Assembly: GCA_947501695.1 (NCBI GenBank)
Contig: CANMWO010000001.1
Coordinates: 1,612,001-1,676,000 of the forward strand
Direction: 5' to 3'
DNA from: an uncultured Sphingomonadaceae bacterium
GTDB taxonomy: Bacteria; Pseudomonadota; Alphaproteobacteria; Sphingomonadales; Sphingomonadaceae
DNA: 64,000 nt
Below are positions 1-64,000 of this stretch, in pieces. The notes beneath the pieces were generated by a model. That model was not told where the DNA came from and ran no database searches. It was given only the letters and a program-made list of their open reading frames with translations. The position numbers were made by a program, and so were the translations under genes. How positions within the stretch are numbered: position 1 is the first letter of the stretch; every line of letters starts with the position of its first letter.

Positions 1-410
1 CTGCCGCCAACCCCCAAGATCTGTCCAGCGCGAGCGCGATCAAACATCACGCCCAATGTCGCTATGTAACGAGTCGGGCCTATCTGCTCTTCTTCTACAA
101 TGATCGCGGAAACAATATTGTTTAGCGCTCCATCGGAAAGTCCGGCGGTTTTCCCGCCTTGCGTCCTAGCATAGAGCATGGTCCACGCTTTTCGCTGTGC
201 TTCTTCCCAACCTTTTTGGCGTGCTTCAAAAGCATTTTTTCCGCGCGTATTCACCTCAACGCCAAACACCTCGAAATCGCCACTACTCGCCAGCGGCGCA
301 ACGCCACGTTCTGTGCCCTCAAGTTGCGCATAGACGAGCCCGGCTGCTGCCAGTCCAAATAACGCAAATATGGCACCCAATCGGTATTTAATGCTGGTCA
401 AAAATATCAT
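1..410 (-). CDS. Conserved exported protein, N-terminal part, cut by window edge
   Basis: An open frame runs leftward from an ATG at 410 to the window edge without a stop, giving 136 residues of the N-terminus. Residues about 10-28 are a hydrophobic signal peptide or anchor ending in VYAQ. The following stretch (RGVAPL, DFEVFGVEVN, then a helical segment rich in Glu, Ala, Arg and Trp, then IIVEEEQIGPTRYIATLGVMFDRARA) resembles a conserved alphaproteobacterial envelope protein often found divergent from purM. I know of no experimental function. It is divergent from purM with about 60 bp between the two start codons. The C-terminal part lies outside the window, so domain content cannot be judged. 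Confidence 0.75.
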   Translation of the reverse strand, partial: MIFLTSIKYRLGAIFALFGLAAAGLVYAQLEGTERGVAPLASSGDFEVFGVEVNTRGKNAFEARQKGWEEAQRKAWTMLYARTQGGKTAGLSDGALNNIVSAIIVEEEQIGPTRYIATLGVMFDRARAGQILGVGG

Positions 411-472
411 TTCCGCTCTTTTGACGATTATGACGTGGAAATCCACCCACGACTTGTCTAATCGCCTATTTT

Positions 473-1579
473 ATGAGTGACAAACGAAATGAACCGGAAT
501 CTTACACTTATGCGAAAGCGGGTGTATCAATTGAGGCAGGCAACGCGCTGGTCAAGGCTATCGCTCCGCTCGCTAAGGCCACCGCACGTGCTGGGGCCAA
601 TGCGGAGTTGGGCGGTTTTGGGGGGTTTTTCGACCTAAAGGCGGCTGGCTATGATGACCCGCTGTTGGTTGCCGCCAATGATGGCGTCGGAACCAAGTTG
701 AAATTAGCGATAGATTACGATCGCCATGACAGCGTCGGCATTGATCTGGTCGCAATGTGCGTCAATGATTTGATTGTTCAAGGTGCAGAACCGCTATTTT
801 TCCTGGATTATTTTGCGACTGGAAAATTGGAAAACGGAGTCGCTGAGCGAGTTGTTGCTGGCATTGCCGAAGGCTGCAAAATGTCCGGCTGCGCTTTAAT
901 CGGTGGTGAGACTGCGGAAATGCCGGGTATGTATGCCGCTGGCGACTATGATTTAGCAGGATTTTGCGTCGGCGCCGTTGAACGGGAGAAAGCCTTAACC
1001 GGCGCTCAATTGGCAGATGGCGATATACTATTGGGCCTCGCCTCCTCCGGCATTCATTCCAATGGCTACTCTCTGGTTCGCAGACTGGCGGAAGACAAAG
1101 GCTGGAAATTGGATCGCCCTGCGCTGTTCGACCCCGACATACTGTTGATCGAAGCTTTGATCGCACCAACCCGAATTTATGTAAAATCGCTTTTGCCGCT
1201 CATGCAATCCGGCCAAATCAAAGCACTGGCCCATATTACCGGCGGCGGATTGCTGGAAAATATCCCGCGCGTTCTCCCAGATGGCCTGCATGCCCATGTC
1301 GATGCCAATAGCTGGGATCAACCACGCTTAATGGCTTTTCTGCAAGCACAAGGTAATATCGAGCCGGAAGAAATGGCGCGGACGTTTAACTGCGGTATCG
1401 GAATGATCTTGGCCGTGTCTGCGGATGAAGTGGCGTCCGTCACCGCCGATTTGGAAGCCGCTGGAGAAACCGTTCATCGGGTAGGTGTTATAGGATCAGG
1501 TACGAAGGGTTGCACGGTTTCCGGCAGTGCCGAGACTTGGTCGGCCCTGCGCGATTGGACCGCGACTCATAATGGCTGA
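473..1579 (+). CDS. purM: Phosphoribosylformylglycinamidine cyclo-ligase (AIR synthetase)
   Basis: PurM closes the imidazole ring in de novo purine synthesis, turning FGAM into AIR with ATP in the cytoplasm. The 368-residue product has the usual family length. Visible signatures are [13 protein letters not shown] (about residues 67-79), [16 protein letters not shown] (about 98-113), the glycine-rich [11 protein letters not shown] and the [14 protein letters not shown] segment (about 200). The first residues, including the acidic [13 protein letters not shown] lead, are typical. It is followed after 6 bp by purN and the two are surely co-transcribed. Nothing unusual was seen. Confidence 0.97.
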
Positions 1580-1585
1580 CGCCTG

Positions 1586-2551
1586 ATGCCTGATCGGGTC
1601 AAAGTCGCCGTCTTGATATCGGGCCGTGGTTCCAACATGGCCGCGCTTATATACGCTGCGAAAACAAATGACTGCCCTTATGAGATCATACTGGTGGCTT
1701 CAAATGATCCCCAGGCAGCTGGTCTGATTTTGGCCGAAGCAGAAGGCATCGCGACATTTTCACATCCCCACAAAGGCTTGAGTCGTAAAGAGCATGATCA
1801 GATCATGCATGACGCCATAACGCAGGCCGGCGCTGATTATATCACTCTCGCAGGCTATATGCGGATATTGAGCGATGATTTTGTCAGCAAATGGCAGGAT
1901 CATATGCTGAATATCCATCCCAGCCTCTTGCCGAAATACAAGGGCCTCGATACCTATCAACGCGCCTTGGATGCAAGCGATAGCCACGCCGGTTGCAGCG
2001 TTCATCTCGTAACGCCTGAACTTGATGACGGGCCGGTGTTAGCCCAGACGAAAGTGGCCATCTTGCCTAACGATACGGCCGAAATTTTGGCTGACCGTGT
2101 GCTTATAGCCGAGCATCAACTCTATCCAGCAACGCTAGCCCAATATGTCACTCGAGAGGCAGATCCCAACTGGATACTGGATCAGGTTCGCATCCGTGCG
2201 TTAGCGCTTGAAGAAACATATGAACGCCCCAGTTTTGGCACACCCGGCTGGCGCGTTGGTAGCGAAAAAACGGGAAAATATTTTGCTTATTTCTCCCAGC
2301 GGCATTTCGGCGAAATCGGTACATCTGTTTTTGTCAAGACCAGCGGTCTGGACGAACAAGGCGCGTTGCTCGATGCAGATCCAGACCTCTATTTCGCGCC
2401 CAAATTTTATGGCAAGTCAGGTTGGATTGCGATCCGCCTCGACACTGGCCGAACGGATTGGGACCATATTGCCGACTCCCTTACAAAAAGCTGGCGTATG
2501 GTTGCACCAAAGCGATTGACCCGCATAATGGATATTGCTGACGATTTTTGA
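1586..2551 (+). CDS. purN: Phosphoribosylglycinamide formyltransferase fused to an MmcQ/YjbR-like domain
   Basis: Residues 1-190 are a GART domain that formylates GAR using 10-formyl-THF. The start LISGRGSNMAAL is typical and the catalytic trio is visible: Asn109 and His111 in NIHPSLLPKYKG, and Asp147 in ELDDGPVL. Usual PurN proteins end near residue 200. This one continues to 321 with a second domain containing FGTPGWRVG, GKYFAYF, DADPDLYFAPKFYGKSGW and AIRLDTG, which fits the MmcQ/YjbR (CyaY-like) fold. The fusion recurs in sphingomonads as far as I recall; the role of the extra domain is unknown. It lies 6 bp after purM and is convergent with the LOV-HTH gene. Confidence 0.93.
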   Translation: MPDRVKVAVLISGRGSNMAALIYAAKTNDCPYEIILVASNDPQAAGLILAEAEGIATFSHPHKGLSRKEHDQIMHDAITQAGADYITLAGYMRILSDDFVSKWQDHMLNIHPSLLPKYKGLDTYQRALDASDSHAGCSVHLVTPELDDGPVLAQTKVAILPNDTAEILADRVLIAEHQLYPATLAQYVTREADPNWILDQVRIRALALEETYERPSFGTPGWRVGSEKTGKYFAYFSQRHFGEIGTSVFVKTSGLDEQGALLDADPDLYFAPKFYGKSGWIAIRLDTGRTDWDHIADSLTKSWRMVAPKRLTRIMDIADDF

Positions 2552-2559
2552 AAATATTC

Positions 2560-2656
2560 GCATCGCGGGATGGAACCAAAACCTTTTGCGACAAGGAGGA
2601 GGGAGGATATGCCGCCAAAAATTTAGTATCTGGGATGACTGCCCCATCCGCGATGC
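2560..2656. other. Possible structured element between convergent genes
   Basis: Arms GCATCGCGGGATGG (2560-2573) and CCATCCGCGATGC (2644-2656) are reverse complements apart from one bulged G and enclose about 70 bases. Inside, at about 2593-2606, lies an unusually strong purine-rich Shine-Dalgarno-like run ahead of a five-codon frame MPPKI* (ATG at 2609). The element sits just after the purN stop and may be a processed 3' structure, a terminator fold or a small RNA; the sequence alone does not say which. Confidence 0.3.
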
Positions 2657-2721
2657 TGAACAATTAGATAGCGCATCATATCATGATCAGCGATACGGCA
2701 TTTGGGCCGTAGTCGTTTTGC

Positions 2722-3378
2722 TTACATCCCTGCCTCAACCGCCAGTCGAACCATATCAGCTGCGCTCGGGGCTTCTAGCTTCTTCATTAAAATTGCGCGG
2801 TGCATCTTTATCGTACGCTCGCTCAGGCTCAGTTCGTGCGCAATTTGTTTATTTAACAACCCTTTGGCTATGAAGTTTAAGACTTCTCTTTGCCTGTTTG
2901 ATAGATCTTTGACTATCTCCGTAGCGCGCATTCGCCGTGCCTTGGCCAGGCTTGGTCGGTCGCCATCTATCTCGACCTGAGATCCCAGAAAATATTCGAG
3001 CTCGCCGCTTTCATCAAATAGGGGAGCAACCAATACGGCATTTTGAAAAGGCGTACCGTCTTTTTTATAATTTAGTATCTCGACCAGAACGGCTTTGCGC
3101 TCACGAACGCCGCGGCGAATTTCTTCTGTAAGCCATGGTTCAGTAGCGGCCCCGGCCAAGAACCTACAATTTCTGCCAACAATAAAGTCAGGCTGATAGC
3201 CAGTAAGATCGGAAAATGCTTGGTTCGAAGCCACAATGGGATTGTCAGGCAGTCTCGGATTGCTGATGACCGAAGCAATCGGACTGTTATCAATCAACGC
3301 TTTTACAGTGGTTTTGGGCAAATCAACCTTGGGGATTGATTGCTGTCCTGTTCCATTATTCCCATCCTCTGACATCAT
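2722..3378 (-). CDS. LOV-HTH blue-light transcription factor, EL222 type
   Basis: 218 residues: a short N-terminal tail, a PAS/LOV core (about 24-140) and a LuxR/FixJ-type helix-turn-helix (about 155-218). The flavin-binding LOV signature GRNCRFLAG is intact, with Cys71 as the photo-adduct cysteine. The supporting residues Asn103 (in NYKKDG), Asn113 (FQN) and Gln134 (FLGSQ) are also present. The HTH has [22 protein letters not shown] followed by [12 protein letters not shown]. Order, length and motifs match Erythrobacter EL222, in which light releases the HTH from the LOV domain so that it dimerises and activates transcription. It lies 84 bp downstream of an SDR gene on the same strand and could be co-transcribed or have its own promoter. 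Start codons ATG-ATG at 3378/3375 cannot be distinguished. Confidence 0.93.
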
Positions 3379-3462
3379 ATAGCGAACTTAGTCCATCCCG
3401 CTCCACCATGGCAAGCAGAATGCCAATATACTGCGTTACATCTATACCTCTTTTGTAAAAAG

Positions 3463-4236
3463 TTATGGGACCACGCCCTCAACTACTGATTTCGCGTTAT
3501 CAACCCTGATTGCGGCACCATTGATGAATTTCGATTCATCAGACGCTAGAAACAATACCGTGTTAGCAATGTCATCAGGCTCTCCCAAAGCACTGGCAGC
3601 TGGCCCTTCGCTAGCAGGCCGCAAATCGTCCCTACCCATCATTTTCGGTCCAATTTCTTCAACCATTGGCGTTAAGATTCCCGCGGGATGGACACTGTTG
3701 CAACGAATATTATAACCATTATTTGCGCAATGCACCGCAATGCTGCGCGATAAGCTCTCAACTGCTCCCTTGGCTGCGGCATATGCAGCAACGACTGGCT
3801 CACCCTGGATCGAGGCGATAGATGCCATATTGATTATCGAACCGCCACCAGAAGCCTTCATCGCCGGGACAGCATATTTGCACCCAAAAAATGTACCGTC
3901 GGCGCTGACCGCCATGACAAAACGCCATTCATTCGCTGTTTGTGTTTCTATGGTTCCGGGTTCAACCACGCCGGCATTATTTACCAATATATCAAGCTTT
4001 CCATGCCTTGAAACCACATCGGCAATCAAATCTTCCCAAGCCGACTCGTCGCGAACATCCTGCGTGTGGAATTCGGCTTTATCACCTATTTCAGCCGCAA
4101 CTCGGGCGCCGTTATCAGCATCCATATCGGTCAGAATCACCGTCGCCCCTTCCCGCGCAAACATCCGTGCATCAGCCTCGCCCAATCCCTTTGCTGCTCC
4201 GGTAATGATCGCTACTTTACCATCGATTCTGCCCAT
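3463..4236 (-). CDS. Short-chain dehydrogenase/reductase (SDR)
   Basis: Classical SDR of 257 residues, probably NAD(P)-dependent. It has the cofactor motif TGAAKGLG near the start, NNAG at about residue 90, a catalytic Ser in NMASIAS, and the YxxxK pair in YAAAK. The C-terminal segment ends in NGAAIRVDNAKSVVEGVVP. ATG 4236 is chosen because GAGAGGG lies six bases upstream; an upstream ATG at 4260 has no clear ribosome site. Substrate is unknown. It is transcribed divergently from the SnoaL-like gene (84 bp between starts) and is followed by the LOV-HTH regulator. That arrangement invites the idea that this pair is a target of the regulator, which is inference. Confidence 0.9.
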   Translation of the reverse strand: MGRIDGKVAIITGAAKGLGEADARMFAREGATVILTDMDADNGARVAAEIGDKAEFHTQDVRDESAWEDLIADVVSRHGKLDILVNNAGVVEPGTIETQTANEWRFVMAVSADGTFFGCKYAVPAMKASGGGSIINMASIASIQGEPVVAAYAAAKGAVESLSRSIAVHCANNGYNIRCNSVHPAGILTPMVEEIGPKMMGRDDLRPASEGPAASALGEPDDIANTVLFLASDESKFINGAAIRVDNAKSVVEGVVP

Positions 4237-4320
4237 TATCATCCCTCTCTTTTTTGCCAACTATCCATAGATTAGCAGCACATGCTACGCACTGGCCCTA
4301 ACAATATAAGGGAGAGCGGG

Positions 4321-4788
4321 ATGGATAAGGTTGATCAGCTATTGGCGCGCGAGGAAATGCGCGACTTGCTGCACCAATATTGCAAAGGCATTGATCGTCG
4401 GGATTGGTCGCTAGTTCGATCCTGCTTCGCAGATGATCATATCCACAATCATGCCGAATATTCCGGACCACCAGATGAATTTATCGGCTTTGCCAGTGAG
4501 ATACTGAAAAAAGTGCCCGCAACCCATCATTCGATTTCGAACGTCCATTTCACTTTTGGTGATGACGGTAACAGTGCGACAACCGAAGCAAATTTCGTCG
4601 CTTATCACTATATTCAGGAAGGCACGCCTGAATTTGCTCCCGTCCCAACCGACGGCAAAGCAACCGACTGGATAGTCGCTGGTCGTTATTGCGATAAATT
4701 TGAAAAGCGTGACGGAAAATGGATCATCGTTCGACGCGAGGCGTTCCATGATTGGGAACGCTATGAGGAAGCCAATCCCAAAACTTAG
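4321..4788 (+). CDS. SnoaL/NTF2-like fold protein
   Basis: 155 residues with the pattern of the SnoaL_4 / scytalone-dehydratase-like branch: REEMRDLLHQYCKGIDRRDW, then VRSCFADDHIHNHAEYSG, a central HHSISNVHF strand and the closing DRWxxV-like stretch GRYCDKFEKRDGKWIIVRREAFHDW. Members of this fold act as small hydrolases, isomerases or dehydratases, so no reaction can be named. ATG 4321 has AAGGGAGAG just upstream and is preferred over an in-frame upstream ATG at 4282. It is divergent from the SDR gene and convergent with the surface-protein gene, overlapping its stop by 4 bases. Confidence 0.85.
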   Translation: MDKVDQLLAREEMRDLLHQYCKGIDRRDWSLVRSCFADDHIHNHAEYSGPPDEFIGFASEILKKVPATHHSISNVHFTFGDDGNSATTEANFVAYHYIQEGTPEFAPVPTDGKATDWIVAGRYCDKFEKRDGKWIIVRREAFHDWERYEEANPKT

Positions 4789-6680
4789 TCTAAGCGTGCT
4801 TCAAAACTGATGGTGAAACTGGGATCATCGGTTCCATTTGAGGCAGCCAATATGCCCGACGGATTGACGATAATTCCGGTCACATTAGAATCAAACCCTG
4901 TAGCATTTGGGTCGTAACCATAGGGTGCAACGCCTGTTGGTTGAATGGAAAAATCGGCCATCGTTGATGGATCGAAACTATCCAAGCCACTCGAAGTTGC
5001 ACCATCGGTAAACATGATTGGTGACGCGCCATTATAGCTGATATTCGCAGGTAGAATGTCGGTAATCTGTATGCTGCTTGTATCGACTGGGGCATCGCCA
5101 TGATTGGTCACTTCAATCGTATAGCGTATGATCGCACCGGGAATCGCTTTCGGATTCGCGGAACCATTTACCGGGTCGAAAATCACGGCCGATTGCTTGC
5201 TGATCTGAAGCACTGCATTGGCCGGATCGCGGGTGTTTGTGATGATACAGCTGATCACATCGCCAATCGCCGGGGTAAAATCGCCACCCAATGTGATTGG
5301 CAATATCGTCGAGGAACTAGCATTAGCATTGGTACAGGACAAAGCGGCGGTATAGCGGCCAAGTTCGGTCGTTCCGCGCGCCAACTCATCAACATTATAA
5401 CTGTTGCCACTCACCAATTGCGTCATCGCGATTGGGGCGCTGCTGATAGCCGCGCCGGTACCAGCGGTTGTGCTTGCAGCAACCGTGCTGCTCCCCTCTC
5501 TTATACGAATACGAAATTCATCACTGTCAAATATCCGGCCCGCTGCGCCTAGTTGCTTTTCGAGCGATAGATGAGGATAAGCCGTGTTGTTAAACACACA
5601 TTCGACGGCATCGCCAAAGGCTAGCGATCCAAAACTATAATCTATTGTCTCGAGATTGGTCGGCATGACGGTTGGCGAGCCCGCACTATTGTTTATGCAG
5701 GTTAGCCGGGGACGATATTGGCTTAATGCGCTTGCGCTACCACTGGCCAAGACTTCGCGCAAACTGATCGGAATGCCGGATGCGGTCGAAATGACTGCGG
5801 CTGGAAATGGCCCGTTCCCTGCGCCGGTCGTTGTGCCGGATGCCAGCAGGTCGCCAGATGATGTCGACGTAATCTGAAACGTAAATTGATCAGCCGGATC
5901 AATCCGTGCGCCAGTAATGGTCTTATTCAACGTAATCGAGGCAAAGCGTACGGCAAACATCATGCCTTGTAATCCCTGTCCTCGCATCGAAGCCGTTACA
6001 TTGGTCGGCGAATCTGTACCGGCAATATAGCCGCCAACCCGGCCTGTTTGTCCACCGCCAGCCATACGCAATGTGGTTGTGCCAGTACCAGTGAGAACCG
6101 GGAATTGACTACCGCTAATTGGCGGCACAGCGTCCAATATCTGCCAATTGGAACCGTTGGTTCCAAATTCCAGAAATTCACTGTTGTCGGTCGATTCCGC
6201 GTCCGCTGCAACAAAGGCATAGCTGGTGACGGTTGCAACGCCGGGAGGCGGAACGATGGTGATGTTAGAGAAGGTGAAATCAACCAACGCGCCGCTATTG
6301 GCCATGTAAAGAATGGGCCGTCCTGGAATATTAAGAAATGACGAATTACCCACCGCCGCACCCGACCAGCTTGGTGCGGCTCGGTCGTCTGCTGCTGATG
6401 CGGTCGTGCTGGTTGCGTTGAGAGTGAAGGTTAGCTTCGATCCGTCATCTAGATCAAAGGAGAAATTTTGACCCGATGCAGAGCGAACCGCCGTGTCATT
6501 ATAGGATGAAAAATCAAGCCAACAATACGTCTGCCACGCCGCTGGAGCCGCGCCTTGTGCGCCTGCTGGAGCACAAGTGGCGGCCATGGCTGTGCCGCCG
6601 CCAAAACCGACGGCAGTCACTGCATAGATCATGATCAGCATGAAATGCTTGATAATGTGTTGCACTGGTCCTGTTCCCAC
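4785..6680 (-). CDS. Large exported CshA-type / DUF11 surface protein
   Basis: 631 residues, rich in Ser, Thr, Gly and Asn. A signal peptide ends near TAMAATCAP. Residues about 45-240 (CWLDFSSYND, FDLDDGSKLTFTL, later SFLNIPG) resemble the CshA non-repetitive adhesin domain. Two prealbumin/SpaA-like repeats follow (about 250-370 and 370-490), each closing with a Cys-containing strand (AVECVFNNT, VISCIITNT). A DUF11-like domain (about 495-631) carries IPGAIIRYTIEVTNHGDAPV and ITDILPANISYNG. No LPxTG, PEP-CTERM or barrel anchor is visible, so it may be secreted or held by another protein. The frame opens with GTG at 6680; an ATG at 6641 would give a tidier signal peptide. An adhesin role is inferred only. 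Confidence 0.82.
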   Translation of the reverse strand: MGTGPVQHIIKHFMLIMIYAVTAVGFGGGTAMAATCAPAGAQGAAPAAWQTYCWLDFSSYNDTAVRSASGQNFSFDLDDGSKLTFTLNATSTTASAADDRAAPSWSGAAVGNSSFLNIPGRPILYMANSGALVDFTFSNITIVPPPGVATVTSYAFVAADAESTDNSEFLEFGTNGSNWQILDAVPPISGSQFPVLTGTGTTTLRMAGGGQTGRVGGYIAGTDSPTNVTASMRGQGLQGMMFAVRFASITLNKTITGARIDPADQFTFQITSTSSGDLLASGTTTGAGNGPFPAAVISTASGIPISLREVLASGSASALSQYRPRLTCINNSAGSPTVMPTNLETIDYSFGSLAFGDAVECVFNNTAYPHLSLEKQLGAAGRIFDSDEFRIRIREGSSTVAASTTAGTGAAISSAPIAMTQLVSGNSYNVDELARGTTELGRYTAALSCTNANASSSTILPITLGGDFTPAIGDVISCIITNTRDPANAVLQISKQSAVIFDPVNGSANPKAIPGAIIRYTIEVTNHGDAPVDTSSIQITDILPANISYNGASPIMFTDGATSSGLDSFDPSTMADFSIQPTGVAPYGYDPNATGFDSNVTGIIVNPSGILAASNGTDDPSFTISFEARLD

Positions 6681-6801
6681 AATTCGGACCGCGCAGCCCA
6701 GGATTTCCCACTCCAGAGCTGACGATCAAATTGCGGACTAGCAAAACAGGCTTAAAATTCGGTGAAAGCCCTGTAAAATCAAGACTTAATCAGGAAAGTG
6801 A

Positions 6802-7224
6802 TTATCCGACGATTTCATCTTCGTCGAAGAAATAGGCGATTTCAATCGCTGCATTCTCGTCGCTGTCAGAACCGTGTACTGTATTGGCTTCGATGCTTTC
6901 AGCCAATTCTTTGCGAATGGTGCCAGGAGCCGCATCTGCACTATTGGTAGCACCCATGATGTCGCGATTGCGCTGCATGGCATTTTCGCCTTCCAGAACC
7001 TGAACGACAACCGGACCACTAATCATGAAATCAACCAGTTCGCCAAAAAACGGGCGCTCTTTATGGACTGCGTAAAAACCTTCCGCCTGATCGCGGCTCA
7101 TGTGAATACGCTTGGAAGCGACAACGCGCAGGCCAGCTTCTTCCAACATTTTGGTGACCGCACCGGTCAGATTACGCTTGGTAGCGTCTGGTTTAATGAT
7201 CGAAAATGTCCGTGTACCGGCCAT
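6802..7224 (-). CDS. ndk: Nucleoside diphosphate kinase
   Basis: Transfers the gamma phosphate between nucleoside triphosphates and diphosphates. The 140-residue product has the normal length. [15 protein letters not shown] at the N-terminus, the [17 protein letters not shown] core and the active-site block NTVHGSDS with phospho-accepting His117 are all intact. It stands downstream of holC on the same strand with a 97 bp gap, so it may have its own promoter. Confidence 0.98.
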
Positions 7225-7321
7225 GATTTTGCTCCGTAAAAATGATGAAAAATGGGGTTTGAATTATTGTTGCGCAGCCCTTAGCCGCTGCACTGCAACA
7301 TGGCAAGTATTGAGACGAAGC

Positions 7322-7765
7322 CTAAGGTCCTTCGACCCATCGTCCACCGTCCTGCTTCCAATAGCGCGGCGTGATGTCGTCCTTTGCGGACAAGGCGCGC
7401 CATGCGGTTCTTGCATTATCGATCTGCTCGGTTGTGAAAAGGTAGAATGCGCGGTCAAAAGCCAGCGCGTCTTCACGCCATTCGCCATCGGTCAGGGCGA
7501 CAAATCGAGCGCCATTTGTAGCCTCGCATTTGGCCGAGATCAGGATAGGCTGCACATCGTCCTGCTCGCCTCCCGCCAAGCCATGCGCCAGAAAACTAGT
7601 CGGCGCTGCCTGCCACAGTGCCTTATCGAGTTTCTCCAGTTGCCCAACAAAACTCGACACCAGCAACATTCTTTGCCCGCCATCCAACGTTTTCTGGGCC
7701 AGCACTGGCACCAGTTTCTCTGCCGGATCACGGGTCAAATGATAAAAATCGACCTGCACGGTCAA
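7322..7765 (-). CDS. holC: DNA polymerase III chi subunit
   Basis: 147 residues matching HolC, the clamp-loader subunit that bridges polymerase III to single-stranded binding protein. The family pattern is visible as VDFYHLT at the start, a helical LVPVLAQKTLDGGQRMLLVSS segment, LDKALW and a C-terminal WRALSAKDDITPRYWKQDGG. The start is a TTG at 7765, five bases after AAGG; a GTG two codons later is possible. It begins 18 bases after the pepA stop, and pepA-holC is a conserved pair in proteobacteria, which supports the call. Confidence 0.9.
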   Translation of the reverse strand: MTVQVDFYHLTRDPAEKLVPVLAQKTLDGGQRMLLVSSFVGQLEKLDKALWQAAPTSFLAHGLAGGEQDDVQPILISAKCEATNGARFVALTDGEWREDALAFDRAFYLFTTEQIDNARTAWRALSAKDDITPRYWKQDGGRWVEGP

Positions 7766-7783
7766 ACAATCCTTCAGATCAGC

Positions 7784-9241
7784 TTATTGCTCAAAATTAT
7801 CAGCGACATATTGGTCGAGCAATCGCACACCAAATCCCGTTGCACCCTTGTCCCAGACTGGGCCGGGCTTGTCTGCCCAGACCATACCAGCAATATCAAG
7901 ATGCGCCCATTTGACACCATCTTTGATGAATCGCTTAAGGAACTGCCCCGCGGTAATTGATCCCGCACCCTTACCACCGACATTCTTCATATCAGCAATC
8001 GGCGAGTTAATCTGCTTGTCATAGGCAGCGCTGAGCGGGAACCGCCACAGTGGATCACCGGCGGCCTTACCAGCGGCCAGCAGATTGTCCGATAAGCCAT
8101 CATCATTACTGAAGCAGCCAGCATGTTCATTACCCAGAGACACAATAATCGCTCCGGTCAGCGTCGCCAGATTGACAACGACTTCCGGTTCAAATGTCTC
8201 CTGCGTCCAATGTAAAGCATCACATAATACCAAACGCCCTTCGGCATCGGTATTAATGACTTCTATGGTCTGGCCACTCATGCTGGTCACAACATCGCCA
8301 GGACGCTGCGCATTGCCATCGGGCATATTCTCAACGAGACCACAAACGCCGATGACATGCGCCTTAGCCTTGCGACCTGCTAGGGCCTTCATCGTGCCGG
8401 CTACAGCGCCTGCACCGCCCATGTCCCATTTCATATCTTCCATGCCGCCCGGCGGCTTTAGAGAGATGCCGCCTGTATCAAAGGTCACGCCTTTGCCGAC
8501 CAGCGCCAGCGGCTTTTTCTGTGCGCCATTGGTGCCATCCCAGCGCATAGCGAGCATCCGCGGCGGACGAACCGAGCCTTGGGACACACCCAAAAGCGCC
8601 CCCATGCCGAGTTTTTCCATCTCTTCTTGGCCGAGCACCGTAAATTCGACACCCATATCCTGAAGCTCTTCACAGCGCGCAACGAAGCTTTCAGGATAAA
8701 TGACATTGGCGGGTTCAGAAACCAGTTCACGGGTCAGCGAAACGCCGTCAGCAACCGCGGACAGGTCCTGCCAGACTTGCGCTGATTCCATATCGGTATC
8801 GAGCACGGTGATAGCTTCAAGCGTTTGCTTAGCATTTTCCGGCATGGTTGTGCGATATTTATCGATTCTCCAGCTACGCAGCTTCGCACCGAATAACAGA
8901 CGCGCCAATTGATTCTGCTCAAGTCCTGCGCCGTTGATGGCAAGATGTTTCACACCTGATGCAATCAACTTAGCAACAACAGCCCCGCCAGCCGCTTCAC
9001 AATCTTTACGCTCTCCTTTGCCGATACCGGTCAGGATGATCTGAATGACGGCATCGCCCTCCGTCACAAATGTTTGAAATGTCTGCCCGGTCTTGCCTTC
9101 AAACCGTCCCGCTTTAGCCGCGGCACGAACCATGCTTGCCTGCTCGACCGATATCTCTGCACTATCCAGTCCATCTTTACTTATGGCAAAGCCGATTGCG
9201 TCTGGCGTGGAAGAAGGGCTAGCGGCAAATGTGAATTTCAT
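7784..9241 (-). CDS. pepA: Leucyl aminopeptidase, M17 family
   Basis: 485 residues. Cytosolic two-metal aminopeptidase that removes N-terminal residues from peptides. Catalytic-domain signatures are VGKGVTFDTGGISLKPP (metal ligands and catalytic Lys), MKWDMGGAGAV and the family hallmark NTDAEGRL followed by VLCDAL. The N-terminal third is the variable macro-like domain. Full length, ending in QYVADNFEQ. It is divergent from lptD, with 262 bp between them that hold both promoters and no further gene. Confidence 0.97.
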   Translation of the reverse strand: MKFTFAASPSSTPDAIGFAISKDGLDSAEISVEQASMVRAAAKAGRFEGKTGQTFQTFVTEGDAVIQIILTGIGKGERKDCEAAGGAVVAKLIASGVKHLAINGAGLEQNQLARLLFGAKLRSWRIDKYRTTMPENAKQTLEAITVLDTDMESAQVWQDLSAVADGVSLTRELVSEPANVIYPESFVARCEELQDMGVEFTVLGQEEMEKLGMGALLGVSQGSVRPPRMLAMRWDGTNGAQKKPLALVGKGVTFDTGGISLKPPGGMEDMKWDMGGAGAVAGTMKALAGRKAKAHVIGVCGLVENMPDGNAQRPGDVVTSMSGQTIEVINTDAEGRLVLCDALHWTQETFEPEVVVNLATLTGAIIVSLGNEHAGCFSNDDGLSDNLLAAGKAAGDPLWRFPLSAAYDKQINSPIADMKNVGGKGAGSITAGQFLKRFIKDGVKWAHLDIAGMVWADKPGPVWDKGATGFGVRLLDQYVADNFEQ

Positions 9242-9503
9242 GGGTCAAGCGTCCTTATCAATGGGTCAATCGCGCCGGTATCGCGTATATTTTATCTTTT
9301 GTTCAGGGTGGATCAATGAAAGATTGGCTCTGTCATTGCAATCATCATTTCACTCCAGTTACCGAACAGATTGGGGGTTTGCCAAAATTCTGCAACAGAA
9401 AATTTGCAGCAGACGCAATCTGGTGCAATAGGGCGATGTTCGGGTTGGCGGCATTGTTAGACCGCCAATAACTAAAGAGGCCAAAGGTAGGTTAATCTCG
9501 TCG

Positions 9504-11729
9504 ATGAAATCTTCAATCGCACTGATTGCTCTGGCTCTGCCCCTAGCTCATCCGCAAGTTGCTTCGGCGCAAACAGAGGTAAAGAAACCCGCAACCGTTT
9601 CCGAGAAGGCAACGGAGAATACGGACGAAATAGAATTTAGCGCCGATACGATCGACTATGATTTTGAAAGCGATATTGTCACGGCTAAGGGAAGCGTGCT
9701 GCTCAATCGCGATGGTTACAAGCTACGCTCCGACACCGTGACATGGAATCGCAAAACTGGTGTCGTCGAGGCCAAAGGAAATATTCGCTCCATCAGCCCA
9801 GATGGCGACACCGCTTACGGTGACAGCATCGTGCTGACCGACAGCCTGCGAGATGGCATTGTCGACAATTTGTTGCTGGTATTAGAGGATGGTAGCCGAC
9901 TGGCCGCACGCAAAGGCGAGCGCTTTGGAGACGGCTCGCTAATCCTTGACAATGCCGCTTACACAGCCTGCGCTGTAACAACCGAAGATGGCTGCCCCAA
10001 AGAACCAAGCTGGGAAATTAAAGCGGTCAAAGTTCGTTATGATCCGATAAAAAAACGGGTGAGTTATGATGGCGCTAGAATAGAAATATTCGGCCTGCCG
10101 GTTATTCCGCTTCCCGGCCTTTCACACCCAGTCAGCTTTGAAAATCGTAGTGGGCTACTCGTCCCTAATATAAGAATCGATTCGACCAATGGTGTCGCGT
10201 TGTCCGTACCTTATTATTTCAGCATTGCTCCCAATCAGGATGCAACCGTTACCACACAGGTTTTTACCGAGGTCGCGCCTCTGATTAGTGGAACCTTTCG
10301 CAATCTGGATGAAAACGGCGCATTTCAGATGACCGGCTATGCGACCTATAGTTCGCGTATCCCAACCGGCGCAGTTGGTGGCATATCAAACTCCCAAAAG
10401 GATTTCCGGGGCTATTTTGCGACAAGCGGCCGCTTCGTATTAGATGAAAATTGGACCATTTCACAATCAGCCCGGATCGCTTCTGACCGCACTTTTCTTC
10501 GCCGCTATGATATTAGTGATGACGATAGCTTGCGCTCGACGATCAACGTCGAACGGATAGATGATAGCAGCTATTTTTCACTAGCTGGATGGGCCTTCCA
10601 AACATTGCGCGCGGGTGATCCCCAAAACCGCGTTCCAATTGCGCTGCCAGTGGTCGATTATCGAAAGCGTTTCGCGGAACCGATTTTGGGTGGAAAGACA
10701 CAGATCCAACTTAATAGTCTGGCGATCGGGCGAACAGAAGGTCAAGATACACAACGCGCCTTCGCGTCCGCCCGCTGGGATTTGCGCAAGCTGACAACGA
10801 TGGGTCAGGAAATCACTCTAACTGGCTTCGCGCGCGGCGATGTCTATAATAGCGAGGACAACGCGCTCAATGAAACCGCCATTTATAGCGGTAATTCTGG
10901 ATGGCAAACTCGCGGTATTATTACGGCAGCTCTTGATGTGAAATGGCCATTTATTGGTCAAGCTTTTGGCGGAACTCAGACTCTGACGCCACGCTTTCAA
11001 GTTGTCGCGACACCAGCAATATCCAATTTGTCGCTTCCCAATGAAGATTCTCGCTCGGTCGATCTGGAAGACACCAATCTTTTCGCTTTGAACCGTTTTC
11101 CGGGCTATGATCGCTATGAGGACAATGTGCGGGCAACCTATGGTGTCGAATGGAATCTTAGTCGACCCAATTTAAGAGTCGATGCTATAGTCGGCCAAAG
11201 TTATCGGCTAGCCAATAATAGCAATATCGTACCTGAAGGGACTGGGCTGTCAGAACGATTTTCCGATATTGTCGGCCGCACAGAGGTTCGGTTCAAGGAT
11301 ATAGTGAAATTTACCCATCGATACCGACTTGATAAAGACAGCATCGCCGTTAGACGCAACGAGATTGATGCCACGGTAGGATCAAAAAATACCTATGCGC
11401 AAATCGGTTATTTGCGGCTCAACCGCAATATCGGAGATGGCGTTGAAGATCTTAGTGATCGCGAAGAGGTGCGCATCGGCGGACGCTATCAGATCGATAA
11501 ATATTGGTCTGTCTTTGGTTCCGCGATTATAGATCTCACCGATGCGCGCGAAGATCCAACCTCTTCTGCAGATGGATTTGAACCCGTTCGACACAGGATC
11601 GGCGTCGCATATGATGATGGCTGCCTATCTCTTGGTGTAACCTGGCGCTACGACTATGAGGACACTGGCGATGATCAACGTGGTAGCGCTTTTTTCTTCC
11701 GGCTGGCCTTACGCAATTTGGGTGTGTAA
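9504..11729 (+). CDS. lptD: LPS assembly outer-membrane protein LptD
   Basis: 741 residues with a signal peptide (cleavage near ASAQT). Residues about 45-150 form the OstA/LptA-like beta-jellyroll (IEFSADTIDYDFESDIVTAKGSVLLNRDGYKLRSD and following). The rest is the OstA_C beta-barrel that inserts lipopolysaccharide into the outer leaflet, starting around FGLPVIPLPGLSHP and closing with FFFRLALRNLGV. Cysteines at about residues 157, 164 and 711 could form the disulfide that matures LptD. It heads a run with surA, pdxA and rsmA; SurA is the chaperone for LptD folding, so the order is functional. Confidence 0.95.
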   Translation: MKSSIALIALALPLAHPQVASAQTEVKKPATVSEKATENTDEIEFSADTIDYDFESDIVTAKGSVLLNRDGYKLRSDTVTWNRKTGVVEAKGNIRSISPDGDTAYGDSIVLTDSLRDGIVDNLLLVLEDGSRLAARKGERFGDGSLILDNAAYTACAVTTEDGCPKEPSWEIKAVKVRYDPIKKRVSYDGARIEIFGLPVIPLPGLSHPVSFENRSGLLVPNIRIDSTNGVALSVPYYFSIAPNQDATVTTQVFTEVAPLISGTFRNLDENGAFQMTGYATYSSRIPTGAVGGISNSQKDFRGYFATSGRFVLDENWTISQSARIASDRTFLRRYDISDDDSLRSTINVERIDDSSYFSLAGWAFQTLRAGDPQNRVPIALPVVDYRKRFAEPILGGKTQIQLNSLAIGRTEGQDTQRAFASARWDLRKLTTMGQEITLTGFARGDVYNSEDNALNETAIYSGNSGWQTRGIITAALDVKWPFIGQAFGGTQTLTPRFQVVATPAISNLSLPNEDSRSVDLEDTNLFALNRFPGYDRYEDNVRATYGVEWNLSRPNLRVDAIVGQSYRLANNSNIVPEGTGLSERFSDIVGRTEVRFKDIVKFTHRYRLDKDSIAVRRNEIDATVGSKNTYAQIGYLRLNRNIGDGVEDLSDREEVRIGGRYQIDKYWSVFGSAIIDLTDAREDPTSSADGFEPVRHRIGVAYDDGCLSLGVTWRYDYEDTGDDQRGSAFFFRLALRNLGV

Positions 11730-11828
11730 GGCATTTGGAAATGATAGCTCACTGCTCATATTAGGTTCACCCGAATTTTGATATTAGCTGAGCTCAAAAT
11801 GTACTTAGAGTTTGAAAAGAAACGAAAA

Positions 11829-13193
11829 ATGAATTTTATGCGTACAAAATTTTCAAGCAAAGGCGCGAAATTCGCGATTGCTGCGTCGGCCATTTTTTTG
11901 GCTACCACACCTTTGTCAAGCCAGACAGTTTCTGACAGCGGCGTTCCGCAAGCGGGACTAAATATTCCAGAAGAATTGACTATTTTTGGTAAAAATGATC
12001 CCAATGTCCGTCGGGCGACAGCACTGGTCAATGGTGACATTATCACTGGTACCGATGTTGATCATCGCCTCGCCCTGATTGTGGCCGCAAATGGCGGACA
12101 AGTATCAGACGAAGAACGGGACCGGTTGCGTGTCCAAGTGTTGCGCAATCTTATAGACGAAACTCTGCAAATCCAAGAAGCAGAAGCGAATGAAATCACC
12201 ATTTCCCAATCTGAAATCGAGCAAACTTTCAATCAGGTCGCACAACAGAATTTCAAACAAGATATCAATGCCTTTGATGCTTATCTGCGTACCAAAGGGT
12301 CCTCAACAGACACTTTGAAAAGTCAAATTAAGGGCGAACTGGCTTGGAGTCGTTTGCTCCGCAGGAACATTCAACCGTTCATCAACGTCGGTGACGACGA
12401 AGTAAATTCAATTATCGAACGACTTAATGCGTCAAAGGGCAGCACGGAATATCGCATCGGCGAAATTTACATGTCTGCGGCACCGGAAGCCGCAGAACAA
12501 GTGTCCGTCAACATGCGCAAGATATTGGAACAGATTCGTCAAGGTGGCTCATTTGTTGCTTATGCACGCCAATTTTCAGAAGCTTCCACGGCAGCAACTG
12601 GGGGAGACCTCGGTTGGGTTCGGCCAGCCCAATTGCCGCAAGCGCTCGCCGATGCAGCCACTCAAATGCAAGTGGGTCAAGTTGTCGGGCCAATTGATGT
12701 GCCCGGTGGATTTTCAATCCTATATCTTATTGATCAACGGCAGATCCTCATCGCTGATCCTCGCAATGCCATCTTAAGCTTGAAACAATTGTCCATCAGC
12801 TTCGCACCAGGCACGACGGAAGCACAAGCAACGGCCCAGGCTGCGACATTTGCAGCATCGACACAAAATATAAAAGGCTGTGGTGCAGCCAACGAAGTCG
12901 CCGCTTCAATTGGTGCGCAGGTCGTCGACAATGATCAGGTCCGATTGAAAGATCTTCCTGGACCACTTCAAAGCACGGTCGCCGAATTGCCAATCGGGCA
13001 AGCAAGTCAACCCTTTGGTTCGGTTGCAGATGGAGTGCGCGTATTGATCCTTTGTGGTAGAGATGATCCGCAATCGGCGGCGGCGCCTTCCTTTGACCAG
13101 ATCATGTCTCAACTGGAAAACGAACGTGTGAATAAACGCGCTCAAATCTATCTGCGCGACCTTCGTCGTGACGCCATAATTGATTATAACTGA
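11829..13193 (+). CDS. surA: Periplasmic chaperone / peptidyl-prolyl isomerase SurA
   Basis: About 454 residues. After a signal peptide (AIFLATTPLSSQTV) there is a SurA_N domain with ATALVNGDIITGTDVDHRLAL and NLIDETLQIQEA, then a parvulin PPIase domain (about residues 225-320, including FVAYARQFSEASTAATGGDLGWV). The C-terminal part looks like a degenerate second parvulin segment. The frame opens further upstream, but ATG 11829 (or 11838) places the signal peptide correctly; neither has a strong ribosome site. SurA helps outer-membrane proteins such as LptD to fold and sits right after lptD. Confidence 0.92.
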   Translation: MNFMRTKFSSKGAKFAIAASAIFLATTPLSSQTVSDSGVPQAGLNIPEELTIFGKNDPNVRRATALVNGDIITGTDVDHRLALIVAANGGQVSDEERDRLRVQVLRNLIDETLQIQEAEANEITISQSEIEQTFNQVAQQNFKQDINAFDAYLRTKGSSTDTLKSQIKGELAWSRLLRRNIQPFINVGDDEVNSIIERLNASKGSTEYRIGEIYMSAAPEAAEQVSVNMRKILEQIRQGGSFVAYARQFSEASTAATGGDLGWVRPAQLPQALADAATQMQVGQVVGPIDVPGGFSILYLIDQRQILIADPRNAILSLKQLSISFAPGTTEAQATAQAATFAASTQNIKGCGAANEVAASIGAQVVDNDQVRLKDLPGPLQSTVAELPIGQASQPFGSVADGVRVLILCGRDDPQSAAAPSFDQIMSQLENERVNKRAQIYLRDLRRDAIIDYN

Positions 13194-13196
13194 TAG

Positions 13197-14201
13197 ATGT
13201 CGGGGGTAAGAAAACCCTTTGTTATCTCTTGTGGCGATCCTGCGGGAGTTGGGCCTGAGATTATCTGCAAAACTTGGCTAGCGCGAAACAGTTTCGATGC
13301 AACGCCATTTTTTGTCGCGGGGAATTTTGCCGACTTTGACAAGCAATACAACATTCCGGTTGCTAAAATTTCGGAACCTGGAGAAGCAACCGATGCATTT
13401 GATCAAGCGCTCCCGGTTCTTCATATTTATGATGGCGAGTTAACACGTCTGGGCGACCCCACACTTGATGGGGCGCAATGTGCTTTACATGCATTGGAAA
13501 TAGCTTGCGGTTTAGCACGGTCCGGTGATGCCGGAGCAGTCATTACAGCGCCAGTTTCCAAATCTCAGCTCTATCAGGTAGGGTTTCGTTATCCGGGACA
13601 GACTGAATTTGTTTCAGAACGATGTGGAATTGCTCGCGAAAATGCAGTCATGATGCTCGCTGGACCATCGCTCCGTGTTATTCCCATGACCACACATATT
13701 CCGCTGAAAGATGTTCCGAGCCAATTGACACATGCCTTGATTGTCGCCCGTACAATGTCCGCCGCCAAGGCGATGACGCGCAATTTCGGTATTAAGAATC
13801 CTCGTATAGCAATTGCTGGCATAAACCCGCATGCAGGTGAAAACGGCAATCTGGGCGACGAAGAAAAACTGATCATGCAACCAGCCATTAATGAGTTGCG
13901 CGAACAGGGACTGGATATAAGAGGGCCACTCCCAGCCGATACGATGTTTCATGAAGAGGCCCGGGCACTATATGATGTTGCGCTATGTCCCTATCATGAC
14001 CAAGCATTAATCCCATTGAAAACACTGCATTTTTTTGACGGTGTTAATATGACACTGGGCCTTCCCATTGTCCGCACATCGCCAGATCACGGCACTGCAT
14101 TTGATATTGCTGGTAAGGATATCGCTGATCCTCGGTCAATGATTGCAGCGATCGAGATGGCGGCGACTGCAGTATCCCATCGCGAAAATTACGACAATTG
14201 A
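13197..14201 (+). CDS. pdxA: 4-hydroxythreonine-4-phosphate dehydrogenase
   Basis: 334 residues. PdxA oxidises 4-phosphohydroxy-L-threonine in the DXP-dependent vitamin B6 pathway. Family signatures: [12 protein letters not shown] at the N-terminus, ITAPVSK, the metal-site segment [26 protein letters not shown] and [11 protein letters not shown]. It starts three bases after the surA stop and its TGA overlaps the TTG start of rsmA, so surA-pdxA-rsmA is translationally coupled. The pdxA-rsmA pairing is common in proteobacteria. Confidence 0.97.
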
Positions 14202-15028
14202 GCGAGCCTTCGCCCCTGCCCCCACTGCGGGAGGTGATCAAGAAACATGGCCTAACTGCCAATAAAGCTTTGGGCCAAAATTTCTTGTTAGACACTCAAT
14301 TGCTTTCCCGGATTGCTGCGGTTCCGGGAGACCTGCAGAATAGTCCAGTGTTTGAAGTAGGACCAGGCCCTGGCGGATTGACGCAGGCTTTGCTGCAGGC
14401 TGGCGCGCAGGTGACAGCCGTGGAGCGGGATGAGCGATGCCTGCCCGCTTTGGCTGACCTGTCCGAGCATTTTCCCGATCAATTGCAGGTAATCAACGAA
14501 GACGCTTTGAAAATTGATTTGGCGAAATTGTTCGACGCGCCTTTTCACATCGTTTCCAACCTGCCCTATAATGTCGGCTCCGCTCTTCTGATAAAATGGC
14601 TTTCAAGTCCTATCTGGCTACCGGAATGGCAATCACTGACGTTGATGTTTCAAAGAGAAGTCGCAGATCGGATTGTTGCTAAAGAAGGATCCAGCACATA
14701 CGGGCGGTTGTCGATATTGGCGCAATGGCGATGCGATGCGAAACTCGCCATGTCAGTACACCGCTCAGCGTTTACGCCGCCGCCTAAAGTTATGTCTGCG
14801 ATTGTCCATTTGACACCGAAAGCGCAGCCTGACGGTGTTAAACCAGAAACGCTCGCTAAGCTCACCCAGACCGCCTTTAGCCAACGCCGAAAAATGTTGC
14901 GACAGAGCCTGAAAGGTCTACCCGGTGGTTTGGATGCCTTGACCGATGCTGGGATTGATGGCGCGCGCCGCCCTGAAACGGTGAGCGTTGAGGAATTTGT
15001 AGCGTTGGCGCGTTTTCTGTCAAAATAG
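14198..15028 (+). CDS. rsmA: 16S rRNA (adenine1518-N6/adenine1519-N6)-dimethyltransferase
   Basis: 276 residues of KsgA/RsmA, which dimethylates two adenines near the 3' end of 16S rRNA during small-subunit maturation. The SAM-binding block [10 protein letters not shown], the ALGQNFLLD lead, the catalytic NLPYNVGS motif and the C-terminal [16 protein letters not shown] helix are all intact. The start is a TTG at 14198 inside the TTGA that ends pdxA; the lead [18 protein letters not shown] fits the family, so this start is believable. Confidence 0.96.
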
Positions 15029-15254
15029 CGCCTCGATTGTGTCGGCTGCCCCCTAACTTCACTAACTTCACACCAAGGAAGCCTTGTTTTCCAACAATTC
15101 TGCTAAAACGCCATAGCTCCAGGAATGAATTTGACATTTTCGGCCAAAACGCGCCGCGCCGCTGATATGCAAACTGAGAAAGACAGCTAAAAGCTATGAT
15201 ATCCCGCTATTTGTAGGAACGCCTTCTGTTGCACCGAACCTTTGCCGATAGCCT

Positions 15255-17360
15255 TCAGCCTGCTGCTTTTAGTTTCCGACGATAAGCATGGAGCAACGGC
15301 TCGGTATAACCACTCGGCTGCTCAACACCTTTGAATACCAGATCACGCGCCGCCTGAAATGCCAGACTGGCCGCCGGATCGCTCGCCATCGGCCGATATA
15401 ATGGATCACCGGCATTCTGCCCGTCCACCTTGGCTGCCATCCGCAGCAAGGCTGCATCGACTTGCTCCACTGAACAGACACCGTGCAGCATCCAGTTGGC
15501 CATATGCTGTGAGGAAATCCGCAAAGTCGCCCGATCTTCCATCAAGCCAACATCATGGATATCCGGAACTTTGGAACAGCCAATGCCTTGGTCGACCCAG
15601 CGCACCACATAGCCCAAAATGCCCTGCGCATTATTATCGAGTTCACGGTCAATTTCTTCGGCTGACCAGTTATGGCCTTCCGCCAGAGGAACGGTCAGCA
15701 ACTTATCGAGCGCCGGAATACCATCATCTGCAACCTCTTTTTGGCGCGCGAATACATCCAGCCTGTGATAATGAATGGCATGCAGTGTCGCCGCTGTCGG
15801 GCTGGGCACCCATGCGGTGTTGGCACCAGTCATCGGATGGCCGATTTTCTGCTCCATCATATCGGCCATCATATCAGGCGCTGCCCACATTCCTTTACCG
15901 ATCTGCGCCTTGCCAGACATGCCGCAGGCCAAGCCGATGGCGACATTGCGTGCTTCATAGGACTGGATCCAGTCGCTGGATTTCATGTCGGCTTTGGCGA
16001 CCATTGCGCCACCTTGCATGCTGGTATGAATCTCGTCACCAGTACGGTCGAGAAAGCCGGTATTGATAAACACAATCCGGTCTTTCACCGCGTGGATGCA
16101 GGCCGCGAGATTGGCAGATGTCCGGCGCTCTTCGTCCATGACGCCGACTTTGATGGTGTTGCGCGTCAGACCCAGAAGGTCTTCGACGGCATCAAAAAGA
16201 TCGTTGGTTAGGGTGCATTCTTCCGGTCCATGCATTTTGGGTTTCACGATATAGATCGAGCCAGCTTTGCTGTTGCGCAGGTCGCCCAGACCTTTCAGGT
16301 CATGCATGGAGATCAGGCTGGTAAATACGCCGTCGAGCAAGCCTTCCGGTGCCTCCGATCCATCAGCCAGCAAAACCGCCGGATTGGTCATCAGATGCCC
16401 GACGTTGCGGACAAACATAAGGCTGCGTCCTTGCAATGTGAAACTACCGCCATCCAAATCCTGATAGGTGCGATCAGGATTCGCGCGACGCTCCGCTTCC
16501 TTACCACCTTTCATAAATTTGGCTGCGAGATCACCGCGCATCAGACCAAGCCAGTTGGTATAGGCAAGCACCTTGTCCTCGGCATCAACCGCCGCGACAG
16601 AATCTTCCATATCGATGATCGTGGTCAGCGCCGCTTCCATAAGCACATCGGCAATATGCGCCGGATCGTCTTTGCCAATGGGATGGTTGGCATTAATCAC
16701 AACTTCTACATGCAGGCCGTTATGCTTGAGCAGCAGAGAGTCGCCGTTGCGGCCAACTAATTGCGCCGTGTCTGCCAATGCAGGAGCGCCGCCTGTATAG
16801 TCCGTCCAAGAACCAGATGCTAACGGGAAAGTCTCGTCGAGAAACGCCTTTGCCGCTTTGATCACCGCATCTCCGCGCACAGGATCATAGCCGCCCGGCT
16901 GAGCTGGCGCAGCATCCAGAGCATCCGTCCCGTAAAAGGCATCATAAAGGCTGCCCCAACGCGCATTGGCCGCGTTCAGAACGAAACGGTCATTGAGAGA
17001 TGGCACTACCAGTTGCGGCCCCGCCATTGTCGCGATTTCCGGATCGACATTTTCTGTCGTGATGGGAAAGGGCGCTGGCTCATCAACCAGATAGCCGATT
17101 TCTTTCAGGAACGCCTGATAGGTCGCCTGATCAATCGGCTTGCCCTTGTTAGCGATATGCCAGTCATCAATCTGCGATTGCAGTTTTTCCCGCTTGGCGA
17201 GCAGCTCCGCATTGCGCGGCGCGAACCGGCCCAGAAGATCGGCAAAGCCGGACCAAAATTGCTCCTGATTTACACCCGTTCCGGACAAAGCGCGGTCATT
17301 GATGAAATCAAATAACAGCTGAGAAATCTGGATACCGTTTTGACGGACATATTCGGACAT
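15255..17360 (-). CDS. glcB: Malate synthase G
   Basis: 701 residues, close to the usual length of the G isoform. It condenses glyoxylate with acetyl-CoA to malate, the second step of the glyoxylate shunt. Signatures: [38 protein letters not shown] with the substrate Arg, [18 protein letters not shown] and [19 protein letters not shown] 17360 is preceded by AGAGGA at good spacing; an open frame continues upstream but without family similarity. Isocitrate lyase is 25 kb away on the same strand, so the shunt is not one operon here. Confidence 0.97.
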
Positions 17361-17456
17361 GGATAGTTCCTCTAATTCATAAAATACACATGACAGCCCC
17401 GACATCATTGCCTGAGCGCAAAAGCAGATAATCCGGGGAGGAATCGGTCGCATCCT

Positions 17457-17960
17457 ATGGCTGGTGATGCCGATTTTGTAAATGCCGCGAATCAAATCCT
17501 TGCTGATCGCATAAGGATGGTTCAAAAATCCTCTGCAATGAACCTGAATGAGAAAATGACACTGCTGGAAACCAGTCTCGAACGCGCCGCGGGCGCGCTG
17601 GGAGACATCACTGATCCAGTGATGGAACGCTATTACTCGGTACATCCAAGCGCGCGGGCTTCTTTCCGTGAGCATGGCCTAGGGAACACGGTAAAGCTGG
17701 AAGCAGAAATGGTCGAAAGCGTCGTCTACTGTTTGATGAACTGGCTCGAAAGACCTCAGGAAATCCGAATCATGTTTGGCAGTACGGTTCCGCATCACGA
17801 GGAAACCCTGCATGTGAATAGCAATTGGTTCAGCGGATTGGTTGATGCAGCGGTGCATGTCATTGCGGGAACCATCCCGGGCAAGCAGCAAGATGAACAT
17901 AAGCTATGGGAAGAAATCCATAAGGGCGTCAACGCGTTGATCGCAGACGCCCGATATTGA
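17457..17960 (+). CDS. Unknown protein, possibly globin-like helical fold
   Basis: Up to 167 residues, all predicted helix by eye. The segment [24 protein letters not shown], then [16 protein letters not shown], then a His-rich [26 protein letters not shown] has a spacing reminiscent of the globin E-F-H helices. This is a pattern impression only and no heme ligand is proven. The start is uncertain: ATG 17457 has GGGGAGGA 14 bases away, while 17517 and 17538 are alternatives. It is divergent from glcB and precedes the arginine-catabolism operon by 34 bases, so it may share that transcript. Confidence 0.7.
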
Positions 17961-17994
17961 TATTGCCGCTGCGTTCCAGAGATACCGGAAACGC

Positions 17995-19239
17995 GTGACA
18001 GCGATTGATTACAAATGCTATCAGTTTGCGATGACCGTCCAAACATTGCCAGAAACGCCCCTCCTCGACACAGCCAACGATCTACCGCTGCTTAAACGCA
18101 CTGAGGATTGGGCAACAGTAAACAGCGGAACGACCAACCTGGATGGTCTGAAAACCGTTGCCGGACAACTGGCAGACGCTTTTTCTGTGTTGCCGGGCGA
18201 CATTAAACTGGTTGATCCCGATCCTGTTGAGGCTGTGCGCTCCGATGGTTCCGTCAATCAGGTCCAGCGCGGTCAACATCTCCTTGGGACTGTCCGCCCT
18301 GATGCGGGGGTACGCATTTTGTTCACCGGGCATATGGACACCGTATTTGCAGCCGATCATCATTTCCAGAATCTCGAATGGATTGAGGACGGTGTCCTTA
18401 ATGGCCCTGGCGTAGCGGATATGAAGGGCGGGATATCCGTCATGCTGGGCGCGCTCCAATTGCTCGAGCAAAGCGAAGTTGCAAACCACATCGGCTATGA
18501 CATCATGATCAACAGCGACGAAGAAGTTGGTTCCGCTTCCTCTGCCGCTCTGATTGAACGTTGTGCGAAGGGTAAAGTTGCGGCCCTTACCTACGAACCC
18601 GCCCTGCCCGATGGCACTTTGGCGGGTGAACGTGGCGGCAGCGGCAATTTTTCGATCATCTTCACCGGCAAGAGCGCCCATGCAGGCCGCAATCCGGATG
18701 AAGGCCGCAACGCATTGGTCGCAGCAGCCGATATGGCTCTGCAGCTAAAAGCCCTGCACCGCGAAGGGCTTAGCGTTAATCCTGCCAAAATCGAAGGCGG
18801 TGGTCCCAATAACGCAGTGCCGGATCATGCGATATTGCGGGTAAATTTCCGACCCAAATCACTGGCAGATCAAGAAGAGGCGCAAAATACACTCAACAAT
18901 CTTGTTGGTATTATCGCTCGGGGTCATGATCTCGACGTCCATTGCCATGGCGGTTTTGGTCGTCCACCCAAGCCGATTGACCAGCAGGCCCAAAAGCTGT
19001 TCCATCTAGTCAAAAGCTGTGGTGCCGAGCTCGGACTGGATATCAATTGGCGCGGGACTGGCGGTGTCTGTGATGGCAATAATATTGCCGCTTGCGGTGT
19101 ACCGGTTGTTGACACAATGGGGGTCCGCGGCGGTGCCATTCATAGCGCCGATGAATTTCTGATCAGTGACAGCTTGGCCGAACGCACACAGCTATCGGCG
19201 CTGACGATCATGCGGATTGCCGCGAAGGGGGGGGTATGA
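17995..19239 (+). CDS. M20-family metallohydrolase of the arginine succinyltransferase operon
   Basis: 414 residues of the ArgE/DapE/CPG2 type. Metal-site motifs are visible: GHMDTVF (about 113), GPGVADMKGG (about 139), INSDEEVGS (about 172) and AIHSADEF near the C-terminus. The dimerisation lid has TGKSAHAGRNPDEGRNAL and GGGPNNAVPDHA. The ATG of astA overlaps its stop by four bases, so the two are coupled. The AST pathway ends with hydrolysis of N-succinylglutamate; this gene may supply that step in place of AstE, which belongs to a different fold. That is inference from position. The start is probably GTG 17995; ATG 18031 is an alternative. Confidence 0.88.
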   Translation: MTAIDYKCYQFAMTVQTLPETPLLDTANDLPLLKRTEDWATVNSGTTNLDGLKTVAGQLADAFSVLPGDIKLVDPDPVEAVRSDGSVNQVQRGQHLLGTVRPDAGVRILFTGHMDTVFAADHHFQNLEWIEDGVLNGPGVADMKGGISVMLGALQLLEQSEVANHIGYDIMINSDEEVGSASSAALIERCAKGKVAALTYEPALPDGTLAGERGGSGNFSIIFTGKSAHAGRNPDEGRNALVAAADMALQLKALHREGLSVNPAKIEGGGPNNAVPDHAILRVNFRPKSLADQEEAQNTLNNLVGIIARGHDLDVHCHGGFGRPPKPIDQQAQKLFHLVKSCGAELGLDINWRGTGGVCDGNNIAACGVPVVDTMGVRGGAIHSADEFLISDSLAERTQLSALTIMRIAAKGGV

Positions 19240-20255
19240 CGAATTTCAGGATAAGGGCCGCGCGGACCGATGATCTGCAACATCTTTATGAGATGGCAAA
19301 GCTGACTGGCGGCGGTTTTACCAACCTGCCTGCGGACAAGGAAAGCCTGACCGCAAAACTGGAACGCTCCGCAAATGCCTACGACGATGATACGAATGAG
19401 CATGGCAATGACTTGTTCGTCATGGTTCTCGAGAACGTCGAGACAGGAGCGGTGCGCGGGACATCGCAATTGTTCACAATGGTCGGGCAAAGCTGGCCGT
19501 TCTATTCCTATCGTCTCAGCACCCTGTCGCAAACCAGCAAGGAACTGAACCGTTCATTCCGTGCAGAAATGCTCACACTGGTCACGGATCTTGAAGGCGC
19601 AAGCGAAGTCGGCGGTCTATTCCTCCATCCCGGCGAACGCGCCGGTGGACTAGGCATGCTGCTGGCCCGTAGCCGCTATCTGTTCATCAAGGAACATCGT
19701 GGGCGCTTTGGCGACAAGCTGTTTGCAGAATTGCGCGGCGTGATCGATGAGGCTGGCGGCTCACCTTTCTGGGACGGTCTGGCTGGCCGATTTTTTGGCA
19801 TGGGGTTTCAGGAAGCGGACTATTTCAACGCCATCCACGGCAATCAGTTTATCGCTGACCTGATGCCCAAACATCCGATCTATACGGCTATGTTGAGCGA
19901 AACGGCACGCGCTGCCATCGGCATCCCTCATCCCAATGGTCGCGCAGCTATGCGGATGCTGGAAAATGAGAATTTCTCCTACGATGGCTATGTCGATATT
20001 TTTGACGGTGGCCCGACGATGATCGCAAAAACCGACAAAGTCACAAGTGTGAAAAACGCAAACTCAGACGAAGTTGTCGGTATCACGGCTTCTGGAGCAG
20101 GCCTGAAATCCATCATATGTTGCGGCAAGCTTCATGATTTTCAGGCTACCTACGCCTTTATCGGTGAAGCAGAAGGCGGCGTAACGATTGATGAAGATGC
20201 AGCAGCCAATCTGGGCCTCTCGGTCGGCGATACGATCGGACATATTCCAAGGTAG
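19236..20255 (+). CDS. astA: Arginine N-succinyltransferase
   Basis: 339 residues. AstA transfers succinyl from succinyl-CoA to the alpha-amino group of arginine, the first step of the ammonia-producing AST route. Recognisable segments are RAARTDDLQHLYEMAKLTGGGFTNLP at the start, the central GLFLHPGERAGGLGMLLARSRYLF and FAELRGVIDEAGGSPFWDGLAGRFFGM, all typical of the family. It overlaps the upstream hydrolase by ATGA and is followed after 5 bases by astB. Confidence 0.96.
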   Translation: MTNFRIRAARTDDLQHLYEMAKLTGGGFTNLPADKESLTAKLERSANAYDDDTNEHGNDLFVMVLENVETGAVRGTSQLFTMVGQSWPFYSYRLSTLSQTSKELNRSFRAEMLTLVTDLEGASEVGGLFLHPGERAGGLGMLLARSRYLFIKEHRGRFGDKLFAELRGVIDEAGGSPFWDGLAGRFFGMGFQEADYFNAIHGNQFIADLMPKHPIYTAMLSETARAAIGIPHPNGRAAMRMLENENFSYDGYVDIFDGGPTMIAKTDKVTSVKNANSDEVVGITASGAGLKSIICCGKLHDFQATYAFIGEAEGGVTIDEDAAANLGLSVGDTIGHIPR

Positions 20256-20260
20256 CTAGA

Positions 20261-21523
20261 ATGACAAAAATCAAGGAAATCAATTTTGATGGGGTTATTG
20301 GCCCCAGCCACAATTATGCGGGCCTCAGCCTCGGCAATATAGCTTCCTCAAGCAATGCCGGAGAAGCATCTTATCCACGCGAAGCAGCCTTACAGGGTGT
20401 AGCGAAGATGCGGCACAATATCGATCTGGGGCTGGCGCAGGGCTTTTTCATGCCACTCGATCGACCCAATATCGGTTGGTTGAATGCGCTCGGCACGACA
20501 TTGAATGAGGCGGAGCCACATATACGGGCCGCAGCCTATTCTGCATCCTCGATGTGGGCTGCCAATGCTGCGACCATTTCGCCAGCGCCAGGTAGCGAAG
20601 ATGGCAAATGCCATATGACTGTCGCTAATCTCCAGACCATGCCGCACCGCAGCCATGAATGGCCGGGCACCTTGGCACAGCTGCAGCTTGCTTTTGCCAA
20701 TCAGGATCATTTCACTGTCCATGGACCGATCCCGTCTCCCTTTGGTGATGAAGGTGCGGCCAATCATATGCGGCTGTGCGACGGTCATGGCGCAGCCGGG
20801 ATCGAGATATTTGTCTACGGCAAAAGCGGCGGCCGCTTCCCGGCTCGCCAGCATGTTGAAGCCAGCAAAGCAGTAGCAAGAAGACATGGGATGTCTGAAG
20901 ATCATGTTATCTTTGCGCAACAGTCAGACAAAGCCATTGCCGCCGGTGCATTCCACAACGATGTGGTCGCTGTCGCAAATGAACAGCTACTCTTCGCCCA
21001 TGAGGAAGCTTTTGAGCATCGAGAAGAATTTTATGCAGAAGTGCAGCGCAAATTCCCGCAAGCCGAGATTGTCACAGTACCCGCCGACAAAGTTAGTCTG
21101 GGCGATGCAATAAAATCCTATCTATTCAATGCTCAGCTGGTCACCCTGCCCGATAGCGGCGGGATGGCGCTAATCCTCCCCACCGAAGCCGAAGAAACAG
21201 AATCAGTCTGGTCTTATCTGCAGGAACTGGTTGCGGGCAATGGAGCGATCCGAAAGCTCTGCCCTGTTAATGTGCGTCAATCCATGGCCAATGGCGGCGG
21301 CCCAGCTTGCTTGCGTTTGCGTGTCGTTACAGATCCCGATCTAGTTGATCAGCGCTTCATTGCAACGCCTAAAAAGCTCGATGCAATTGCCGAGGTGATT
21401 GAACAATATTGGCCGGAATCCATTGTGCCTGACCAATTGACGGATGCAGATTTGCTCGGAACTATCCAGAATGCGCGCAGAAAGCTCTTGCAGTCGTGCG
21501 CATTGGAAGAACTCGAACACTAG
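20261..21523 (+). CDS. astB: N-succinylarginine dihydrolase
   Basis: 420 residues. AstB removes two ammonia and one CO2 from N-succinylarginine to give N-succinylornithine. The N-terminus EINFDGVIGPSHNYAGLSLGN is diagnostic. Catalytic residues of the guanidine-modifying fold are visible as the His in AGAFHNDVV and the Cys in NGGGPACLRLRVV. No astC or astD follows in the window; those steps must be encoded elsewhere, perhaps by the general argD and an aldehyde dehydrogenase. Confidence 0.97.
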   Translation: MTKIKEINFDGVIGPSHNYAGLSLGNIASSSNAGEASYPREAALQGVAKMRHNIDLGLAQGFFMPLDRPNIGWLNALGTTLNEAEPHIRAAAYSASSMWAANAATISPAPGSEDGKCHMTVANLQTMPHRSHEWPGTLAQLQLAFANQDHFTVHGPIPSPFGDEGAANHMRLCDGHGAAGIEIFVYGKSGGRFPARQHVEASKAVARRHGMSEDHVIFAQQSDKAIAAGAFHNDVVAVANEQLLFAHEEAFEHREEFYAEVQRKFPQAEIVTVPADKVSLGDAIKSYLFNAQLVTLPDSGGMALILPTEAEETESVWSYLQELVAGNGAIRKLCPVNVRQSMANGGGPACLRLRVVTDPDLVDQRFIATPKKLDAIAEVIEQYWPESIVPDQLTDADLLGTIQNARRKLLQSCALEELEH

Positions 21524-21626
21524 AATTCCATCGCCGACTGTCGAGTTAACTTACAGTTAACTATGTTGCTCTCTGCAAAAATCCTACTTTTCTACGGTTG
21601 GCACAGGCCTTGCTACTTTATTTTAC

Positions 21627-21857
21627 ATGTGGAAAAAATTCAAACGCCTGTTCATCATCAAGACCAAATTTGAAGCCTTCCTGATCGTTTATGCACTAGC
21701 CACTGGTGCTATCGCCCGCGGCCAAGACTATCTCGTGCAATATCCTGGATTTGGTGGAAAGCTGCTATTCCTCGCTTGCACCGGTGCGGTGTTTATGGCC
21801 GGCGCGAAGATGATCGATGCGATAGATTACCACAAAACCTATGGACAGGATTACTGA
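21627..21857 (+). CDS. Small conserved membrane protein of unknown function
   Basis: 76 residues. A basic start (MWKKFKRLFIIKTKFE) leads into a hydrophobic helix FLIVYALATGAIARG, a short linker with DYLVQYPGFGG and a second hydrophobic helix LLFLACTGAVFMAGAKM, ending in polar DAIDYHKTYGQDY. This suggests two short membrane segments. Similar small proteins occur in sphingomonads, but I know no function. It stands alone between astB and the tmRNA gene. Confidence 0.7.
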   Translation: MWKKFKRLFIIKTKFEAFLIVYALATGAIARGQDYLVQYPGFGGKLLFLACTGAVFMAGAKMIDAIDYHKTYGQDY

Positions 21858-21896
21858 GCACCTCTCGTGTAAAACCCCAAATGATATCAAAGTAAA

Positions 21897-22240
21897 GTGG
21901 TGAGCTTCTGTTGCTCGGTGCTCACCAAACCGCCGGTATCCCTTCTGTTGCCCGGTGGGTCCAACCGCGCTTTAACTTCTTAAGTTACGACCACGAAGGT
22001 CGATAGATTAAGCCGCTACTGCGAGTGCTTCATTATCGTTTGCACTTATAGTTATGAGCAATCACGGCATACTCAGGCCGGGTAAAAATAATGCTTTTCA
22101 ACACACGTCGATCCTAGTTCGGCCCCATCAACAAAGATGCTGTAAAAACATCCCAAATGGTGGAGCCGCCGGGTACCGCCCCCGGGTCCGTTGTGCCTAT
22201 TGCACATCACAATTTATCACCATAGTCCGCCGAAGCAGAC
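21897..22240 (-). ncRNA. ssrA: Two-piece, circularly permuted tmRNA
   Basis: Read on the minus strand, the acceptor piece comes first and ends with CGGCTCCACCA at 22158. A T-arm-like stem CCGGG/CCCGG with a 7-base loop lies directly before it. After a 31-base spacer the coding piece begins at 22126 with GGGGCCGAACTAGGATCGAC. GGGGCCG pairs with CGGCTCC to rebuild the acceptor stem, as expected of alphaproteobacterial permuted tmRNA. The tag frame runs 22043-22008 and reads ANDNEALAVAA then TAA. A strong hairpin GGTGAGC/GCTCACC (21926-21899) marks the 3' region. TATATA at 22252-22247 is a candidate -10 box. Outer ends are estimates. tmRNA rescues stalled ribosomes with SmpB. Confidence 0.93.
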
Positions 22241-22285
22241 ACGTCCTATATAGGCGCTTAATTCTGAATGAAAAGAGAATGGCAC

Positions 22286-22320
22286 AAAAAAATGGGCGCG
22301 GATATCGCTATCCACGCCCA
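22286..22320 (-). terminator. Intrinsic terminator of mscL
   Basis: On the minus strand an 11-bp stem (arms at 22310-22320 and 22293-22303, one G-T pair, six-base loop) is followed by seven T. It lies 33 bases after the mscL stop and just ahead of the tmRNA promoter, so it separates the two transcripts. Confidence 0.88.
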
Positions 22321-22352
22321 CATATATCAGCATTAAACTCTTGAATTAGAGC

Positions 22353-22772
22353 TTATTTTTTCAAGCTATCCCGAATTTCGGTCAGCAAATCAATTTCGCT
22401 TGGACCGGAAGGTGCTTCCTCTTCAGCCTTCTTCATCACCTTGTTAGCATAACGCACTATCATGAAGATAATGAACGCTAGGATCACAAAGTTGATCACA
22501 ACCGTCAGGAACTGACCCCAACCAAGCATGGGAACGCCCGCTTCTTTAAGCGCCGCATAGTCGGTTGAACCGGCTAGTTCCGTTGGCGGTGTGCCAAGCA
22601 GGATGAACATGGTCGTAAAGTCTGGTGTACCGAAAATCGCGCTAACGATCGGCATGATCACGTCTTCGGTCAGCGATGTCGTAATAGTGGCAAAAGCCGC
22701 CCCGATAATGACCGCAACTGCCAAATCCAGCACATTGCCTTTTAAAATAAAGTCCTTAAATTCTGAAAACAT
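22353..22772 (-). CDS. mscL: Large-conductance mechanosensitive channel
   Basis: 139 residues, the normal MscL size. The amphipathic N-terminus MFSEFKDFILKGNVLDLAVAV and first pore helix VIIGAAFATITTSLTEDVIMP are characteristic, followed by a periplasmic loop and the second helix FLTVVINFVILAFIIFMIVRYANK, then a charged C-terminal helix. It opens under membrane tension on osmotic downshock. ATG 22772 has GAGGAG upstream; longer frames do not fit the family. Transcribed divergently from lemA. Confidence 0.97.
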   Translation of the reverse strand: MFSEFKDFILKGNVLDLAVAVIIGAAFATITTSLTEDVIMPIVSAIFGTPDFTTMFILLGTPPTELAGSTDYAALKEAGVPMLGWGQFLTVVINFVILAFIIFMIVRYANKVMKKAEEEAPSGPSEIDLLTEIRDSLKK

Positions 22773-22916
22773 ATGGAATACTCCTCTTCCCCGTAAGATG
22801 ATGGTTAAATGCCCGATAACCTCCAATTTGTCGAGGGAAGTCATTGCATTTACCGGTTTTCGTACCTATTTTTACATTTGATGAGGCGATCAATTGGAAC
22901 GTGGGAGAAAATCAAC

Positions 22917-23507
22917 ATGCGTGGCAAGATAACTAAATTTTTGATGGTACCGGTTTTGGCGCTGGCGCTCAGCGCTTGCGGTATCAACAGCGTCCCGACA
23001 GCGGAAGAACAAGCCAAAGCAAAATGGGCTGATGTAGAAAGCACCTATCAACGCCGCGCTGACCTGATCCCTAATCTAGTTGAAACCGTCAAAGGTTTTG
23101 CTGCTCAAGAGCAGGACACGCTAACGGCCGTGGTTGAAGCGCGTGCGAAGGCGACGTCTATTCAAGTCAGCGCAGATGATCTCGGCGATGCCTCCAAAAT
23201 TCAGGAGTTTGCGGCAGCGCAAGGCTCTCTTTCACAAGGACTTGGTCGCTTGCTCGCTACTGTTGAGGCTTATCCTGAACTGAAATCCAATCAGAATTTC
23301 CTGGCTCTGCAAAGCCAACTCGAAGGCACGGAAAACCGCATCAACGTAGCGCGCCGTGACTATAACGAAGCAGTCCGGCAATATAATACAACCATTCGAA
23401 CCTTCCCGGATATCATCGGTGCCAAGATCATTCACGGCGCCGAACCGATGGCTCCATTTACGGCTACCACCGAAGGGGCAGATGAAGCGCCGACGGTTGC
23501 GTTTTGA
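22917..23507 (+). CDS. lemA: LemA family lipoprotein
   Basis: 196 residues. Signal peptide with the lipobox LSAC (acylated Cys near residue 21), then the LemA core: KWADVESTYQRRADLIPNLVETVKGFA, a region with AQGSLSQGLGRLLATVEAYPELKSNQNF, and ENRINVARRDYNEAVRQYNTTIRTFP. LemA proteins are long helical coiled-coil envelope proteins of unclear role. ATG 22917 follows GGGAGA. It heads an operon with two TPM-domain genes and a Nudix gene, a pairing (LemA with YgcG/TPM) that is widespread in bacteria. Confidence 0.93.
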   Translation: MRGKITKFLMVPVLALALSACGINSVPTAEEQAKAKWADVESTYQRRADLIPNLVETVKGFAAQEQDTLTAVVEARAKATSIQVSADDLGDASKIQEFAAAQGSLSQGLGRLLATVEAYPELKSNQNFLALQSQLEGTENRINVARRDYNEAVRQYNTTIRTFPDIIGAKIIHGAEPMAPFTATTEGADEAPTVAF

Positions 23508-23513
23508 TAGACA

Positions 23514-24341
23514 ATGCGTAGTTTCCCCCACAGCATTGCTACATTGATTTGGGCTGCCTTAATCTTGGCGATAATGATCCCTACTGGATCAGCCGCCGCC
23601 CAAAATTTCCCTGACCTGACTGGCCGTGTCGTCGATCAGGCCAATCTGCTTGATGCTGCGCAGGAAGCTGCGCTCACGGCCAAGCTTGAAGCATTAGAGA
23701 CAAATTCAAACCGTCAATTGGTCGTCGCAACGGTCTCTGATTTGGAAGGCTATGATATTGCCGACTATGGCTATCAGCTGGGCCGGACATGGGGCATTGG
23801 ACAAGATGGTGACGGTGAGGTCGAAAAAGACAATGGCACGATATTGCTGGTGGCCCCCAATGATCGCAAGGTCCGTATAGAGGTTGGTTATGGCCTGGAA
23901 GGCATTATGACCGATGCCCTGTCGAGCATGATCATTCAAAATGATATCCTGCCCCGATTTCGGGATGGCAACATGCCGGCTGGAATCAACGCTGGCGTAG
24001 ATCGGATATCAACCCAATTGACACTGCCGGAAGAAGAAGCGCGTGCATTTGCTTCACAGGCGGTCGTTCAACAGCGCGAACAATCCAGTAAAGGCGAAGG
24101 CGGTCTGGCGATATTCTGGATTATTGTAATGATTGTTATTATTGTGATGTCCATCTCCAATTCACGAGGCGGCAGACGTTATCGTGGTGGTGCTGGCCCA
24201 GTCGTTATCTGGGGCGGAGGCGGCTCCAGCGGATGGGGCAGTTCCGGCGGTGGATTTAGTAGCGGTGGCGGCTTTGGCGGTGGCGGCTTCAGCGGCGGTG
24301 GCGGCAGCTTCGGCGGCGGCGGCGCATCGGGAGGGTGGTGA
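23514..24341 (+). CDS. TPM-domain protein with glycine-rich tail (YgcG-like)
   Basis: 275 residues: signal peptide, a TPM_phosphatase domain (about 33-165, starting LTGRVVDQANLLDAAQEAAL and containing RKVRIEVGYGLEGIMTDALS), a membrane helix (IFWIIVMIVIIVMSI, about 200-214), and a tail of about 50 residues that is almost all Gly, Ser and Phe. The domain family includes plant TLP18.3, for which acid phosphatase activity has been reported. Six bases separate it from lemA, and its TGA shares a base with the next ATG. Function with LemA is unknown. Confidence 0.9.
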   Translation: MRSFPHSIATLIWAALILAIMIPTGSAAAQNFPDLTGRVVDQANLLDAAQEAALTAKLEALETNSNRQLVVATVSDLEGYDIADYGYQLGRTWGIGQDGDGEVEKDNGTILLVAPNDRKVRIEVGYGLEGIMTDALSSMIIQNDILPRFRDGNMPAGINAGVDRISTQLTLPEEEARAFASQAVVQQREQSSKGEGGLAIFWIIVMIVIIVMSISNSRGGRRYRGGAGPVVIWGGGGSSGWGSSGGGFSSGGGFGGGGFSGGGGSFGGGGASGGW

Positions 24342-25027
24342 TGAAAAAAGTAAACCAGCTTTCTGAAGCAGATCACAAACTTGTCACCGAAGCAGTCGGT
24401 GAGGCAGAAAAATCGACCGATGGTGAGATTGTTACCATAGTCACTGATCTATCAGACAAATATCATGATGCCGGCTTGCAATGGGCCATTGGCATTACCT
24501 TTTTGTTCCTGTCTTCATTGGCAATCTTTCCGGCATTTTATCAATCCATAATCATGGGTCTTTTTGGCGGATGGGAACAGGATTTCACTACAGCGGGAGA
24601 GCAAATGGCTGTTCTCTTTGTTGCGAGTGTCGCTCTGTTTCTTGTCATGCGCTATCTCTTTGCATGGATGCCGCTCCGGCTATTCGTCACGCCAAAGAGT
24701 ACCAAGCAGCGCCGCGTACGCAGACGGGCGATTGATTTCTTCAAGGTGGGTGCAGAACGCCGGACGGTGGGACTGACAGGAATTTTAATCTACGTTTCTC
24801 TGAAAGAGCATCGCGCAGAAATTGTTGCCGATGCAGCCATTGCAGAGAAGGTCTCACCGGAAGTCTGGGGCGAAGCTATGGTGGCGTTGATTGATGAAGT
24901 CCGTGAAGGCCGCCCTGGCGAGGGCATGGCAGCAGCAGTGCGCCATGTCGGCGTGGTGCTCAAGGAGCATTTCCCCAAGACCGACAATAATCCGAATGAA
25001 TTGCCAGACCGGTTGATCGAGATTTGA
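24341..25027 (+). CDS. Second TPM-domain membrane protein
   Basis: 228 residues. The domain begins QLSEADHKLVTEAVGEAEKSTDGEIVTIV, is interrupted by two hydrophobic helices (about 47-68 and 88-107, AVLFVASVALFLVMRYLF), then resumes with RRRAIDFFKVGAERRTVGLTGILIYVSLKEHRAEIVAD and the C-terminal VRHVGVVLKEHFP. This is the usual layout of the partner TPM protein found beside LemA and YgcG-like genes. ATG 24341 overlaps the upstream stop by one base; its own stop overlaps the Nudix TTG start. Confidence 0.88.
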   Translation: MKKVNQLSEADHKLVTEAVGEAEKSTDGEIVTIVTDLSDKYHDAGLQWAIGITFLFLSSLAIFPAFYQSIIMGLFGGWEQDFTTAGEQMAVLFVASVALFLVMRYLFAWMPLRLFVTPKSTKQRRVRRRAIDFFKVGAERRTVGLTGILIYVSLKEHRAEIVADAAIAEKVSPEVWGEAMVALIDEVREGRPGEGMAAAVRHVGVVLKEHFPKTDNNPNELPDRLIEI

Positions 25028-25551
25028 GTACAGTAGATTCCGACGCTCCCGTCGAAACCATTTGGGAAGGCCGCTTCATCACGGCCAAACGTCAAGGCCG
25101 TTGGGAATATGTCTCGCGCAGCCGTGGTATAGGAGCAGCTGTGATACTGGCCATAGATGATGGCCATGTCTTGCTGGTTGAACAATATCGCGTGCCGCTT
25201 GGTAAAAACTGCATTGAGCTGCCGGCCGGCCTAGTCGGCGATCAAGACGAACATGGCGATGAAGACGCGTCACTGGCCGCTATCAGGGAACTCGAAGAAG
25301 AAACCGGATATCACGCGAACGTAATCGAAGATTGCGGGGAGTTTTATTCGTCCCCTGGTATGGTGTCAGAGAGCTTTTCGTTATTCCAAGCCAAAGAATT
25401 GACCAAGGTTGGTGACGGCGGCGGCGTCGATGGCGAGAATATCACTGTGCATCGCGTGGCGTTGGTGGAACTGGATGGGTTCATCGAGAAGAAGCGCGCA
25501 GAAGGTGCGGCCATTGACGTTAAACTGCTGTTATTTCTTCAACCCAAATAG
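25024..25551 (+). CDS. Nudix hydrolase, ADP-ribose pyrophosphatase-like
   Basis: 175 residues. The Nudix box is present as ELPAGLVGD ... ASLAAIRELEEETGY, with an insert of several acidic residues before RELEEE. LLVEQYRVPLG upstream of the box and SPGMVSESFSLFQAKEL after it are typical of ADP-sugar pyrophosphatases. The start is a TTG at 25024 within TTGA overlapping the upstream stop. The connection to the LemA/TPM genes is only operonic. Substrate is not proven. Confidence 0.88.
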   Translation: MSTVDSDAPVETIWEGRFITAKRQGRWEYVSRSRGIGAAVILAIDDGHVLLVEQYRVPLGKNCIELPAGLVGDQDEHGDEDASLAAIRELEEETGYHANVIEDCGEFYSSPGMVSESFSLFQAKELTKVGDGGGVDGENITVHRVALVELDGFIEKKRAEGAAIDVKLLLFLQPK

Positions 25552-25560
25552 GCTGCAAAT

Positions 25561-25839
25561 CTAACGAAAATTATCGGCATAAGCCTGTAGTTTCAATGTC
25601 TTGTTCGGCGTCGGCACGACGGAATAGGCGATTCCATATTTATCAGCATATGCCTTTGCCGCATCAACGGTTGGAAATTTCATTTGCACCTGACGCTGTG
25701 TATCACCCGATCCGGACCAACCGGTCAGCGCATCAGCCTTGCGGGCTTCGGACGGTTCAAATTCCAGCATCCATTTGTCGGTCAGCGCCCTGCCCGACTG
25801 CATAGCATTCATGGGGTTCTGATAAATCCGTGCGGCCAT
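25561..25839 (-). CDS. Complex I NDUFS4-like accessory subunit
   Basis: 92 residues of the ETC_C1_NDUFA4/NDUFS4 family, the mitochondrial-like accessory subunit found in alphaproteobacterial NADH dehydrogenase. The start ARIYQNPMNAMQSGRALTD, the central WMLEFEP and the later GSGDTQRQVQMKFPTVDAAKAYADKYGI are diagnostic. ATG 25839 follows AAGGA. It sits downstream of the polyprenyl synthase on the same strand, 26 bases away, likely one transcript; both serve the respiratory chain. Confidence 0.93.
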   Translation of the reverse strand: MAARIYQNPMNAMQSGRALTDKWMLEFEPSEARKADALTGWSGSGDTQRQVQMKFPTVDAAKAYADKYGIAYSVVPTPNKTLKLQAYADNFR

Positions 25840-25865
25840 CTCATTTTCCTTAGTAGATGAGCGTC

Positions 25866-26879
25866 TCAATAAGCGCGTGAAATCGCAAATTCAACTGCTT
25901 CAGTCATTGCCGCTTTAGCTTTGCCCGATGGGAACGCGCCCAATGCGTCAATCGCCCGCTGACCATAGTGGCGAGCACGCGAAATTGTATCATCGATCGC
26001 GCCTGTTGTCTTGAGCAGTTCTGTTGCAAAACTGAGATCATCGTCAGTAATTTTGTGACCAATAATCGCATCTTTCCAGAACTTGCGCTCCCCATCACTG
26101 CCACGAGCATAAGCGAGAATTACGGGTAGAGTGACCTTTCCTTCGCGGAAATCATCACCGGCATCTTTACCCATAGTCTCGCTATCGGAAGAATAGTCAA
26201 TCGCGTCATCGACAAGCTGAAAGGCTATGCCGAGGTTTCGACCATAGCTATCGAGCGCCAATTCCGTTTCTTCATCACGCTCTGCTACAACGGCAGAAAT
26301 TCGGCTCGCAGCCGCAAATAGAGCAGCTGTCTTCGAACCGATAATATCGAGATAACGGTCTTCGCTAGTGTCTATCTTGCGCTGGGCGGTAAGCTGGTTG
26401 ACCTCGCCCTCTGCAATAATGGCAGAAGCGCTGGATAGGATCTTCAATACTTTCAGCGACCCATCTTCGACCATCAATTCAAATGACCGACTAAATAGGA
26501 AATCGCCAACCAATACAGTTGCTGGATTGCCAAAGACCAGATTGGCGGTCGTTTTGCCGCGTCTGAGATCAGATCCATCGACCACATCATCATGCAACAA
26601 TGTCGCAGTGTGGATAAACTCCACCGCTGCGGCCAGTTTGAAGTGACGATCGCCCTCGTAGCCGATCAATTTGGCTGCCGCCAAGGTCAGCATGGGCCGC
26701 ATTCTCTTACCGCCACCGGCGATCAAATGACCCGCCAATTCCGGAATCAAAGGTATTTCCGACTGCATTCGATCCAGGATCACACTGTTCACCTGATTCA
26801 TATCACTGGCGACCAGCGCCATAAGTGGCTCTAGCGACGGGGCGGCTTCAAGCCCCAAGTGGTGGACAGTTGCAGACAT
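25866..26879 (-). CDS. ispB: Long-chain polyprenyl diphosphate synthase
   Basis: 337 residues of trans-isoprenyl diphosphate synthase. The first Asp-rich motif LLHDDVVDGSDLRRG and second motif QLVDDAIDYSSD, the IPP-binding GGGKRMRPML and the SKTAALFAAA segment are intact. The size and the small residues before the first motif fit octaprenyl or decaprenyl synthases that make the ubiquinone side chain. ATG 26879 is chosen because the conserved part starts there. Symbol is by family; chain length cannot be read with confidence. Confidence 0.92.
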   Translation of the reverse strand: MSATVHHLGLEAAPSLEPLMALVASDMNQVNSVILDRMQSEIPLIPELAGHLIAGGGKRMRPMLTLAAAKLIGYEGDRHFKLAAAVEFIHTATLLHDDVVDGSDLRRGKTTANLVFGNPATVLVGDFLFSRSFELMVEDGSLKVLKILSSASAIIAEGEVNQLTAQRKIDTSEDRYLDIIGSKTAALFAAASRISAVVAERDEETELALDSYGRNLGIAFQLVDDAIDYSSDSETMGKDAGDDFREGKVTLPVILAYARGSDGERKFWKDAIIGHKITDDDLSFATELLKTTGAIDDTISRARHYGQRAIDALGAFPSGKAKAAMTEAVEFAISRAY

Positions 26880-27008
26880 ATTGCACGCGATGTGGCAAGG
26901 GAAACGGGATAAGGCAAGTGAAATCAAAGCATCTGCAGGTGAAGTTTGCAAAACTTGCGGGTAAGTCTATCAAGCAAGAAATTAATTTAGGAAATCAGGC
27001 AGCTATCC

Positions 27009-27293
27009 ATGGATGACAAGCTCAAGCAATATCGCCAAAGCATCAACAATATCGACGCCGCTTTGGTGTTCATGCTGGCAGAACGCTTCAAGGTCACGCA
27101 AGCTGTTGGCGAATATAAAGCAAAAAACGATCTGCCGCCTGCCGACCAGTCGCGGGAGCAGGAACAGATTTCCCGCTTGCGACAGTTAGCGAGCGATGCC
27201 GATCTCGATCCAGAATTTTCCGAAAAATTCCTGCGTTTCATCATCGATGAAGTCATTCGTCATCACGAACAGATTCGTGAAGAAACCGCGTAA
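27009..27293 (+). CDS. Chorismate mutase, AroQ class
   Basis: 94 residues, a single AroQ-type helical domain: LKQYRQSINNIDAALVFMLAERFKVTQAVGEYKA, with the catalytic-site Arg and Lys pattern, then FLRFIIDEVIRHHEQIRE. It converts chorismate to prephenate for Phe and Tyr. It is stand-alone rather than fused to prephenate dehydratase. Convergent with the flavin monooxygenase gene, ending 7 bases before that gene's stop. Confidence 0.93.
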   Translation: MDDKLKQYRQSINNIDAALVFMLAERFKVTQAVGEYKAKNDLPPADQSREQEQISRLRQLASDADLDPEFSEKFLRFIIDEVIRHHEQIREETA

Positions 27294-27300
27294 ATTTAAT

Positions 27301-28491
27301 TTATCGGATTCGTTTTAGTCCCAAAACCCCTGATACGGTGTGCGTTATAAAACTGCGCACCAAAGGCCATCTCGCGAAATGGTGAATTACGACATCGCGA
27401 ATCAACGGCAGAAACTTGCCGTTTGATTGATAGAGCGGCGTGAATATGATGCTGAGTAGCTGATATAGCCCGATATGGAATGATCGTGAACGGCAATAGC
27501 TTTTGGACAAATCATCAAGACTGACCGCTCTTTCCATAGCCTTTGCGAGCGCAGCAGCATCAATAAGAGCCATATTTGCCCCCTGCCCCAACTGCGGGCT
27601 GGTACAATGCCAACTGTCACCGACATGAAATAACCGTTTTGAAGTCTGCGAGCGACCGGTGCGATGTCCATAGACTGCCATGGTCAACTCATCCATTGAT
27701 TCAATCTGAGAGATAAAGGGCTCTGCTTCTGGCCAGAGCTTGCAATATTCTTCCCGAAAATTTTCGATTCCAGCATCAATTACACCTTCAGCATATTCAG
27801 GTTTCTCGGACCAGAATATGGCCGCCCCCTGATTGCCCGTAGCTGGATTAACTCCCACCGGCATTATTCCCGCCATTTTGCTCGCGTGCCAATACCGCTG
27901 ATCTAGTGCGTTCGGCATAACCCCATGATTTGCAGGCATATCAACGGTCGCCCAGAATGCGCCGTAACTTAGCTTTCTTATCCGACCGGTTGCGAGGGGG
28001 CTGCGTGCACCGCTGGCATCAATCAATAAATCAAATTTCTTGTCCGCTTTACCTTTAGCGAAAACTGGCTGGATGGCGGAATCCGTTTCGTTGATACTCA
28101 ACAGTTCCTGATTGACCTCAATCTTGATGTTCATTTCTTGCACAGCATCCATCAGCACTTTGAAAAGACTGGCACGGTGAATACCCAGAGCAGAAACGGC
28201 GTTACGGGCATGTCCATATTTCATGTCTAACGCGCGGAGGTTTCTATGTACCGAAATACCGTGCAGCTGATCAACCGGACTGGCCAACTCCTTGATATTC
28301 TTCAACAAGCCCAGTGATTGTAATATTTGCTGTCCGGAGGGTTGAATAAGCAAGCCAGAACCAAGAGGTCTTGGTTCTAAAAAACGTTCAAACAAAGTGA
28401 TATGATGGCCCTGTCGCGCAAGGAATAAAGCGGATGCCAATCCACCTGGCCCGCATCCAATGATCGCAATATTCTGTTCGACTAACCCCAA
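27301..28491 (-). CDS. FAD-dependent monooxygenase (UbiH/PHBH class)
   Basis: 396 residues. N-terminal Rossmann motif IAIIGCGPGGLASALFLARQGHHITLFE, the mid DG-like region DLLIDASGARSPLA and the FAD-ribityl motif HVGDSWHCTSPQLGQGANMALIDA identify a class A flavoprotein monooxygenase. The C-terminal 60 residues (LYQLLSIIFTPLYQSNGKFLP ... HHFARWPLV) are hydrophobic and may lie against the membrane. Substrate is not evident; aromatic-ring or polyketide-like hydroxylation are both possible. Located between chorismate mutase and the two-component operon but without overlap. Confidence 0.88.
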   Translation of the reverse strand: MGLVEQNIAIIGCGPGGLASALFLARQGHHITLFERFLEPRPLGSGLLIQPSGQQILQSLGLLKNIKELASPVDQLHGISVHRNLRALDMKYGHARNAVSALGIHRASLFKVLMDAVQEMNIKIEVNQELLSINETDSAIQPVFAKGKADKKFDLLIDASGARSPLATGRIRKLSYGAFWATVDMPANHGVMPNALDQRYWHASKMAGIMPVGVNPATGNQGAAIFWSEKPEYAEGVIDAGIENFREEYCKLWPEAEPFISQIESMDELTMAVYGHRTGRSQTSKRLFHVGDSWHCTSPQLGQGANMALIDAAALAKAMERAVSLDDLSKSYCRSRSFHIGLYQLLSIIFTPLYQSNGKFLPLIRDVVIHHFARWPLVRSFITHTVSGVLGLKRIR

Positions 28492-28524
28492 GTCTTGATA
28501 CCTAATTTGATCGATGCACGGATA

Positions 28525-29853
28525 TCAGGATATGACAGCTGACTTCGGCAAACATAACCGTACCATCAATCCGCCAAGATCTTCACTTTCTTCCAGCGAC
28601 ACGTTGCCCTGATAAATTTCAGCTACGTCTCGAACAATAGCCAATCCTAAGCCAGTCCCAGGTTTGCCTGTGTCCAGACGCGCGCCACGGTCGAATATTC
28701 GCTGGCGTTCCTCAGCCGGGATGCCTTGGCCGTCATCCTCGATCAAAAGCTCCACAAACTCATCACTGATTTCAACCGTGACGAATACGCTTCCACCGCC
28801 GTATTTTGCGGCATTTTCAACGAGATTACCGATCATCTCGTCCAAATCCTGACGCTCTACAGATACCACCGCTTCCTGATCGCCATCAATATCGATCCTT
28901 ACATGCTTGTAGAGCCGCCCCACAGCACGTTCCACTGCTTGTAAGCTTGGCCATACGCGAGAACGGCTATGCGCGTGACCACGCCGGCCCACGGCACGAG
29001 CGCGGGCAAGGTGATGATCAACCTGACGACGCATTACGCCTGATTCCCGTATCACCGTATCCGCCAGATCATCAGCTTTTGCAGTCGCGCTATTCATGAT
29101 GACAGTAAGCGGCGTTTTCAAAGCGTGAGCGAGATTGCCCGCGTGCCGCCGCGCTTCTTCGGCCTGTTTTTCATTGTGGTCGAGCAGCTCATTCAGTTCG
29201 TCGACCATTGGAGTGACTTCATTGGGCATGGGTTCGCTAACCCGCTTTTGCAGCCCGTTACGCATCTCCCCAATGGCCTTGCGAATCTTGCGCAGCGGCC
29301 ACAGTCCATAGAGGGTTTGTAAGGCCGCCATGCCTATCAAACCGAGAGCCAACAGCAGGAAGCTATTCACCAGGATTGATCGAATTTCACTCACCTGTGC
29401 GTCCAGCCCCTCACGGCTTTGCGCCACTTGGAACGTCCATTTTACATCAGAATCAGGAAGAATGACACTTCGCTCTGCCATCCGTAGTCCCTCACCAGTA
29501 AATTGATCACTGTCGTAGAGATGAGTTTCTAGATCGTCGTGGGGCGTTCCTTGTTCCAACGTACGATCCCACAGTGACCGAGATGTGAAATCGTCATGCC
29601 CCGAACCGCTAATCTGCCAATAGAGGCCACTATTGGGTTCCAGAAATCTCTGATCACCGAGAGGTCTGTTGAAAAACACTTCGCCGGTTGGATCAATCTC
29701 TGCTGACGCAATCATGGCTGTCAGGGCATATTCGAGTTGATTATCAAAATTGCGCGTCACCGCATTGACGAGCACCCGATCCAAAGCCACGCCACCGCCA
29801 AATAACAGAACGATAATCCAAGCCGCAGCAATGCCGATCATCCGGCGACTCAA
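28525..29853 (-). CDS. Sensor histidine kinase, PhoQ-like
   Basis: 442 residues from TTG 29853: membrane helix 1 (about 6-28), periplasmic sensor (about 30-165), membrane helix 2 (LVNSFLLLALGLIGMAAL), a HAMP-like linker, the phospho-acceptor H-box NLAHALKTPLTVI, N-box NLVENAAKYG, and ATP lid motifs IEDDGQGIP and GTGLGLAIV. The HALKTPL form is seen in PhoQ-like kinases. The reading frame is open further upstream, to a CTG at 29940 that overlaps the response-regulator TGA as CTGA and has AGAGGA nine bases before it; no ATG, GTG or TTG lies between. The true start may therefore be CTG, giving 471 residues. Confidence 0.9.
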   Translation of the reverse strand: MSRRMIGIAAAWIIVLLFGGGVALDRVLVNAVTRNFDNQLEYALTAMIASAEIDPTGEVFFNRPLGDQRFLEPNSGLYWQISGSGHDDFTSRSLWDRTLEQGTPHDDLETHLYDSDQFTGEGLRMAERSVILPDSDVKWTFQVAQSREGLDAQVSEIRSILVNSFLLLALGLIGMAALQTLYGLWPLRKIRKAIGEMRNGLQKRVSEPMPNEVTPMVDELNELLDHNEKQAEEARRHAGNLAHALKTPLTVIMNSATAKADDLADTVIRESGVMRRQVDHHLARARAVGRRGHAHSRSRVWPSLQAVERAVGRLYKHVRIDIDGDQEAVVSVERQDLDEMIGNLVENAAKYGGGSVFVTVEISDEFVELLIEDDGQGIPAEERQRIFDRGARLDTGKPGTGLGLAIVRDVAEIYQGNVSLEESEDLGGLMVRLCLPKSAVIS

Positions 29854-29936
29854 GGACCCGGTGGTTTGCGTGCCTAACGGGGATTTCGGCTGGATAACTG
29901 CTTCATCAACAGGAAGGTTTATTTTGCTTGTTTCAT

Positions 29937-30602
29937 TCAGCTGTCGGGATCCTCTAGACTATAGCCCAGCCCCCTGATGGTCGAAATAACATCCGCACCC
30001 AGTTTCTTGCGGATACGCGTCACAAACACTTCTATGGTGTTGGAATCGCGATCGAAATCTTGATCATAAATATGCTCGATCAGCTCCGTGCGAGATACAA
30101 CCTTGCCCTTATGATGCATGAGATAAGACAGAAGCTTATACTCTTGAGCCGTCAGTTTTACCGGACTTCCGTCCAAAGTGACTTTACCCGAACGTGTGTC
30201 AAGGCGGACTTCGCCGGCCGTAAGTTCGGATGATGCATTACCAGATGCGCGGCGAATAAGCGCGCGCAAGCGAGCGATAAGCTCCTCCGTCTGGAAAGGC
30301 TTAGCCAGATAGTCATCTGCACCCGCATCGAGACCAGCCACCTTGTCCGACCAGCTATCACGAGCCGTCAAAACCAATACCGGAAAATTACGATCTTCTT
30401 TGCGCCAGCGATCCAACACCGTCAGACCATCAATTTCGGGAAGGCCTAGATCAAGAATAACCGCGTCATATTCCTCGGTCGAACCCATGAAATGGCCGTC
30501 TTCGCCATCTGTGGACAAATCAATCGCATAGCCATTGCTTTCCAGCGTCGATTTCAACTGCTGCCCCAATGTGGGTTCGTCTTCGACTATAAGCACGCGC
30601 AT
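29937..30602 (-). CDS. OmpR/PhoP-family response regulator
   Basis: 221 residues. Receiver domain with MRVLIVEDE, acceptor Asp51 in AVILDLGLPEIDG, the conserved Thr in LTARD and Lys in AKPF, then a winged-helix output domain (about 125-218) with KLTAQEYKLLSYLMHHKGKVVSR and the recognition helix NTIEVFVTRIRKKLG. It lies between a PepSY protein and the sensor kinase. A perfect inverted repeat 27 bases upstream of the start may be an autoregulatory site. Confidence 0.96.
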   Translation of the reverse strand: MRVLIVEDEPTLGQQLKSTLESNGYAIDLSTDGEDGHFMGSTEEYDAVILDLGLPEIDGLTVLDRWRKEDRNFPVLVLTARDSWSDKVAGLDAGADDYLAKPFQTEELIARLRALIRRASGNASSELTAGEVRLDTRSGKVTLDGSPVKLTAQEYKLLSYLMHHKGKVVSRTELIEHIYDQDFDRDSNTIEVFVTRIRKKLGADVISTIRGLGYSLEDPDS

Positions 30603-30628
30603 AAAGTTACTCCAGAAAACCGTTTTTC

Positions 30629-30655
30629 ATGATGGTGTAGCTATATCACCATCAT
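30629..30655. promoter_or_regulatory. Inverted repeat upstream of the response regulator
   Basis: Nine-base perfect arms ATGATGGTG (30629-30637) and CACCATCAT (30647-30655) flank a 9-base centre, 27 to 53 bases before the response-regulator start. Wider, weaker complementarity (CCGTTTTT / AAAAACGG) brackets it. It could be an operator for the OmpR-type protein or a 5' leader hairpin. Confidence 0.35.
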
Positions 30656-30718
30656 TAAATCTCACAATGATAAAGACAAAAAACGGCTTAGCGCCGCCAG
30701 AAGGAAAGATAGAGCGGT

Positions 30719-31030
30719 TTAGCGGCGCTCACGGAGTATGGCTCCGGTTCGGCCGTCGACGTCAATAAAGACAACACGGCCGTCTTCGATAAATTTTAAT
30801 CGATATACTTGTGCTGAGGGATCATATTCAGGCCCGAGATACTGGCTACCCGCCATTCTTGGCAGCACTCTGTTTTCAATCGAACGCAGGGATTTCCCCT
30901 TGCCCGCCATCATCTGGGCACGGGCCGCTTTTTGTTCATCATCCCGTTGAACCGCGTTCGCCGGGACCGTTGCGACGGCCAAGGCCGTGAAAGCCACAAG
31001 CCCAGAAAGGATGGATTTTTTTAACATCAT
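30719..31030 (-). CDS. Exported PepSY-domain protein
   Basis: 103 residues: signal peptide ending near PANAVQ, then a single PepSY domain (SLRSIENRVLPRMAGSQYLGPEYDPSAQVYRLKFIEDGRVVFIDVDGRTGAILRERR). PepSY proteins are periplasmic and in some systems modulate kinases or proteases. It is first in a likely PepSY-response regulator-kinase operon, an arrangement that recurs in alphaproteobacteria, so it may tune the kinase; that is inference. Confidence 0.88.
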   Translation of the reverse strand: MMLKKSILSGLVAFTALAVATVPANAVQRDDEQKAARAQMMAGKGKSLRSIENRVLPRMAGSQYLGPEYDPSAQVYRLKFIEDGRVVFIDVDGRTGAILRERR

Positions 31031-31095
31031 CAGACTTTTACCTCCGGTGCTTTTAACATCACGTGAACGACGAGTTCACCTTTCAGCTTTAAAGC

Positions 31096-31815
31096 TTAAC
31101 GCGTCATTTCATAGGTAATATTGAGATTTACCGACGTGCCAACTTGCCCCAGCGTCACAGGAACAGACTGCTCCTGCATTGCCATCATACGGTTTGCAGG
31201 CATCGGACCTGGTCCATTGTTGCTAATCCCTTCCGCGATCGAAAGCACACGTACGCCGCTATATCCGGACGCTTTTGCATAGTTTTCTGCCTGTTTCTTG
31301 CCATTTGCGAGAGCGCGCTCGCGCGCCAGCTGCTTGATCGCATTGTCATCATCAATCGAAAAATAGGGTCCGCTTAGATTTGTTGCACCACCACTGCTGA
31401 CCAGCGCATCTAATATCGTTCCAAGCTTCCCTATGTCTCGGACTGTCGCACGAACCTGGTTGGAAACGCGGTAACCAACAAAGCGATTTATTTTGCTCGC
31501 GCGATCATATTGGTAATCAGCATTCAGGTTAATACCGGTAGTTTGAATGTCTTTATCTGCGATGCCGAGTGATTTCAATTTATCGATCATCATTTTGGCC
31601 TGACGCGAATTGTCACGTAACGCCTGTGTTGCGGTGACTGCCTTGGTTTCCACTCCTGTGCTGAAAGTCGCTGTGTCGGGGCGGCTATCCACTTGTTCGG
31701 ATATGCTTAGTTCAATCACCGGATTTTGCGCGGTGATCTGAACATTGGCAGCTTGCGCCATAGGACTGCTTCCCAACATTGCAGCAGCAAGGGTCATCAT
31801 TCCAAGATATTTCAT
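31096..31815 (-). CDS. Periplasmic SIMPL-domain (DUF541) protein
   Basis: 239 residues. Signal peptide ending near AQAANV, then the SIMPL/DUF541 fold: ISEQVDSRPDTATFSTGVETKAVTATQALRDNS, IADKDIQTTGINLNADYQYD, GYRVSNQVRATVRDI and RERALANGKKQAENYAKASGY. Related proteins include E. coli YggE, linked to oxidative stress tolerance. ATG 31815 is preceded by AAGGAATAAA. It is probably its own transcription unit, 65 bases upstream of the PepSY gene on the same strand. Confidence 0.92.
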   Translation of the reverse strand: MKYLGMMTLAAAMLGSSPMAQAANVQITAQNPVIELSISEQVDSRPDTATFSTGVETKAVTATQALRDNSRQAKMMIDKLKSLGIADKDIQTTGINLNADYQYDRASKINRFVGYRVSNQVRATVRDIGKLGTILDALVSSGGATNLSGPYFSIDDDNAIKQLARERALANGKKQAENYAKASGYSGVRVLSIAEGISNNGPGPMPANRMMAMQEQSVPVTLGQVGTSVNLNITYEMTR

Positions 31816-31960
31816 TTTATTCCTTCCGAAAATTCTTAAATTTAAGAACCCTGCTTCGGCTAAACACATCTACCCCCGGATTTCTTATGGTTCTGCATAG
31901 CACGCTTTTTTGAAAAGGTAACTTGAGCAAATGGTCACATGCCCCTAACGCGCAAGGACA

Positions 31961-33766
31961 ATGTCACAACCGCCCATTTTTTCCTATGAACAGTTGGCAC
32001 TCCATCAAGGAGAAGGCTGGCTCTTCAAAGACCTTAACCTGCATGTCGGGCCACGCGACCGGCTGGCTTTGATCGGCCGCAATGGTGCGGGCAAGACAAC
32101 TTTGCTGCGCTTGATCGCTGATCAGATCGAAGCGGACAAAGGTAAGCGGATGATCCAGCCCGGAACCAATATAGTGATGCTGGAACAAGAACCAGATTTC
32201 ACACCATTTAAAACATTGCTCGATTTTGCTCTTTCTGGAAATCCAGCACCGGCAGAACATGAAGTGCAATCGATTGCCGATCAGCTATCAACCGACCTCT
32301 CGATCCGCGCCGACAAGGCCAGCGGCGGCGAAAAGCGCCGGGCGGCCATCTGCCGGGCCTTGGCCCTTGAACCGGATTTGCTGTTGCTTGATGAGCCGAC
32401 CAACCATCTCGACCTTGGCGCGATTGACTGGCTGGAAGATTGGCTGCGGCGTTACAAAGGTGCGTTCATAACCATATCGCATGACCGGACCTTTTTAACG
32501 CGGCTGACCAAGCAAACCATCTGGCTGGATCGCGGCGCGCTGCGGCGTCAGGAAATTGGTTTTGGCGGCTATGACGCGTGGATGGAAAAAATCCATGCCG
32601 ATGAAGCACAGCTCGCCCATAAAATCGATGCTAAACTAAAACTGGAAGCGCGTTGGCTTGAGCGCGGCGTAACCGCACGACGCAAGCGCAATCAGGGACG
32701 TTTGGAAAAACTCTATCAAATGCGAGCGCAGCGTGCGGCGATGATTGGGCCGGCGGGAACGGCAAATCTCAAAGCCCAGAGCGATGATGTTCGGACCAAG
32801 TCTGTCATCATGGCTGAACATATTTCCAAAACATTCGGAGAAGGTGACGCCAAGCGAACCATCATTCGCGACTTCTCCCTGCGCATCCAGCGCGGTGATC
32901 GTATTGGCCTTGTCGGTGCCAATGGAGCTGGCAAGACGACTTTGCTCAAGATGCTTACCGGTGAGCTGGAACCGGATACTGGCTCGGTCAATCTGGCCAA
33001 AACGCTCAACGGTGTTTTTATCGACCAGCAGCGCAGCCTTTTGGAAGGCAATAAAACAGTCCGCGATGTACTCGCCGATGGCAGTGACTGGGTCGAGGTG
33101 CGTGGCGACAAAAAACATGTGCAGGGCTATCTCAAAGATTTCCTGTTCGCGCCAAATCTGATTGATGCGAAGGTCGGTACTTTATCAGGTGGTGAACAAT
33201 CGCGGCTGCTCCTCGCTCGCGAATTTGCGCGTATGTCCAATTTGCTTGTACTGGATGAACCGACCAACGATCTCGACCTTGAAACATTAGACCTGCTGCA
33301 GGAAGTGATCGCGGACTATGAAGGTACTGTGCTGCTCGTCAGCCATGATCGTGACTTTCTCGACCGCACGGTGACGGTCACCTTGGGCCTCGATGGCAGC
33401 GGCAAAGTGGACATCATCGCAGGCGGCTATGCCGAGTGGGAAGCCAAAAGAAAAGAAGATGGCGACGCCGAGAAAGCCAAGAACAAACCGGCCGCTGCAA
33501 AACCGGTTACGAAATCAAGCAGTCCATCGAAGAAACTTAGTTACAAAGATCAACGCGACTATGACATGCTGCCCGGCCGGATTGAGGCGATCGATATCCG
33601 CATGGCTGAGATTGCAACGGCGCTGTCAGACGCGGATTTATACACCAAGGATTTTGCTCAGTTTGAAAAACTGACCGAGGAAAACACGGCTTTGATTGAG
33701 GAGAAAGACAACGCCGAGATGCGCTGGCTGGAACTGGCCGAGGAAGTGGAGCAGCTACAAAACTAG
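31961..33766 (+). CDS. uup: ABC-F ATPase Uup
   Basis: 601 residues with two ABC cassettes and no membrane domain. Cassette 1: GRNGAGKTT, ASGGEKRRA, LLLLDEPTNHLD. Cassette 2: GANGAGKTT, LSGGEQSRL, LLVLDEPTNDLD. A Lys/Arg-rich linker joins them, and the C-terminus (from about 520) is a coiled coil with DYDMLPGRIEAIDIRMAEI, the DNA-binding type extension of Uup. ABC-F proteins act on ribosomes or DNA repair intermediates. Convergent with the cydAB operon, eight bases from the DUF2474 stop. Confidence 0.95.
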   Translation: MSQPPIFSYEQLALHQGEGWLFKDLNLHVGPRDRLALIGRNGAGKTTLLRLIADQIEADKGKRMIQPGTNIVMLEQEPDFTPFKTLLDFALSGNPAPAEHEVQSIADQLSTDLSIRADKASGGEKRRAAICRALALEPDLLLLDEPTNHLDLGAIDWLEDWLRRYKGAFITISHDRTFLTRLTKQTIWLDRGALRRQEIGFGGYDAWMEKIHADEAQLAHKIDAKLKLEARWLERGVTARRKRNQGRLEKLYQMRAQRAAMIGPAGTANLKAQSDDVRTKSVIMAEHISKTFGEGDAKRTIIRDFSLRIQRGDRIGLVGANGAGKTTLLKMLTGELEPDTGSVNLAKTLNGVFIDQQRSLLEGNKTVRDVLADGSDWVEVRGDKKHVQGYLKDFLFAPNLIDAKVGTLSGGEQSRLLLAREFARMSNLLVLDEPTNDLDLETLDLLQEVIADYEGTVLLVSHDRDFLDRTVTVTLGLDGSGKVDIIAGGYAEWEAKRKEDGDAEKAKNKPAAAKPVTKSSSPSKKLSYKDQRDYDMLPGRIEAIDIRMAEIATALSDADLYTKDFAQFEKLTEENTALIEEKDNAEMRWLELAEEVEQLQN

Positions 33767-33773
33767 CTGGACA

Positions 33774-33908
33774 TCATGTGATCCACAGCCGCAATATATA
33801 AGCCACGATACCCAATACCGTTATACTCATCGCCCAGATCGCTGCCATCCAGGCCAGCCGCTTCCATAAAGGTGCATCATCAGCGGATTGTTGATCGACT
33901 GGCACCAT
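33774..33908 (-). CDS. DUF2474 small subunit of the bd-type oxidase
   Basis: A 44-residue frame: a polar N-terminus MVPVDQQSADDAPLWKRLAW, then one membrane helix MAAIWAMSITVLGIVAYILRLW ending in IT. The ATG shares one base with the cydB TAA (TAATG), so it is translationally coupled. Such tiny single-helix proteins (DUF2474, the counterpart of CydX/CbdX) accompany cyanide-insensitive bd oxidases and are thought to stabilise the hemes. Too short for many gene finders. Confidence 0.85.
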   Translation of the reverse strand: MVPVDQQSADDAPLWKRLAWMAAIWAMSITVLGIVAYILRLWIT

Positions 33909-34903
33909 TAGTGATAGCCATCCGTTCCGACCTTGCCGCGGAACACCCAATAGGCCCAGCCGGTATAGATGAGTATAAGCGGCACTGTAATCACGACCCC
34001 GACCAGCATGAATATCTGGCTGCTTTCAGGAACGGCAGCATCCCAGATCGTAATCTGATCCGGCACGATATAGGGGAACATCGATATGCCTAGCCCTGCC
34101 ATACCAAGGAAGAACAGCCCAAGCGAAATCAAAAAAGGTGCAGCCTCCTGTTTCTTGTATAAGCCACGAAACAGAAAATAGGTCAGTATCAAGACTAGCA
34201 ACGGAACTTGAGCTGCGAATAATATGTTCGGCATTTCAAACCATCGCGCCCAATATTGTCCATCAAGGAAGGGCGTGTAGAGACTGACCGCAGCCATCAA
34301 CGCCAAGGTTGCAATCGCAGCGGGTTTCGCCAGTCGATAAGCCATATCCTGCGCGCCATGCTCGGTTTTCCAGATCAACCAGGTCGCACCAAGTAGCGCA
34401 TAGCCTGCGACGGTACCGACACCAGTTAGCAAGGTGTAAGGTGTGAACCAGTCGAACCAGCTGCCCGCATAGGCGCGATCCGCAACTTCAACGCCTTGCA
34501 GCAAAGCGCCTAAAATCATACCCTGTGAAAAGGCCGCAGCAAGAGAACCGCCGGTAAAGGCAAAATCCCAAAAAGCGCGATGACCGCGGTCACGCCAGCG
34601 AAATTCAAAGGCAACGCCACGAAAGACAAGGCCCAGCAACATGATGATGATCAACGGATAGGTTGCGGGTAATATTATCGCATAAGCCAACGGGAAAGCT
34701 GCAAGTAGTCCACCACCGCCCAGCACCAACCAGGTTTCATTGCCGTCCCAGACGGGAGCGATACTGTTCATTGCCTGATCGCGCTCGTCGCCTACTTTAA
34801 AGGCGGGAAACAATATACCGATGCCAAGATCAAACCCATCCATAACCACATAGGCAAAAACGGCGAACGCGATGATGAAGGCCCAGATAACGGTTAAATC
34901 CAT
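33908..34903 (-). CDS. cydB: Cytochrome bd ubiquinol oxidase subunit II
   Basis: 331 residues, eight or nine membrane helices. The family start IWAFIIAFAVFAYVVMDGFDLGIGIL, the block SIAPVWDGNETWLVLGGGGLLAAFPLAYA and GLVFRGVAFEFR are hallmark CydB/CioB segments. It forms the heterodimer with CydA and is 5 bases downstream of it. The oxidase reduces oxygen with quinol at high affinity without pumping protons. Confidence 0.96.
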   Translation of the reverse strand: MDLTVIWAFIIAFAVFAYVVMDGFDLGIGILFPAFKVGDERDQAMNSIAPVWDGNETWLVLGGGGLLAAFPLAYAIILPATYPLIIIMLLGLVFRGVAFEFRWRDRGHRAFWDFAFTGGSLAAAFSQGMILGALLQGVEVADRAYAGSWFDWFTPYTLLTGVGTVAGYALLGATWLIWKTEHGAQDMAYRLAKPAAIATLALMAAVSLYTPFLDGQYWARWFEMPNILFAAQVPLLVLILTYFLFRGLYKKQEAAPFLISLGLFFLGMAGLGISMFPYIVPDQITIWDAAVPESSQIFMLVGVVITVPLILIYTGWAYWVFRGKVGTDGYH

Positions 34904-34908
34904 AACAT

Positions 34909-36342
34909 CTACTCCCCTAGAATCTGTTCAAAGGAAGGCGCATCTTTCTGTGCCGGACCAGGAGCGATGCCAGCGGTTCGAACCGGCCCGGTTTCGGTTG
35001 ACTTGACGCCCTTCTCTCCGATCGCTGGCACTTTGCTCATCAAGCGCAAGATATACCAGGTGCCAATGCCAAAGACGAAGAAATAGACAATGATAAAAGC
35101 AATCAGTGATGCCGCTATCGCAGGCGCAGCCAGCGGTGAGGCACTATCGGCAGTACGCAACAAGCCATAGATGGTGAAAGGTTGCCGCCCGACTTCAGTT
35201 GTGATCCAGCCAGCAATAACCGCAACAAAGCCCGCTGGTCCCATCACGATCGCCGCGCGATGCAGCAAGCGCCAGTCATAAAGCTTCTTGCGGAACCGCG
35301 CGAACAAACTCCACAATCCGATGCCGAGCATCGCAAAGCCGATACCGACCATGATCCGGAATGACCAGAAGACCATGCCCACCGGAGGTTCATCGGCATC
35401 AGGGATCGTATCAAGTCCGTCCAACGGTGCATTCAGATCATGCTTGAGGATCAGCGACGATAGTTTGGGAATCTCGATTTTGTAGTCGACCCGCTTTTCT
35501 TTGCTGTTGGGAATACCGAAGAGGATTAGCGGTGCGCCATCAGGATGGCTGTCATAATGACCTTCCATCGCCATAACCTTCGCTGGCTGATGCTCCAATG
35601 TATTCAGGCCATGCAAGTCACCAGCGAAAATCTGCACCGGAGCCACGAGAGCCGCCATCCACATCGCCATCGAAAACATTTTTCGGGCATGGAGATTGGT
35701 CTTGTCTTTCAACAAATGCCAAGCGCCAACACCGCCAACCACAAAGGCGGTCGTCAAGTAAGTCGCCATCAGCGTGTGAAAAAGCCGGTAAGGAAAGCTG
35801 GGGTTGAAAACAATATCCCACCAACTGTCACCGGGAACAAATTGTCCGTTCGAGGCAATCACATGACCGGTTGGCGTTTGCATCCAGCTGTTCACACTCA
35901 ATATCCAGAAGGCGGAAATAAATGTGCCAATGGCCACCATTAACGTTGCAGTGAAATGCAATTTTTTGCCGACCTTATTCATACCGAAAAGCATGACGCC
36001 GAGAAACCCGGCCTCAAGGAAAAAGGCCGTCAACACTTCATAGGCCATCAGCGGCCCAATAACTGGCCCTGCTTTATCGGAAAAGACCGACCAGTTAGTC
36101 CCAAACTGATAGGACATAACAATGCCGGAAACGACGCCCATCGCAAAGGTCACGGCGAATATCTTTATCCAATATTTGAACAGGTCCATATAAATCTGCT
36201 TGCCGGTTTTGAGCCATAGCCCCTCCAGCACCGCCAAATAGCTAGCCAGACCTATAGAAAAGGCCGGAAATATGAAATGAAAGCTGATCGTAAACGCAAA
36301 TTGTATGCGCGCCAGCAATATGGCATCAAACTGATCAAACAT
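34909..36342 (-). CDS. cydA: Cytochrome bd ubiquinol oxidase subunit I, CIO-type
   Basis: 477 residues. LARIQFAFTISFHFIFPAFSIGLA holds the N-terminal heme ligand His, and GNKVGKK-like and VNSWMQTPTGH segments follow. The Q-loop is short and the motif is GRQPFTIYGLLRTADSAS rather than the longer E. coli form, which fits cyanide-insensitive oxidases (CioA). ATG 36342 is used; it follows AGGGGACAATCGACA. The order cydA-cydB-DUF2474 supports the CIO assignment. Divergent from a DsrE-family gene. Confidence 0.96.
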   Translation of the reverse strand: MFDQFDAILLARIQFAFTISFHFIFPAFSIGLASYLAVLEGLWLKTGKQIYMDLFKYWIKIFAVTFAMGVVSGIVMSYQFGTNWSVFSDKAGPVIGPLMAYEVLTAFFLEAGFLGVMLFGMNKVGKKLHFTATLMVAIGTFISAFWILSVNSWMQTPTGHVIASNGQFVPGDSWWDIVFNPSFPYRLFHTLMATYLTTAFVVGGVGAWHLLKDKTNLHARKMFSMAMWMAALVAPVQIFAGDLHGLNTLEHQPAKVMAMEGHYDSHPDGAPLILFGIPNSKEKRVDYKIEIPKLSSLILKHDLNAPLDGLDTIPDADEPPVGMVFWSFRIMVGIGFAMLGIGLWSLFARFRKKLYDWRLLHRAAIVMGPAGFVAVIAGWITTEVGRQPFTIYGLLRTADSASPLAAPAIAASLIAFIIVYFFVFGIGTWYILRLMSKVPAIGEKGVKSTETGPVRTAGIAPGPAQKDAPSFEQILGE

Positions 36343-36488
36343 TGTCGATTGTCCCCTTTGACGTGGACCGAATTTCAAATGTATTGGCGCTTAGATAGCG
36401 ATCAGCGCGCTTTTTCACAATGTTATCGCACTTGATAAGCAGCGCGTTGCAGTTGCATAAGACGCAATAGAAAAAAGATAGGACAATT

Positions 36489-37034
36489 ATGAAAATTCTG
36501 AAATCCGCTCTGTTCATTGCGGCGTTGGCGCTCACAAATCCTGCACTAGCCCAGCTGGAAGGATTTAAGAACGGACCCGTATTCGAGGATTTTGGACCGA
36601 CTGCCCCGGTAAAAACCGACACGCCGGTGACTTCAGAGACGCAGTTTAAGATAGCCTTTGATGTTGCCAAGAAAGCAAACGCAGGGAAACTCAACCGCAC
36701 CATTGAAAGCGCTGCACGGTTTATCAACATGCATGTTGCCGCCGGGGTCCCACCCGAAAACATCAGACTTGCTATCATAGTTCATGGCGGCGCATCAGTG
36801 GATCTCACCAAACAGGCAATATATGCTCCTCGAAACGATGGCGCGACCAATGGCAGTGCGAATGCGATTGCGACCCTTCAAAAACATGGTGTGGAATTTC
36901 GCTTATGTGGTCAAAGTGCTGCAGCGCATAAAATCACCAATGCCGATTTACTACCTGGTGTAAAAATGGACCTATCGGCGATGACCGGACATGCTTTGTT
37001 GCAGCAACAGGGATATACTCTGAACCCATTTTAG
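36489..37034 (+). CDS. Exported DsrE-family protein
   Basis: 181 residues. Signal peptide ending ALAQLEG, then a DsrE-like alpha/beta domain with FKIAFDVAKKANAGKLNRTIESAARFINMHVAAGVPPENIRLAIIVHGGAS and the single Cys in FRLCGQSAAAHKI. Periplasmic DsrE homologues are thought to handle sulfur species or thiols. It is divergent from cydA with 146 bp between, so a shared control region is possible. A hairpin TTCTGG/CCAGAA at 37071-37091 follows, without a T tract. Confidence 0.85.
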   Translation: MKILKSALFIAALALTNPALAQLEGFKNGPVFEDFGPTAPVKTDTPVTSETQFKIAFDVAKKANAGKLNRTIESAARFINMHVAAGVPPENIRLAIIVHGGASVDLTKQAIYAPRNDGATNGSANAIATLQKHGVEFRLCGQSAAAHKITNADLLPGVKMDLSAMTGHALLQQQGYTLNPF

Positions 37035-37276
37035 AATGGCAGCCGTCCTCTTCAATTGGGGAATATAGTGTTCTGGCGGGCCCCTCCAGAATACTCAAAA
37101 CTGTATAATTTCTGAGTCGCAGCCATTCTCCTATTTAATGGTGCGGGGCAGATTGCACCAGATTTCCGACGAATTTCAGCCGTTTTTCATTTGACCGTGC
37201 AGGCCGTTCCGCTTGCCGCTTACTTCTGGAATGTCTCCTGATAACCACCATTTTTTAGGTAAGCAGGGGGTTAACA

Positions 37277-37573
37277 ATGGAGTTGAGTATAATGAAAAAG
37301 CTACCAATGATTGCAGCTGCTTTTGGCGCTGCCGCACTAATCGCCGCCCCTAGTTTTGCGCAAGACGCTGGTGCTGAAGCACCTGAAGAAGGCGCAGCGG
37401 AAGCGGCTCCTGCCCCTGAGGCAGCCCCAGCAACCATCGATACCGATGGCGATGGCACAATGGATGCTTGGGACCAACGCGGCGACGGTAAACCAGATAG
37501 CTGGGATACCGATGGCGACGGTGCCCCAGACGCTTTTGACCAAGATGGTGACGGCGCGCCCGATCCTAAATAG
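37277..37573 (+). CDS. Exported mini-protein with calcium-binding DxDGD repeats
   Basis: 98 residues: signal peptide (cleavage near SFAQD), an acidic Ala/Glu/Pro linker, and four tandem repeats of the thrombospondin type 3 / calcium-loop kind: DTDGDGTMDAWD, RGDGKPDSWD, DTDGDGAPDAFD, QDGDGAPDPK. Such loops bind calcium in secreted and surface proteins. ATG 37277 has AGGGGG six bases upstream; ATG 37292 is an alternative and starts the signal peptide directly. Function unknown. Confidence 0.75.
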   Translation: MELSIMKKLPMIAAAFGAAALIAAPSFAQDAGAEAPEEGAAEAAPAPEAAPATIDTDGDGTMDAWDQRGDGKPDSWDTDGDGAPDAFDQDGDGAPDPK

Positions 37574-37691
37574 TCAAAGCATATAAGGCCCAATCAGCCT
37601 TAAGCTGTGCCTAACGTGTGTGGCCAATTCGAGCGATTATCCCTCCCTGCTCGATTGGCCGCCACATATCTCTGACAAAGGAAGAGAGCTC

Positions 37692-38006
37692 ATGAAAAAC
37701 CTATGGAAACCGACTCTGATTTTGACACCCGCGATATTTGCACTTGCGGGTTGTGACGCCCCGCCTGCAGATGATCCTGCCGCTGACGGTATGGAGATGG
37801 AAGGCCAAGTTATGGAAGAGCCGGTTGATACGGCGCCAATGGATGACACCGTACCGGCAAATGGCGGCCTTGAAGGCGGCGGAGCTTCGGCAGATGAAGT
37901 GATGCCGGAAGCAAGCGAAGCCATGCCTCCTGCGGGTGAAGAAAGCGCAACGGATAGCGCGGACGAACTGTCTATGCCTGAAAGTGAAACTGAAACATCT
38001 GAATAA
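37692..38006 (+). CDS. Small acidic lipoprotein
   Basis: 104 residues. The lipobox IFALAGC places an acylated Cys at about residue 21; the rest is a disordered chain of Asp, Glu, Met, Pro and Ser with no recognisable domain (many MPEA, METE-like stretches). ATG 37692 follows GGAAGAGAG. It sits among other exported proteins; a hairpin GAGCATT/AATGCTC (38020-38044) follows without a T run. No function can be proposed. Confidence 0.7.
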   Translation: MKNLWKPTLILTPAIFALAGCDAPPADDPAADGMEMEGQVMEEPVDTAPMDDTVPANGGLEGGGASADEVMPEASEAMPPAGEESATDSADELSMPESETETSE

Positions 38007-38101
38007 CCGACAGATTACCGAGCATTGGGTCGCAACAAATGCTCAGGGATATTTCGGGGGTGGACGAACAGGGCTAGCTCTATTTCAAAGAGGTAAGACC
38101 T

Positions 38102-38923
38102 ATGACAACACCCCCAAATATCTCCCAAATTCCTCTAAATGACGTTCTGTTCTCACGCGGCATGTCTAGCGATGAAACTCAAAGCATCCAATTATATCTC
38201 CGGCATTATGGTTATTTGCAGGACCGATTTGGCACGTTGCATAACGGTGAATATGACGATGCCACCGAAAAAGCTGTTCGGCTTTATCAAAACTGCTTCG
38301 GGCTGCCTGTATCGGGCGTTATGGATCAAGCTACTCTTTGCGAGATGGCCAAGCCGCGATGCGGCTTTGCCGACATTCTTCCTTTCGGAGCGTTCACTTC
38401 GGTCAGCCGCTGGGAAAAATCAGAACTTACCTATAAGTTTAACAGCTTCTCGACAAAAATGGCGCAAGCGGACATCGAACGCGATGTTATTGCTGCTTTT
38501 GGTTTATGGTCCGAGCAATGCGATCTTCGTTTCTCCATGACGGCCGATGATACGGTCGACATTGAAATCGAGTTTGCCCAAGGCGCGCATGGCGACGAAA
38601 ACCCTTTCGACGGGCCATCTGGCGTATTGGCCCACGCCTATTTCCCGCCGCCCAATGGCGGACCGCTCGCCGGTGACACGCATTTTGACGACGATGAGAA
38701 CTGGACCTGTAACGTCAGTGATACTCAAGGTATCGACTTCCTGACTGTCGCTGCCCATGAATTTGGTCACGCCATTGGCTTGGGCCATAGCCGCCAGAAA
38801 GGGGCATTGATGTTTCCCAGCTATTCCGGGACACAGCGTTTTCTGGCTCAGGATGATATTGCCGGATGCCAGTCGCTTTATGGACCGCCAAGTCCCACTG
38901 GCGCTGGCGATTGCCCATCATAA
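38102..38923 (+). CDS. Matrixin (MMP-like) zinc metallopeptidase with cysteine-switch propeptide
   Basis: 273 residues. Residues about 12-83 are a peptidoglycan-binding-1-like domain (QSIQLYLRHYGYLQ, DDATEKAVRLYQNCFGLPVSG). The propeptide cysteine switch KPRCGFAD (Cys87) is intact. The catalytic domain starts at SELTYKF, contains the structural-metal loop GDENPFDGPSGVLAHAYFPP and DTHFDDDENW, the zinc motif HEFGHAIGLGH (219-229) and a Met-turn ALMFPS (Met237). This is the full MMP architecture found in animals and some bacteria. No signal peptide is visible, so secretion would need another route. AAGAGG precedes the ATG. Confidence 0.9.
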   Translation: MTTPPNISQIPLNDVLFSRGMSSDETQSIQLYLRHYGYLQDRFGTLHNGEYDDATEKAVRLYQNCFGLPVSGVMDQATLCEMAKPRCGFADILPFGAFTSVSRWEKSELTYKFNSFSTKMAQADIERDVIAAFGLWSEQCDLRFSMTADDTVDIEIEFAQGAHGDENPFDGPSGVLAHAYFPPPNGGPLAGDTHFDDDENWTCNVSDTQGIDFLTVAAHEFGHAIGLGHSRQKGALMFPSYSGTQRFLAQDDIAGCQSLYGPPSPTGAGDCPS

Positions 38924-39079
38924 TTCGATCGGGCCCACAAACCTCCAATTGTGTATTTTCATCCTTTCAACTCGATTGTGTAACTTTCTAGCTCGATTTC
39001 CCGAATATTGAACATTCAGCAAATTTCGCGTCTCACGCATGTTTATGCTAATGGGCTAATCATAAGCAAAGGAAACAGA

Positions 39080-40003
39080 ATGCACATTTTCAAATCAGTC
39101 GTAATTTTGGGTGCAGCGACTACGCTCGCCTTATACCCAAATTTAGCAATCGCTGCCGGCGGTGGTGGCGGTAGCGGCTCAGCGCCCAGCAACAGTGCCC
39201 CGAAATATGACGCATCAGCCGAATATCAAAAGGGCGTCACTGCCCTCAAAGCCAAAGATCATAAGAAAGCGGTCAGGTCATTCAAACGCTCACTCAGCGT
39301 GGCGCCGCGCAATGCCAATGCACAATATCTGCTTGGTGTCAGCTATATCGGACAAGGCAGCTACAAAAAGGCGCGCAAACCACTGGAAAAGGCTGTTAAA
39401 TATAACGGTAATTTGATCGGCGCGCATCGTGATCTTGCGATTACTTATCACAAGCTCGAAATGACCGACAAAGCAAAAGCTTCGCTCGGTAAGCTGACCG
39501 CCAAGGATAGTGCTTGCGGCAGTGGCTGTGCGACCAAAGACGAGCTGACCAAGGCGATTGCCAAAGTTAAATCGGCTATGAATGGTGGTGGTTCAGCCAG
39601 CTATCAACCGGCCGACAGCATGGAATTTGCTAGCAACGACAATGGCGATCTAGCCTATATGGGTGCCGTAGCATTGATCAACGAAAAGAAATATGAGGCG
39701 GCCATTGCAGAGCTGCAACTGGCATCAATGAGTTTCGGACCACATCCCGACATTTTGACCTATCTCGGTTTCGCCAATCGCAAGCTCAAAAATTTCGACA
39801 GGGCAGAGCAATATTATCAGACAGCCTTGGCCGTTGCGCCGGAACATCGCGGGGCCACGGAATATTATGGCGAGTTGATGGTAGAACGCGGTGACTTGGC
39901 TGGCGCTAAGAAGAAACTGGCGAGACTGGAAAGTCTGTGCAGTTTTGGTTGCTACGAAGCGGAGGAACTGCGCCGGTGGATTGGCGAAGCATCCGTCTCC
40001 TAA
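39080..40003 (+). CDS. Exported TPR-repeat protein
   Basis: 307 residues. Signal peptide ending LAIAAGGGG, a low-complexity Gly/Ser/Pro stretch, then TPR units: YQKGVTALKAKDHKKAVRSFKRSLSVAPRNANAQYLLGVSYIGQGSYKKARKPLEKAV and, after a Cys-containing loop (CGSGCATKDE), LAYMGAVALINEKKYEAAIAELQLA and LTYLGFANRKLKNFDRAEQYYQTALAVAPEH. TPR proteins scaffold periplasmic partners. The 3' end overlaps the start of the cytochrome gene by 28 bases, suggesting joint expression and perhaps assembly. ATG 39080 follows AAAGGAAACAG. Confidence 0.85.
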   Translation: MHIFKSVVILGAATTLALYPNLAIAAGGGGGSGSAPSNSAPKYDASAEYQKGVTALKAKDHKKAVRSFKRSLSVAPRNANAQYLLGVSYIGQGSYKKARKPLEKAVKYNGNLIGAHRDLAITYHKLEMTDKAKASLGKLTAKDSACGSGCATKDELTKAIAKVKSAMNGGGSASYQPADSMEFASNDNGDLAYMGAVALINEKKYEAAIAELQLASMSFGPHPDILTYLGFANRKLKNFDRAEQYYQTALAVAPEHRGATEYYGELMVERGDLAGAKKKLARLESLCSFGCYEAEELRRWIGEASVS

Positions 40004-40908
40004 AATATAGCGCGGCGATTGGTTTAGTATGTGTAGCGGCTGCGCAAGCTGCTGATCGCCCGCTTATTGAAGCTATGGCATGGCTTGACCCTGCCCAGCA
40101 TCTTGCCGCGCTGACCACTGAACCGCAGCGCAGCGTTGCGGCTCAGGATCAGCAGTTGATAGTTGGAGAGGCGCTTTTTCATACACCAACACTACTTGGC
40201 GGTCAGGCAGCGAAAGCTGGTCTATCTTGTGCCAGTTGCCATGAAAATGGGCGCGACAATCCTGCTTTCCAGTTCCCCAATGTATCTGGAAGGCCAGGAA
40301 CTGCAGATGTCACGAGTAGCTTTTTTAGCTCCCATCGCGGCAACGCCAAGTTCGATCCCATAGCAATCCCTGATCTGACGATGCCGGGCAAAATATCTCG
40401 TGCTTCTGATAATGGCGAACTGGAAACGTTTATTCGGGGCCTCATTGTTGAGGAATTTAATGGAGAGGAACCGGCTCAGCCTGTTCTCGCTGCCCTCTCC
40501 CATTATGTGCGATCGCTAAAAGCTGACCCGAACAGCCCGCGTGTCGCGTTGACGGTTGAAAGCGAATTTATGGCGGTTGATCAAGCAGTTGATGCGGCTC
40601 TTAAGACGCAGCAAAAAGAGGATCCGCGACTAACTCATCTGCTGCTCGCATCTGCCCGTCATCGTCTTGGACTGATCCACGAACGCTTTGCAGGAAAGAG
40701 TCTTACCAAAGAACGCAGCGCGATCATCTCAGCCAGCCGCGACCTCGGCTTATTGCAAGATAGCATTGGACGCGACCACTTCGAGAAAGCCTTAGAACAA
40801 TGGCAACGCGACTTTCAAAAAACCCGAACGCTTGTAAGCGAGAAACAGAATCTATCGCTCTACAATCCGGCGGTACTAAAGATGGCGCTGGCTGAAACTT
40901 CAAACTGA
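39976..40908 (+). CDS. Mono-heme cytochrome related to MauG/cytochrome c peroxidase
   Basis: 310 residues with an N-terminal signal peptide (SAAIGLVCVAAAQAADRP). One heme-c site CASCH lies in GEALFHTPTLLGGQAAKAGLSCASCHENGRDNPAF, a pattern like the first half of di-heme peroxidases (GxxLFxxP, SCASCH). The second heme motif is missing and the C-terminal half is helical and unlike the family. GTG 39976 has GGAGGA 10 bases upstream and is preferred. Overlap with the TPR gene suggests that they act together. Role in electron transfer or modification of a partner is not known. Confidence 0.78.
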   Translation: MDWRSIRLLKYSAAIGLVCVAAAQAADRPLIEAMAWLDPAQHLAALTTEPQRSVAAQDQQLIVGEALFHTPTLLGGQAAKAGLSCASCHENGRDNPAFQFPNVSGRPGTADVTSSFFSSHRGNAKFDPIAIPDLTMPGKISRASDNGELETFIRGLIVEEFNGEEPAQPVLAALSHYVRSLKADPNSPRVALTVESEFMAVDQAVDAALKTQQKEDPRLTHLLLASARHRLGLIHERFAGKSLTKERSAIISASRDLGLLQDSIGRDHFEKALEQWQRDFQKTRTLVSEKQNLSLYNPAVLKMALAETSN

Positions 40909-40926
40909 CAATCTATCAAACAAACG

Positions 40927-40961
40927 AAAACGGCCCGGAGATTTGATCTCCGGGCCGTTTT
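40927..40961. terminator. Bidirectional intrinsic terminator
   Basis: A perfect 16-bp stem (40927-40942 with 40946-40961, three-base loop TTG) has A-rich and T-rich flanks, so it can stop transcription from both sides. It separates the convergent cytochrome and isocitrate lyase genes. Confidence 0.93.
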
Positions 40962-40983
40962 TATTCCATCCGTAATCTGACGA

Positions 40984-42576
40984 TTAGCCGAACTGGTTCA
41001 TCGTATTATCTTCGCCGCCGGCTTTCAGAGCCGCATCACCAGCAAAATACTCTTTGTGATCATCACCAATATCCGAACCGGCCATGTTCTGATGTTTCAC
41101 GCAGGCAATGCCCTGACGAATCTCCTCACGCTGGACGTTAAGAACGTAGCCCAGCATGCCTTGCTCACCGAAATATTCCTTGGCGAGATTGTCGGTTGAT
41201 AGCGCCGCAGTGTGGTAGGTCGGCAATGTGATCAGGTGGTGGAAAATACCTGCCCGTTTCGCACCGTCAGCCTGGAAGGTCCGGATACGCTCATCTGCAT
41301 CAGCGGCCAATTCAGTCGCATCATATTCGACACTCATCAAGTTTGCACGATCGTAAGCGCTGACGTCTTTGCCTTCCGCTGCCCACGCATCATAAACCTG
41401 CTGACGGAAGTTCAGCGTCCAGTTGAACGATGGCGAATTGTTATAAACCAGCTTCGCATGCGGCATAACTTCGCGGATCCGGTCAACCATGCCAGCAATC
41501 TGCTCAACATGTGGTTTCTCGGTTTCGATCCACAGCAGGTCAGCACCGTGCTGCAAGGACGTGATGCAGTCGAGCACGCAGCGATCTTCACCGGTTCCTT
41601 CACGGAACTGGAAGAGATTGCTTGGCAGACGCTTCGGACGCATCATTTTGCCATCACGGTTCAAAATAACATCGCCATTTTGCGCCGTTGCCGGGTCGAT
41701 CTCTTCGCAATCGATGAAGCTGTTATATTGGTCGCCGAGATCGCCAGGCTCATTGCTAACCGCAATTTGCTTGGTCAGGCCAGCGCCCAGAGAGTCGGTG
41801 CGAGTGACGATGATGCCATCTTCTACGCCCAGTTCCAGGAACGCATAACGACAAGCGCGAACCTTCGCGAGGAAGTCTTCATGTGGCACTGTAACTTTAC
41901 CGTCCTGGTGACCACATTGCTTTTCATCAGAAACCTGATTTTCGATTTGCAGGGCACATGCACCGGCTTCGATCATCTTCTTGGCCAGAAGATAAGTTGC
42001 TTCGGCATTACCAAAGCCAGCATCAATATCAGCAATGATTGGAACGACATGAGTCTGATGATTTTCAACTTCGTTCAGCAAACGCTTTTCGGTGACCATG
42101 TCACCGCTGTTGCGGGCCGCATCAATATCACGGAACATTCCGCCCAATTCACGAGAATCGGCCTGACGCAAGAAGGTGTAAAGCTCTTCAATCAACGCGG
42201 GCACAGAAGTTTTTTCGTGCATGGATTGATCCGGTAGAGGTCCAAACTCACTGCGCAAAGCAGCAACCATCCAACCGGACAGATAGAGATAACGGCGCTT
42301 GGTGCTACCGAAATGCTTCTTGATCGAGATCATCTTCTGCTGACCAATAAAGCCGTGCCAGCAACCCAATGACTGCGTGTAATTGGCAGTGTCTGCATCA
42401 TAAGCAGCCATATCTTCACGCATAATTTTTGCGGTATATTTAGCGATGTCGAGACCGGTGTGAAACCGGTTCTGCAAGCGCATCCGGGCAACGGCTTCGG
42501 AATCAATGCCATCCCATGTTCCGTTTTGTTTTTGGATCAGCGCGTTCGTCTGATTGATATGGTCTTGATATGACAT
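40984..42576 (-). CDS. aceA: Isocitrate lyase
   Basis: 530 residues, the longer form common in sphingomonads. It splits isocitrate into glyoxylate and succinate. PIIADIDAGFGNAEATYLLAKKMIEAGACALQIENQ and the active-site motif EKQCGHQDGKV (catalytic Cys) are present, as is VTRTDSLGAG and the C-terminal AGIFHHLITLPTYHTAALS. ATG 42576 is preferred to 42582 because AGGAGC lies 7 bases before it. Divergent from the ScfR-like regulator. Together with glcB it completes the glyoxylate shunt. Confidence 0.97.
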   Translation of the reverse strand: MSYQDHINQTNALIQKQNGTWDGIDSEAVARMRLQNRFHTGLDIAKYTAKIMREDMAAYDADTANYTQSLGCWHGFIGQQKMISIKKHFGSTKRRYLYLSGWMVAALRSEFGPLPDQSMHEKTSVPALIEELYTFLRQADSRELGGMFRDIDAARNSGDMVTEKRLLNEVENHQTHVVPIIADIDAGFGNAEATYLLAKKMIEAGACALQIENQVSDEKQCGHQDGKVTVPHEDFLAKVRACRYAFLELGVEDGIIVTRTDSLGAGLTKQIAVSNEPGDLGDQYNSFIDCEEIDPATAQNGDVILNRDGKMMRPKRLPSNLFQFREGTGEDRCVLDCITSLQHGADLLWIETEKPHVEQIAGMVDRIREVMPHAKLVYNNSPSFNWTLNFRQQVYDAWAAEGKDVSAYDRANLMSVEYDATELAADADERIRTFQADGAKRAGIFHHLITLPTYHTAALSTDNLAKEYFGEQGMLGYVLNVQREEIRQGIACVKHQNMAGSDIGDDHKEYFAGDAALKAGGEDNTMNQFG

Positions 42577-42682
42577 AGTCATGCTCCTTTAAATGTAGGC
42601 TTCTAGGTGGTGTCTGCGAATCGTTGTTTACGAAAGCTATGCCCCTTCTTACCGCGCAAATAGAGGGTTCCGAAGCGTTGTG

Positions 42683-42693
42683 CAGTTTAACTG
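42683..42693. promoter_or_regulatory. Palindrome in the aceA-regulator intergenic region
   Basis: The 196 bp between the divergent starts of aceA and the regulator contain the perfect palindrome CAGTTTAACTG, and nearby the related words GTTTACGAAAGC, GCTTTACAAA and GACAAAC. RamB-type regulators bind A/T-rich sites with TTTGC/ACAAA cores, so these words are candidate operators; none is proven. Confidence 0.3.
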
Positions 42694-42772
42694 TAACGCT
42701 TTACAAATAATTCGTGTATAGTTGTAAGAATATGACAAACAATGTGAGTCGCCAAAATGCTAAAGATTAAAA

Positions 42773-44194
42773 ATGTCCAGTGAACGCCCGGTCTATATGG
42801 GCCCTCGCCTCAAAAGGTTGCGCCGTGACCTTGGCCTCACACAGGCGGACATGGCCGCTGATCTGGAGATTTCAGCCTCCTATGTCGCTTTACTAGAACG
42901 CAATCAACGGCCCTTTACTGCCGATATGCTGTTGCGCCTCGCGCGGACCTATAAAATTGATATGGCAGAACTGGCTGGTGATGGCGGTGAAGAATATACC
43001 GCGCGGCTCGAAGCAGTGCTGAAAGACCCGATGTTCGCAGATATCGATTTTCCGCAGCTAGACACGGCGGATGTCGCGATCAGCTATCCCGGCTTTACCG
43101 AGGCTATGTTGCGCCTTTACACAGCCTATCGTGAAGAACAATTGGCACTCGCCGACAAAGATACCGGCCCTCGCGCAGATGGCAGCAGTGTCGATCCTGA
43201 CGCCGCCGATCCGGTTGCGCAAGCACGCCGTTTTCTAGCGGCGCGGCGCAATAGCTTTTCCAACATCGATGATGCCGCGGAACGCCTTGCGGAGACCGCA
43301 GGCAGCCAAGAAAGCATGATCGCACATTTAAAGGACAAACACGGTCTTCAAGTGCGCAGGCTTCCCGCTGATGTCATGATGGGCGCAACGCGGCGGCTCG
43401 ACCGGCATCGCCGCCAGATATTGATCGATGATCAACTGGATAATGCCAGCCAGAGCTTCCAGCTCGCCCTGCAGCTCTCTTATCTCGAGTTAAACGGCGA
43501 AATTGACAGCGTGCTGCAAGAGGGTAGCTTTGCAACCGATAGCGGAGCAAGGCTGACGCGTAGGGCCCTCACCAGCTATGCGGCAGCGGCATTACTGATG
43601 CCCTATACGGCGTTCGCTAAAGCAGTTGAATTGCGTCATTATGATGTCGAAGCGCTAGCCAGACAATTCGGGACCAGTTTTGAACAGACAGCCCATCGAC
43701 TCACTACACTTCAGAAACCCGGCCAAGAGCGCGTACCGTTTTTCTTCATCCGGGTTGACCCTGCTGGTAATGTTTCGAAACGGCTGGACGGCGCAGGGTT
43801 CCCGTTTGCCCGACATGGGGGCGCTTGCCCTTTATGGTCCGTGCACCAAGCCTTTCGCACGCCGCGTCAGGTAATTACCCAATGGCTCGAGCTACCTGAT
43901 GGTGAACGCTTTTTCTCCATTGCTCGCACTGTTACCGCTGGCGGCGGCGCGTTCGGATCACAGCAAGTAGAACGGGCAATCGCACTGGGTTGTGCTGCAG
44001 AACACGCCGATCGCCTAATCTATACGCGCGATCGCCCTGACATCAGCCCAGAAACTGCAACGCCGATCGGCGTAACATGCCGACTGTGCCACCGCACAAA
44101 ATGCCGTGCGCGATCCGCGCCACCCATTGGTCGCCAAATTTTGTCGGACGACAACCGTCAATCCAATACACCGTTTGGATTTTCTCATAGCTGA
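42773..44194 (+). CDS. XRE-family ScfR/RamB-type regulator of acetate metabolism
   Basis: 473 residues. N-terminal helix-turn-helix (about 10-65): GPRLKRLRRDLGLTQADMAADLEISASYVALLERNQRPFT. Then a long ligand-binding region of the short-chain fatty acyl regulator type (IrrE-like segment with QILIDDQLDNASQSFQLALQLSYLEL), ending in a Cys-rich ScfRs signature GVTCRLCHRTKCRARSAPPIG. Homologues regulate isocitrate lyase and acetate genes (RamB in Corynebacterium and Paracoccus). Being divergent from aceA, this is its likely regulator, sensing acyl-CoA. No strong ribosome site precedes the ATG. Confidence 0.92.
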   Translation: MSSERPVYMGPRLKRLRRDLGLTQADMAADLEISASYVALLERNQRPFTADMLLRLARTYKIDMAELAGDGGEEYTARLEAVLKDPMFADIDFPQLDTADVAISYPGFTEAMLRLYTAYREEQLALADKDTGPRADGSSVDPDAADPVAQARRFLAARRNSFSNIDDAAERLAETAGSQESMIAHLKDKHGLQVRRLPADVMMGATRRLDRHRRQILIDDQLDNASQSFQLALQLSYLELNGEIDSVLQEGSFATDSGARLTRRALTSYAAAALLMPYTAFAKAVELRHYDVEALARQFGTSFEQTAHRLTTLQKPGQERVPFFFIRVDPAGNVSKRLDGAGFPFARHGGACPLWSVHQAFRTPRQVITQWLELPDGERFFSIARTVTAGGGAFGSQQVERAIALGCAAEHADRLIYTRDRPDISPETATPIGVTCRLCHRTKCRARSAPPIGRQILSDDNRQSNTPFGFSHS

Positions 44195-44325
44195 TTCGTC
44201 TAAAAATGATCTGATTTGCAGATCTATGCAGACATCAAATAAAATGTCCGGGGTCGTATCCCACGATAATTAGAAGATCCTGGCTAGCCAAAAAAGCCCT
44301 AGTTTTGAGCCACCGTGACATCTTT

Positions 44326-44353
44326 ATGTCTGCTTTATCCGGGAAGTGGACAT
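44326..44353. repeat. Extragenic palindrome, copy A
   Basis: Arms ATGTCTGCTT and AAGTGGACAT fold with two G-T pairs; the right arm continues into TAG. It shares the word GGACATTAG with copies B (48508-48535) and C (49357-49385). Confidence 0.6.
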
Positions 44354-44434
44354 TAGCAAAAGTAAAACAATGCAATCTCGAATTCGAAACATTCGATTTC
44401 AGCGTCAAATACCGCTGAAAAACCAATCAAAATT

Positions 44435-44465
44435 GCCAACTATGGCGCGCCGCGCCATAGTTGGC
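44435..44465 (-). terminator. Hairpin terminator of the small lipoprotein gene
   Basis: Perfect 13-base arms GCCAACTATGGCG and CGCCATAGTTGGC around a five-base loop, followed on the minus strand by AATTTT. It lies 12 bases after the lipoprotein stop (44478) and is likely its terminator; nothing on the plus strand ends here. Confidence 0.8.
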
Positions 44466-44477
44466 TCTAAGTTGATA

Positions 44478-44816
44478 TTACTCGGCTGCTGCGAGCATTT
44501 CGTCATAAACCGCACATGCTGCTGCCATGTCAAAGCTACCGTCGGCGGTGCCGGCCTGGACCTTTTCTTGGACCTCTTGCAACTTGGCTGCCATTTCCTG
44601 CATTGCTGCGGGATCGCTAGCCAAACCCTGCATCTTTTCCGAAAGCGCTTGCACTTTTGCAGTTGCAGCTTCTTGGGTGCAGTCGCCTGCAGCTTGCTCA
44701 GCTGCTACTTCTTCAGTCGCTTCTGAGGTCGAACCGGCTTCGTCTGCTCCGCCGCTACATGCTGTAATCATAAGTGCACCGGCACTCAACGCGGCAAAAG
44801 TATAGAGTTTCTTCAT
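44478..44816 (-). CDS. Small helical lipoprotein
   Basis: 112 residues. Lipobox LMITACS (acylated Cys about residue 20), then an Ala/Glu-rich linker and a helical domain with two more Cys (DCTQEAA, AACAVYD) that could form a disulfide. AKVQALSEKMQGLASDPAAMQEMAAKLQEVQEKV looks like a short coiled coil. No family is recognised. A terminator follows it, and a strong inverted repeat lies 34 bases before its start. Confidence 0.75.
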   Translation of the reverse strand: MKKLYTFAALSAGALMITACSGGADEAGSTSEATEEVAAEQAAGDCTQEAATAKVQALSEKMQGLASDPAAMQEMAAKLQEVQEKVQAGTADGSFDMAAACAVYDEMLAAAE

Positions 44817-44849
44817 AAAATTACTTTCATTTTTCTGGATTAATCATTG

Positions 44850-44869
44850 CTAACCAAAGGTTTGGTTAG
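44850..44869. promoter_or_regulatory. Perfect inverted repeat upstream of the small lipoprotein
   Basis: CTAACCAAA (44850-44858), GG, TTTGGTTAG (44861-44869): nine-base arms, 34 to 53 bases before the lipoprotein start. It could be an operator or a leader hairpin. Confidence 0.35.
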
Positions 44870-45159
44870 GTCCCCTATTGTGAGTCTGGAAGGCATGTCA
44901 ATGAGATAATATTTGCCTCTCAGGGATAATTTACCCACCGATCTCATGCAGCCCGTAACGCACCAATCTAAATTCATGATGAGGTGAAATCGACATTTCA
45001 TTGGAACCGACAACTTTAAAAGATCGCCTCGTGCAAAGAAAAGCACCCTGCGCAACAGGACAGTTCAACAGACACTAGCCTTGTGGCCGCAACATCCCGA
45101 AAGCGGATGCTAGACGAGCAACGGACCTATCGATTGATTAACTCGATTCAACTGATATG
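44870..45159. other. Non-coding stretch between lipoprotein and amidohydrolase
   Basis: About 340 bp separate the 44816 start from the amidohydrolase stop at 45160. Apart from the inverted repeat at 44850 I see no gene, tRNA, hairpin with T tract or repeat. A 71-codon minus frame exists but has no ribosome site and no protein-like composition. Confidence 0.6.
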
Positions 45160-46695
45160 CTATCTCCATTTCTCGATTGATACCTCCCGGCTTTTGTCGT
45201 TTGCAGCTTCAACCGACCGCAGCATTTCATCCAATTTAGACCGCGACAATGGATTACCATTCACAATAACCATTTCAATAGAATCGGTGGCCGCTATGTC
45301 TAAGAGAGGGTTCTCTCTCAACAACACCATATTGGCTTTAAAACCGGGGCTGATCTCGCCTGTCTTCCACCCCATCCATCGGGCAGGAACAGATGTTGCA
45401 GCAGCAAGAACCTGAGCGGTCGTCATGCCAGCCTCGTTTAGGGATTGCATTTCCTCATGGATGGAAAACCCTGGAACCATGACAGACACATTTGTGTCTG
45501 TACCTACCAAGATCGGAACACCCTTTTTCAGCATTGCTTCAAGCATGATATGGAGGGCCGCCGAGTAGTTTTGGAAATACTCGACTTCTTCCTTGCGTCT
45601 TGCATTGTCCCATTCATCACGAAACCGATAACGATTAACCTCTGGTAGCCAGCCCAAGGCGCGGTCTGCCAAAATTGTACCTTCGCTTATTCCTGGATTG
45701 ACATATTGGAGTTGTGAAGCACTCAGCAATGAATCGAGATCTGTGACTTGCTCGGGTAGGCTGTCAATTAATGCCAGTGTAGAGGTCACATGAATATTTT
45801 TATCTTTGAGACGCTCGGCGATCTCATCGCTCCGCTCACGAACAAAATCCAGAAACCCGCCTGCGTTTTCAGCCGTATACCCAAATTCCTGTCGCAGCGG
45901 TTTCACAAATTCCTCGATATGGGCCACTTCCGTTTGATTCACTGCCCAAAAGTCATCGAGTTTTGCAAAATATGGGATATGCCCCACCAGCGGAAGAGAT
46001 GTTTCTTTCATTGCCTCGTTGAGGGCTCGATAATCCTCGCTATTCAAGAAACTGCTCGCCTTGATTGCATCATAACCTTCATTTTCGAGGGATTTGACTA
46101 GCTGCTGAAAGCCGTTCGCCGATGTGGCATTGCGCTTTCTCTGTGTCCATGCACCAAACCAGCCTGTCAGCTTTCCAAAGTTGGCGACTTGAGGGGATAC
46201 AACAAAAATATCGGGTCCAACACGCCCCTCTTCAATTTCCTTTTTCCAAACTAAATTCTCCTCACTTCCGTTCATTTCCCGGATTTGGGTCACTCCATTT
46301 GCGACAAAGAGCATTAGATCGTTTTCGCTTTCCCATAGATGGGCATGGGAATCTGTGTAGCCAGGAACAAGAAACATACCGCGGCCATCAATCTGTCTGG
46401 CATTGGCCGACGGGATGGTTTCTGAACTGATCGACACGATGTTTCCGTCGCGAACGAGAACTGTTTGGTTCTCGCTAAAACTATCTGAAGCCGGAGCCAA
46501 TACGCTGACATTGGTTATCGCAAGCTCCTTGGGGCGCTCTGCAAAAGAGGGAGTGTCAGCGCGCTCGGTATGGCCGCCGTACATAGCCGTGAGATGATAA
46601 TCCGTATAAAAATAGAAAACCAAAGCCGATATAGCCGTCAATATAGCAAGACCGGCCGCCAAGCGCTTTAGATTGAAAAAACCTTTAATCGTCAT
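45160..46695 (-). CDS. Membrane-anchored amidohydrolase, imidazolonepropionase-like
   Basis: 511 residues. An N-terminal membrane anchor (LAAGLAILTAISALVFYFY) is followed by an amidohydrolase barrel: LVPGYTDSHAHLWES (metal HxH), the KASSFL segment with the bridging Lys position, LVGHIPY, and ILVGTDTNVSVMVPGFSIHEEM with the catalytic Asp. The C-terminal block RWMGWKTGEISPGFKANMVLLRENPL is typical of the superfamily. Substrate is unknown; cyclic amides or peptides are common. Divergent from a TetR regulator with probable operators between them. Confidence 0.88.
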   Translation of the reverse strand: MTIKGFFNLKRLAAGLAILTAISALVFYFYTDYHLTAMYGGHTERADTPSFAERPKELAITNVSVLAPASDSFSENQTVLVRDGNIVSISSETIPSANARQIDGRGMFLVPGYTDSHAHLWESENDLMLFVANGVTQIREMNGSEENLVWKKEIEEGRVGPDIFVVSPQVANFGKLTGWFGAWTQRKRNATSANGFQQLVKSLENEGYDAIKASSFLNSEDYRALNEAMKETSLPLVGHIPYFAKLDDFWAVNQTEVAHIEEFVKPLRQEFGYTAENAGGFLDFVRERSDEIAERLKDKNIHVTSTLALIDSLPEQVTDLDSLLSASQLQYVNPGISEGTILADRALGWLPEVNRYRFRDEWDNARRKEEVEYFQNYSAALHIMLEAMLKKGVPILVGTDTNVSVMVPGFSIHEEMQSLNEAGMTTAQVLAAATSVPARWMGWKTGEISPGFKANMVLLRENPLLDIAATDSIEMVIVNGNPLSRSKLDEMLRSVEAANDKSREVSIEKWR

Positions 46696-46737
46696 TTGCC
46701 ATCTTCCTATTTTTCGATCTTTGGTAAGCACTCATCT

Positions 46738-46784
46738 AGTCACTGTCTAATTACACGAGTGCACTTATTTCTAGACACTGTCAA
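46738..46784. promoter_or_regulatory. Repeated CACTGTC motifs between amidohydrolase and TetR genes
   Basis: The words AGTCACTGTCTAA (46738-46750) and CTAGACACTGTCAA (46771-46784) repeat ACTGTC directly and also contain GTCTA/TAGAC inverted. Spacing is about three helical turns. The location between two divergent genes fits a TetR operator pair controlling both. Confidence 0.45.
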
Positions 46785-46829
46785 GATATATGCATATGTA
46801 GTTATTATGAGCACAAACACACACCTGCT

Positions 46830-47438
46830 ATGAGCGGCAATTACCATCACGGCAGTCTGGCCTCTGCATTGCTTGACGCAGCAGGAGAGGAACTGTCAGC
46901 AACCGGCATCGAGGCATTCTCTCTTCGTTCCGTCGCAAAACGAGCGGGTGTCAGCCACGGTGCACCGGCACATCATTTCAAAGGGAAGAATGGATTGCTC
47001 ACTGCACTCGCCGCGGCGGGATATGAACAATTGGTCGATGTTCAGAACAAACATCAAAAAACTGCTGAATCAGAAGCTCTGGCCCAGCTGGTTGCCTCGG
47101 GCATCGGCTACATAAATTTTGCAATGAAGAACCCGGAACTCTTTCGACTGATGTTTGCATCAAGCAAACCTGACAGAAGCGATGCACATTTTTCGGCGAC
47201 TTCAATGGCTGCCTTTAACAAGCTGGTCGGTGAAATCGGAAATATCTTGGGCGCTGACCCTTATTCGGACCGTGCAGCCATGACGCAGGTCATGGCATCA
47301 TGGTCGATGGTTCACGGATTGGCAGAGCTGGTAATTTCTGGACGCATGGAAATCCCATTGGGTATTAGCCAACTGAAGCAAAAGGATCGTGAAGCGATAT
47401 TTGAAGATATTTTATTAAGAGCATTGAAGGAAAATTGA
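46830..47438 (+). CDS. TetR/AcrR-family regulator
   Basis: 202 residues. N-terminal DNA-binding domain: YHHGSLASALLDAAGEELSATGIEAFSLRSVAKRAGVSHGAPAHHFKGKNGLLTALAAAGY, which fits the WHG-domain subgroup of TetR proteins. The C-terminal half carries the WHG-like segment WSMVHGLAELVISGRMEI. It most likely represses the divergent amidohydrolase and itself. No ligand can be named. Confidence 0.93.
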   Translation: MSGNYHHGSLASALLDAAGEELSATGIEAFSLRSVAKRAGVSHGAPAHHFKGKNGLLTALAAAGYEQLVDVQNKHQKTAESEALAQLVASGIGYINFAMKNPELFRLMFASSKPDRSDAHFSATSMAAFNKLVGEIGNILGADPYSDRAAMTQVMASWSMVHGLAELVISGRMEIPLGISQLKQKDREAIFEDILLRALKEN

Positions 47439-47551
47439 TTCTTGGACTGCCATTTTTCAAATGGAAAACCTTTTGTGCAAACTCAGATACAACGGGCAAT
47501 ACTCTAGGCTAATATCCGCTTCGTCGCTTTTTTATACTAGTCAACGAAATG

Positions 47552-48406
47552 TCAAAAAATGGGTCGATTGCCCATTGTTTCGCCAAGACGCACCAACCTT
47601 TCTGGTGCCCAGTCGGTTGCAAGGGCGATGGTGTGCTGCCGAAAAAGCATGATTACTGTAGAACCGAGCAGAAATCGTCCCATTTCCTCGCCCTTTTCGA
47701 GCGCGATGTTCTGGTCGGTATAAGTCCACTGCGTAATCTTGTTAGCGGGCTTTGGTTTTACCAAGCCGTGCCATATAGTCTCCATACTTCCGACAATTGT
47801 AGCGCCGACTAGAACCATTGCGAATGTGCCATGCTCCGGCGATTCAAACACACATACTACCCGCTCATTTCGCGCGAAAAGGTTAGGCACGCCGCGCGCG
47901 GTAGTGGGATTAACTGAAAACAGCGAGCCCGGCACGTACATCATATTTGTAAGTTTGCCGTCACAGGGCATATGTATGCGATGATAATCCTTAGGTGACA
48001 GGTAGACATTGGCGAAGCTGCCGTTCCGAAACTTTTCTGCTAGTGCAGTATCGCCGCCAAGCAACTCGGTCGTAGTAAATGAATGACCCTTCGCCTGAAG
48101 GATGTGGTGGTCATCAATATCACCAAGCTGACTGATCGCGCCATCCACTGGGCAAGCAAAATCTGCTTTCGTCATTGGTCGCGCTCCGGCTTTGAGCGGA
48201 CGGGTGAAGAAGGCATTGAAGCTGTTATAGCTGGAGATGTCCGGGTTTTGGGCCTCGCTCATATCGACTGCATATTTGCCAACGAACCAGCTTATAAGCC
48301 GGGTCGTAAGCTTGCCCTGTTCTGCTCCGGCAATGCGTCCAGCAAAGGCGGTAAGGCCGCGTTTTGGCAGCACATACTGAGACGCGACTTTCAAACGTTC
48401 GAACAA
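47552..48406 (-). CDS. psd: Phosphatidylserine decarboxylase proenzyme, long (E. coli) type
   Basis: 284 residues aligning end to end with the E. coli enzyme: LKVASQYVLPKRGLTAFAG at the start, CPVDGAISQLG with catalytic Asp89, YLSPKDYHRIHMPC with His145, VNPTTARGVPNLFARNERVVCVF and the self-cleavage motif LGST (247-250, cut between Gly248 and Ser249, giving the pyruvoyl group). It makes phosphatidylethanolamine in the inner membrane. The start is a TTG at 48406. Many alphaproteobacteria use a shorter form, so this one may have come by transfer. Flanked by palindrome copies. Confidence 0.94.
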   Translation of the reverse strand: MFERLKVASQYVLPKRGLTAFAGRIAGAEQGKLTTRLISWFVGKYAVDMSEAQNPDISSYNSFNAFFTRPLKAGARPMTKADFACPVDGAISQLGDIDDHHILQAKGHSFTTTELLGGDTALAEKFRNGSFANVYLSPKDYHRIHMPCDGKLTNMMYVPGSLFSVNPTTARGVPNLFARNERVVCVFESPEHGTFAMVLVGATIVGSMETIWHGLVKPKPANKITQWTYTDQNIALEKGEEMGRFLLGSTVIMLFRQHTIALATDWAPERLVRLGETMGNRPIF

Positions 48407-48507
48407 AATTCAACTCGCATAAATTGATCAACCAACCCTAGAGTCGTAAGCTCTGCTAGAATGCCTTCTCGGAATGTTTTGGATACGAGATGTCTCGAGC
48501 GGAAGCA

Positions 48508-48535
48508 ACGTCTGCTTTATCACGATAGCGGACAT
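48508..48535. repeat. Extragenic palindrome, copy B
   Basis: Arms ACGTCTGCTTT and AGCGGACAT, loop of eight, followed by TAG. Shares GCGGACATTAG with copy C (reverse strand) and GGACATTAG with copy A. Confidence 0.6.
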
Positions 48536-48552
48536 TAGAAATGTCCAAAACA

Positions 48553-49284
48553 TTAGGGCGCTATGACCAGACGGTAACCCGCATCAATAGCGTCGAGTGC
48601 CAAAATATCGGCATAGCGTCGTTCCCATTCACCACTTTCTAAGTCTTCCGCCAATTTATTGATGCCCTGTGTAGCATTCTCAATCGCCCAGAAAGAGGAT
48701 GCACCAGCCCTTATTCGCGCATCCAAATAGGCAGCGGGTCTTCGCCAATATGCGTAAAGAAAACCGTCCGTGCAATCGTGAGGTATAGGAACAGGTACAA
48801 TTTCTACGTCACCCAACCAACGTTTATAATCTGACATGGCCGGCATTTGGGATTCATCCAGCGACACTAACTCTGGAAGATAGTCGGTTAGCCAACATCC
48901 GCGATGTGACGGATCGAAAGTCAGCAGAATAACTGCGCCGCGAGTTACACGACGCATTTCTTGCAGTCCCTTTTCCTTGTCAGGCCAATGATGGATTGTC
49001 AGGATTGCCATCGACGCATCAAATTGGTTGTCGTCGAAAGGCAGGTCATCCGCGTACCCCTGAATCGCTCGCGCAGATGATTGATCGCGCTGATTGATCA
49101 TCTCCACAGAAGGCTCCAAGGCAACTACTTCGCAGTCAGTGGGCTCATAGGAACCGGTTCCGGCACCAACGTTGAGAACAGTTTCCGCAGCGCCAAGAGC
49201 GTTATCGATCAAAGCTGCAATCCGGAGATCTGGTTTGCGAAGGTCTGAATAATTGATCCCTATGCTATCATATTTGGCTGTCAT
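48553..49284 (-). CDS. Class I SAM-dependent methyltransferase
   Basis: 243 residues. SAM motif I is VLNVGAGTGSYEP, followed by VVALEPSVEMINQR (motif II acidic residue), the adenine-contact PFDDNQFDASMAILTIHHWPDKEKGLQEMRRVTRGAVILLTFDP, a ubiE/COQ5-like order. The C-terminal part (HDCTDGFLYAYWRRPAAYLDARIRAGASSFW) is found in a set of uncharacterised methyltransferases. Substrate unknown. Lies between palindrome copies B and C. Confidence 0.9.
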   Translation of the reverse strand: MTAKYDSIGINYSDLRKPDLRIAALIDNALGAAETVLNVGAGTGSYEPTDCEVVALEPSVEMINQRDQSSARAIQGYADDLPFDDNQFDASMAILTIHHWPDKEKGLQEMRRVTRGAVILLTFDPSHRGCWLTDYLPELVSLDESQMPAMSDYKRWLGDVEIVPVPIPHDCTDGFLYAYWRRPAAYLDARIRAGASSFWAIENATQGINKLAEDLESGEWERRYADILALDAIDAGYRLVIAP

Positions 49285-49356
49285 AGCGTCTCGGTCCCTT
49301 CAACCTTAAGTAACCGATATATTCTATATATGACTAGAATCCGGTCGCAAATCCTA

Positions 49357-49385
49357 ATGTCCGCTTTCGCGCCCAAAGCGGACAT
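49357..49385. repeat. Extragenic palindrome, copy C
   Basis: Perfect 11-base arms ATGTCCGCTTT and AAAGCGGACAT around CGCGCCC. It is the most symmetric of three related copies and could also work as a hairpin terminator. Preceded by CTA, the reverse of the TAG found after copies A and B. Confidence 0.7.
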
Positions 49386-49518
49386 AAAAATATCTGTTGA
49401 TACCTGCAACGCTGGATGATGCGACGCTGGACGAAGACTTCTTATTGACTAGGGTGAAATTCAGCTAAACTGACTAACTCTAAATAACCCAATATTTCCA
49501 ATGTATTACAATGGAATT

Positions 49519-49592
49519 TGGAGGCCCGACCCGGAATCGAACCGGGGTACGCGGATTTGCAATCCGCTACGTCACCACTCCGCCATCGGGCC
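49519..49592 (-). tRNA. tRNA-Cys (anticodon GCA)
   Basis: 74 bases on the minus strand including the encoded CCA. The acceptor stem GGCCCGA pairs with TCGGGCC, the T arm contains GGTTCGATTCC, and the anticodon loop TTGCAAA carries GCA. D arm GGCGGAGTGGTGACGT fits. Cloverleaf is complete. Confidence 0.97.
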
Positions 49593-49767
49593 GGAGACGG
49601 TGCGCAATTGCTTCGCTTTTCAGCCAATGTCAACCCAAAGTTCATGCCAGCCTGACTTGATCCACACTTAAATTTGCAGCTCCGATTTCTCCATAACGGA
49701 AAAATCCCCGAAATCCGTCTTGGCGACATCAGTAAGTGCCGTTAGAAGCGAGCGAATAATATACATA

Positions 49768-49789
49768 CTGTATTGCCTAAATAATACAG
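49768..49789. promoter_or_regulatory. Inverted repeat upstream of pcm-tolC
   Basis: CTGTATT (49768-49774) and AATACAG (49783-49789) with an 8-base centre lie 41 to 63 bases before the GTG start of pcm, a place that suits an operator or overlaps the promoter. Confidence 0.35.
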
Positions 49790-49830
49790 GGATGGCATAG
49801 ACGAACAACAAACATATTAAAGGTAGTAAA

Positions 49831-50484
49831 GTGGGTCACGAAAATTTCAGCGAAATGCGCAAAGCCATGGTGGTTAGCCAGCTGCGAACAACCGATGTCA
49901 GCGATCCCCGCGTTATCGCCGCGATGAACCATGTCCCACGTGAGGATTTCGTTCCGGCAGCATCACGCAATGTCGCTTATTCGGATCGCGGTGTACAAAT
50001 TGGTGACGGCCGCGCCCTCAATGCGCCGCTTGCGACCGGCCGGTTGCTCAATATCGCAGAGTTGACCAAAGATGACAGAGTCCTGCTGATCGGTGCCGCG
50101 ACAGGTTACACCGCTGCTATTGTCGCACAGTTGGCAGGATCGGTCGTCGCGATAGAACAGTCTTCAAAACTGGCTACAAAAGCCAAAGCTAATCTGAACG
50201 ATCTGGACAATGTTCAAGTCGAAAAAGCAAACCATGCCGGGGGTTTTGCCGGGCAAGGCCCTTATTCCGTCATCATCGTTGACGGTATTGTTGATGCCTT
50301 TCCAGAAGCTTTGGCGGAACAGCTGAAACCGGAGGGCCGTCTGGTTGGTTCGATTTTGGACAATGGCGTTGCGCGGTTGGCTATCGGACATAAGGCAGGG
50401 GATACTGTCGGTTATCAATATTTTGCTGATTGTGGCGGCGTGGTTCTGCCGGGCTTCGAGCAAACCAAGAGTTTCCATTTTTGA
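49831..50484 (+). CDS. pcm: Protein-L-isoaspartate O-methyltransferase family
   Basis: 217 residues. The family lead FSEMRKAMVVSQLRTTDVSDPRVIAAMNHVPREDFVP is clear and the SAM motif reads LLIGAATGYTAAIVAQLAG, where the canonical form is GxGxGY. VVAIEQSSKL and IIVDGIVDAFPEAL follow. This short version is typical of sphingomonads. Repair activity on isoaspartyl residues is known for the family but the altered motif leaves room for doubt. The start is GTG 49831 after AAAGGTAGTAAA. It is 43 bases upstream of tolC and probably in one transcript. Confidence 0.88.
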   Translation: MGHENFSEMRKAMVVSQLRTTDVSDPRVIAAMNHVPREDFVPAASRNVAYSDRGVQIGDGRALNAPLATGRLLNIAELTKDDRVLLIGAATGYTAAIVAQLAGSVVAIEQSSKLATKAKANLNDLDNVQVEKANHAGGFAGQGPYSVIIVDGIVDAFPEALAEQLKPEGRLVGSILDNGVARLAIGHKAGDTVGYQYFADCGGVVLPGFEQTKSFHF

Positions 50485-50527
50485 TATGCAGTTGTTTCTG
50501 CAAAAATTCCCTGGGAGAGGTTTTTTG

Positions 50528-51988
50528 ATGAGTAAGCGCAGTTTGTTGCTTGGCGCTGTGGCCATTGCGACTCTCTCTTCACCAGCCCATGCCGACACGC
50601 TCCGCGAAGCATTTGTTGCTGCTTACAAAACCAATCCGACATTGTCCGCAGCTCAGGCAGGACAGCGGGCAGAAGATGAGAATGTTGCCATTGCAAAAGC
50701 GGATGGTCGGCCCAATTCAGGTTCCCAGTTTGGGTTCCAAGAAGATTTTCTCCGCAACTCTATCAGCTTTACGGCACCCCTACGGCGGGTCACGGCTTCT
50801 GGAGACGTCAAGGTACCGCTTTATTCGGGCGGAAGAGTTAAAAATGCCGTTCGGGCAGCCAAAACCCTTGTCGTTGCGGGTCAATATGATCTGCGCGGAA
50901 CAGAAGCCAGCCTGTTTAGCAACGTCGTCGGGGCCTATATGGATGTGATGCGCGATGAAGCCGTCGTGCAGCTTAATCGCGCCAATGTCGGGGTACTCGC
51001 CGTCAATCTGGAGGCGACCAGCGACCGTTTTGAGATCGGCGATTTGACCCGTACGGATGTAGCTCAGTCAGAATCACGGTTGGAAGTTGCAAAGGGCGAG
51101 CTTGAATCTGCGCGTGCAAACCTGATAAATAGCAAAGAAAATTATATTGCTCTGGTCGGACAGGTTCCCGGCAAACTGCAATCACCGCCACCGCTGCCCA
51201 ACCTGCCTAAGACGCCCGATGAAGCGGTCGATGTTGCCTTACAATTTAATCCCGATTTATTGGCAGCCAAAGAACGAAGTACAGCTTCGGAAATCAACAT
51301 TAAAGCCGCAAGGGGTGCCGTCAAACCCACAGTCGAAGCTTATGTGCAAGGCACTTATGTAAACTTCCTGAATACATTGGGCCGCGGCAGCCCTGGCTCG
51401 GTGGAGCAAGGACAATCAAATGCAGAAGCTGGGGTGCGGATGACCGTGCCGATATATCAAGGCGGACGACCAGCTGCCCAGATAAGGCAAGCCCAGGCGC
51501 GATCCGGACAGGCGTATGAGCAGGTTACTGCCACGGAACGAAGCATCATCGCGCAAACACGTGCAGCTTACTCCAGCTGGCGCGCTTCTGAGCGTGTTAT
51601 ACAGTCATCAGAACGCGCCGTTGCCGCCAGTGCGCTATCTCTGGAAGGCGTTCGTGCAGAAAATAGTGTCGGCAACCGCACCATCCTCGACATTTTAAAC
51701 GCGGAGCAAGAGTTACTCAACGCTCAGGTGCAATTGGTTACGGCGCGACGAAACAGTTATGTCGCAGGCTTCACTCTGTTGGCTGCGATGGGGCGCGCAG
51801 AAGCGCGTGACCTTGGCCTCGAGGGCGGCCCGCTTTATGATCCGCAAGTCAATTATGACCGGGTTCAGAACCAGTTCTATGATTTCCAGTCCGACCCAAA
51901 TCCTGAACCCAAAGCAACCCGAACCGTTGATACACCGGCTCAGACAGCAGACATAGAGCCGTTACCGGAGCAAAAAGAGCCCAAATAA
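50528..51988 (+). CDS. tolC: TolC-family outer-membrane channel protein
   Basis: 486 residues. Signal peptide ending AHADTLREAF, then two outer-membrane-efflux-protein repeats: AAYKTNPTLSAAQAGQRAEDENVAIAKADGRP ... and TKQ-like TVEAYVQGTYVNF, VPIYQGGRPAAQIRQAQARSGQAYEQ and NSVGNRTILDILNAEQELLNAQVQLVTARRNSYVAGFTLLAAMG. It forms the trimeric outer-membrane tunnel for type I secretion or efflux. ATG 50528 follows GGGAGAGG. The Pro-rich C-terminus is a periplasmic tail. Pairing with pcm recurs in sphingomonads. Confidence 0.95.
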   Translation: MSKRSLLLGAVAIATLSSPAHADTLREAFVAAYKTNPTLSAAQAGQRAEDENVAIAKADGRPNSGSQFGFQEDFLRNSISFTAPLRRVTASGDVKVPLYSGGRVKNAVRAAKTLVVAGQYDLRGTEASLFSNVVGAYMDVMRDEAVVQLNRANVGVLAVNLEATSDRFEIGDLTRTDVAQSESRLEVAKGELESARANLINSKENYIALVGQVPGKLQSPPPLPNLPKTPDEAVDVALQFNPDLLAAKERSTASEINIKAARGAVKPTVEAYVQGTYVNFLNTLGRGSPGSVEQGQSNAEAGVRMTVPIYQGGRPAAQIRQAQARSGQAYEQVTATERSIIAQTRAAYSSWRASERVIQSSERAVAASALSLEGVRAENSVGNRTILDILNAEQELLNAQVQLVTARRNSYVAGFTLLAAMGRAEARDLGLEGGPLYDPQVNYDRVQNQFYDFQSDPNPEPKATRTVDTPAQTADIEPLPEQKEPK

Positions 51989-52084
51989 CGAACATTGGGT
52001 GCCAAATGGTTGCTGATATTGTGGTTAATGCGCTAAGGTTGCTGAAATAGTATCAGCTTTTTGAGTTTTTTTGGGGATTTGCAT

Positions 52085-52654
52085 ATGGCGGAACAGAATA
52101 AAGAATCGTCCATGGAAGAGATCCTTTCGTCGATCAAACGAATCATCGCAGAAGACAAAGCGATTGAACCGGACCGTTCGGCTGCACAGGACAAAGACGC
52201 TTCTGACGATGAAGAAAGCTCTTCTATCAAAGAGTCCGTGGCCGACAACGTCACACCGATAGCGCCGATGCCGCGAAATATTGCCAAGAAAAAAGATCCG
52301 ATGAAAAAGGCACCGGTTGCTGTGAGAGGCAGCGACGACGGGGTGCTCGAGCTCACCAACGAAGTGAAAGACAATGCCCCTTCTTCCGCGCAGGGCGTTT
52401 TCGGCGACCGACGTAAAGAAGAGCGCCTGATCAACGATCAGAAGCTTGATGCCATGCGGCAATCGCTTTCCGCACTTGTGGCGATGGATGACGCCAGCGC
52501 AACCGCTCCAGCAAAACCAAACCATGGTACGTCGCTGGAAGACATGACCCGTGATCTTATGCGGCCCATGCTAAAAGAATGGCTGGATGAAAACCTGCCT
52601 CAAATTGTAGAGGGAATGGTTGCTAGGGAAATTCAGCGGATCAACGATAAGTAG
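52085..52654 (+). CDS. PopZ-like (DUF2497) polar protein
   Basis: 189 residues. N-terminus QNKESSMEEILSSIKRIIAED matches the region by which PopZ binds partners; the middle is acidic and disordered; the C-terminus DMTRDLMRPMLKEWLDENLPQIVEGMVAREIQRI is the oligomerisation helix pair. In Caulobacter PopZ anchors the chromosome origin at the pole. Located between tolC and an S9 peptidase, as often in this order. ATG 52085 with GGGGATTTGCAT upstream. Confidence 0.9.
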   Translation: MAEQNKESSMEEILSSIKRIIAEDKAIEPDRSAAQDKDASDDEESSSIKESVADNVTPIAPMPRNIAKKKDPMKKAPVAVRGSDDGVLELTNEVKDNAPSSAQGVFGDRRKEERLINDQKLDAMRQSLSALVAMDDASATAPAKPNHGTSLEDMTRDLMRPMLKEWLDENLPQIVEGMVAREIQRINDK

Positions 52655-52710
52655 TCCAACCAAAGTTAATCCCAATTGCCATGAAGCGCAGGCCTGCTAA
52701 ACCTGCGTTC

Positions 52711-54804
52711 ATGAAAAATATATCCAAAATATCATGCGTGGCCCTGTTGATGACTGGCTCACTTCTATCCACCTCGATTGCTTCCGCTCGTCCAATGACC
52801 GCCGAAGATCTCGCAACATTAAAACGCGTGGGTACTGTAGCGGTATCTCCAGATGAGAAATGGACCGCCTTTGGTGTTACCGAAACTGATCCGGAAAGCT
52901 ATGAACGGTCAACGGCGCTCTACTTATTAGACCTGACAAAACCCAATGCTGAACCCGTGCGGATTGCCGATAAGGCAGATGCCAGCGAGCACAGCCCAGC
53001 CTTTTCAGTTGATGGCGATAGGCTCTATTATTTGTCAGACGCCAGTAAGTCCGAACAACTTTGGCAGGTTGCGATTACCGCAGGCGGTCAAGAAGGCGAA
53101 CCAGTTCAGGCAAGCGAATTGAAAACCGATATTGCGGGCTTCAAACTGTCTCCGAAAGGCGACAAAGTAGCGGTCTGGGGGGATATTGCGAAGGACTGTC
53201 CGACATTTGGTTGTGACGAAACGGACGGCAGAGATGGCAATCGCGCTTTGCCGGGCCCAGGCACTGGACGAGAATATGATGAGCTATTTGTAAGACACTG
53301 GTCGAGCTGGGAAACGCCAGGCATTTATAGCCGCATATTTAGCTTTGATTTGCAGGATGGTAATTTGAACGGCACTGGCGTTGCACTAGATGGTGATCTG
53401 GTCGGCGACAGCCCGTCTAAACCATTTGGTGGTGGTGAAGAAATTTCGTGGTCACCAGGCGGAAGCGGATTGGCTTTCACTCTTCGCAAAGCAGACCGTA
53501 ACGAGCCCAAGTCAACGGATTTAAATATTTACGGCGTTGGGATTAATGACCCAAAACCCAAAACCATGCCCGGCAATGGAGATGCGACAGACAACCTACC
53601 GGCATTTTCTCCAGATGATCAGTGGCTGGCCTGGGCGGCCATGGAACGCCCCGGATATGAAAGCGATCGCATGGTCGTTAAACTGCTCAGCAAAGGCGAA
53701 AAAGAACCGCGCGTGCTCACCGGCGACTGGGATCGTTCGGTCAGTTCAATAACGTGGACAAAAGACAGCAAGGCGCTAATCGTTACAGCGCAAGAGGTTC
53801 TGGATTATGCCGCTTTTCGTATCGATATTGCCGATGGAAAAATTACCCGGCTGACCAAAAATGGTAGCGTCGGGAATATCACGCCGCTGCAAGACGGCTC
53901 CATGATTTTCACCAAAAAGAGCTTGCAGGCACCGGTTGATGTTTATCGCCGCACCGCTGCTGGAAAAGTCACACAGATCACGAATGTCAACGGTAAAGAG
54001 CTAGCAGGGATTGATAAGGTTGATATCCAACGCTTTGACTTTAAAGGCGCTGATGGCGATCAGGTTTGGGGCCAGATCATCAAACCCGCTGGTGCTAAGG
54101 GTAAATTGCCGATGGCGTTTCTGGTCCATGGTGGTCCTCAGGGGAGCTTTGGTGATAGCTGGTCTACCCGATGGAATCCTAAAGTCATGGCAGCGCAAGG
54201 CTATGCGGTCGTAACCGTCGATTTCCATGGCTCTATCGGTTATGGGCAGGCCTTTGCTGATAGTATTAATCAGGACTGGGGCGGCAAACCGCTAGAAGAC
54301 CTGAAACTTGGCTATGAAGCCGCCCTCAAAATCGACAAGCAGATTGATGGCGAACGATCCTGTGCTTTGGGTGCTTCTTACGGTGGCTATATGATGAATT
54401 GGATTTCAGGCCAGTGGCCGGACCGTTTCGATTGTATCATCAACCATGCAGGCGTTTTTGACCTGCGTTCAATGGCATTGAGCACCGAGGAGCTGTGGTT
54501 CGATCAATGGGATCATGGAGGCCCTTGGACGACCCGGCCAAATGCCGAAAAATGGAATCCGGTCAATCATATCGACAAATGGAAGACGCCGACTTTGGTG
54601 ATCCACGGCGAAAAAGATTTCCGCATTCCTTATACGCAAAGCCTGATGGCCTTTACGGCTCTTCAGGAAAATGAAGTGCCGTCGAAACTGCTCATTTTCC
54701 CTGATGAAAACCACTGGGTACTCAAAGGCAAGAACAGCGTGCAATGGCATAATGCCGTATTCGACTGGATGAGCAAATGGACAAAGGAACGGCAAAGCGA
54801 ATGA
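52711..54804 (+). CDS. S9-family serine peptidase (prolyl oligopeptidase type)
   Basis: About 697 residues: signal peptide ending IASARP, an N-terminal WD/beta-propeller (TVAVSPDEKWTAFGVTETD, repeated SPDD/SPKG strands) and a C-terminal alpha/beta hydrolase (from about 440). The nucleophile is in GASYGGYM, the Asp in HGEKDFRIP and the His in ENHWV, the full triad. Related enzymes are dipeptidyl and acyl-aminoacyl peptidases. The frame opens at ATG 52681; 52711 fits the signal peptide better, but neither has a clear ribosome site. Overlaps the next gene by ATGA. Confidence 0.93.
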   Translation: MKNISKISCVALLMTGSLLSTSIASARPMTAEDLATLKRVGTVAVSPDEKWTAFGVTETDPESYERSTALYLLDLTKPNAEPVRIADKADASEHSPAFSVDGDRLYYLSDASKSEQLWQVAITAGGQEGEPVQASELKTDIAGFKLSPKGDKVAVWGDIAKDCPTFGCDETDGRDGNRALPGPGTGREYDELFVRHWSSWETPGIYSRIFSFDLQDGNLNGTGVALDGDLVGDSPSKPFGGGEEISWSPGGSGLAFTLRKADRNEPKSTDLNIYGVGINDPKPKTMPGNGDATDNLPAFSPDDQWLAWAAMERPGYESDRMVVKLLSKGEKEPRVLTGDWDRSVSSITWTKDSKALIVTAQEVLDYAAFRIDIADGKITRLTKNGSVGNITPLQDGSMIFTKKSLQAPVDVYRRTAAGKVTQITNVNGKELAGIDKVDIQRFDFKGADGDQVWGQIIKPAGAKGKLPMAFLVHGGPQGSFGDSWSTRWNPKVMAAQGYAVVTVDFHGSIGYGQAFADSINQDWGGKPLEDLKLGYEAALKIDKQIDGERSCALGASYGGYMMNWISGQWPDRFDCIINHAGVFDLRSMALSTEELWFDQWDHGGPWTTRPNAEKWNPVNHIDKWKTPTLVIHGEKDFRIPYTQSLMAFTALQENEVPSKLLIFPDENHWVLKGKNSVQWHNAVFDWMSKWTKERQSE

Positions 54805-55472
54805 GCTTTTTCCCTACTCACAAAGATGGCGACACGGTTGTCGTCACCCTAACCAATGCGCCGCGCAACACACTGTCATCAGATTTGCTTGAGGAAGGCA
54901 TTAGTGTCTTCAAAAAGCTCGCGCAGGATAAACCCAAAGGCGGTGTTGTCCTGACCGGTGCTGGCGAGCATTTCACTTGTGGTATGGATACAAAGATCGC
55001 CGCATCCTTAGATGAGGCGGGTCAGAAACAAGCAGTTACCGCGATCAACACTTATGCAGCCGCACTCCACCGCCTGCCCTGCGCGCTGGTATGCGCCGTC
55101 AACGGCAATGCTATTGGCGCTGGCGGGATCATGATGCTGTGCGCAGATTGGGTCTATGCCGCGTCCGGCCACTATAAAATAGGCCTGCCCGAGGCCAAAG
55201 CCGGCCTGCCCTTTCCCCCTGTTCCGCAAGCAATATTGGATCATTGGCTTGAGCCATCGTGGCGCAGGCGGTTAGCGCTATCGAGCATGTTACTAAAACC
55301 CAATGAAGCCATTGGTGCCGGAATGGTTGAGGCAACCCTGATGCCGGGTGATTTAATCGAAAAGTCGGTGGCAAAGGCCAGCGAGTTGAATGCGCAACCG
55401 GCTTTCGCTGCGTGCAAACGCCAACTACGCGCCAAAGCCAATGCCGAAATTGATCGAATTTTAGGCGGTTAG
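54801..55472 (+). CDS. Enoyl-CoA hydratase/isomerase family protein
   Basis: 223 residues of the crotonase fold. LTNAPRNTLSSDLLEEG at the start, the oxyanion-hole segments GAGEHFTCGMD and VNGNAIGAGGIMMLCADWVYAA, then KIGLPEAKAGLPFPP. The first catalytic Glu position typical of hydratases is not obvious, so isomerase, hydrolase or other crotonase activity is possible. It overlaps the S9 peptidase stop (ATGA), hence co-transcribed, though a link in function is not obvious. Confidence 0.88.
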   Translation: MSFFPTHKDGDTVVVTLTNAPRNTLSSDLLEEGISVFKKLAQDKPKGGVVLTGAGEHFTCGMDTKIAASLDEAGQKQAVTAINTYAAALHRLPCALVCAVNGNAIGAGGIMMLCADWVYAASGHYKIGLPEAKAGLPFPPVPQAILDHWLEPSWRRRLALSSMLLKPNEAIGAGMVEATLMPGDLIEKSVAKASELNAQPAFAACKRQLRAKANAEIDRILGG

Positions 55473-55518
55473 AGGCTTGTCTGGAAATGTTGCTCTAGAA
55501 GCATAGCCAGCTTCAAAC

Positions 55519-56490
55519 TCATGTCGCCAATTGAGCCTTTTGCCGATTGTCTAAGTACTGGCTATACAAGTTTTTCAAGATGGCGTTAATCGGTGTTTCG
55601 AGAAACTTGTGAATAGCCAGACCAACCAAAGCTGCAATTGCAAGTCCGGCGGGTAACACAATAACAGGCGATATTGCATATGCTCCGACCAAGACCGCAA
55701 GCAGGCCGAGCGCCTCTAGATGGAAAAGGTAAATCGCGTATGACGCATCGCCGAGTTTCGATAGAAACGGCAGTTTTGGAATCTGATGATCGATAGTAAG
55801 TAAAGAGGCGACAATAATCGCCGCTGGCAACCCGATGGCAAGCTCGCGAAACCTCACAATTTCCCACAAAAATGGGATGGCGAATAGCGCAAGCGGCGCA
55901 AGCCAAAACGGCAATCTGACACCAAAACGGGCAATGAACATGCCCAGAATAAACTCGAGGATTATTGGCCGCGTATAAAACCCCAATGCCCCGGTTGGCT
56001 GAAGCACCAGCCCGATCAAGACCAACGCTATCAAGCAAGCCGCCACAGCATAAAACCTCAGTTTCTCCGGAAGCATCAGCGAAAAACCAAAAATCAGATA
56101 GAAGAACATCTCAAAATTCAACGTCCAACCCGGCTGCAACACAGGCATTATCGATTGCGTTTGCGGGTTTAGATAGGGAATAAATAACAGCGACTTTAGA
56201 GCATCGCCCCAATCCCACTGCATATTCATCATCACTACAAATGTGGCCAGCCAATAAATGGGAACAATTCTAATGATCCGTCGCGCATAAAATTGTGTGG
56301 GAGAATAGCTGCGGTCTTTGGTAGATTGCACCATGATAAAGCCGGAAATCACGAAAAATATATCGACACCGCCAGCCAGCCAGCCAGTTTCGCCGTGATA
56401 GTCGACTAATTTGGTGGTGAACATATGATGTGCAACTACCATCAATGCCGCTATCGCACGTAAATATTGAATGGATATAAAATCGTGCAT
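55519..56490 (-). CDS. Acyltransferase 3 family membrane protein
   Basis: 323 residues, about ten membrane helices. ISIQYLRAIAALMVVAHHMF carries the conserved Arg and His-His, GVDIFFVISGFIMVQST and FYARRIIRIVPIYWLAT follow, all hallmarks of the OafA/NolL/ExoZ-type O-acyltransferase family. These acetylate or acylate sugars of surface polysaccharides. ATG 56490 is used; a TTG codon lies just before. Flanked by the hydratase and valS on the opposite strand, so it is its own unit. Confidence 0.92.
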   Translation of the reverse strand: MHDFISIQYLRAIAALMVVAHHMFTTKLVDYHGETGWLAGGVDIFFVISGFIMVQSTKDRSYSPTQFYARRIIRIVPIYWLATFVVMMNMQWDWGDALKSLLFIPYLNPQTQSIMPVLQPGWTLNFEMFFYLIFGFSLMLPEKLRFYAVAACLIALVLIGLVLQPTGALGFYTRPIILEFILGMFIARFGVRLPFWLAPLALFAIPFLWEIVRFRELAIGLPAAIIVASLLTIDHQIPKLPFLSKLGDASYAIYLFHLEALGLLAVLVGAYAISPVIVLPAGLAIAALVGLAIHKFLETPINAILKNLYSQYLDNRQKAQLAT

Positions 56491-56738
56491 CAAATACTCT
56501 CGGTTCTTGATGCCAAATCACTATCATTGGTTGGTTTATAATTGATTAGGCGCAGCAAATACCGTCACTTGATCATTTCATTCTTAAGATTTTTTAAATT
56601 CGGAAAAATGAGTGCAGCCATTCGACAATATGGTTTTCGTTGTTCAAATTTTCATATCCATCAACTGGTTGGACGCATCACTATAGCAATCGCGAATAGA
56701 CTGTTGTCTCACTCCAAATCCAATGCCAAAGACAGCGC

Positions 56739-59471
56739 ATGACATTAGATAAAAATTTCGACCCCGCCGCCATCGAATCACGCTGGTATGCACATTGGGA
56801 ACAATCCGGCCAGTTTCGCCCCGAGCGCGATGAGGCGGAGCCGTTTACGATCGTCAATCCGCCCCCAAATGTCACCGGAAGTTTGCACATCGGGCACGCG
56901 CTCGACAATACGTTACAGGATATCATCATCCGCCACGAACGGCTGAAGGGCAAAGACGCGCTTTGGGTTGTTGGAATGGATCATGCCGGCATTGCGACAC
57001 AAATGGTCGTCGAACGGCAAATGAACGAGCGCCAGCAAAAGCGCACCGACTTTACCCGCGAAGAATTTGTCGAAAAAGTTTGGGAGTGGAAAGAAGAATC
57101 CGGCGGCACGATTACGGGGCAACTGCGCCGTCTAGGTTGTTCGATGGACTGGTCCAACGAGCGCTTCACCATGGACGAGGGCATGAACGAAGCCGTGCTC
57201 AAAGTGTTTGTAGACCTTTACAATGACGGTTTGATTTATCGCGACAAGCGGCTGGTCAACTGGGACCCGGCACTCAAAACCGCGATTTCCGATCTGGAAG
57301 TTGAGACTACCGATGTCAAAGGCAGCTTCTGGCATTTCAAATATCCGCTGGCTGATGGCGAAACGCTTGATGATGGCCGCGATTATATCGAAGTCGCGAC
57401 CACACGACCCGAAACGATGCTGGCCGATATGGCGGTCGCCGTACATCCGACCGATGAACGCTATCAGAGCGTTATTGGCAAAGAGATTGAGCAACCCATC
57501 ACCGGCCGCCGCTTCAAGATTGTCGCGGACGAGCATGCCGATCCAGAACTGGGCAGCGGCGCGGTGAAAATCACACCGGGTCATGACTTTAACGACTTCG
57601 AGGTCGGCAAGCGCGCTGGTTTTACAGCTGGCGAAATGCTGAACATGCTCGATGGCGAAGCCAATGTTTGCCAGAGCGCAGATGGATTGGTGCCGGATGA
57701 GTTTATCGGCCTGCATCGCTTTAAGAAAGACGGTGTGAGCGGCGCCCGCGAATTGGTTGTGCAGCGCATGAAAGAACTCGGCTGCTTGATCCCGCATATT
57801 TCCAAAAACAAGGACGGCGAGACGCAAGAGCATGATGCCGAACCACGTACCATCGCAACGCCTTTTGGTGATCGTGGCGGCGTAGTGATTGAACCATGGC
57901 TAACCGATCAATGGTATGTTGATGCAGAAACTTTGGCGCAACCTGCGATCAAGGCGGTCCGGGATGGCAGCATCGAGATTGTTCCGAAGACTTGGGAAAA
58001 AACCTGGTTCAACTGGATGGAAAACATCCAGCCTTGGTGCGTGTCTCGCCAGCTTTGGTGGGGACATCGGATACCGGCTTGGTTTGATGAAAATGGCAAA
58101 ATCTATGTGGCCGAAGACGAAGCGGCGGCGCAGGCACAAGCCGGCGAAGGCATCTCTCTAAACCGCGATCCTGACGTACTCGACACATGGTTCTCCTCCG
58201 CCCTTTGGCCCTTCGGCACACTCGGCTGGCCGGAAGAAACCAAAGACCTTGAACGCCACTACCCGAACGACTTGCTCATCTCCGGTTTTGACATCCTGTT
58301 CTTCTGGGACGCGCGCATGGCGATGCAGGGCATACAGTTTATGAAGGAAGTGCCGTGGAAGCGGCTCTATCTGCACGGGTTAGTCCGCGCCGAAGATGGC
58401 TCGAAAATGTCCAAGTCCAAGGGCAATGTGGTCGATCCATTGGGCTTGATAGATCAATATGGCGCGGATGCTTTGCGCTTTTTCATGGCGGCGATGGAAA
58501 GCCAAGGTCGTGACATCAAGATGGATGACAAGCGGGTCGAAGGCTATCGCAATTTCGCGACCAAACTTTGGAACGCCTCGCGCTTTTGTGAAGTGAACGG
58601 CATCGGTGCAAGCAGCACCTTGCGCGCACCGGAAGCCAAGCTGCCGGTTAATCGCTGGATCATCTCCGAAGTAACAGAAACGTTGGCTGCGCTCGACAAG
58701 GCGCTCGGCGATCTGCGCTTTGATGCCGCGGCCAACACGATTTATCATTTCACCTGGGACCGGTTTTGCGACTGGTATCTGGAATTGATCAAACCGCTGC
58801 TGCAAGGCGATGACGCCGCTGCTGCCGACGAAACCCGGGCCGTTGCAGGATGGGTGCTCGACCAGATTATTGTGATGCTGCACCCGTTCATGCCATTCAT
58901 TACTGAAGAGCTCTGGCACAGCATGGCAACCGATACGGGTGGCAGAAATTATGATCTGATCGTCGCAAAATGGCCTGAACCTAAAGCCGCTATTGATGCC
59001 GACGCGAAGGCTGAAGTCGACTGGCTCATCCGCCTGATCTCCGCAACCCGCACAGCAAAAGTCGAACTCAACATCCCGCCGGGCACGAAGATGACCGCTC
59101 ATGTTCGTGATGGCGACAGTGCCCTTAAAGACCGCATCACCCGTCAGACTTCTGCGCTTGACCGCGTCGGTCGTCTGGAAAATATAACTTTAGATCCTGC
59201 TCCAGAAGGCGCGACGGCGCAGATCGTCATCGATGGCGCAACCTATGTCCTGCCGCTGGCCGGTGCGATCGACATTGATGCAGAAAAAGCACGTCTCGGC
59301 AAAGCGCTGGAAGGTGTCTCCAAGGAAGCCAAATCTCTCGAAGGCCGTCTGGGCAATGCCAATTTCGTCGAAAAAGCCAAACCGGAAGCGGTTGAAAAAG
59401 CGCGCGCGGACTTGACCGATAAAACCGCCGAAGCCGAGCGCTTGCAGGCGGCGCTAGATCGGTTGGGCTAG
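56739..59471 (+). CDS. valS: Valyl-tRNA synthetase
   Basis: 910 residues. [19 protein letters not shown] holds the HIGH motif, [14 protein letters not shown] the KMSKS motif; between them is the editing CP1 domain with [10 protein letters not shown]. The anticodon-binding helix bundle has [23 protein letters not shown], and the end is the valine-specific coiled coil ([34 protein letters not shown]). Complete and standard. Stands alone on the plus strand. Confidence 0.98.
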
Positions 59472-59488
59472 GCAGTAACCGCCAAATT

Positions 59489-59514
59489 CGTCATCCTGAA
59501 CTTGATTCAGGATC
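59489..59514. repeat. REP-like palindrome after valS
   Basis: CGTCATCCTGAACTTGATTC then AGGATC: arms ATCCTGAA (59493-59500) and TTCAGGAT (59506-59513) with loop CTTGA. This motif class (GTCATxCTGAACTTGxTTCAGxATC) is scattered through many sphingomonad genomes as a repetitive extragenic palindrome. It may help end valS transcription. Confidence 0.75.
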
Positions 59515-59542
59515 TAGAATAACTGTAGCTACCATCTTCCCT

Positions 59543-59980
59543 TTAGTTCGCGTTACCGCGTCGCATGTTTTCGGCCGCCTTGCGCATTTCCGCTGCACCT
59601 TCGCGCATTTCAGCTGCGCCGCGACGAAATTCCGGGGCCTGCTGTAAAAGCTCATCCGCAGTCATGCGGCCCTCGTGCCACTCGGCCCGTCGGGCCGCTT
59701 CCGCTTCGCGAAAGGCTGCATCACTTTCCAACCGGTCAGCATAAGCTTCCATCTTGTCGGCACCGCGCAGCATTTTATCCGCGCCTTTTTCCATCCCGAT
59801 CGCGCCTTTGGCCATGCCGCGATGGACCTTGGCCTCGATCTTTTTAGCAAGGTTTTCGCTCCATTTTTTGTCGTATTTATGCTTGCCATCATGGGCGTGA
59901 CTGGCGGCAAGCGGGATTATCGATACCGTCGCAATCAGCGCAAGTCTCTTGAATGCTCGCTTGAAGTTTCTGTTGTTCAT
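59543..59980 (-). CDS. Exported helical protein with repeated amphipathic segments
   Basis: 145 residues. Signal peptide (LALIATVSIIPLAASHAHDG) followed by an almost wholly helical, charged chain with internal repeats: GADKMLRGADKMEAYADRLE and RRGAAEMREGAAEMRKAAENMRRG. It is rich in Ala, Arg, Glu and Met with no Cys after the signal. No family is recognised; periplasmic helical-bundle proteins have this look. ATG 59980 has GGAG upstream. The HerA gene lies upstream on the same strand, 132 bases away. Confidence 0.75.
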   Translation of the reverse strand: MNNRNFKRAFKRLALIATVSIIPLAASHAHDGKHKYDKKWSENLAKKIEAKVHRGMAKGAIGMEKGADKMLRGADKMEAYADRLESDAAFREAEAARRAEWHEGRMTADELLQQAPEFRRGAAEMREGAAEMRKAAENMRRGNAN

Positions 59981-60112
59981 TCTTGATCTCCATCCAATCG
60001 GACCAGACATGTTTTCCGGCCCATTGACTACAGCTGTAATCGAATAAGATGGTCGTGCCATTGATGTTCGACCAACGACCTATGAACAAAGACAAAATAA
60101 GTGGGTTAGGAG

Positions 60113-61825
60113 TTAACGCCCCTGGCTTCTCCAACGCTTGATAACCCGCTGGATAATCTCTTCTTCGCCGCCATTATCGCGCCACAGCTCTGAGAAGAGC
60201 GGATCTTCGGACGCCGGACGACGTTCTTCGACCAGCGTGTCGAGCGATACACGGATAGGAATAGCCACACCTTCACCGCAGCAAATAATCTCACGGTTTC
60301 TTAGAGCGGGAATGGAATCGAGGAAACCACGTGCGCCCTCTGGCATGGCCGCTTTCACAAAGGCTTGGTCGCGGTCATTGTTCAGACGCATGGAGAGAAT
60401 AGTACCGCATTGTGACAGCACACCTTCGGCCAAATCCGAGGGTCGCTGGGTGATCAGGCCTAAGGAGACACCATATTTACGGCCTTCCTTCGCGATCCTA
60501 CTAAGAATATCACGTACACTGCTTTCGCCAGCGATATCATCATTTGGAATATAACGGTGAGCCTCTTCGCAAACCAGCAAGATAGGCCGGCTCGGTTCAT
60601 TTTTTGCCCAAATGGAATAATCGAAAACCAACCGGCTCAAAACCGCAACAACGGTTGGCGTTATCTCAGATGGGATCGCCGATACGTCGATGATTGAAAT
60701 AGGTTTCCCCTCGGCGGGAAGACGGAAAATTTTCGCAAGAAAGTCTCCCATAGTGTCACCAACCAACATGCCGGAGAACATGAAGCTATAACGAGGATCA
60801 GCTTTAATCTCGTCAATCTTGGTCTTCAGCCGCATAAATGGCGCAGTATTGGTAGATTTATCAAGCTTACCCATTTCATTCTGAATGATATTGGTCAGAT
60901 CAGAAAGCAGGTAAGGAACCGGGCTATCCACCGTTAACTTAGCCACGCCTGCCGCCGCTTGGCTTTTGGCTTTGGCCGCGAGCAAGCATTTTGCGAGGAT
61001 GTCACTATCCATTTGTTTAGCATCGCCGGTGGATTGAATGAACACTTCGCAATGCTCGCGAAAGTTCATCAACCAATACGGCAGGTTCAAGTTGTTCACA
61101 TCGAATAGACGACCGTTGGTCTTGAAAGCTGCGGAATATTCTCCGTGGGGATCGATCATCAGGATATGGCCTTCTGGCGCAATATCACAGATTTTATGCA
61201 AAATTAGAGCCGCAGATGTCGATTTACCGGTACCGGTTGATCCAAGAAGCGCGAAATGCTTGCCAAGCATGGCATCGACATAAAGTGCGCCGCGAATATC
61301 GTCAGTGGGATAAACCGTGCCGATTTCAACATTCGCGCGGCCATCTGAGGCATAAACCTGCTTCAGGTCAGCCGTGGTCACCGCATAGATGACAGATCCC
61401 GGAACCGGATAACGGGTCACACCGCGGCGAAAATTATAGATATGCCCAGTCAGCCGTTCTTCATCGCCTTCACCGAGAAAATCAATTTCAGCAAGGATCA
61501 AACCAGCTTGCCGTTCATGGAGTTTCTGGGTGCGGATGTTAGCGAGCAACCAAGTTTGGCCGACGCGGATTTTTACCTGGCTGCCAACCTGCCCAGCCAT
61601 CGTGATTGTCTTATCGGGATGGTCGCTCAAACTGGCCAGAACGGCAGCATCCATGACAATGCGTGATCCTGATCCGGCAATTTCTATGACTTCGCCAATT
61701 TGATGTCCCTCAGACCGTTTCGGTGTTGGCGTAGGAGCATGTGTTGCCACTGGCTCGACCGCCGCATCATCGCCGGAAGGAAGCGGGCGGGCCGCTGGGA
61801 AATTATGGGAACCCATATCTGACAT
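60113..61825 (-). CDS. HerA/DUF87-type hexameric ATPase
   Basis: 570 residues. After a disordered Pro-rich N-terminus comes a HAS-barrel-like beta domain (VIEIAGSGSRIVMD, QVGSQVKIRVGQTWLLANIRTQ), then the RecA-like core: Walker A GSTGTGKST, IDPHGEYSAAF, Walker B ILLVCEEAHRYIP, LGLITQRPSDLAEGVLSQCGTILSMRL. HerA translocates DNA and in archaea works with the NurA nuclease; in bacteria this branch is little studied and may take part in DNA repair or phage defence. No nuclease gene is adjacent. Confidence 0.92.
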   Translation of the reverse strand: MSDMGSHNFPAARPLPSGDDAAVEPVATHAPTPTPKRSEGHQIGEVIEIAGSGSRIVMDAAVLASLSDHPDKTITMAGQVGSQVKIRVGQTWLLANIRTQKLHERQAGLILAEIDFLGEGDEERLTGHIYNFRRGVTRYPVPGSVIYAVTTADLKQVYASDGRANVEIGTVYPTDDIRGALYVDAMLGKHFALLGSTGTGKSTSAALILHKICDIAPEGHILMIDPHGEYSAAFKTNGRLFDVNNLNLPYWLMNFREHCEVFIQSTGDAKQMDSDILAKCLLAAKAKSQAAAGVAKLTVDSPVPYLLSDLTNIIQNEMGKLDKSTNTAPFMRLKTKIDEIKADPRYSFMFSGMLVGDTMGDFLAKIFRLPAEGKPISIIDVSAIPSEITPTVVAVLSRLVFDYSIWAKNEPSRPILLVCEEAHRYIPNDDIAGESSVRDILSRIAKEGRKYGVSLGLITQRPSDLAEGVLSQCGTILSMRLNNDRDQAFVKAAMPEGARGFLDSIPALRNREIICCGEGVAIPIRVSLDTLVEERRPASEDPLFSELWRDNGGEEEIIQRVIKRWRSQGR

Positions 61826-61934
61826 GAAGGCACAATCCTGTGTTGTTTATCTGGCACTTGGATTAAGCTGTCATGGTTAAGGAATATTTACCGGCCTTTC
61901 AAAAAGGTAACTAAACACCAAAGGTACTGCCTCG

Positions 61935-62708
61935 TCACATCTTCCGGAACAGATAGCCCGCGCCCCAACCGAAGACGATGGAAATCAGCACAGCCAATAG
62001 ACCGTAGATAAAACCATTTTCTTGCGACAGGTTAGTAATGAAACGCCCCATGCCTATTTTTTCAATGGTAATATCTTTGATTTCTGCAGCCTCCACACGG
62101 CCATCTATAATAAGAAATGTTTCAGCAGAATATTCGCCTACGGGGACGCTGGCAGGCAGATTTATCCGCGCTTTATAAAGAACCGAGTCGGTAATTTCGA
62201 CGCTATTGGGAAGGTTTTTATATAGGCTTCCGCGGCTATTCAAATCAACGAGACCATTAGTGAAGCGAGACAGTTCCTGACTTTCAATGGCACCCGCTGG
62301 GGAAAGTTGCAGATGGTTGAGGCCAAGCTCATAAATATCAGCCGTCTTGTCATCGACAATTTCTTCAATCGGTCGCGAAGACGCAACTGCGTAATAGCCA
62401 GGTGCAGACCGGAATTCGCTGCTTGCCGCGTTAATCCATATCCCTGCCACTTGCTGCTTCTCGCGCAGCACAATCGATTCAGTCGGACCTTTCAGAACGA
62501 CGACAATGTCCGCGCGATCGCGGTTCAGTGTTCCCGGAGGATAGGTAATGGCGCCAAATAAAAGCAACTGAGCACCGTTAAAGTCCCCTTTGATGCTGAT
62601 CTTGTCCTGCGACACATCGGGCACCAGTATAGGCGTATTGGCCGTAGCTAGAAACAGGATCGCAAGGCCGCACAAAGCCCTCGTCCATTTTGATCTCAAT
62701 CCAGTCAT
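61935..62708 (-). CDS. TIGR02186 family membrane protein
   Basis: 257 residues. Signal peptide or N-terminal helix (LCGLAILFLATANTPILVPDVSQDKISIKGDFNGAQLLLFGAI), a periplasmic beta-rich domain, and a C-terminal membrane helix (GFIYGLLAVLISIVFGWGAGYLF). These features and the place beside a TauE/SafE gene match the TIGR02186 family, usually found next to sulfite exporter-type permeases. Function unknown. Its ATG overlaps the TauE stop by ATGA. Confidence 0.9.
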   Translation of the reverse strand: MTGLRSKWTRALCGLAILFLATANTPILVPDVSQDKISIKGDFNGAQLLLFGAITYPPGTLNRDRADIVVVLKGPTESIVLREKQQVAGIWINAASSEFRSAPGYYAVASSRPIEEIVDDKTADIYELGLNHLQLSPAGAIESQELSRFTNGLVDLNSRGSLYKNLPNSVEITDSVLYKARINLPASVPVGEYSAETFLIIDGRVEAAEIKDITIEKIGMGRFITNLSQENGFIYGLLAVLISIVFGWGAGYLFRKM

Positions 62709-63619
62709 AACGGCTGTATCGTATAAATTTCGTCAGGTTGGAAACCCAGCCCAAGCGCCATCCGAATAGCTACCAACAATACCATGACGGCAAGCGCTAA
62801 CCGCAGATATTCAGGCCGCATCCGTTGCGCAAATTTCGCGCCCAGTTGCGCGCCGGTTACACTTCCAATCAGAAGCAAACCGGCCAAAACAATATCGACG
62901 GCTCGGGTTGTCATACTGTGCATCATAGTAGACGCAATGGTGACAAAAAGAATCTGGAACAAAGATGTTCCGACGACGACTTGCGCGCCCATGCCGAGCA
63001 GATAGAGCATCGCGGGCACCATAATAAACCCGCCGCCGACACCCAACAGCATTGTCAAAATACCAGTCAACAGTCCCAAGATAAAAGGCGCAATCGGGGA
63101 AATATAGAGGCCGGAACGATAAAAACGCCAACGCATTGGCAGATTCGCCACCAGAGGATGATGGCGCCGTTTTCGTGCAGGTAACGGTTTGCCAGAGCGA
63201 ACCGCTTGCACGCTGCCCCATGCTTCCTTGGCCATCATGCCACCAATACTGCCAAGCATCAGCACATAAAGCACAGAAATCACGGTATCAATCTGTCCCC
63301 AGCGCTGCAAAATCTGAAATAAGCCCGTTCCAATGAAGGTGCCGAAGATACCGCCAACAACCAGCACCGCCCCCATTCGAAAGTCGACCCCTTTACGCCG
63401 CATATGAGCGGCAACACCTGAAATACTGGCTCCTGTTACCTGGGTCGATGCTGATGCTGCGGCCACTGTGGGGGGAATACCGTAAAATATTAGAAGTGGC
63501 GTCGTTAAGAAACCACCGCCAACGCCAAACATACCGGACAGGATACCTACCAGGCCGCCAAGCAACACGATGACAAACGCATCGACTGACAAATTTGCGA
63601 TAGGGAGGTAAATATCCAT
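62705..63619 (-). CDS. TauE/SafE family permease
   Basis: 304 residues, eight or so membrane helices in two repeats: LLGGLVGILSGMFGVGGGFLTTPLLIFYGIPP and LGLLTGILTMLLGVGGGFIMVPAMLYLLGM, the duplicated signature of the family. Members export sulfite or sulfoacetate or transport other small anions. It is followed by the TIGR02186 gene in an overlapping pair. Substrate cannot be told. Confidence 0.93.
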   Translation of the reverse strand: MDIYLPIANLSVDAFVIVLLGGLVGILSGMFGVGGGFLTTPLLIFYGIPPTVAAASASTQVTGASISGVAAHMRRKGVDFRMGAVLVVGGIFGTFIGTGLFQILQRWGQIDTVISVLYVLMLGSIGGMMAKEAWGSVQAVRSGKPLPARKRRHHPLVANLPMRWRFYRSGLYISPIAPFILGLLTGILTMLLGVGGGFIMVPAMLYLLGMGAQVVVGTSLFQILFVTIASTMMHSMTTRAVDIVLAGLLLIGSVTGAQLGAKFAQRMRPEYLRLALAVMVLLVAIRMALGLGFQPDEIYTIQPL

Positions 63620-63721
63620 ATTTCCAAGGACTAATCGCTTTTGGTTACGGGATAAAGGGACTTGATCTTATCTCTTGTAAGAAATCTATTCTCGTAAAGA
63701 TTGATGGCACATGAAAACTGC

Positions 63722-64000
63722 TCAAAATCCTGTAGATAAAGTCACTGAAGCCCCCGACCCTGGATGCGCATTTCCGCCGATACGCTCGCGCCAATCGACC
63801 GAAACCTGGACATTGACCTGCCCGACCGGAACATGCAACTTCACGCGCGGGCCGATATCAACCCGCGTCGCTCCCTCCTGACCACTCGCCCAAATCCCTG
63901 CTCCAGCGGTAATTTTATGCCCTTCGCGCTCAAAAACCTGTTTCTGCAGTGCAGCCGAAGCGTCAAAAAAATAACTATCATCGCGAGCAAATATAAACCC
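63722..64000 (-). CDS. C-terminal end of an outer-membrane-like protein, cut by window edge
   Basis: A minus-strand frame enters at 64000 and stops at TGA 63722, giving 92 C-terminal residues. The composition is alternating hydrophobic-polar beta (ITAGAGIWASGQEG, RVDIGPRVKLHVPVGQVNVQVSVDWRERIGG) and it ends in Phe, LSTGF*, as outer-membrane beta-barrels do. The rest is outside the window, so no name is given. A terminal barrel of a secretion or polysaccharide-export protein is possible. Confidence 0.7.
   Translation of the reverse strand, partial: GFIFARDDSYFFDASAALQKQVFEREGHKITAGAGIWASGQEGATRVDIGPRVKLHVPVGQVNVQVSVDWRERIGGNAHPGSGASVTLSTGF

Follow-up and report, generated by a model that had tools for sequence, protein, structure and literature searches.

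An EL222-type LOV-HTH photoreceptor gene in the window (the whole stretch of 64,000 nucleotides analysed, from an uncultured Sphingomonadaceae bacterium) is followed immediately 3′ by a candidate EL222 operator, a promoter-like sequence and a structured RNA. To judge from the sequence, the light-activated LOV-HTH protein probably drives this adjacent small RNA, and that a conserved structured RNA accompanied by an EL222-type operator is present can itself be stated with high confidence. EL222 is a much used light switch whose natural job is poorly known, and the table of one review gives its light-regulated role as only the binding of DNA consensus sequences (PMC4844311). The operator and promoter-like sequence, found at about three quarters of the tested relatives and in the genome of EL222 itself, offer a concrete candidate target. 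The features of the locus are collected in Table 1.

Table 1. Features of the LOV-HTH locus, numbered from the first nucleotide of the window
Feature	Positions	Strand	Basis or remark
LOV-HTH (EL222-type) protein, 218 aa plus stop	2722..3378	-	ORF, PDB and Pfam matches, alignment
LOV/PAS domain, residues about 26-136, with Asn103, Asn113 and Gln134 inside	2971..3303	-	PDB, Pfam
Adduct Cys71 codon, reads TGT	3166-3168	-	bases checked
GerE/LuxR-type HTH, residues 159-213	2740..2904	-	Pfam, E=1.1e-18
Putative promoter of the LOV-HTH gene: TTGCCA (3409-3414), 18 bp, TAAGTT (3385-3390)	3385..3414	-	upstream regions read by eye; bases checked
Extended operator dyad TACGGCCCAAATGCCGTATCG	2691..2711	-	sequence match, bases checked
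12-bp operator core GGCCCAAATGCC	2697-2708	-	1 mismatch to published EL222 consensus RGNCYWWRGNCY
-10-like hexamer TATCTA, TA 38 nt from operator start	2665..2670	-	bases checked
Structured RNA (predicted small RNA), about 109 nt, ends inferred	2550..2658	-	fold, covariation, model match
5′ arm of closing stem GCATCGCGG	2648..2656	-	bases checked
3′ arm of closing stem CCGCGATGC	2560..2568	-	bases checked
Apical loop AUAUCCUCCCUCCUCCUU, anti-Shine-Dalgarno-like	2593..2610	-	fold, alignment, bases checked
3′ T-rich tail GAATATTTTC of the structured RNA	within 2550..2658	-	window group, by eye
purN (formyltransferase, YjbR domain fused at the C-terminus), convergent	1586..2551	+	Pfam; stop abuts RNA 3′ end
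SDR gene	3463-4260	-	
SnoaL gene	4282-4788	+	

The LOV-HTH Protein and Its Kinship to EL222

As a protein, the window LOV-HTH is, on sequence grounds, an ordinary EL222 relative and a further member of a known family. The first-pass annotation had described it as an EL222-type LOV-HTH protein with an intact adduct cysteine and intact supporting flavin-site residues, and had proposed alignment with EL222 as a check; comparison with EL222 of Erythrobacter litoralis HTCC2594 bears out this description. The top PDB matches are EL222 (3p7n, E=7.8e-82, residues 6-218), the EL222 structure 8a5r being matched at E=1.1e-81 over residues 18-218, and the two proteins are 63% identical over residues 5-205 of the 205-residue EL222 query. 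A PAS_9 domain (residues 44-136, E=1.3e-15) is followed by the GerE HTH, which is the domain order of EL222, and the open reading frame carries the motif GRNCRFLAG, whose cysteine is residue 71. The roles of the adduct cysteine and of the flavin-binding Asn, Asn and Gln in LOV domains are well established. In an alignment of 110 sequences (the window and 109 loci retrieved by similarity), Cys71, Asn103, Asn113 and Gln134 are invariant in all 110, as are K191, M192 and H193 of the HTH core, and EL222 shares the cysteine, the flavin-site residues and the HTH core with the window protein.

The protein had also been called a second homologue of EL222; homologue it is, and the number is an understatement: when 397 genomes of the family were sampled, an EL222 query found a match at E<=1e-45 in 117. 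The genome from which the window comes (3.6 Mb, 7 contigs) encodes a single LOV-HTH of EL222 type, the six other matches covering the HTH end only.

A Candidate EL222-Type Operator behind the Stop Codon

The site 3′ of the LOV-HTH gene is a candidate EL222-type site by its sequence, and it is conserved. Its core carries one mismatch to the EL222 binding consensus, RGNCYWWRGNCY, after Rivera-Cancel 2012 (PMC10521638), and this mismatch counts against the main reading. The extended dyad is the sole match with 0 mismatches in its own genome to TACGGYCYWARNRCCGTATC, a pattern derived from the window's own group. When the DNA around LOV-HTH genes is scanned, exact consensus matches cluster right behind the LOV-HTH stop codon. 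For the operator test, 103 of the 110 loci were kept, each with distinct downstream DNA, and 77 of them have an operator with at most one mismatch within 70 nt after the stop codon (29 with 0 mismatches and 48 with 1). The corresponding frequency is 3.5% in control windows from the same loci (n=4957; 0.14% with 0 mismatches, 3.4% with 1) and about 7% in shuffled sequences (0.4% and 6.7%). Counted by group with duplicates included, the operator is present at 24 of the 26 close sequences, at 26 of the 30 rhodopsin loci and at 31 of the remaining 54.

Alignment on the operator (86 of 114 loci) yields the logo TAYGGNCCAARGNCCRTATYG, in which four columns are flattered, as ties in position were settled toward sites followed by GTAT, ATAT, ATGT or GTAG. 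A TA lies at offset 38 from the operator start in 61 of the 86 loci, and any other offset behind the dyad is taken by at most 10. If this TA is taken as part of the -10 element, the operator centre falls near -44, and a position near -44 is that of class II activators of the LuxR type. Engineered EL222 promoters of the pBLind/BLAT type likewise place the operator upstream of -35 for activation, as described in PMC9614035, and differ from the window element in being engineered, whereas the latter is natural and precedes an RNA. The natural logo, followed by TA 38 nt from the operator start, is usable for engineering.

Alone, the 12-bp consensus is useless for predicting sites genome-wide: it matches 157 times per strand in the window's own genome, and its reversed control 337 times. 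When up to 3 mismatches are allowed, the extended dyad gives nine more sites, fewer than its reversed control, the 7 forward and 3 reverse matches standing against 12 and 15. In the genome encoding EL222, the pattern derived there, searched at 2 mismatches, gives a total of 14 sites, 13 of them additional, against 11 in the control. On these counts, no further regulon is claimed beyond the adjacent site.

A Conserved Structured RNA

The window RNA is predicted to fold at -41.1 kcal/mol, with z=-4.19 and, in a second run, z=-4.56, 0 of 200 shuffles doing as well in each. Across 16 chosen loci, z ranges from -2.38 to -7.02, the locus L033 folding moderately (z=-2.38, 5/200 shuffles as good). In the alignment of the window group (A1; 24 of the 26 close-group sequences, L088 and L025 being omitted as near-duplicates), 94.0% of the cells in 22 pairs are paired, and 15 of the 22 pairs have changed on both sides. 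The covariation score of this alignment is 0.463 versus 0.279 in shuffles, of which 0/500 reach it, and at most 0.156 when the pairing is slid. Eight loop columns, TCCCTCCT within UCCUCCCUCCUCC, are invariant in the 24 sequences.

Stem sequences differ between the three groups of loci, yet their covariation behaviour is alike. Both sides have changed in 9 of 14 pairs of the Erythrobacteraceae-type alignment (A2, 16 sequences of 17 chosen loci) and in 15 of 23 pairs of the Sphingomonas-type alignment (A3, 22 of 23), L091 and L084 being omitted as atypical, and 0/500 shuffles reach the score in either; since these loci were picked partly for a visible stem, the pair counts lean toward structure. 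G-U cells number 150 and A-C cells 26, which favours the (-) strand as the RNA strand.

The covariance model R1 matches the window at 2550-2663 (93.8 bits, E=6.1e-26), the window being one of its training sequences. A search of Rfam with window positions 2540-2730 gave 0 matches at E<=5, and the element at seven further loci gave none at E<=1, nor did six loci give any at the gathering score. From these comparisons, the element looks like an undescribed, photoreceptor-linked structured RNA that matches no Rfam family.

Genes That Follow the RNA

Within the window, the structured RNA is the only thing in the operator's reach. No same-strand protein gene lies directly behind it there, the next same-strand ORF being found beyond purN and purM, and convergent purN stands directly behind the LOV-HTH gene in 24 of 25 close loci (>75% identity), with L029 as the exception.

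Among 84 more distant loci, some of which are one genome under two identifiers, 30 have a same-strand rhodopsin gene behind the LOV-HTH gene and 2 a divergent one, and a Blh-like gene is also present in 29 of the 30 same-strand rhodopsin loci. Pfam, run on one representative each, identifies Bac_rhodopsin (E=2.9e-39) and beta-carotene 15,15′-dioxygenase (E=1e-41). Rhodopsin (PF01036) was matched in 28 of 199 sampled genomes, and none was found in the window's own genome. At the divergent loci, L109 and L111, about 230 bp separate rhodopsin from the LOV-HTH gene, and the DNA behind the latter holds no operator with fewer than 3 mismatches. Elsewhere, the RNA is followed on its own strand by the gene for a flavin amine-oxidase-like protein (L052, L059/L094) or for a DCC1-like thiol-disulfide protein (L071, L074), each identified by Pfam in one representative; these are possible further light-controlled genes.

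Such loci bring up the reading that the operator serves the downstream protein genes (rhodopsin-blh, the FAD oxidoreductase, the DCC1-like gene) and that the RNA is merely their 5′ leader. The same-strand rhodopsin loci and their high operator count fit it, as do the FAD oxidoreductase that follows in 3 loci (two of them sharing downstream DNA) and the lack, by eye, of a T-run behind the RNA at protein-gene loci. Convergent purN comes next in the window and in 24 of the 25 close loci, which nevertheless retain operator, -10, structure and loop, and a leader function as the whole explanation is unlikely.

The rhodopsin loci also bear on a published annotation. In the xanthorhodopsin-blh cluster of Sphingomonas AAP5, as described in PMC7762795, the neighbouring gene is called a histidine kinase. 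In S. glacialis (L060, L062), the gene before rhodopsin-blh is an EL222-type LOV-HTH (8001-8573), whose open frame is only 262 or 228 codons, so that the label beside the AAP5 xanthorhodopsin may, by analogy, misname an EL222-type receptor. A blue-light receptor gene, rhodopsin and blh stand together in the AAP5 cluster as they do in the S. glacialis loci, and rhodopsin genes in Sphingomonas are tied to the EL222-type receptor by shared loci.

Operator and RNA as One Unit

The coupling of operator and RNA was assessed in a version that did not choose loci for a visible stem. From 138 loci (the window, the 109 and 28 from the EL222-query search), 114 have distinct downstream DNA, and a stem was counted as strong when it reached the 95th percentile of 384 control windows. 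Operator and strong stem occur together in 69 loci, operator only in 17, stem only in 5 and neither in 23 (Fisher p=4e-9, p-values being overstated by the relatedness of the loci). Some of the 45 loci without one or both parts fail by the strict thresholds, and in some the elements are truly absent.

The distance from operator to stem has a median of 45.5 with an SD of 2.9, versus an SD of 9.0 for the operator position, and the positions of operator and stem correlate with r=0.946, from which it follows that operator, -10 and RNA behave as one unit floating behind the stop codon. These figures bear on the view that the dyad and stems form a terminator or 3′-UTR stabiliser of LOV-HTH (and purN) and have no light role. 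A position right after the stop codon, a palindromic dyad and a T-rich tail in the window group would suit such an element; against it, the dyad fits the EL222 site with a -10-like TA at fixed spacing and tracks the RNA rather than the stop codon, and a terminator does not need an unpaired loop whose 8-nt core is invariant. A terminator or stabiliser is accordingly improbable, and the reading of a promoter-driven small RNA is retained below. The operator match, spacing, structure, conservation and strand are all supported by the sequence.

The RNA is also linked to its photoreceptor gene across genomes. The window-group model matches 30 of 32 genomes of the genus, several of which supplied training sequences, and the best match lies beside LOV-HTH in 30/30 and beside purN in 29; the exception (L029/L175, the same DNA) keeps the RNA with LOV-HTH and not with purN. 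The 2 genomes in which the model found no match are drafts of 240 and 490 contigs. Weak matches unlinked to the gene occur in G404 (E=0.047) and G375 (E=0.094), in 10 genus genomes the model also gives a weak match to the opposite strand of the same site, and the window's own genome holds one RNA copy, two further matches being at chance level (E>4). Because the model finds the other groups barely or never (L059/L094, E=0.0027; L056, E=0.76; others none), the proposed kinship of the RNAs across groups rests on position and architecture.

The Locus of EL222 Itself

The downstream arrangement of operator and RNA seen in the window is also present in G208, the genome encoding the EL222 query at 100% identity. 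A perfect consensus site, GGGCCAAGGTCC, lies 50 nt behind the EL222 stop codon, and G208 has no other exact match to GGNCCWWRGTCCATAT. A TA at the same offset as in other loci lies in GGCCTAGG, and the stem-loop after it carries CCTCCTGTCCCTCC and has the loop CCUCCUGUCCCUCC. The RNA of this locus folds moderately (z=-2.66, 2/200 shuffles as good), and the downstream context is unlike that of the window, where convergent purN follows. The natural 'peak B' site known from the literature maps to another part of G208, at C1:1115111, and EL222 is encoded about 132 kb away from it.

The Upstream Side of the LOV-HTH Gene

The putative -10 of the LOV-HTH gene ends 6 nt ahead of its ATG, and in 19 of the 26 close sequences a TA precedes the start by exactly 12 nt. 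Because the putative -10 is so near the ATG, the LOV-HTH mRNA may be leaderless in the close group, and such an mRNA would be expected to escape its own RNA. No EL222 operator was found in this putative promoter (3385-3414). Autoregulation through an upstream operator was considered on account of a half-site, AGTCC, beside the -10, and was rejected, as the 70 nt before the LOV-HTH start hold an operator with 0 mismatches in 0/103 loci and with 1 mismatch in 2/103.

The first-pass annotation had proposed that the adjacent SDR and SnoaL genes could help to define the regulon, and both neighbours are indeed present. The SDR gene is adjacent on the same strand, directly upstream, in 15 of 25 close loci; it is further off, elsewhere in the retrieved DNA, in 7, and none was seen in 3, one of which, L089, was retrieved with just 1.5 kb of flank. 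Among the close loci, L011 and L088 are near-duplicates. No operator with up to 1 mismatch occurs in window positions 3300-5000, which cover SDR, SnoaL and the DNA between, and the LOV-HTH gene's own promoter-like sequence sits between. Control of SDR and SnoaL by the LOV-HTH protein is therefore very unlikely. A candidate target is nevertheless indicated by the neighbourhood, on the opposite side of the gene, where operator, promoter-like sequence and structured RNA form the conserved unit.

Proposed Mechanism and the Anti-Shine-Dalgarno-Like Loop

We infer transcription, light activation, direct binding and action in trans, in the following order. Given the identity to EL222 and the invariant residues, blue light would form the Cys71-flavin adduct and free the HTH, and the resulting dimer would bind DNA. 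Its conserved target would be the promoter that directly follows the LOV-HTH gene itself, where a dimer on the dyad, centred about 44 bp before the presumed start, would occupy the class II position of LuxR-type activators and recruit RNA polymerase to a promoter with a -10 and no clear -35. The predicted product is the small RNA, in which a closing 5′-3′ stem and an internal stem would present the loop CCUCCCUCCUCC for pairing with Shine-Dalgarno sequences, so that in blue light the RNA would repress the translation of those mRNAs whose ribosome sites match it. The same promoter would, in other lineages, stand before a rhodopsin-blh operon, a FAD oxidoreductase or another gene, the RNA serving there also as a leader.

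The step from loop to targets is the weakest, and an anti-Shine-Dalgarno action in trans of the light-activated RNA is put at a little under an even chance. It is proposed from the frequency of CCTCC, which occurs in 61 of 86 RNAs versus 5.4% of controls and 6/86 opposite strands, and from precedents. C-rich loops of Rhizobiales sRNAs have been described as anti-Shine-Dalgarno (PMC3927594), and in Caulobacter a 10-mer of anti-Shine-Dalgarno signature in the sRNA SisA is thought to repress many mRNAs (PMC12559287). In the account of PMC3927594, the CCUCCUCCC loops of SmelA075 and SmelA099 are C-rich anti-Shine-Dalgarno hairpin loops, as in the window RNA, but each of these sRNAs has three or four hairpins with the motif, whereas the window RNA has a closing stem and one large C-rich apical loop and so falls outside that group; unlike them, it adjoins a photoreceptor gene and has no Rfam match. 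Outside the close group, 25 of 62 loci have no CCTCC. Neither CCTCC nor a 10-nt pyrimidine run is present at 21 loci, 15 of them rhodopsin loci, and at these rhodopsin loci the RNA may be a leader instead. In the window's own genome, the loop complement has no second match with up to 1 mismatch, and none of five 2-mismatch target sites precedes a frame of more than 18 codons. That the element encodes a small peptide is most unlikely, since an ATG on the RNA strand in the window is offset by a reading frame that, by eye, is not kept (L008 has a stop two codons in) and by changes that follow base pairs.

If the proposal holds, a one-protein photoreceptor directly switches on a small RNA, and blue light would act on translation as well as on transcription. 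It is an even question whether the ancestral EL222-type output was such a small RNA behind the receptor's own gene, making a self-contained blue-light riboregulator across Sphingomonadales, including the genome of EL222, to which rhodopsin-retinal and redox genes would have been added later. In the literature searched, which did not extend to Rivera-Cancel 2012 and Kopejtka 2022, no description of a small RNA beside EL222 or of EL222-type control of rhodopsin was recognised.

Two loci carry a second LOV-HTH, about 60% identical, before rhodopsin (L025, 977-1546, -; L027, 5270-5839, -), within 9 kb of the orthologue of the window gene; behind this second copy, no operator was clear by eye at either locus. 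The window itself encodes a large surface protein (4785-6680, -) in which Pfam finds CshA_NR2, two stretches of SpaA_3 and a match to DUF11; L027 has LOV-HTH, rhodopsin and blh genes between NDK and SnoaL in place of this protein.
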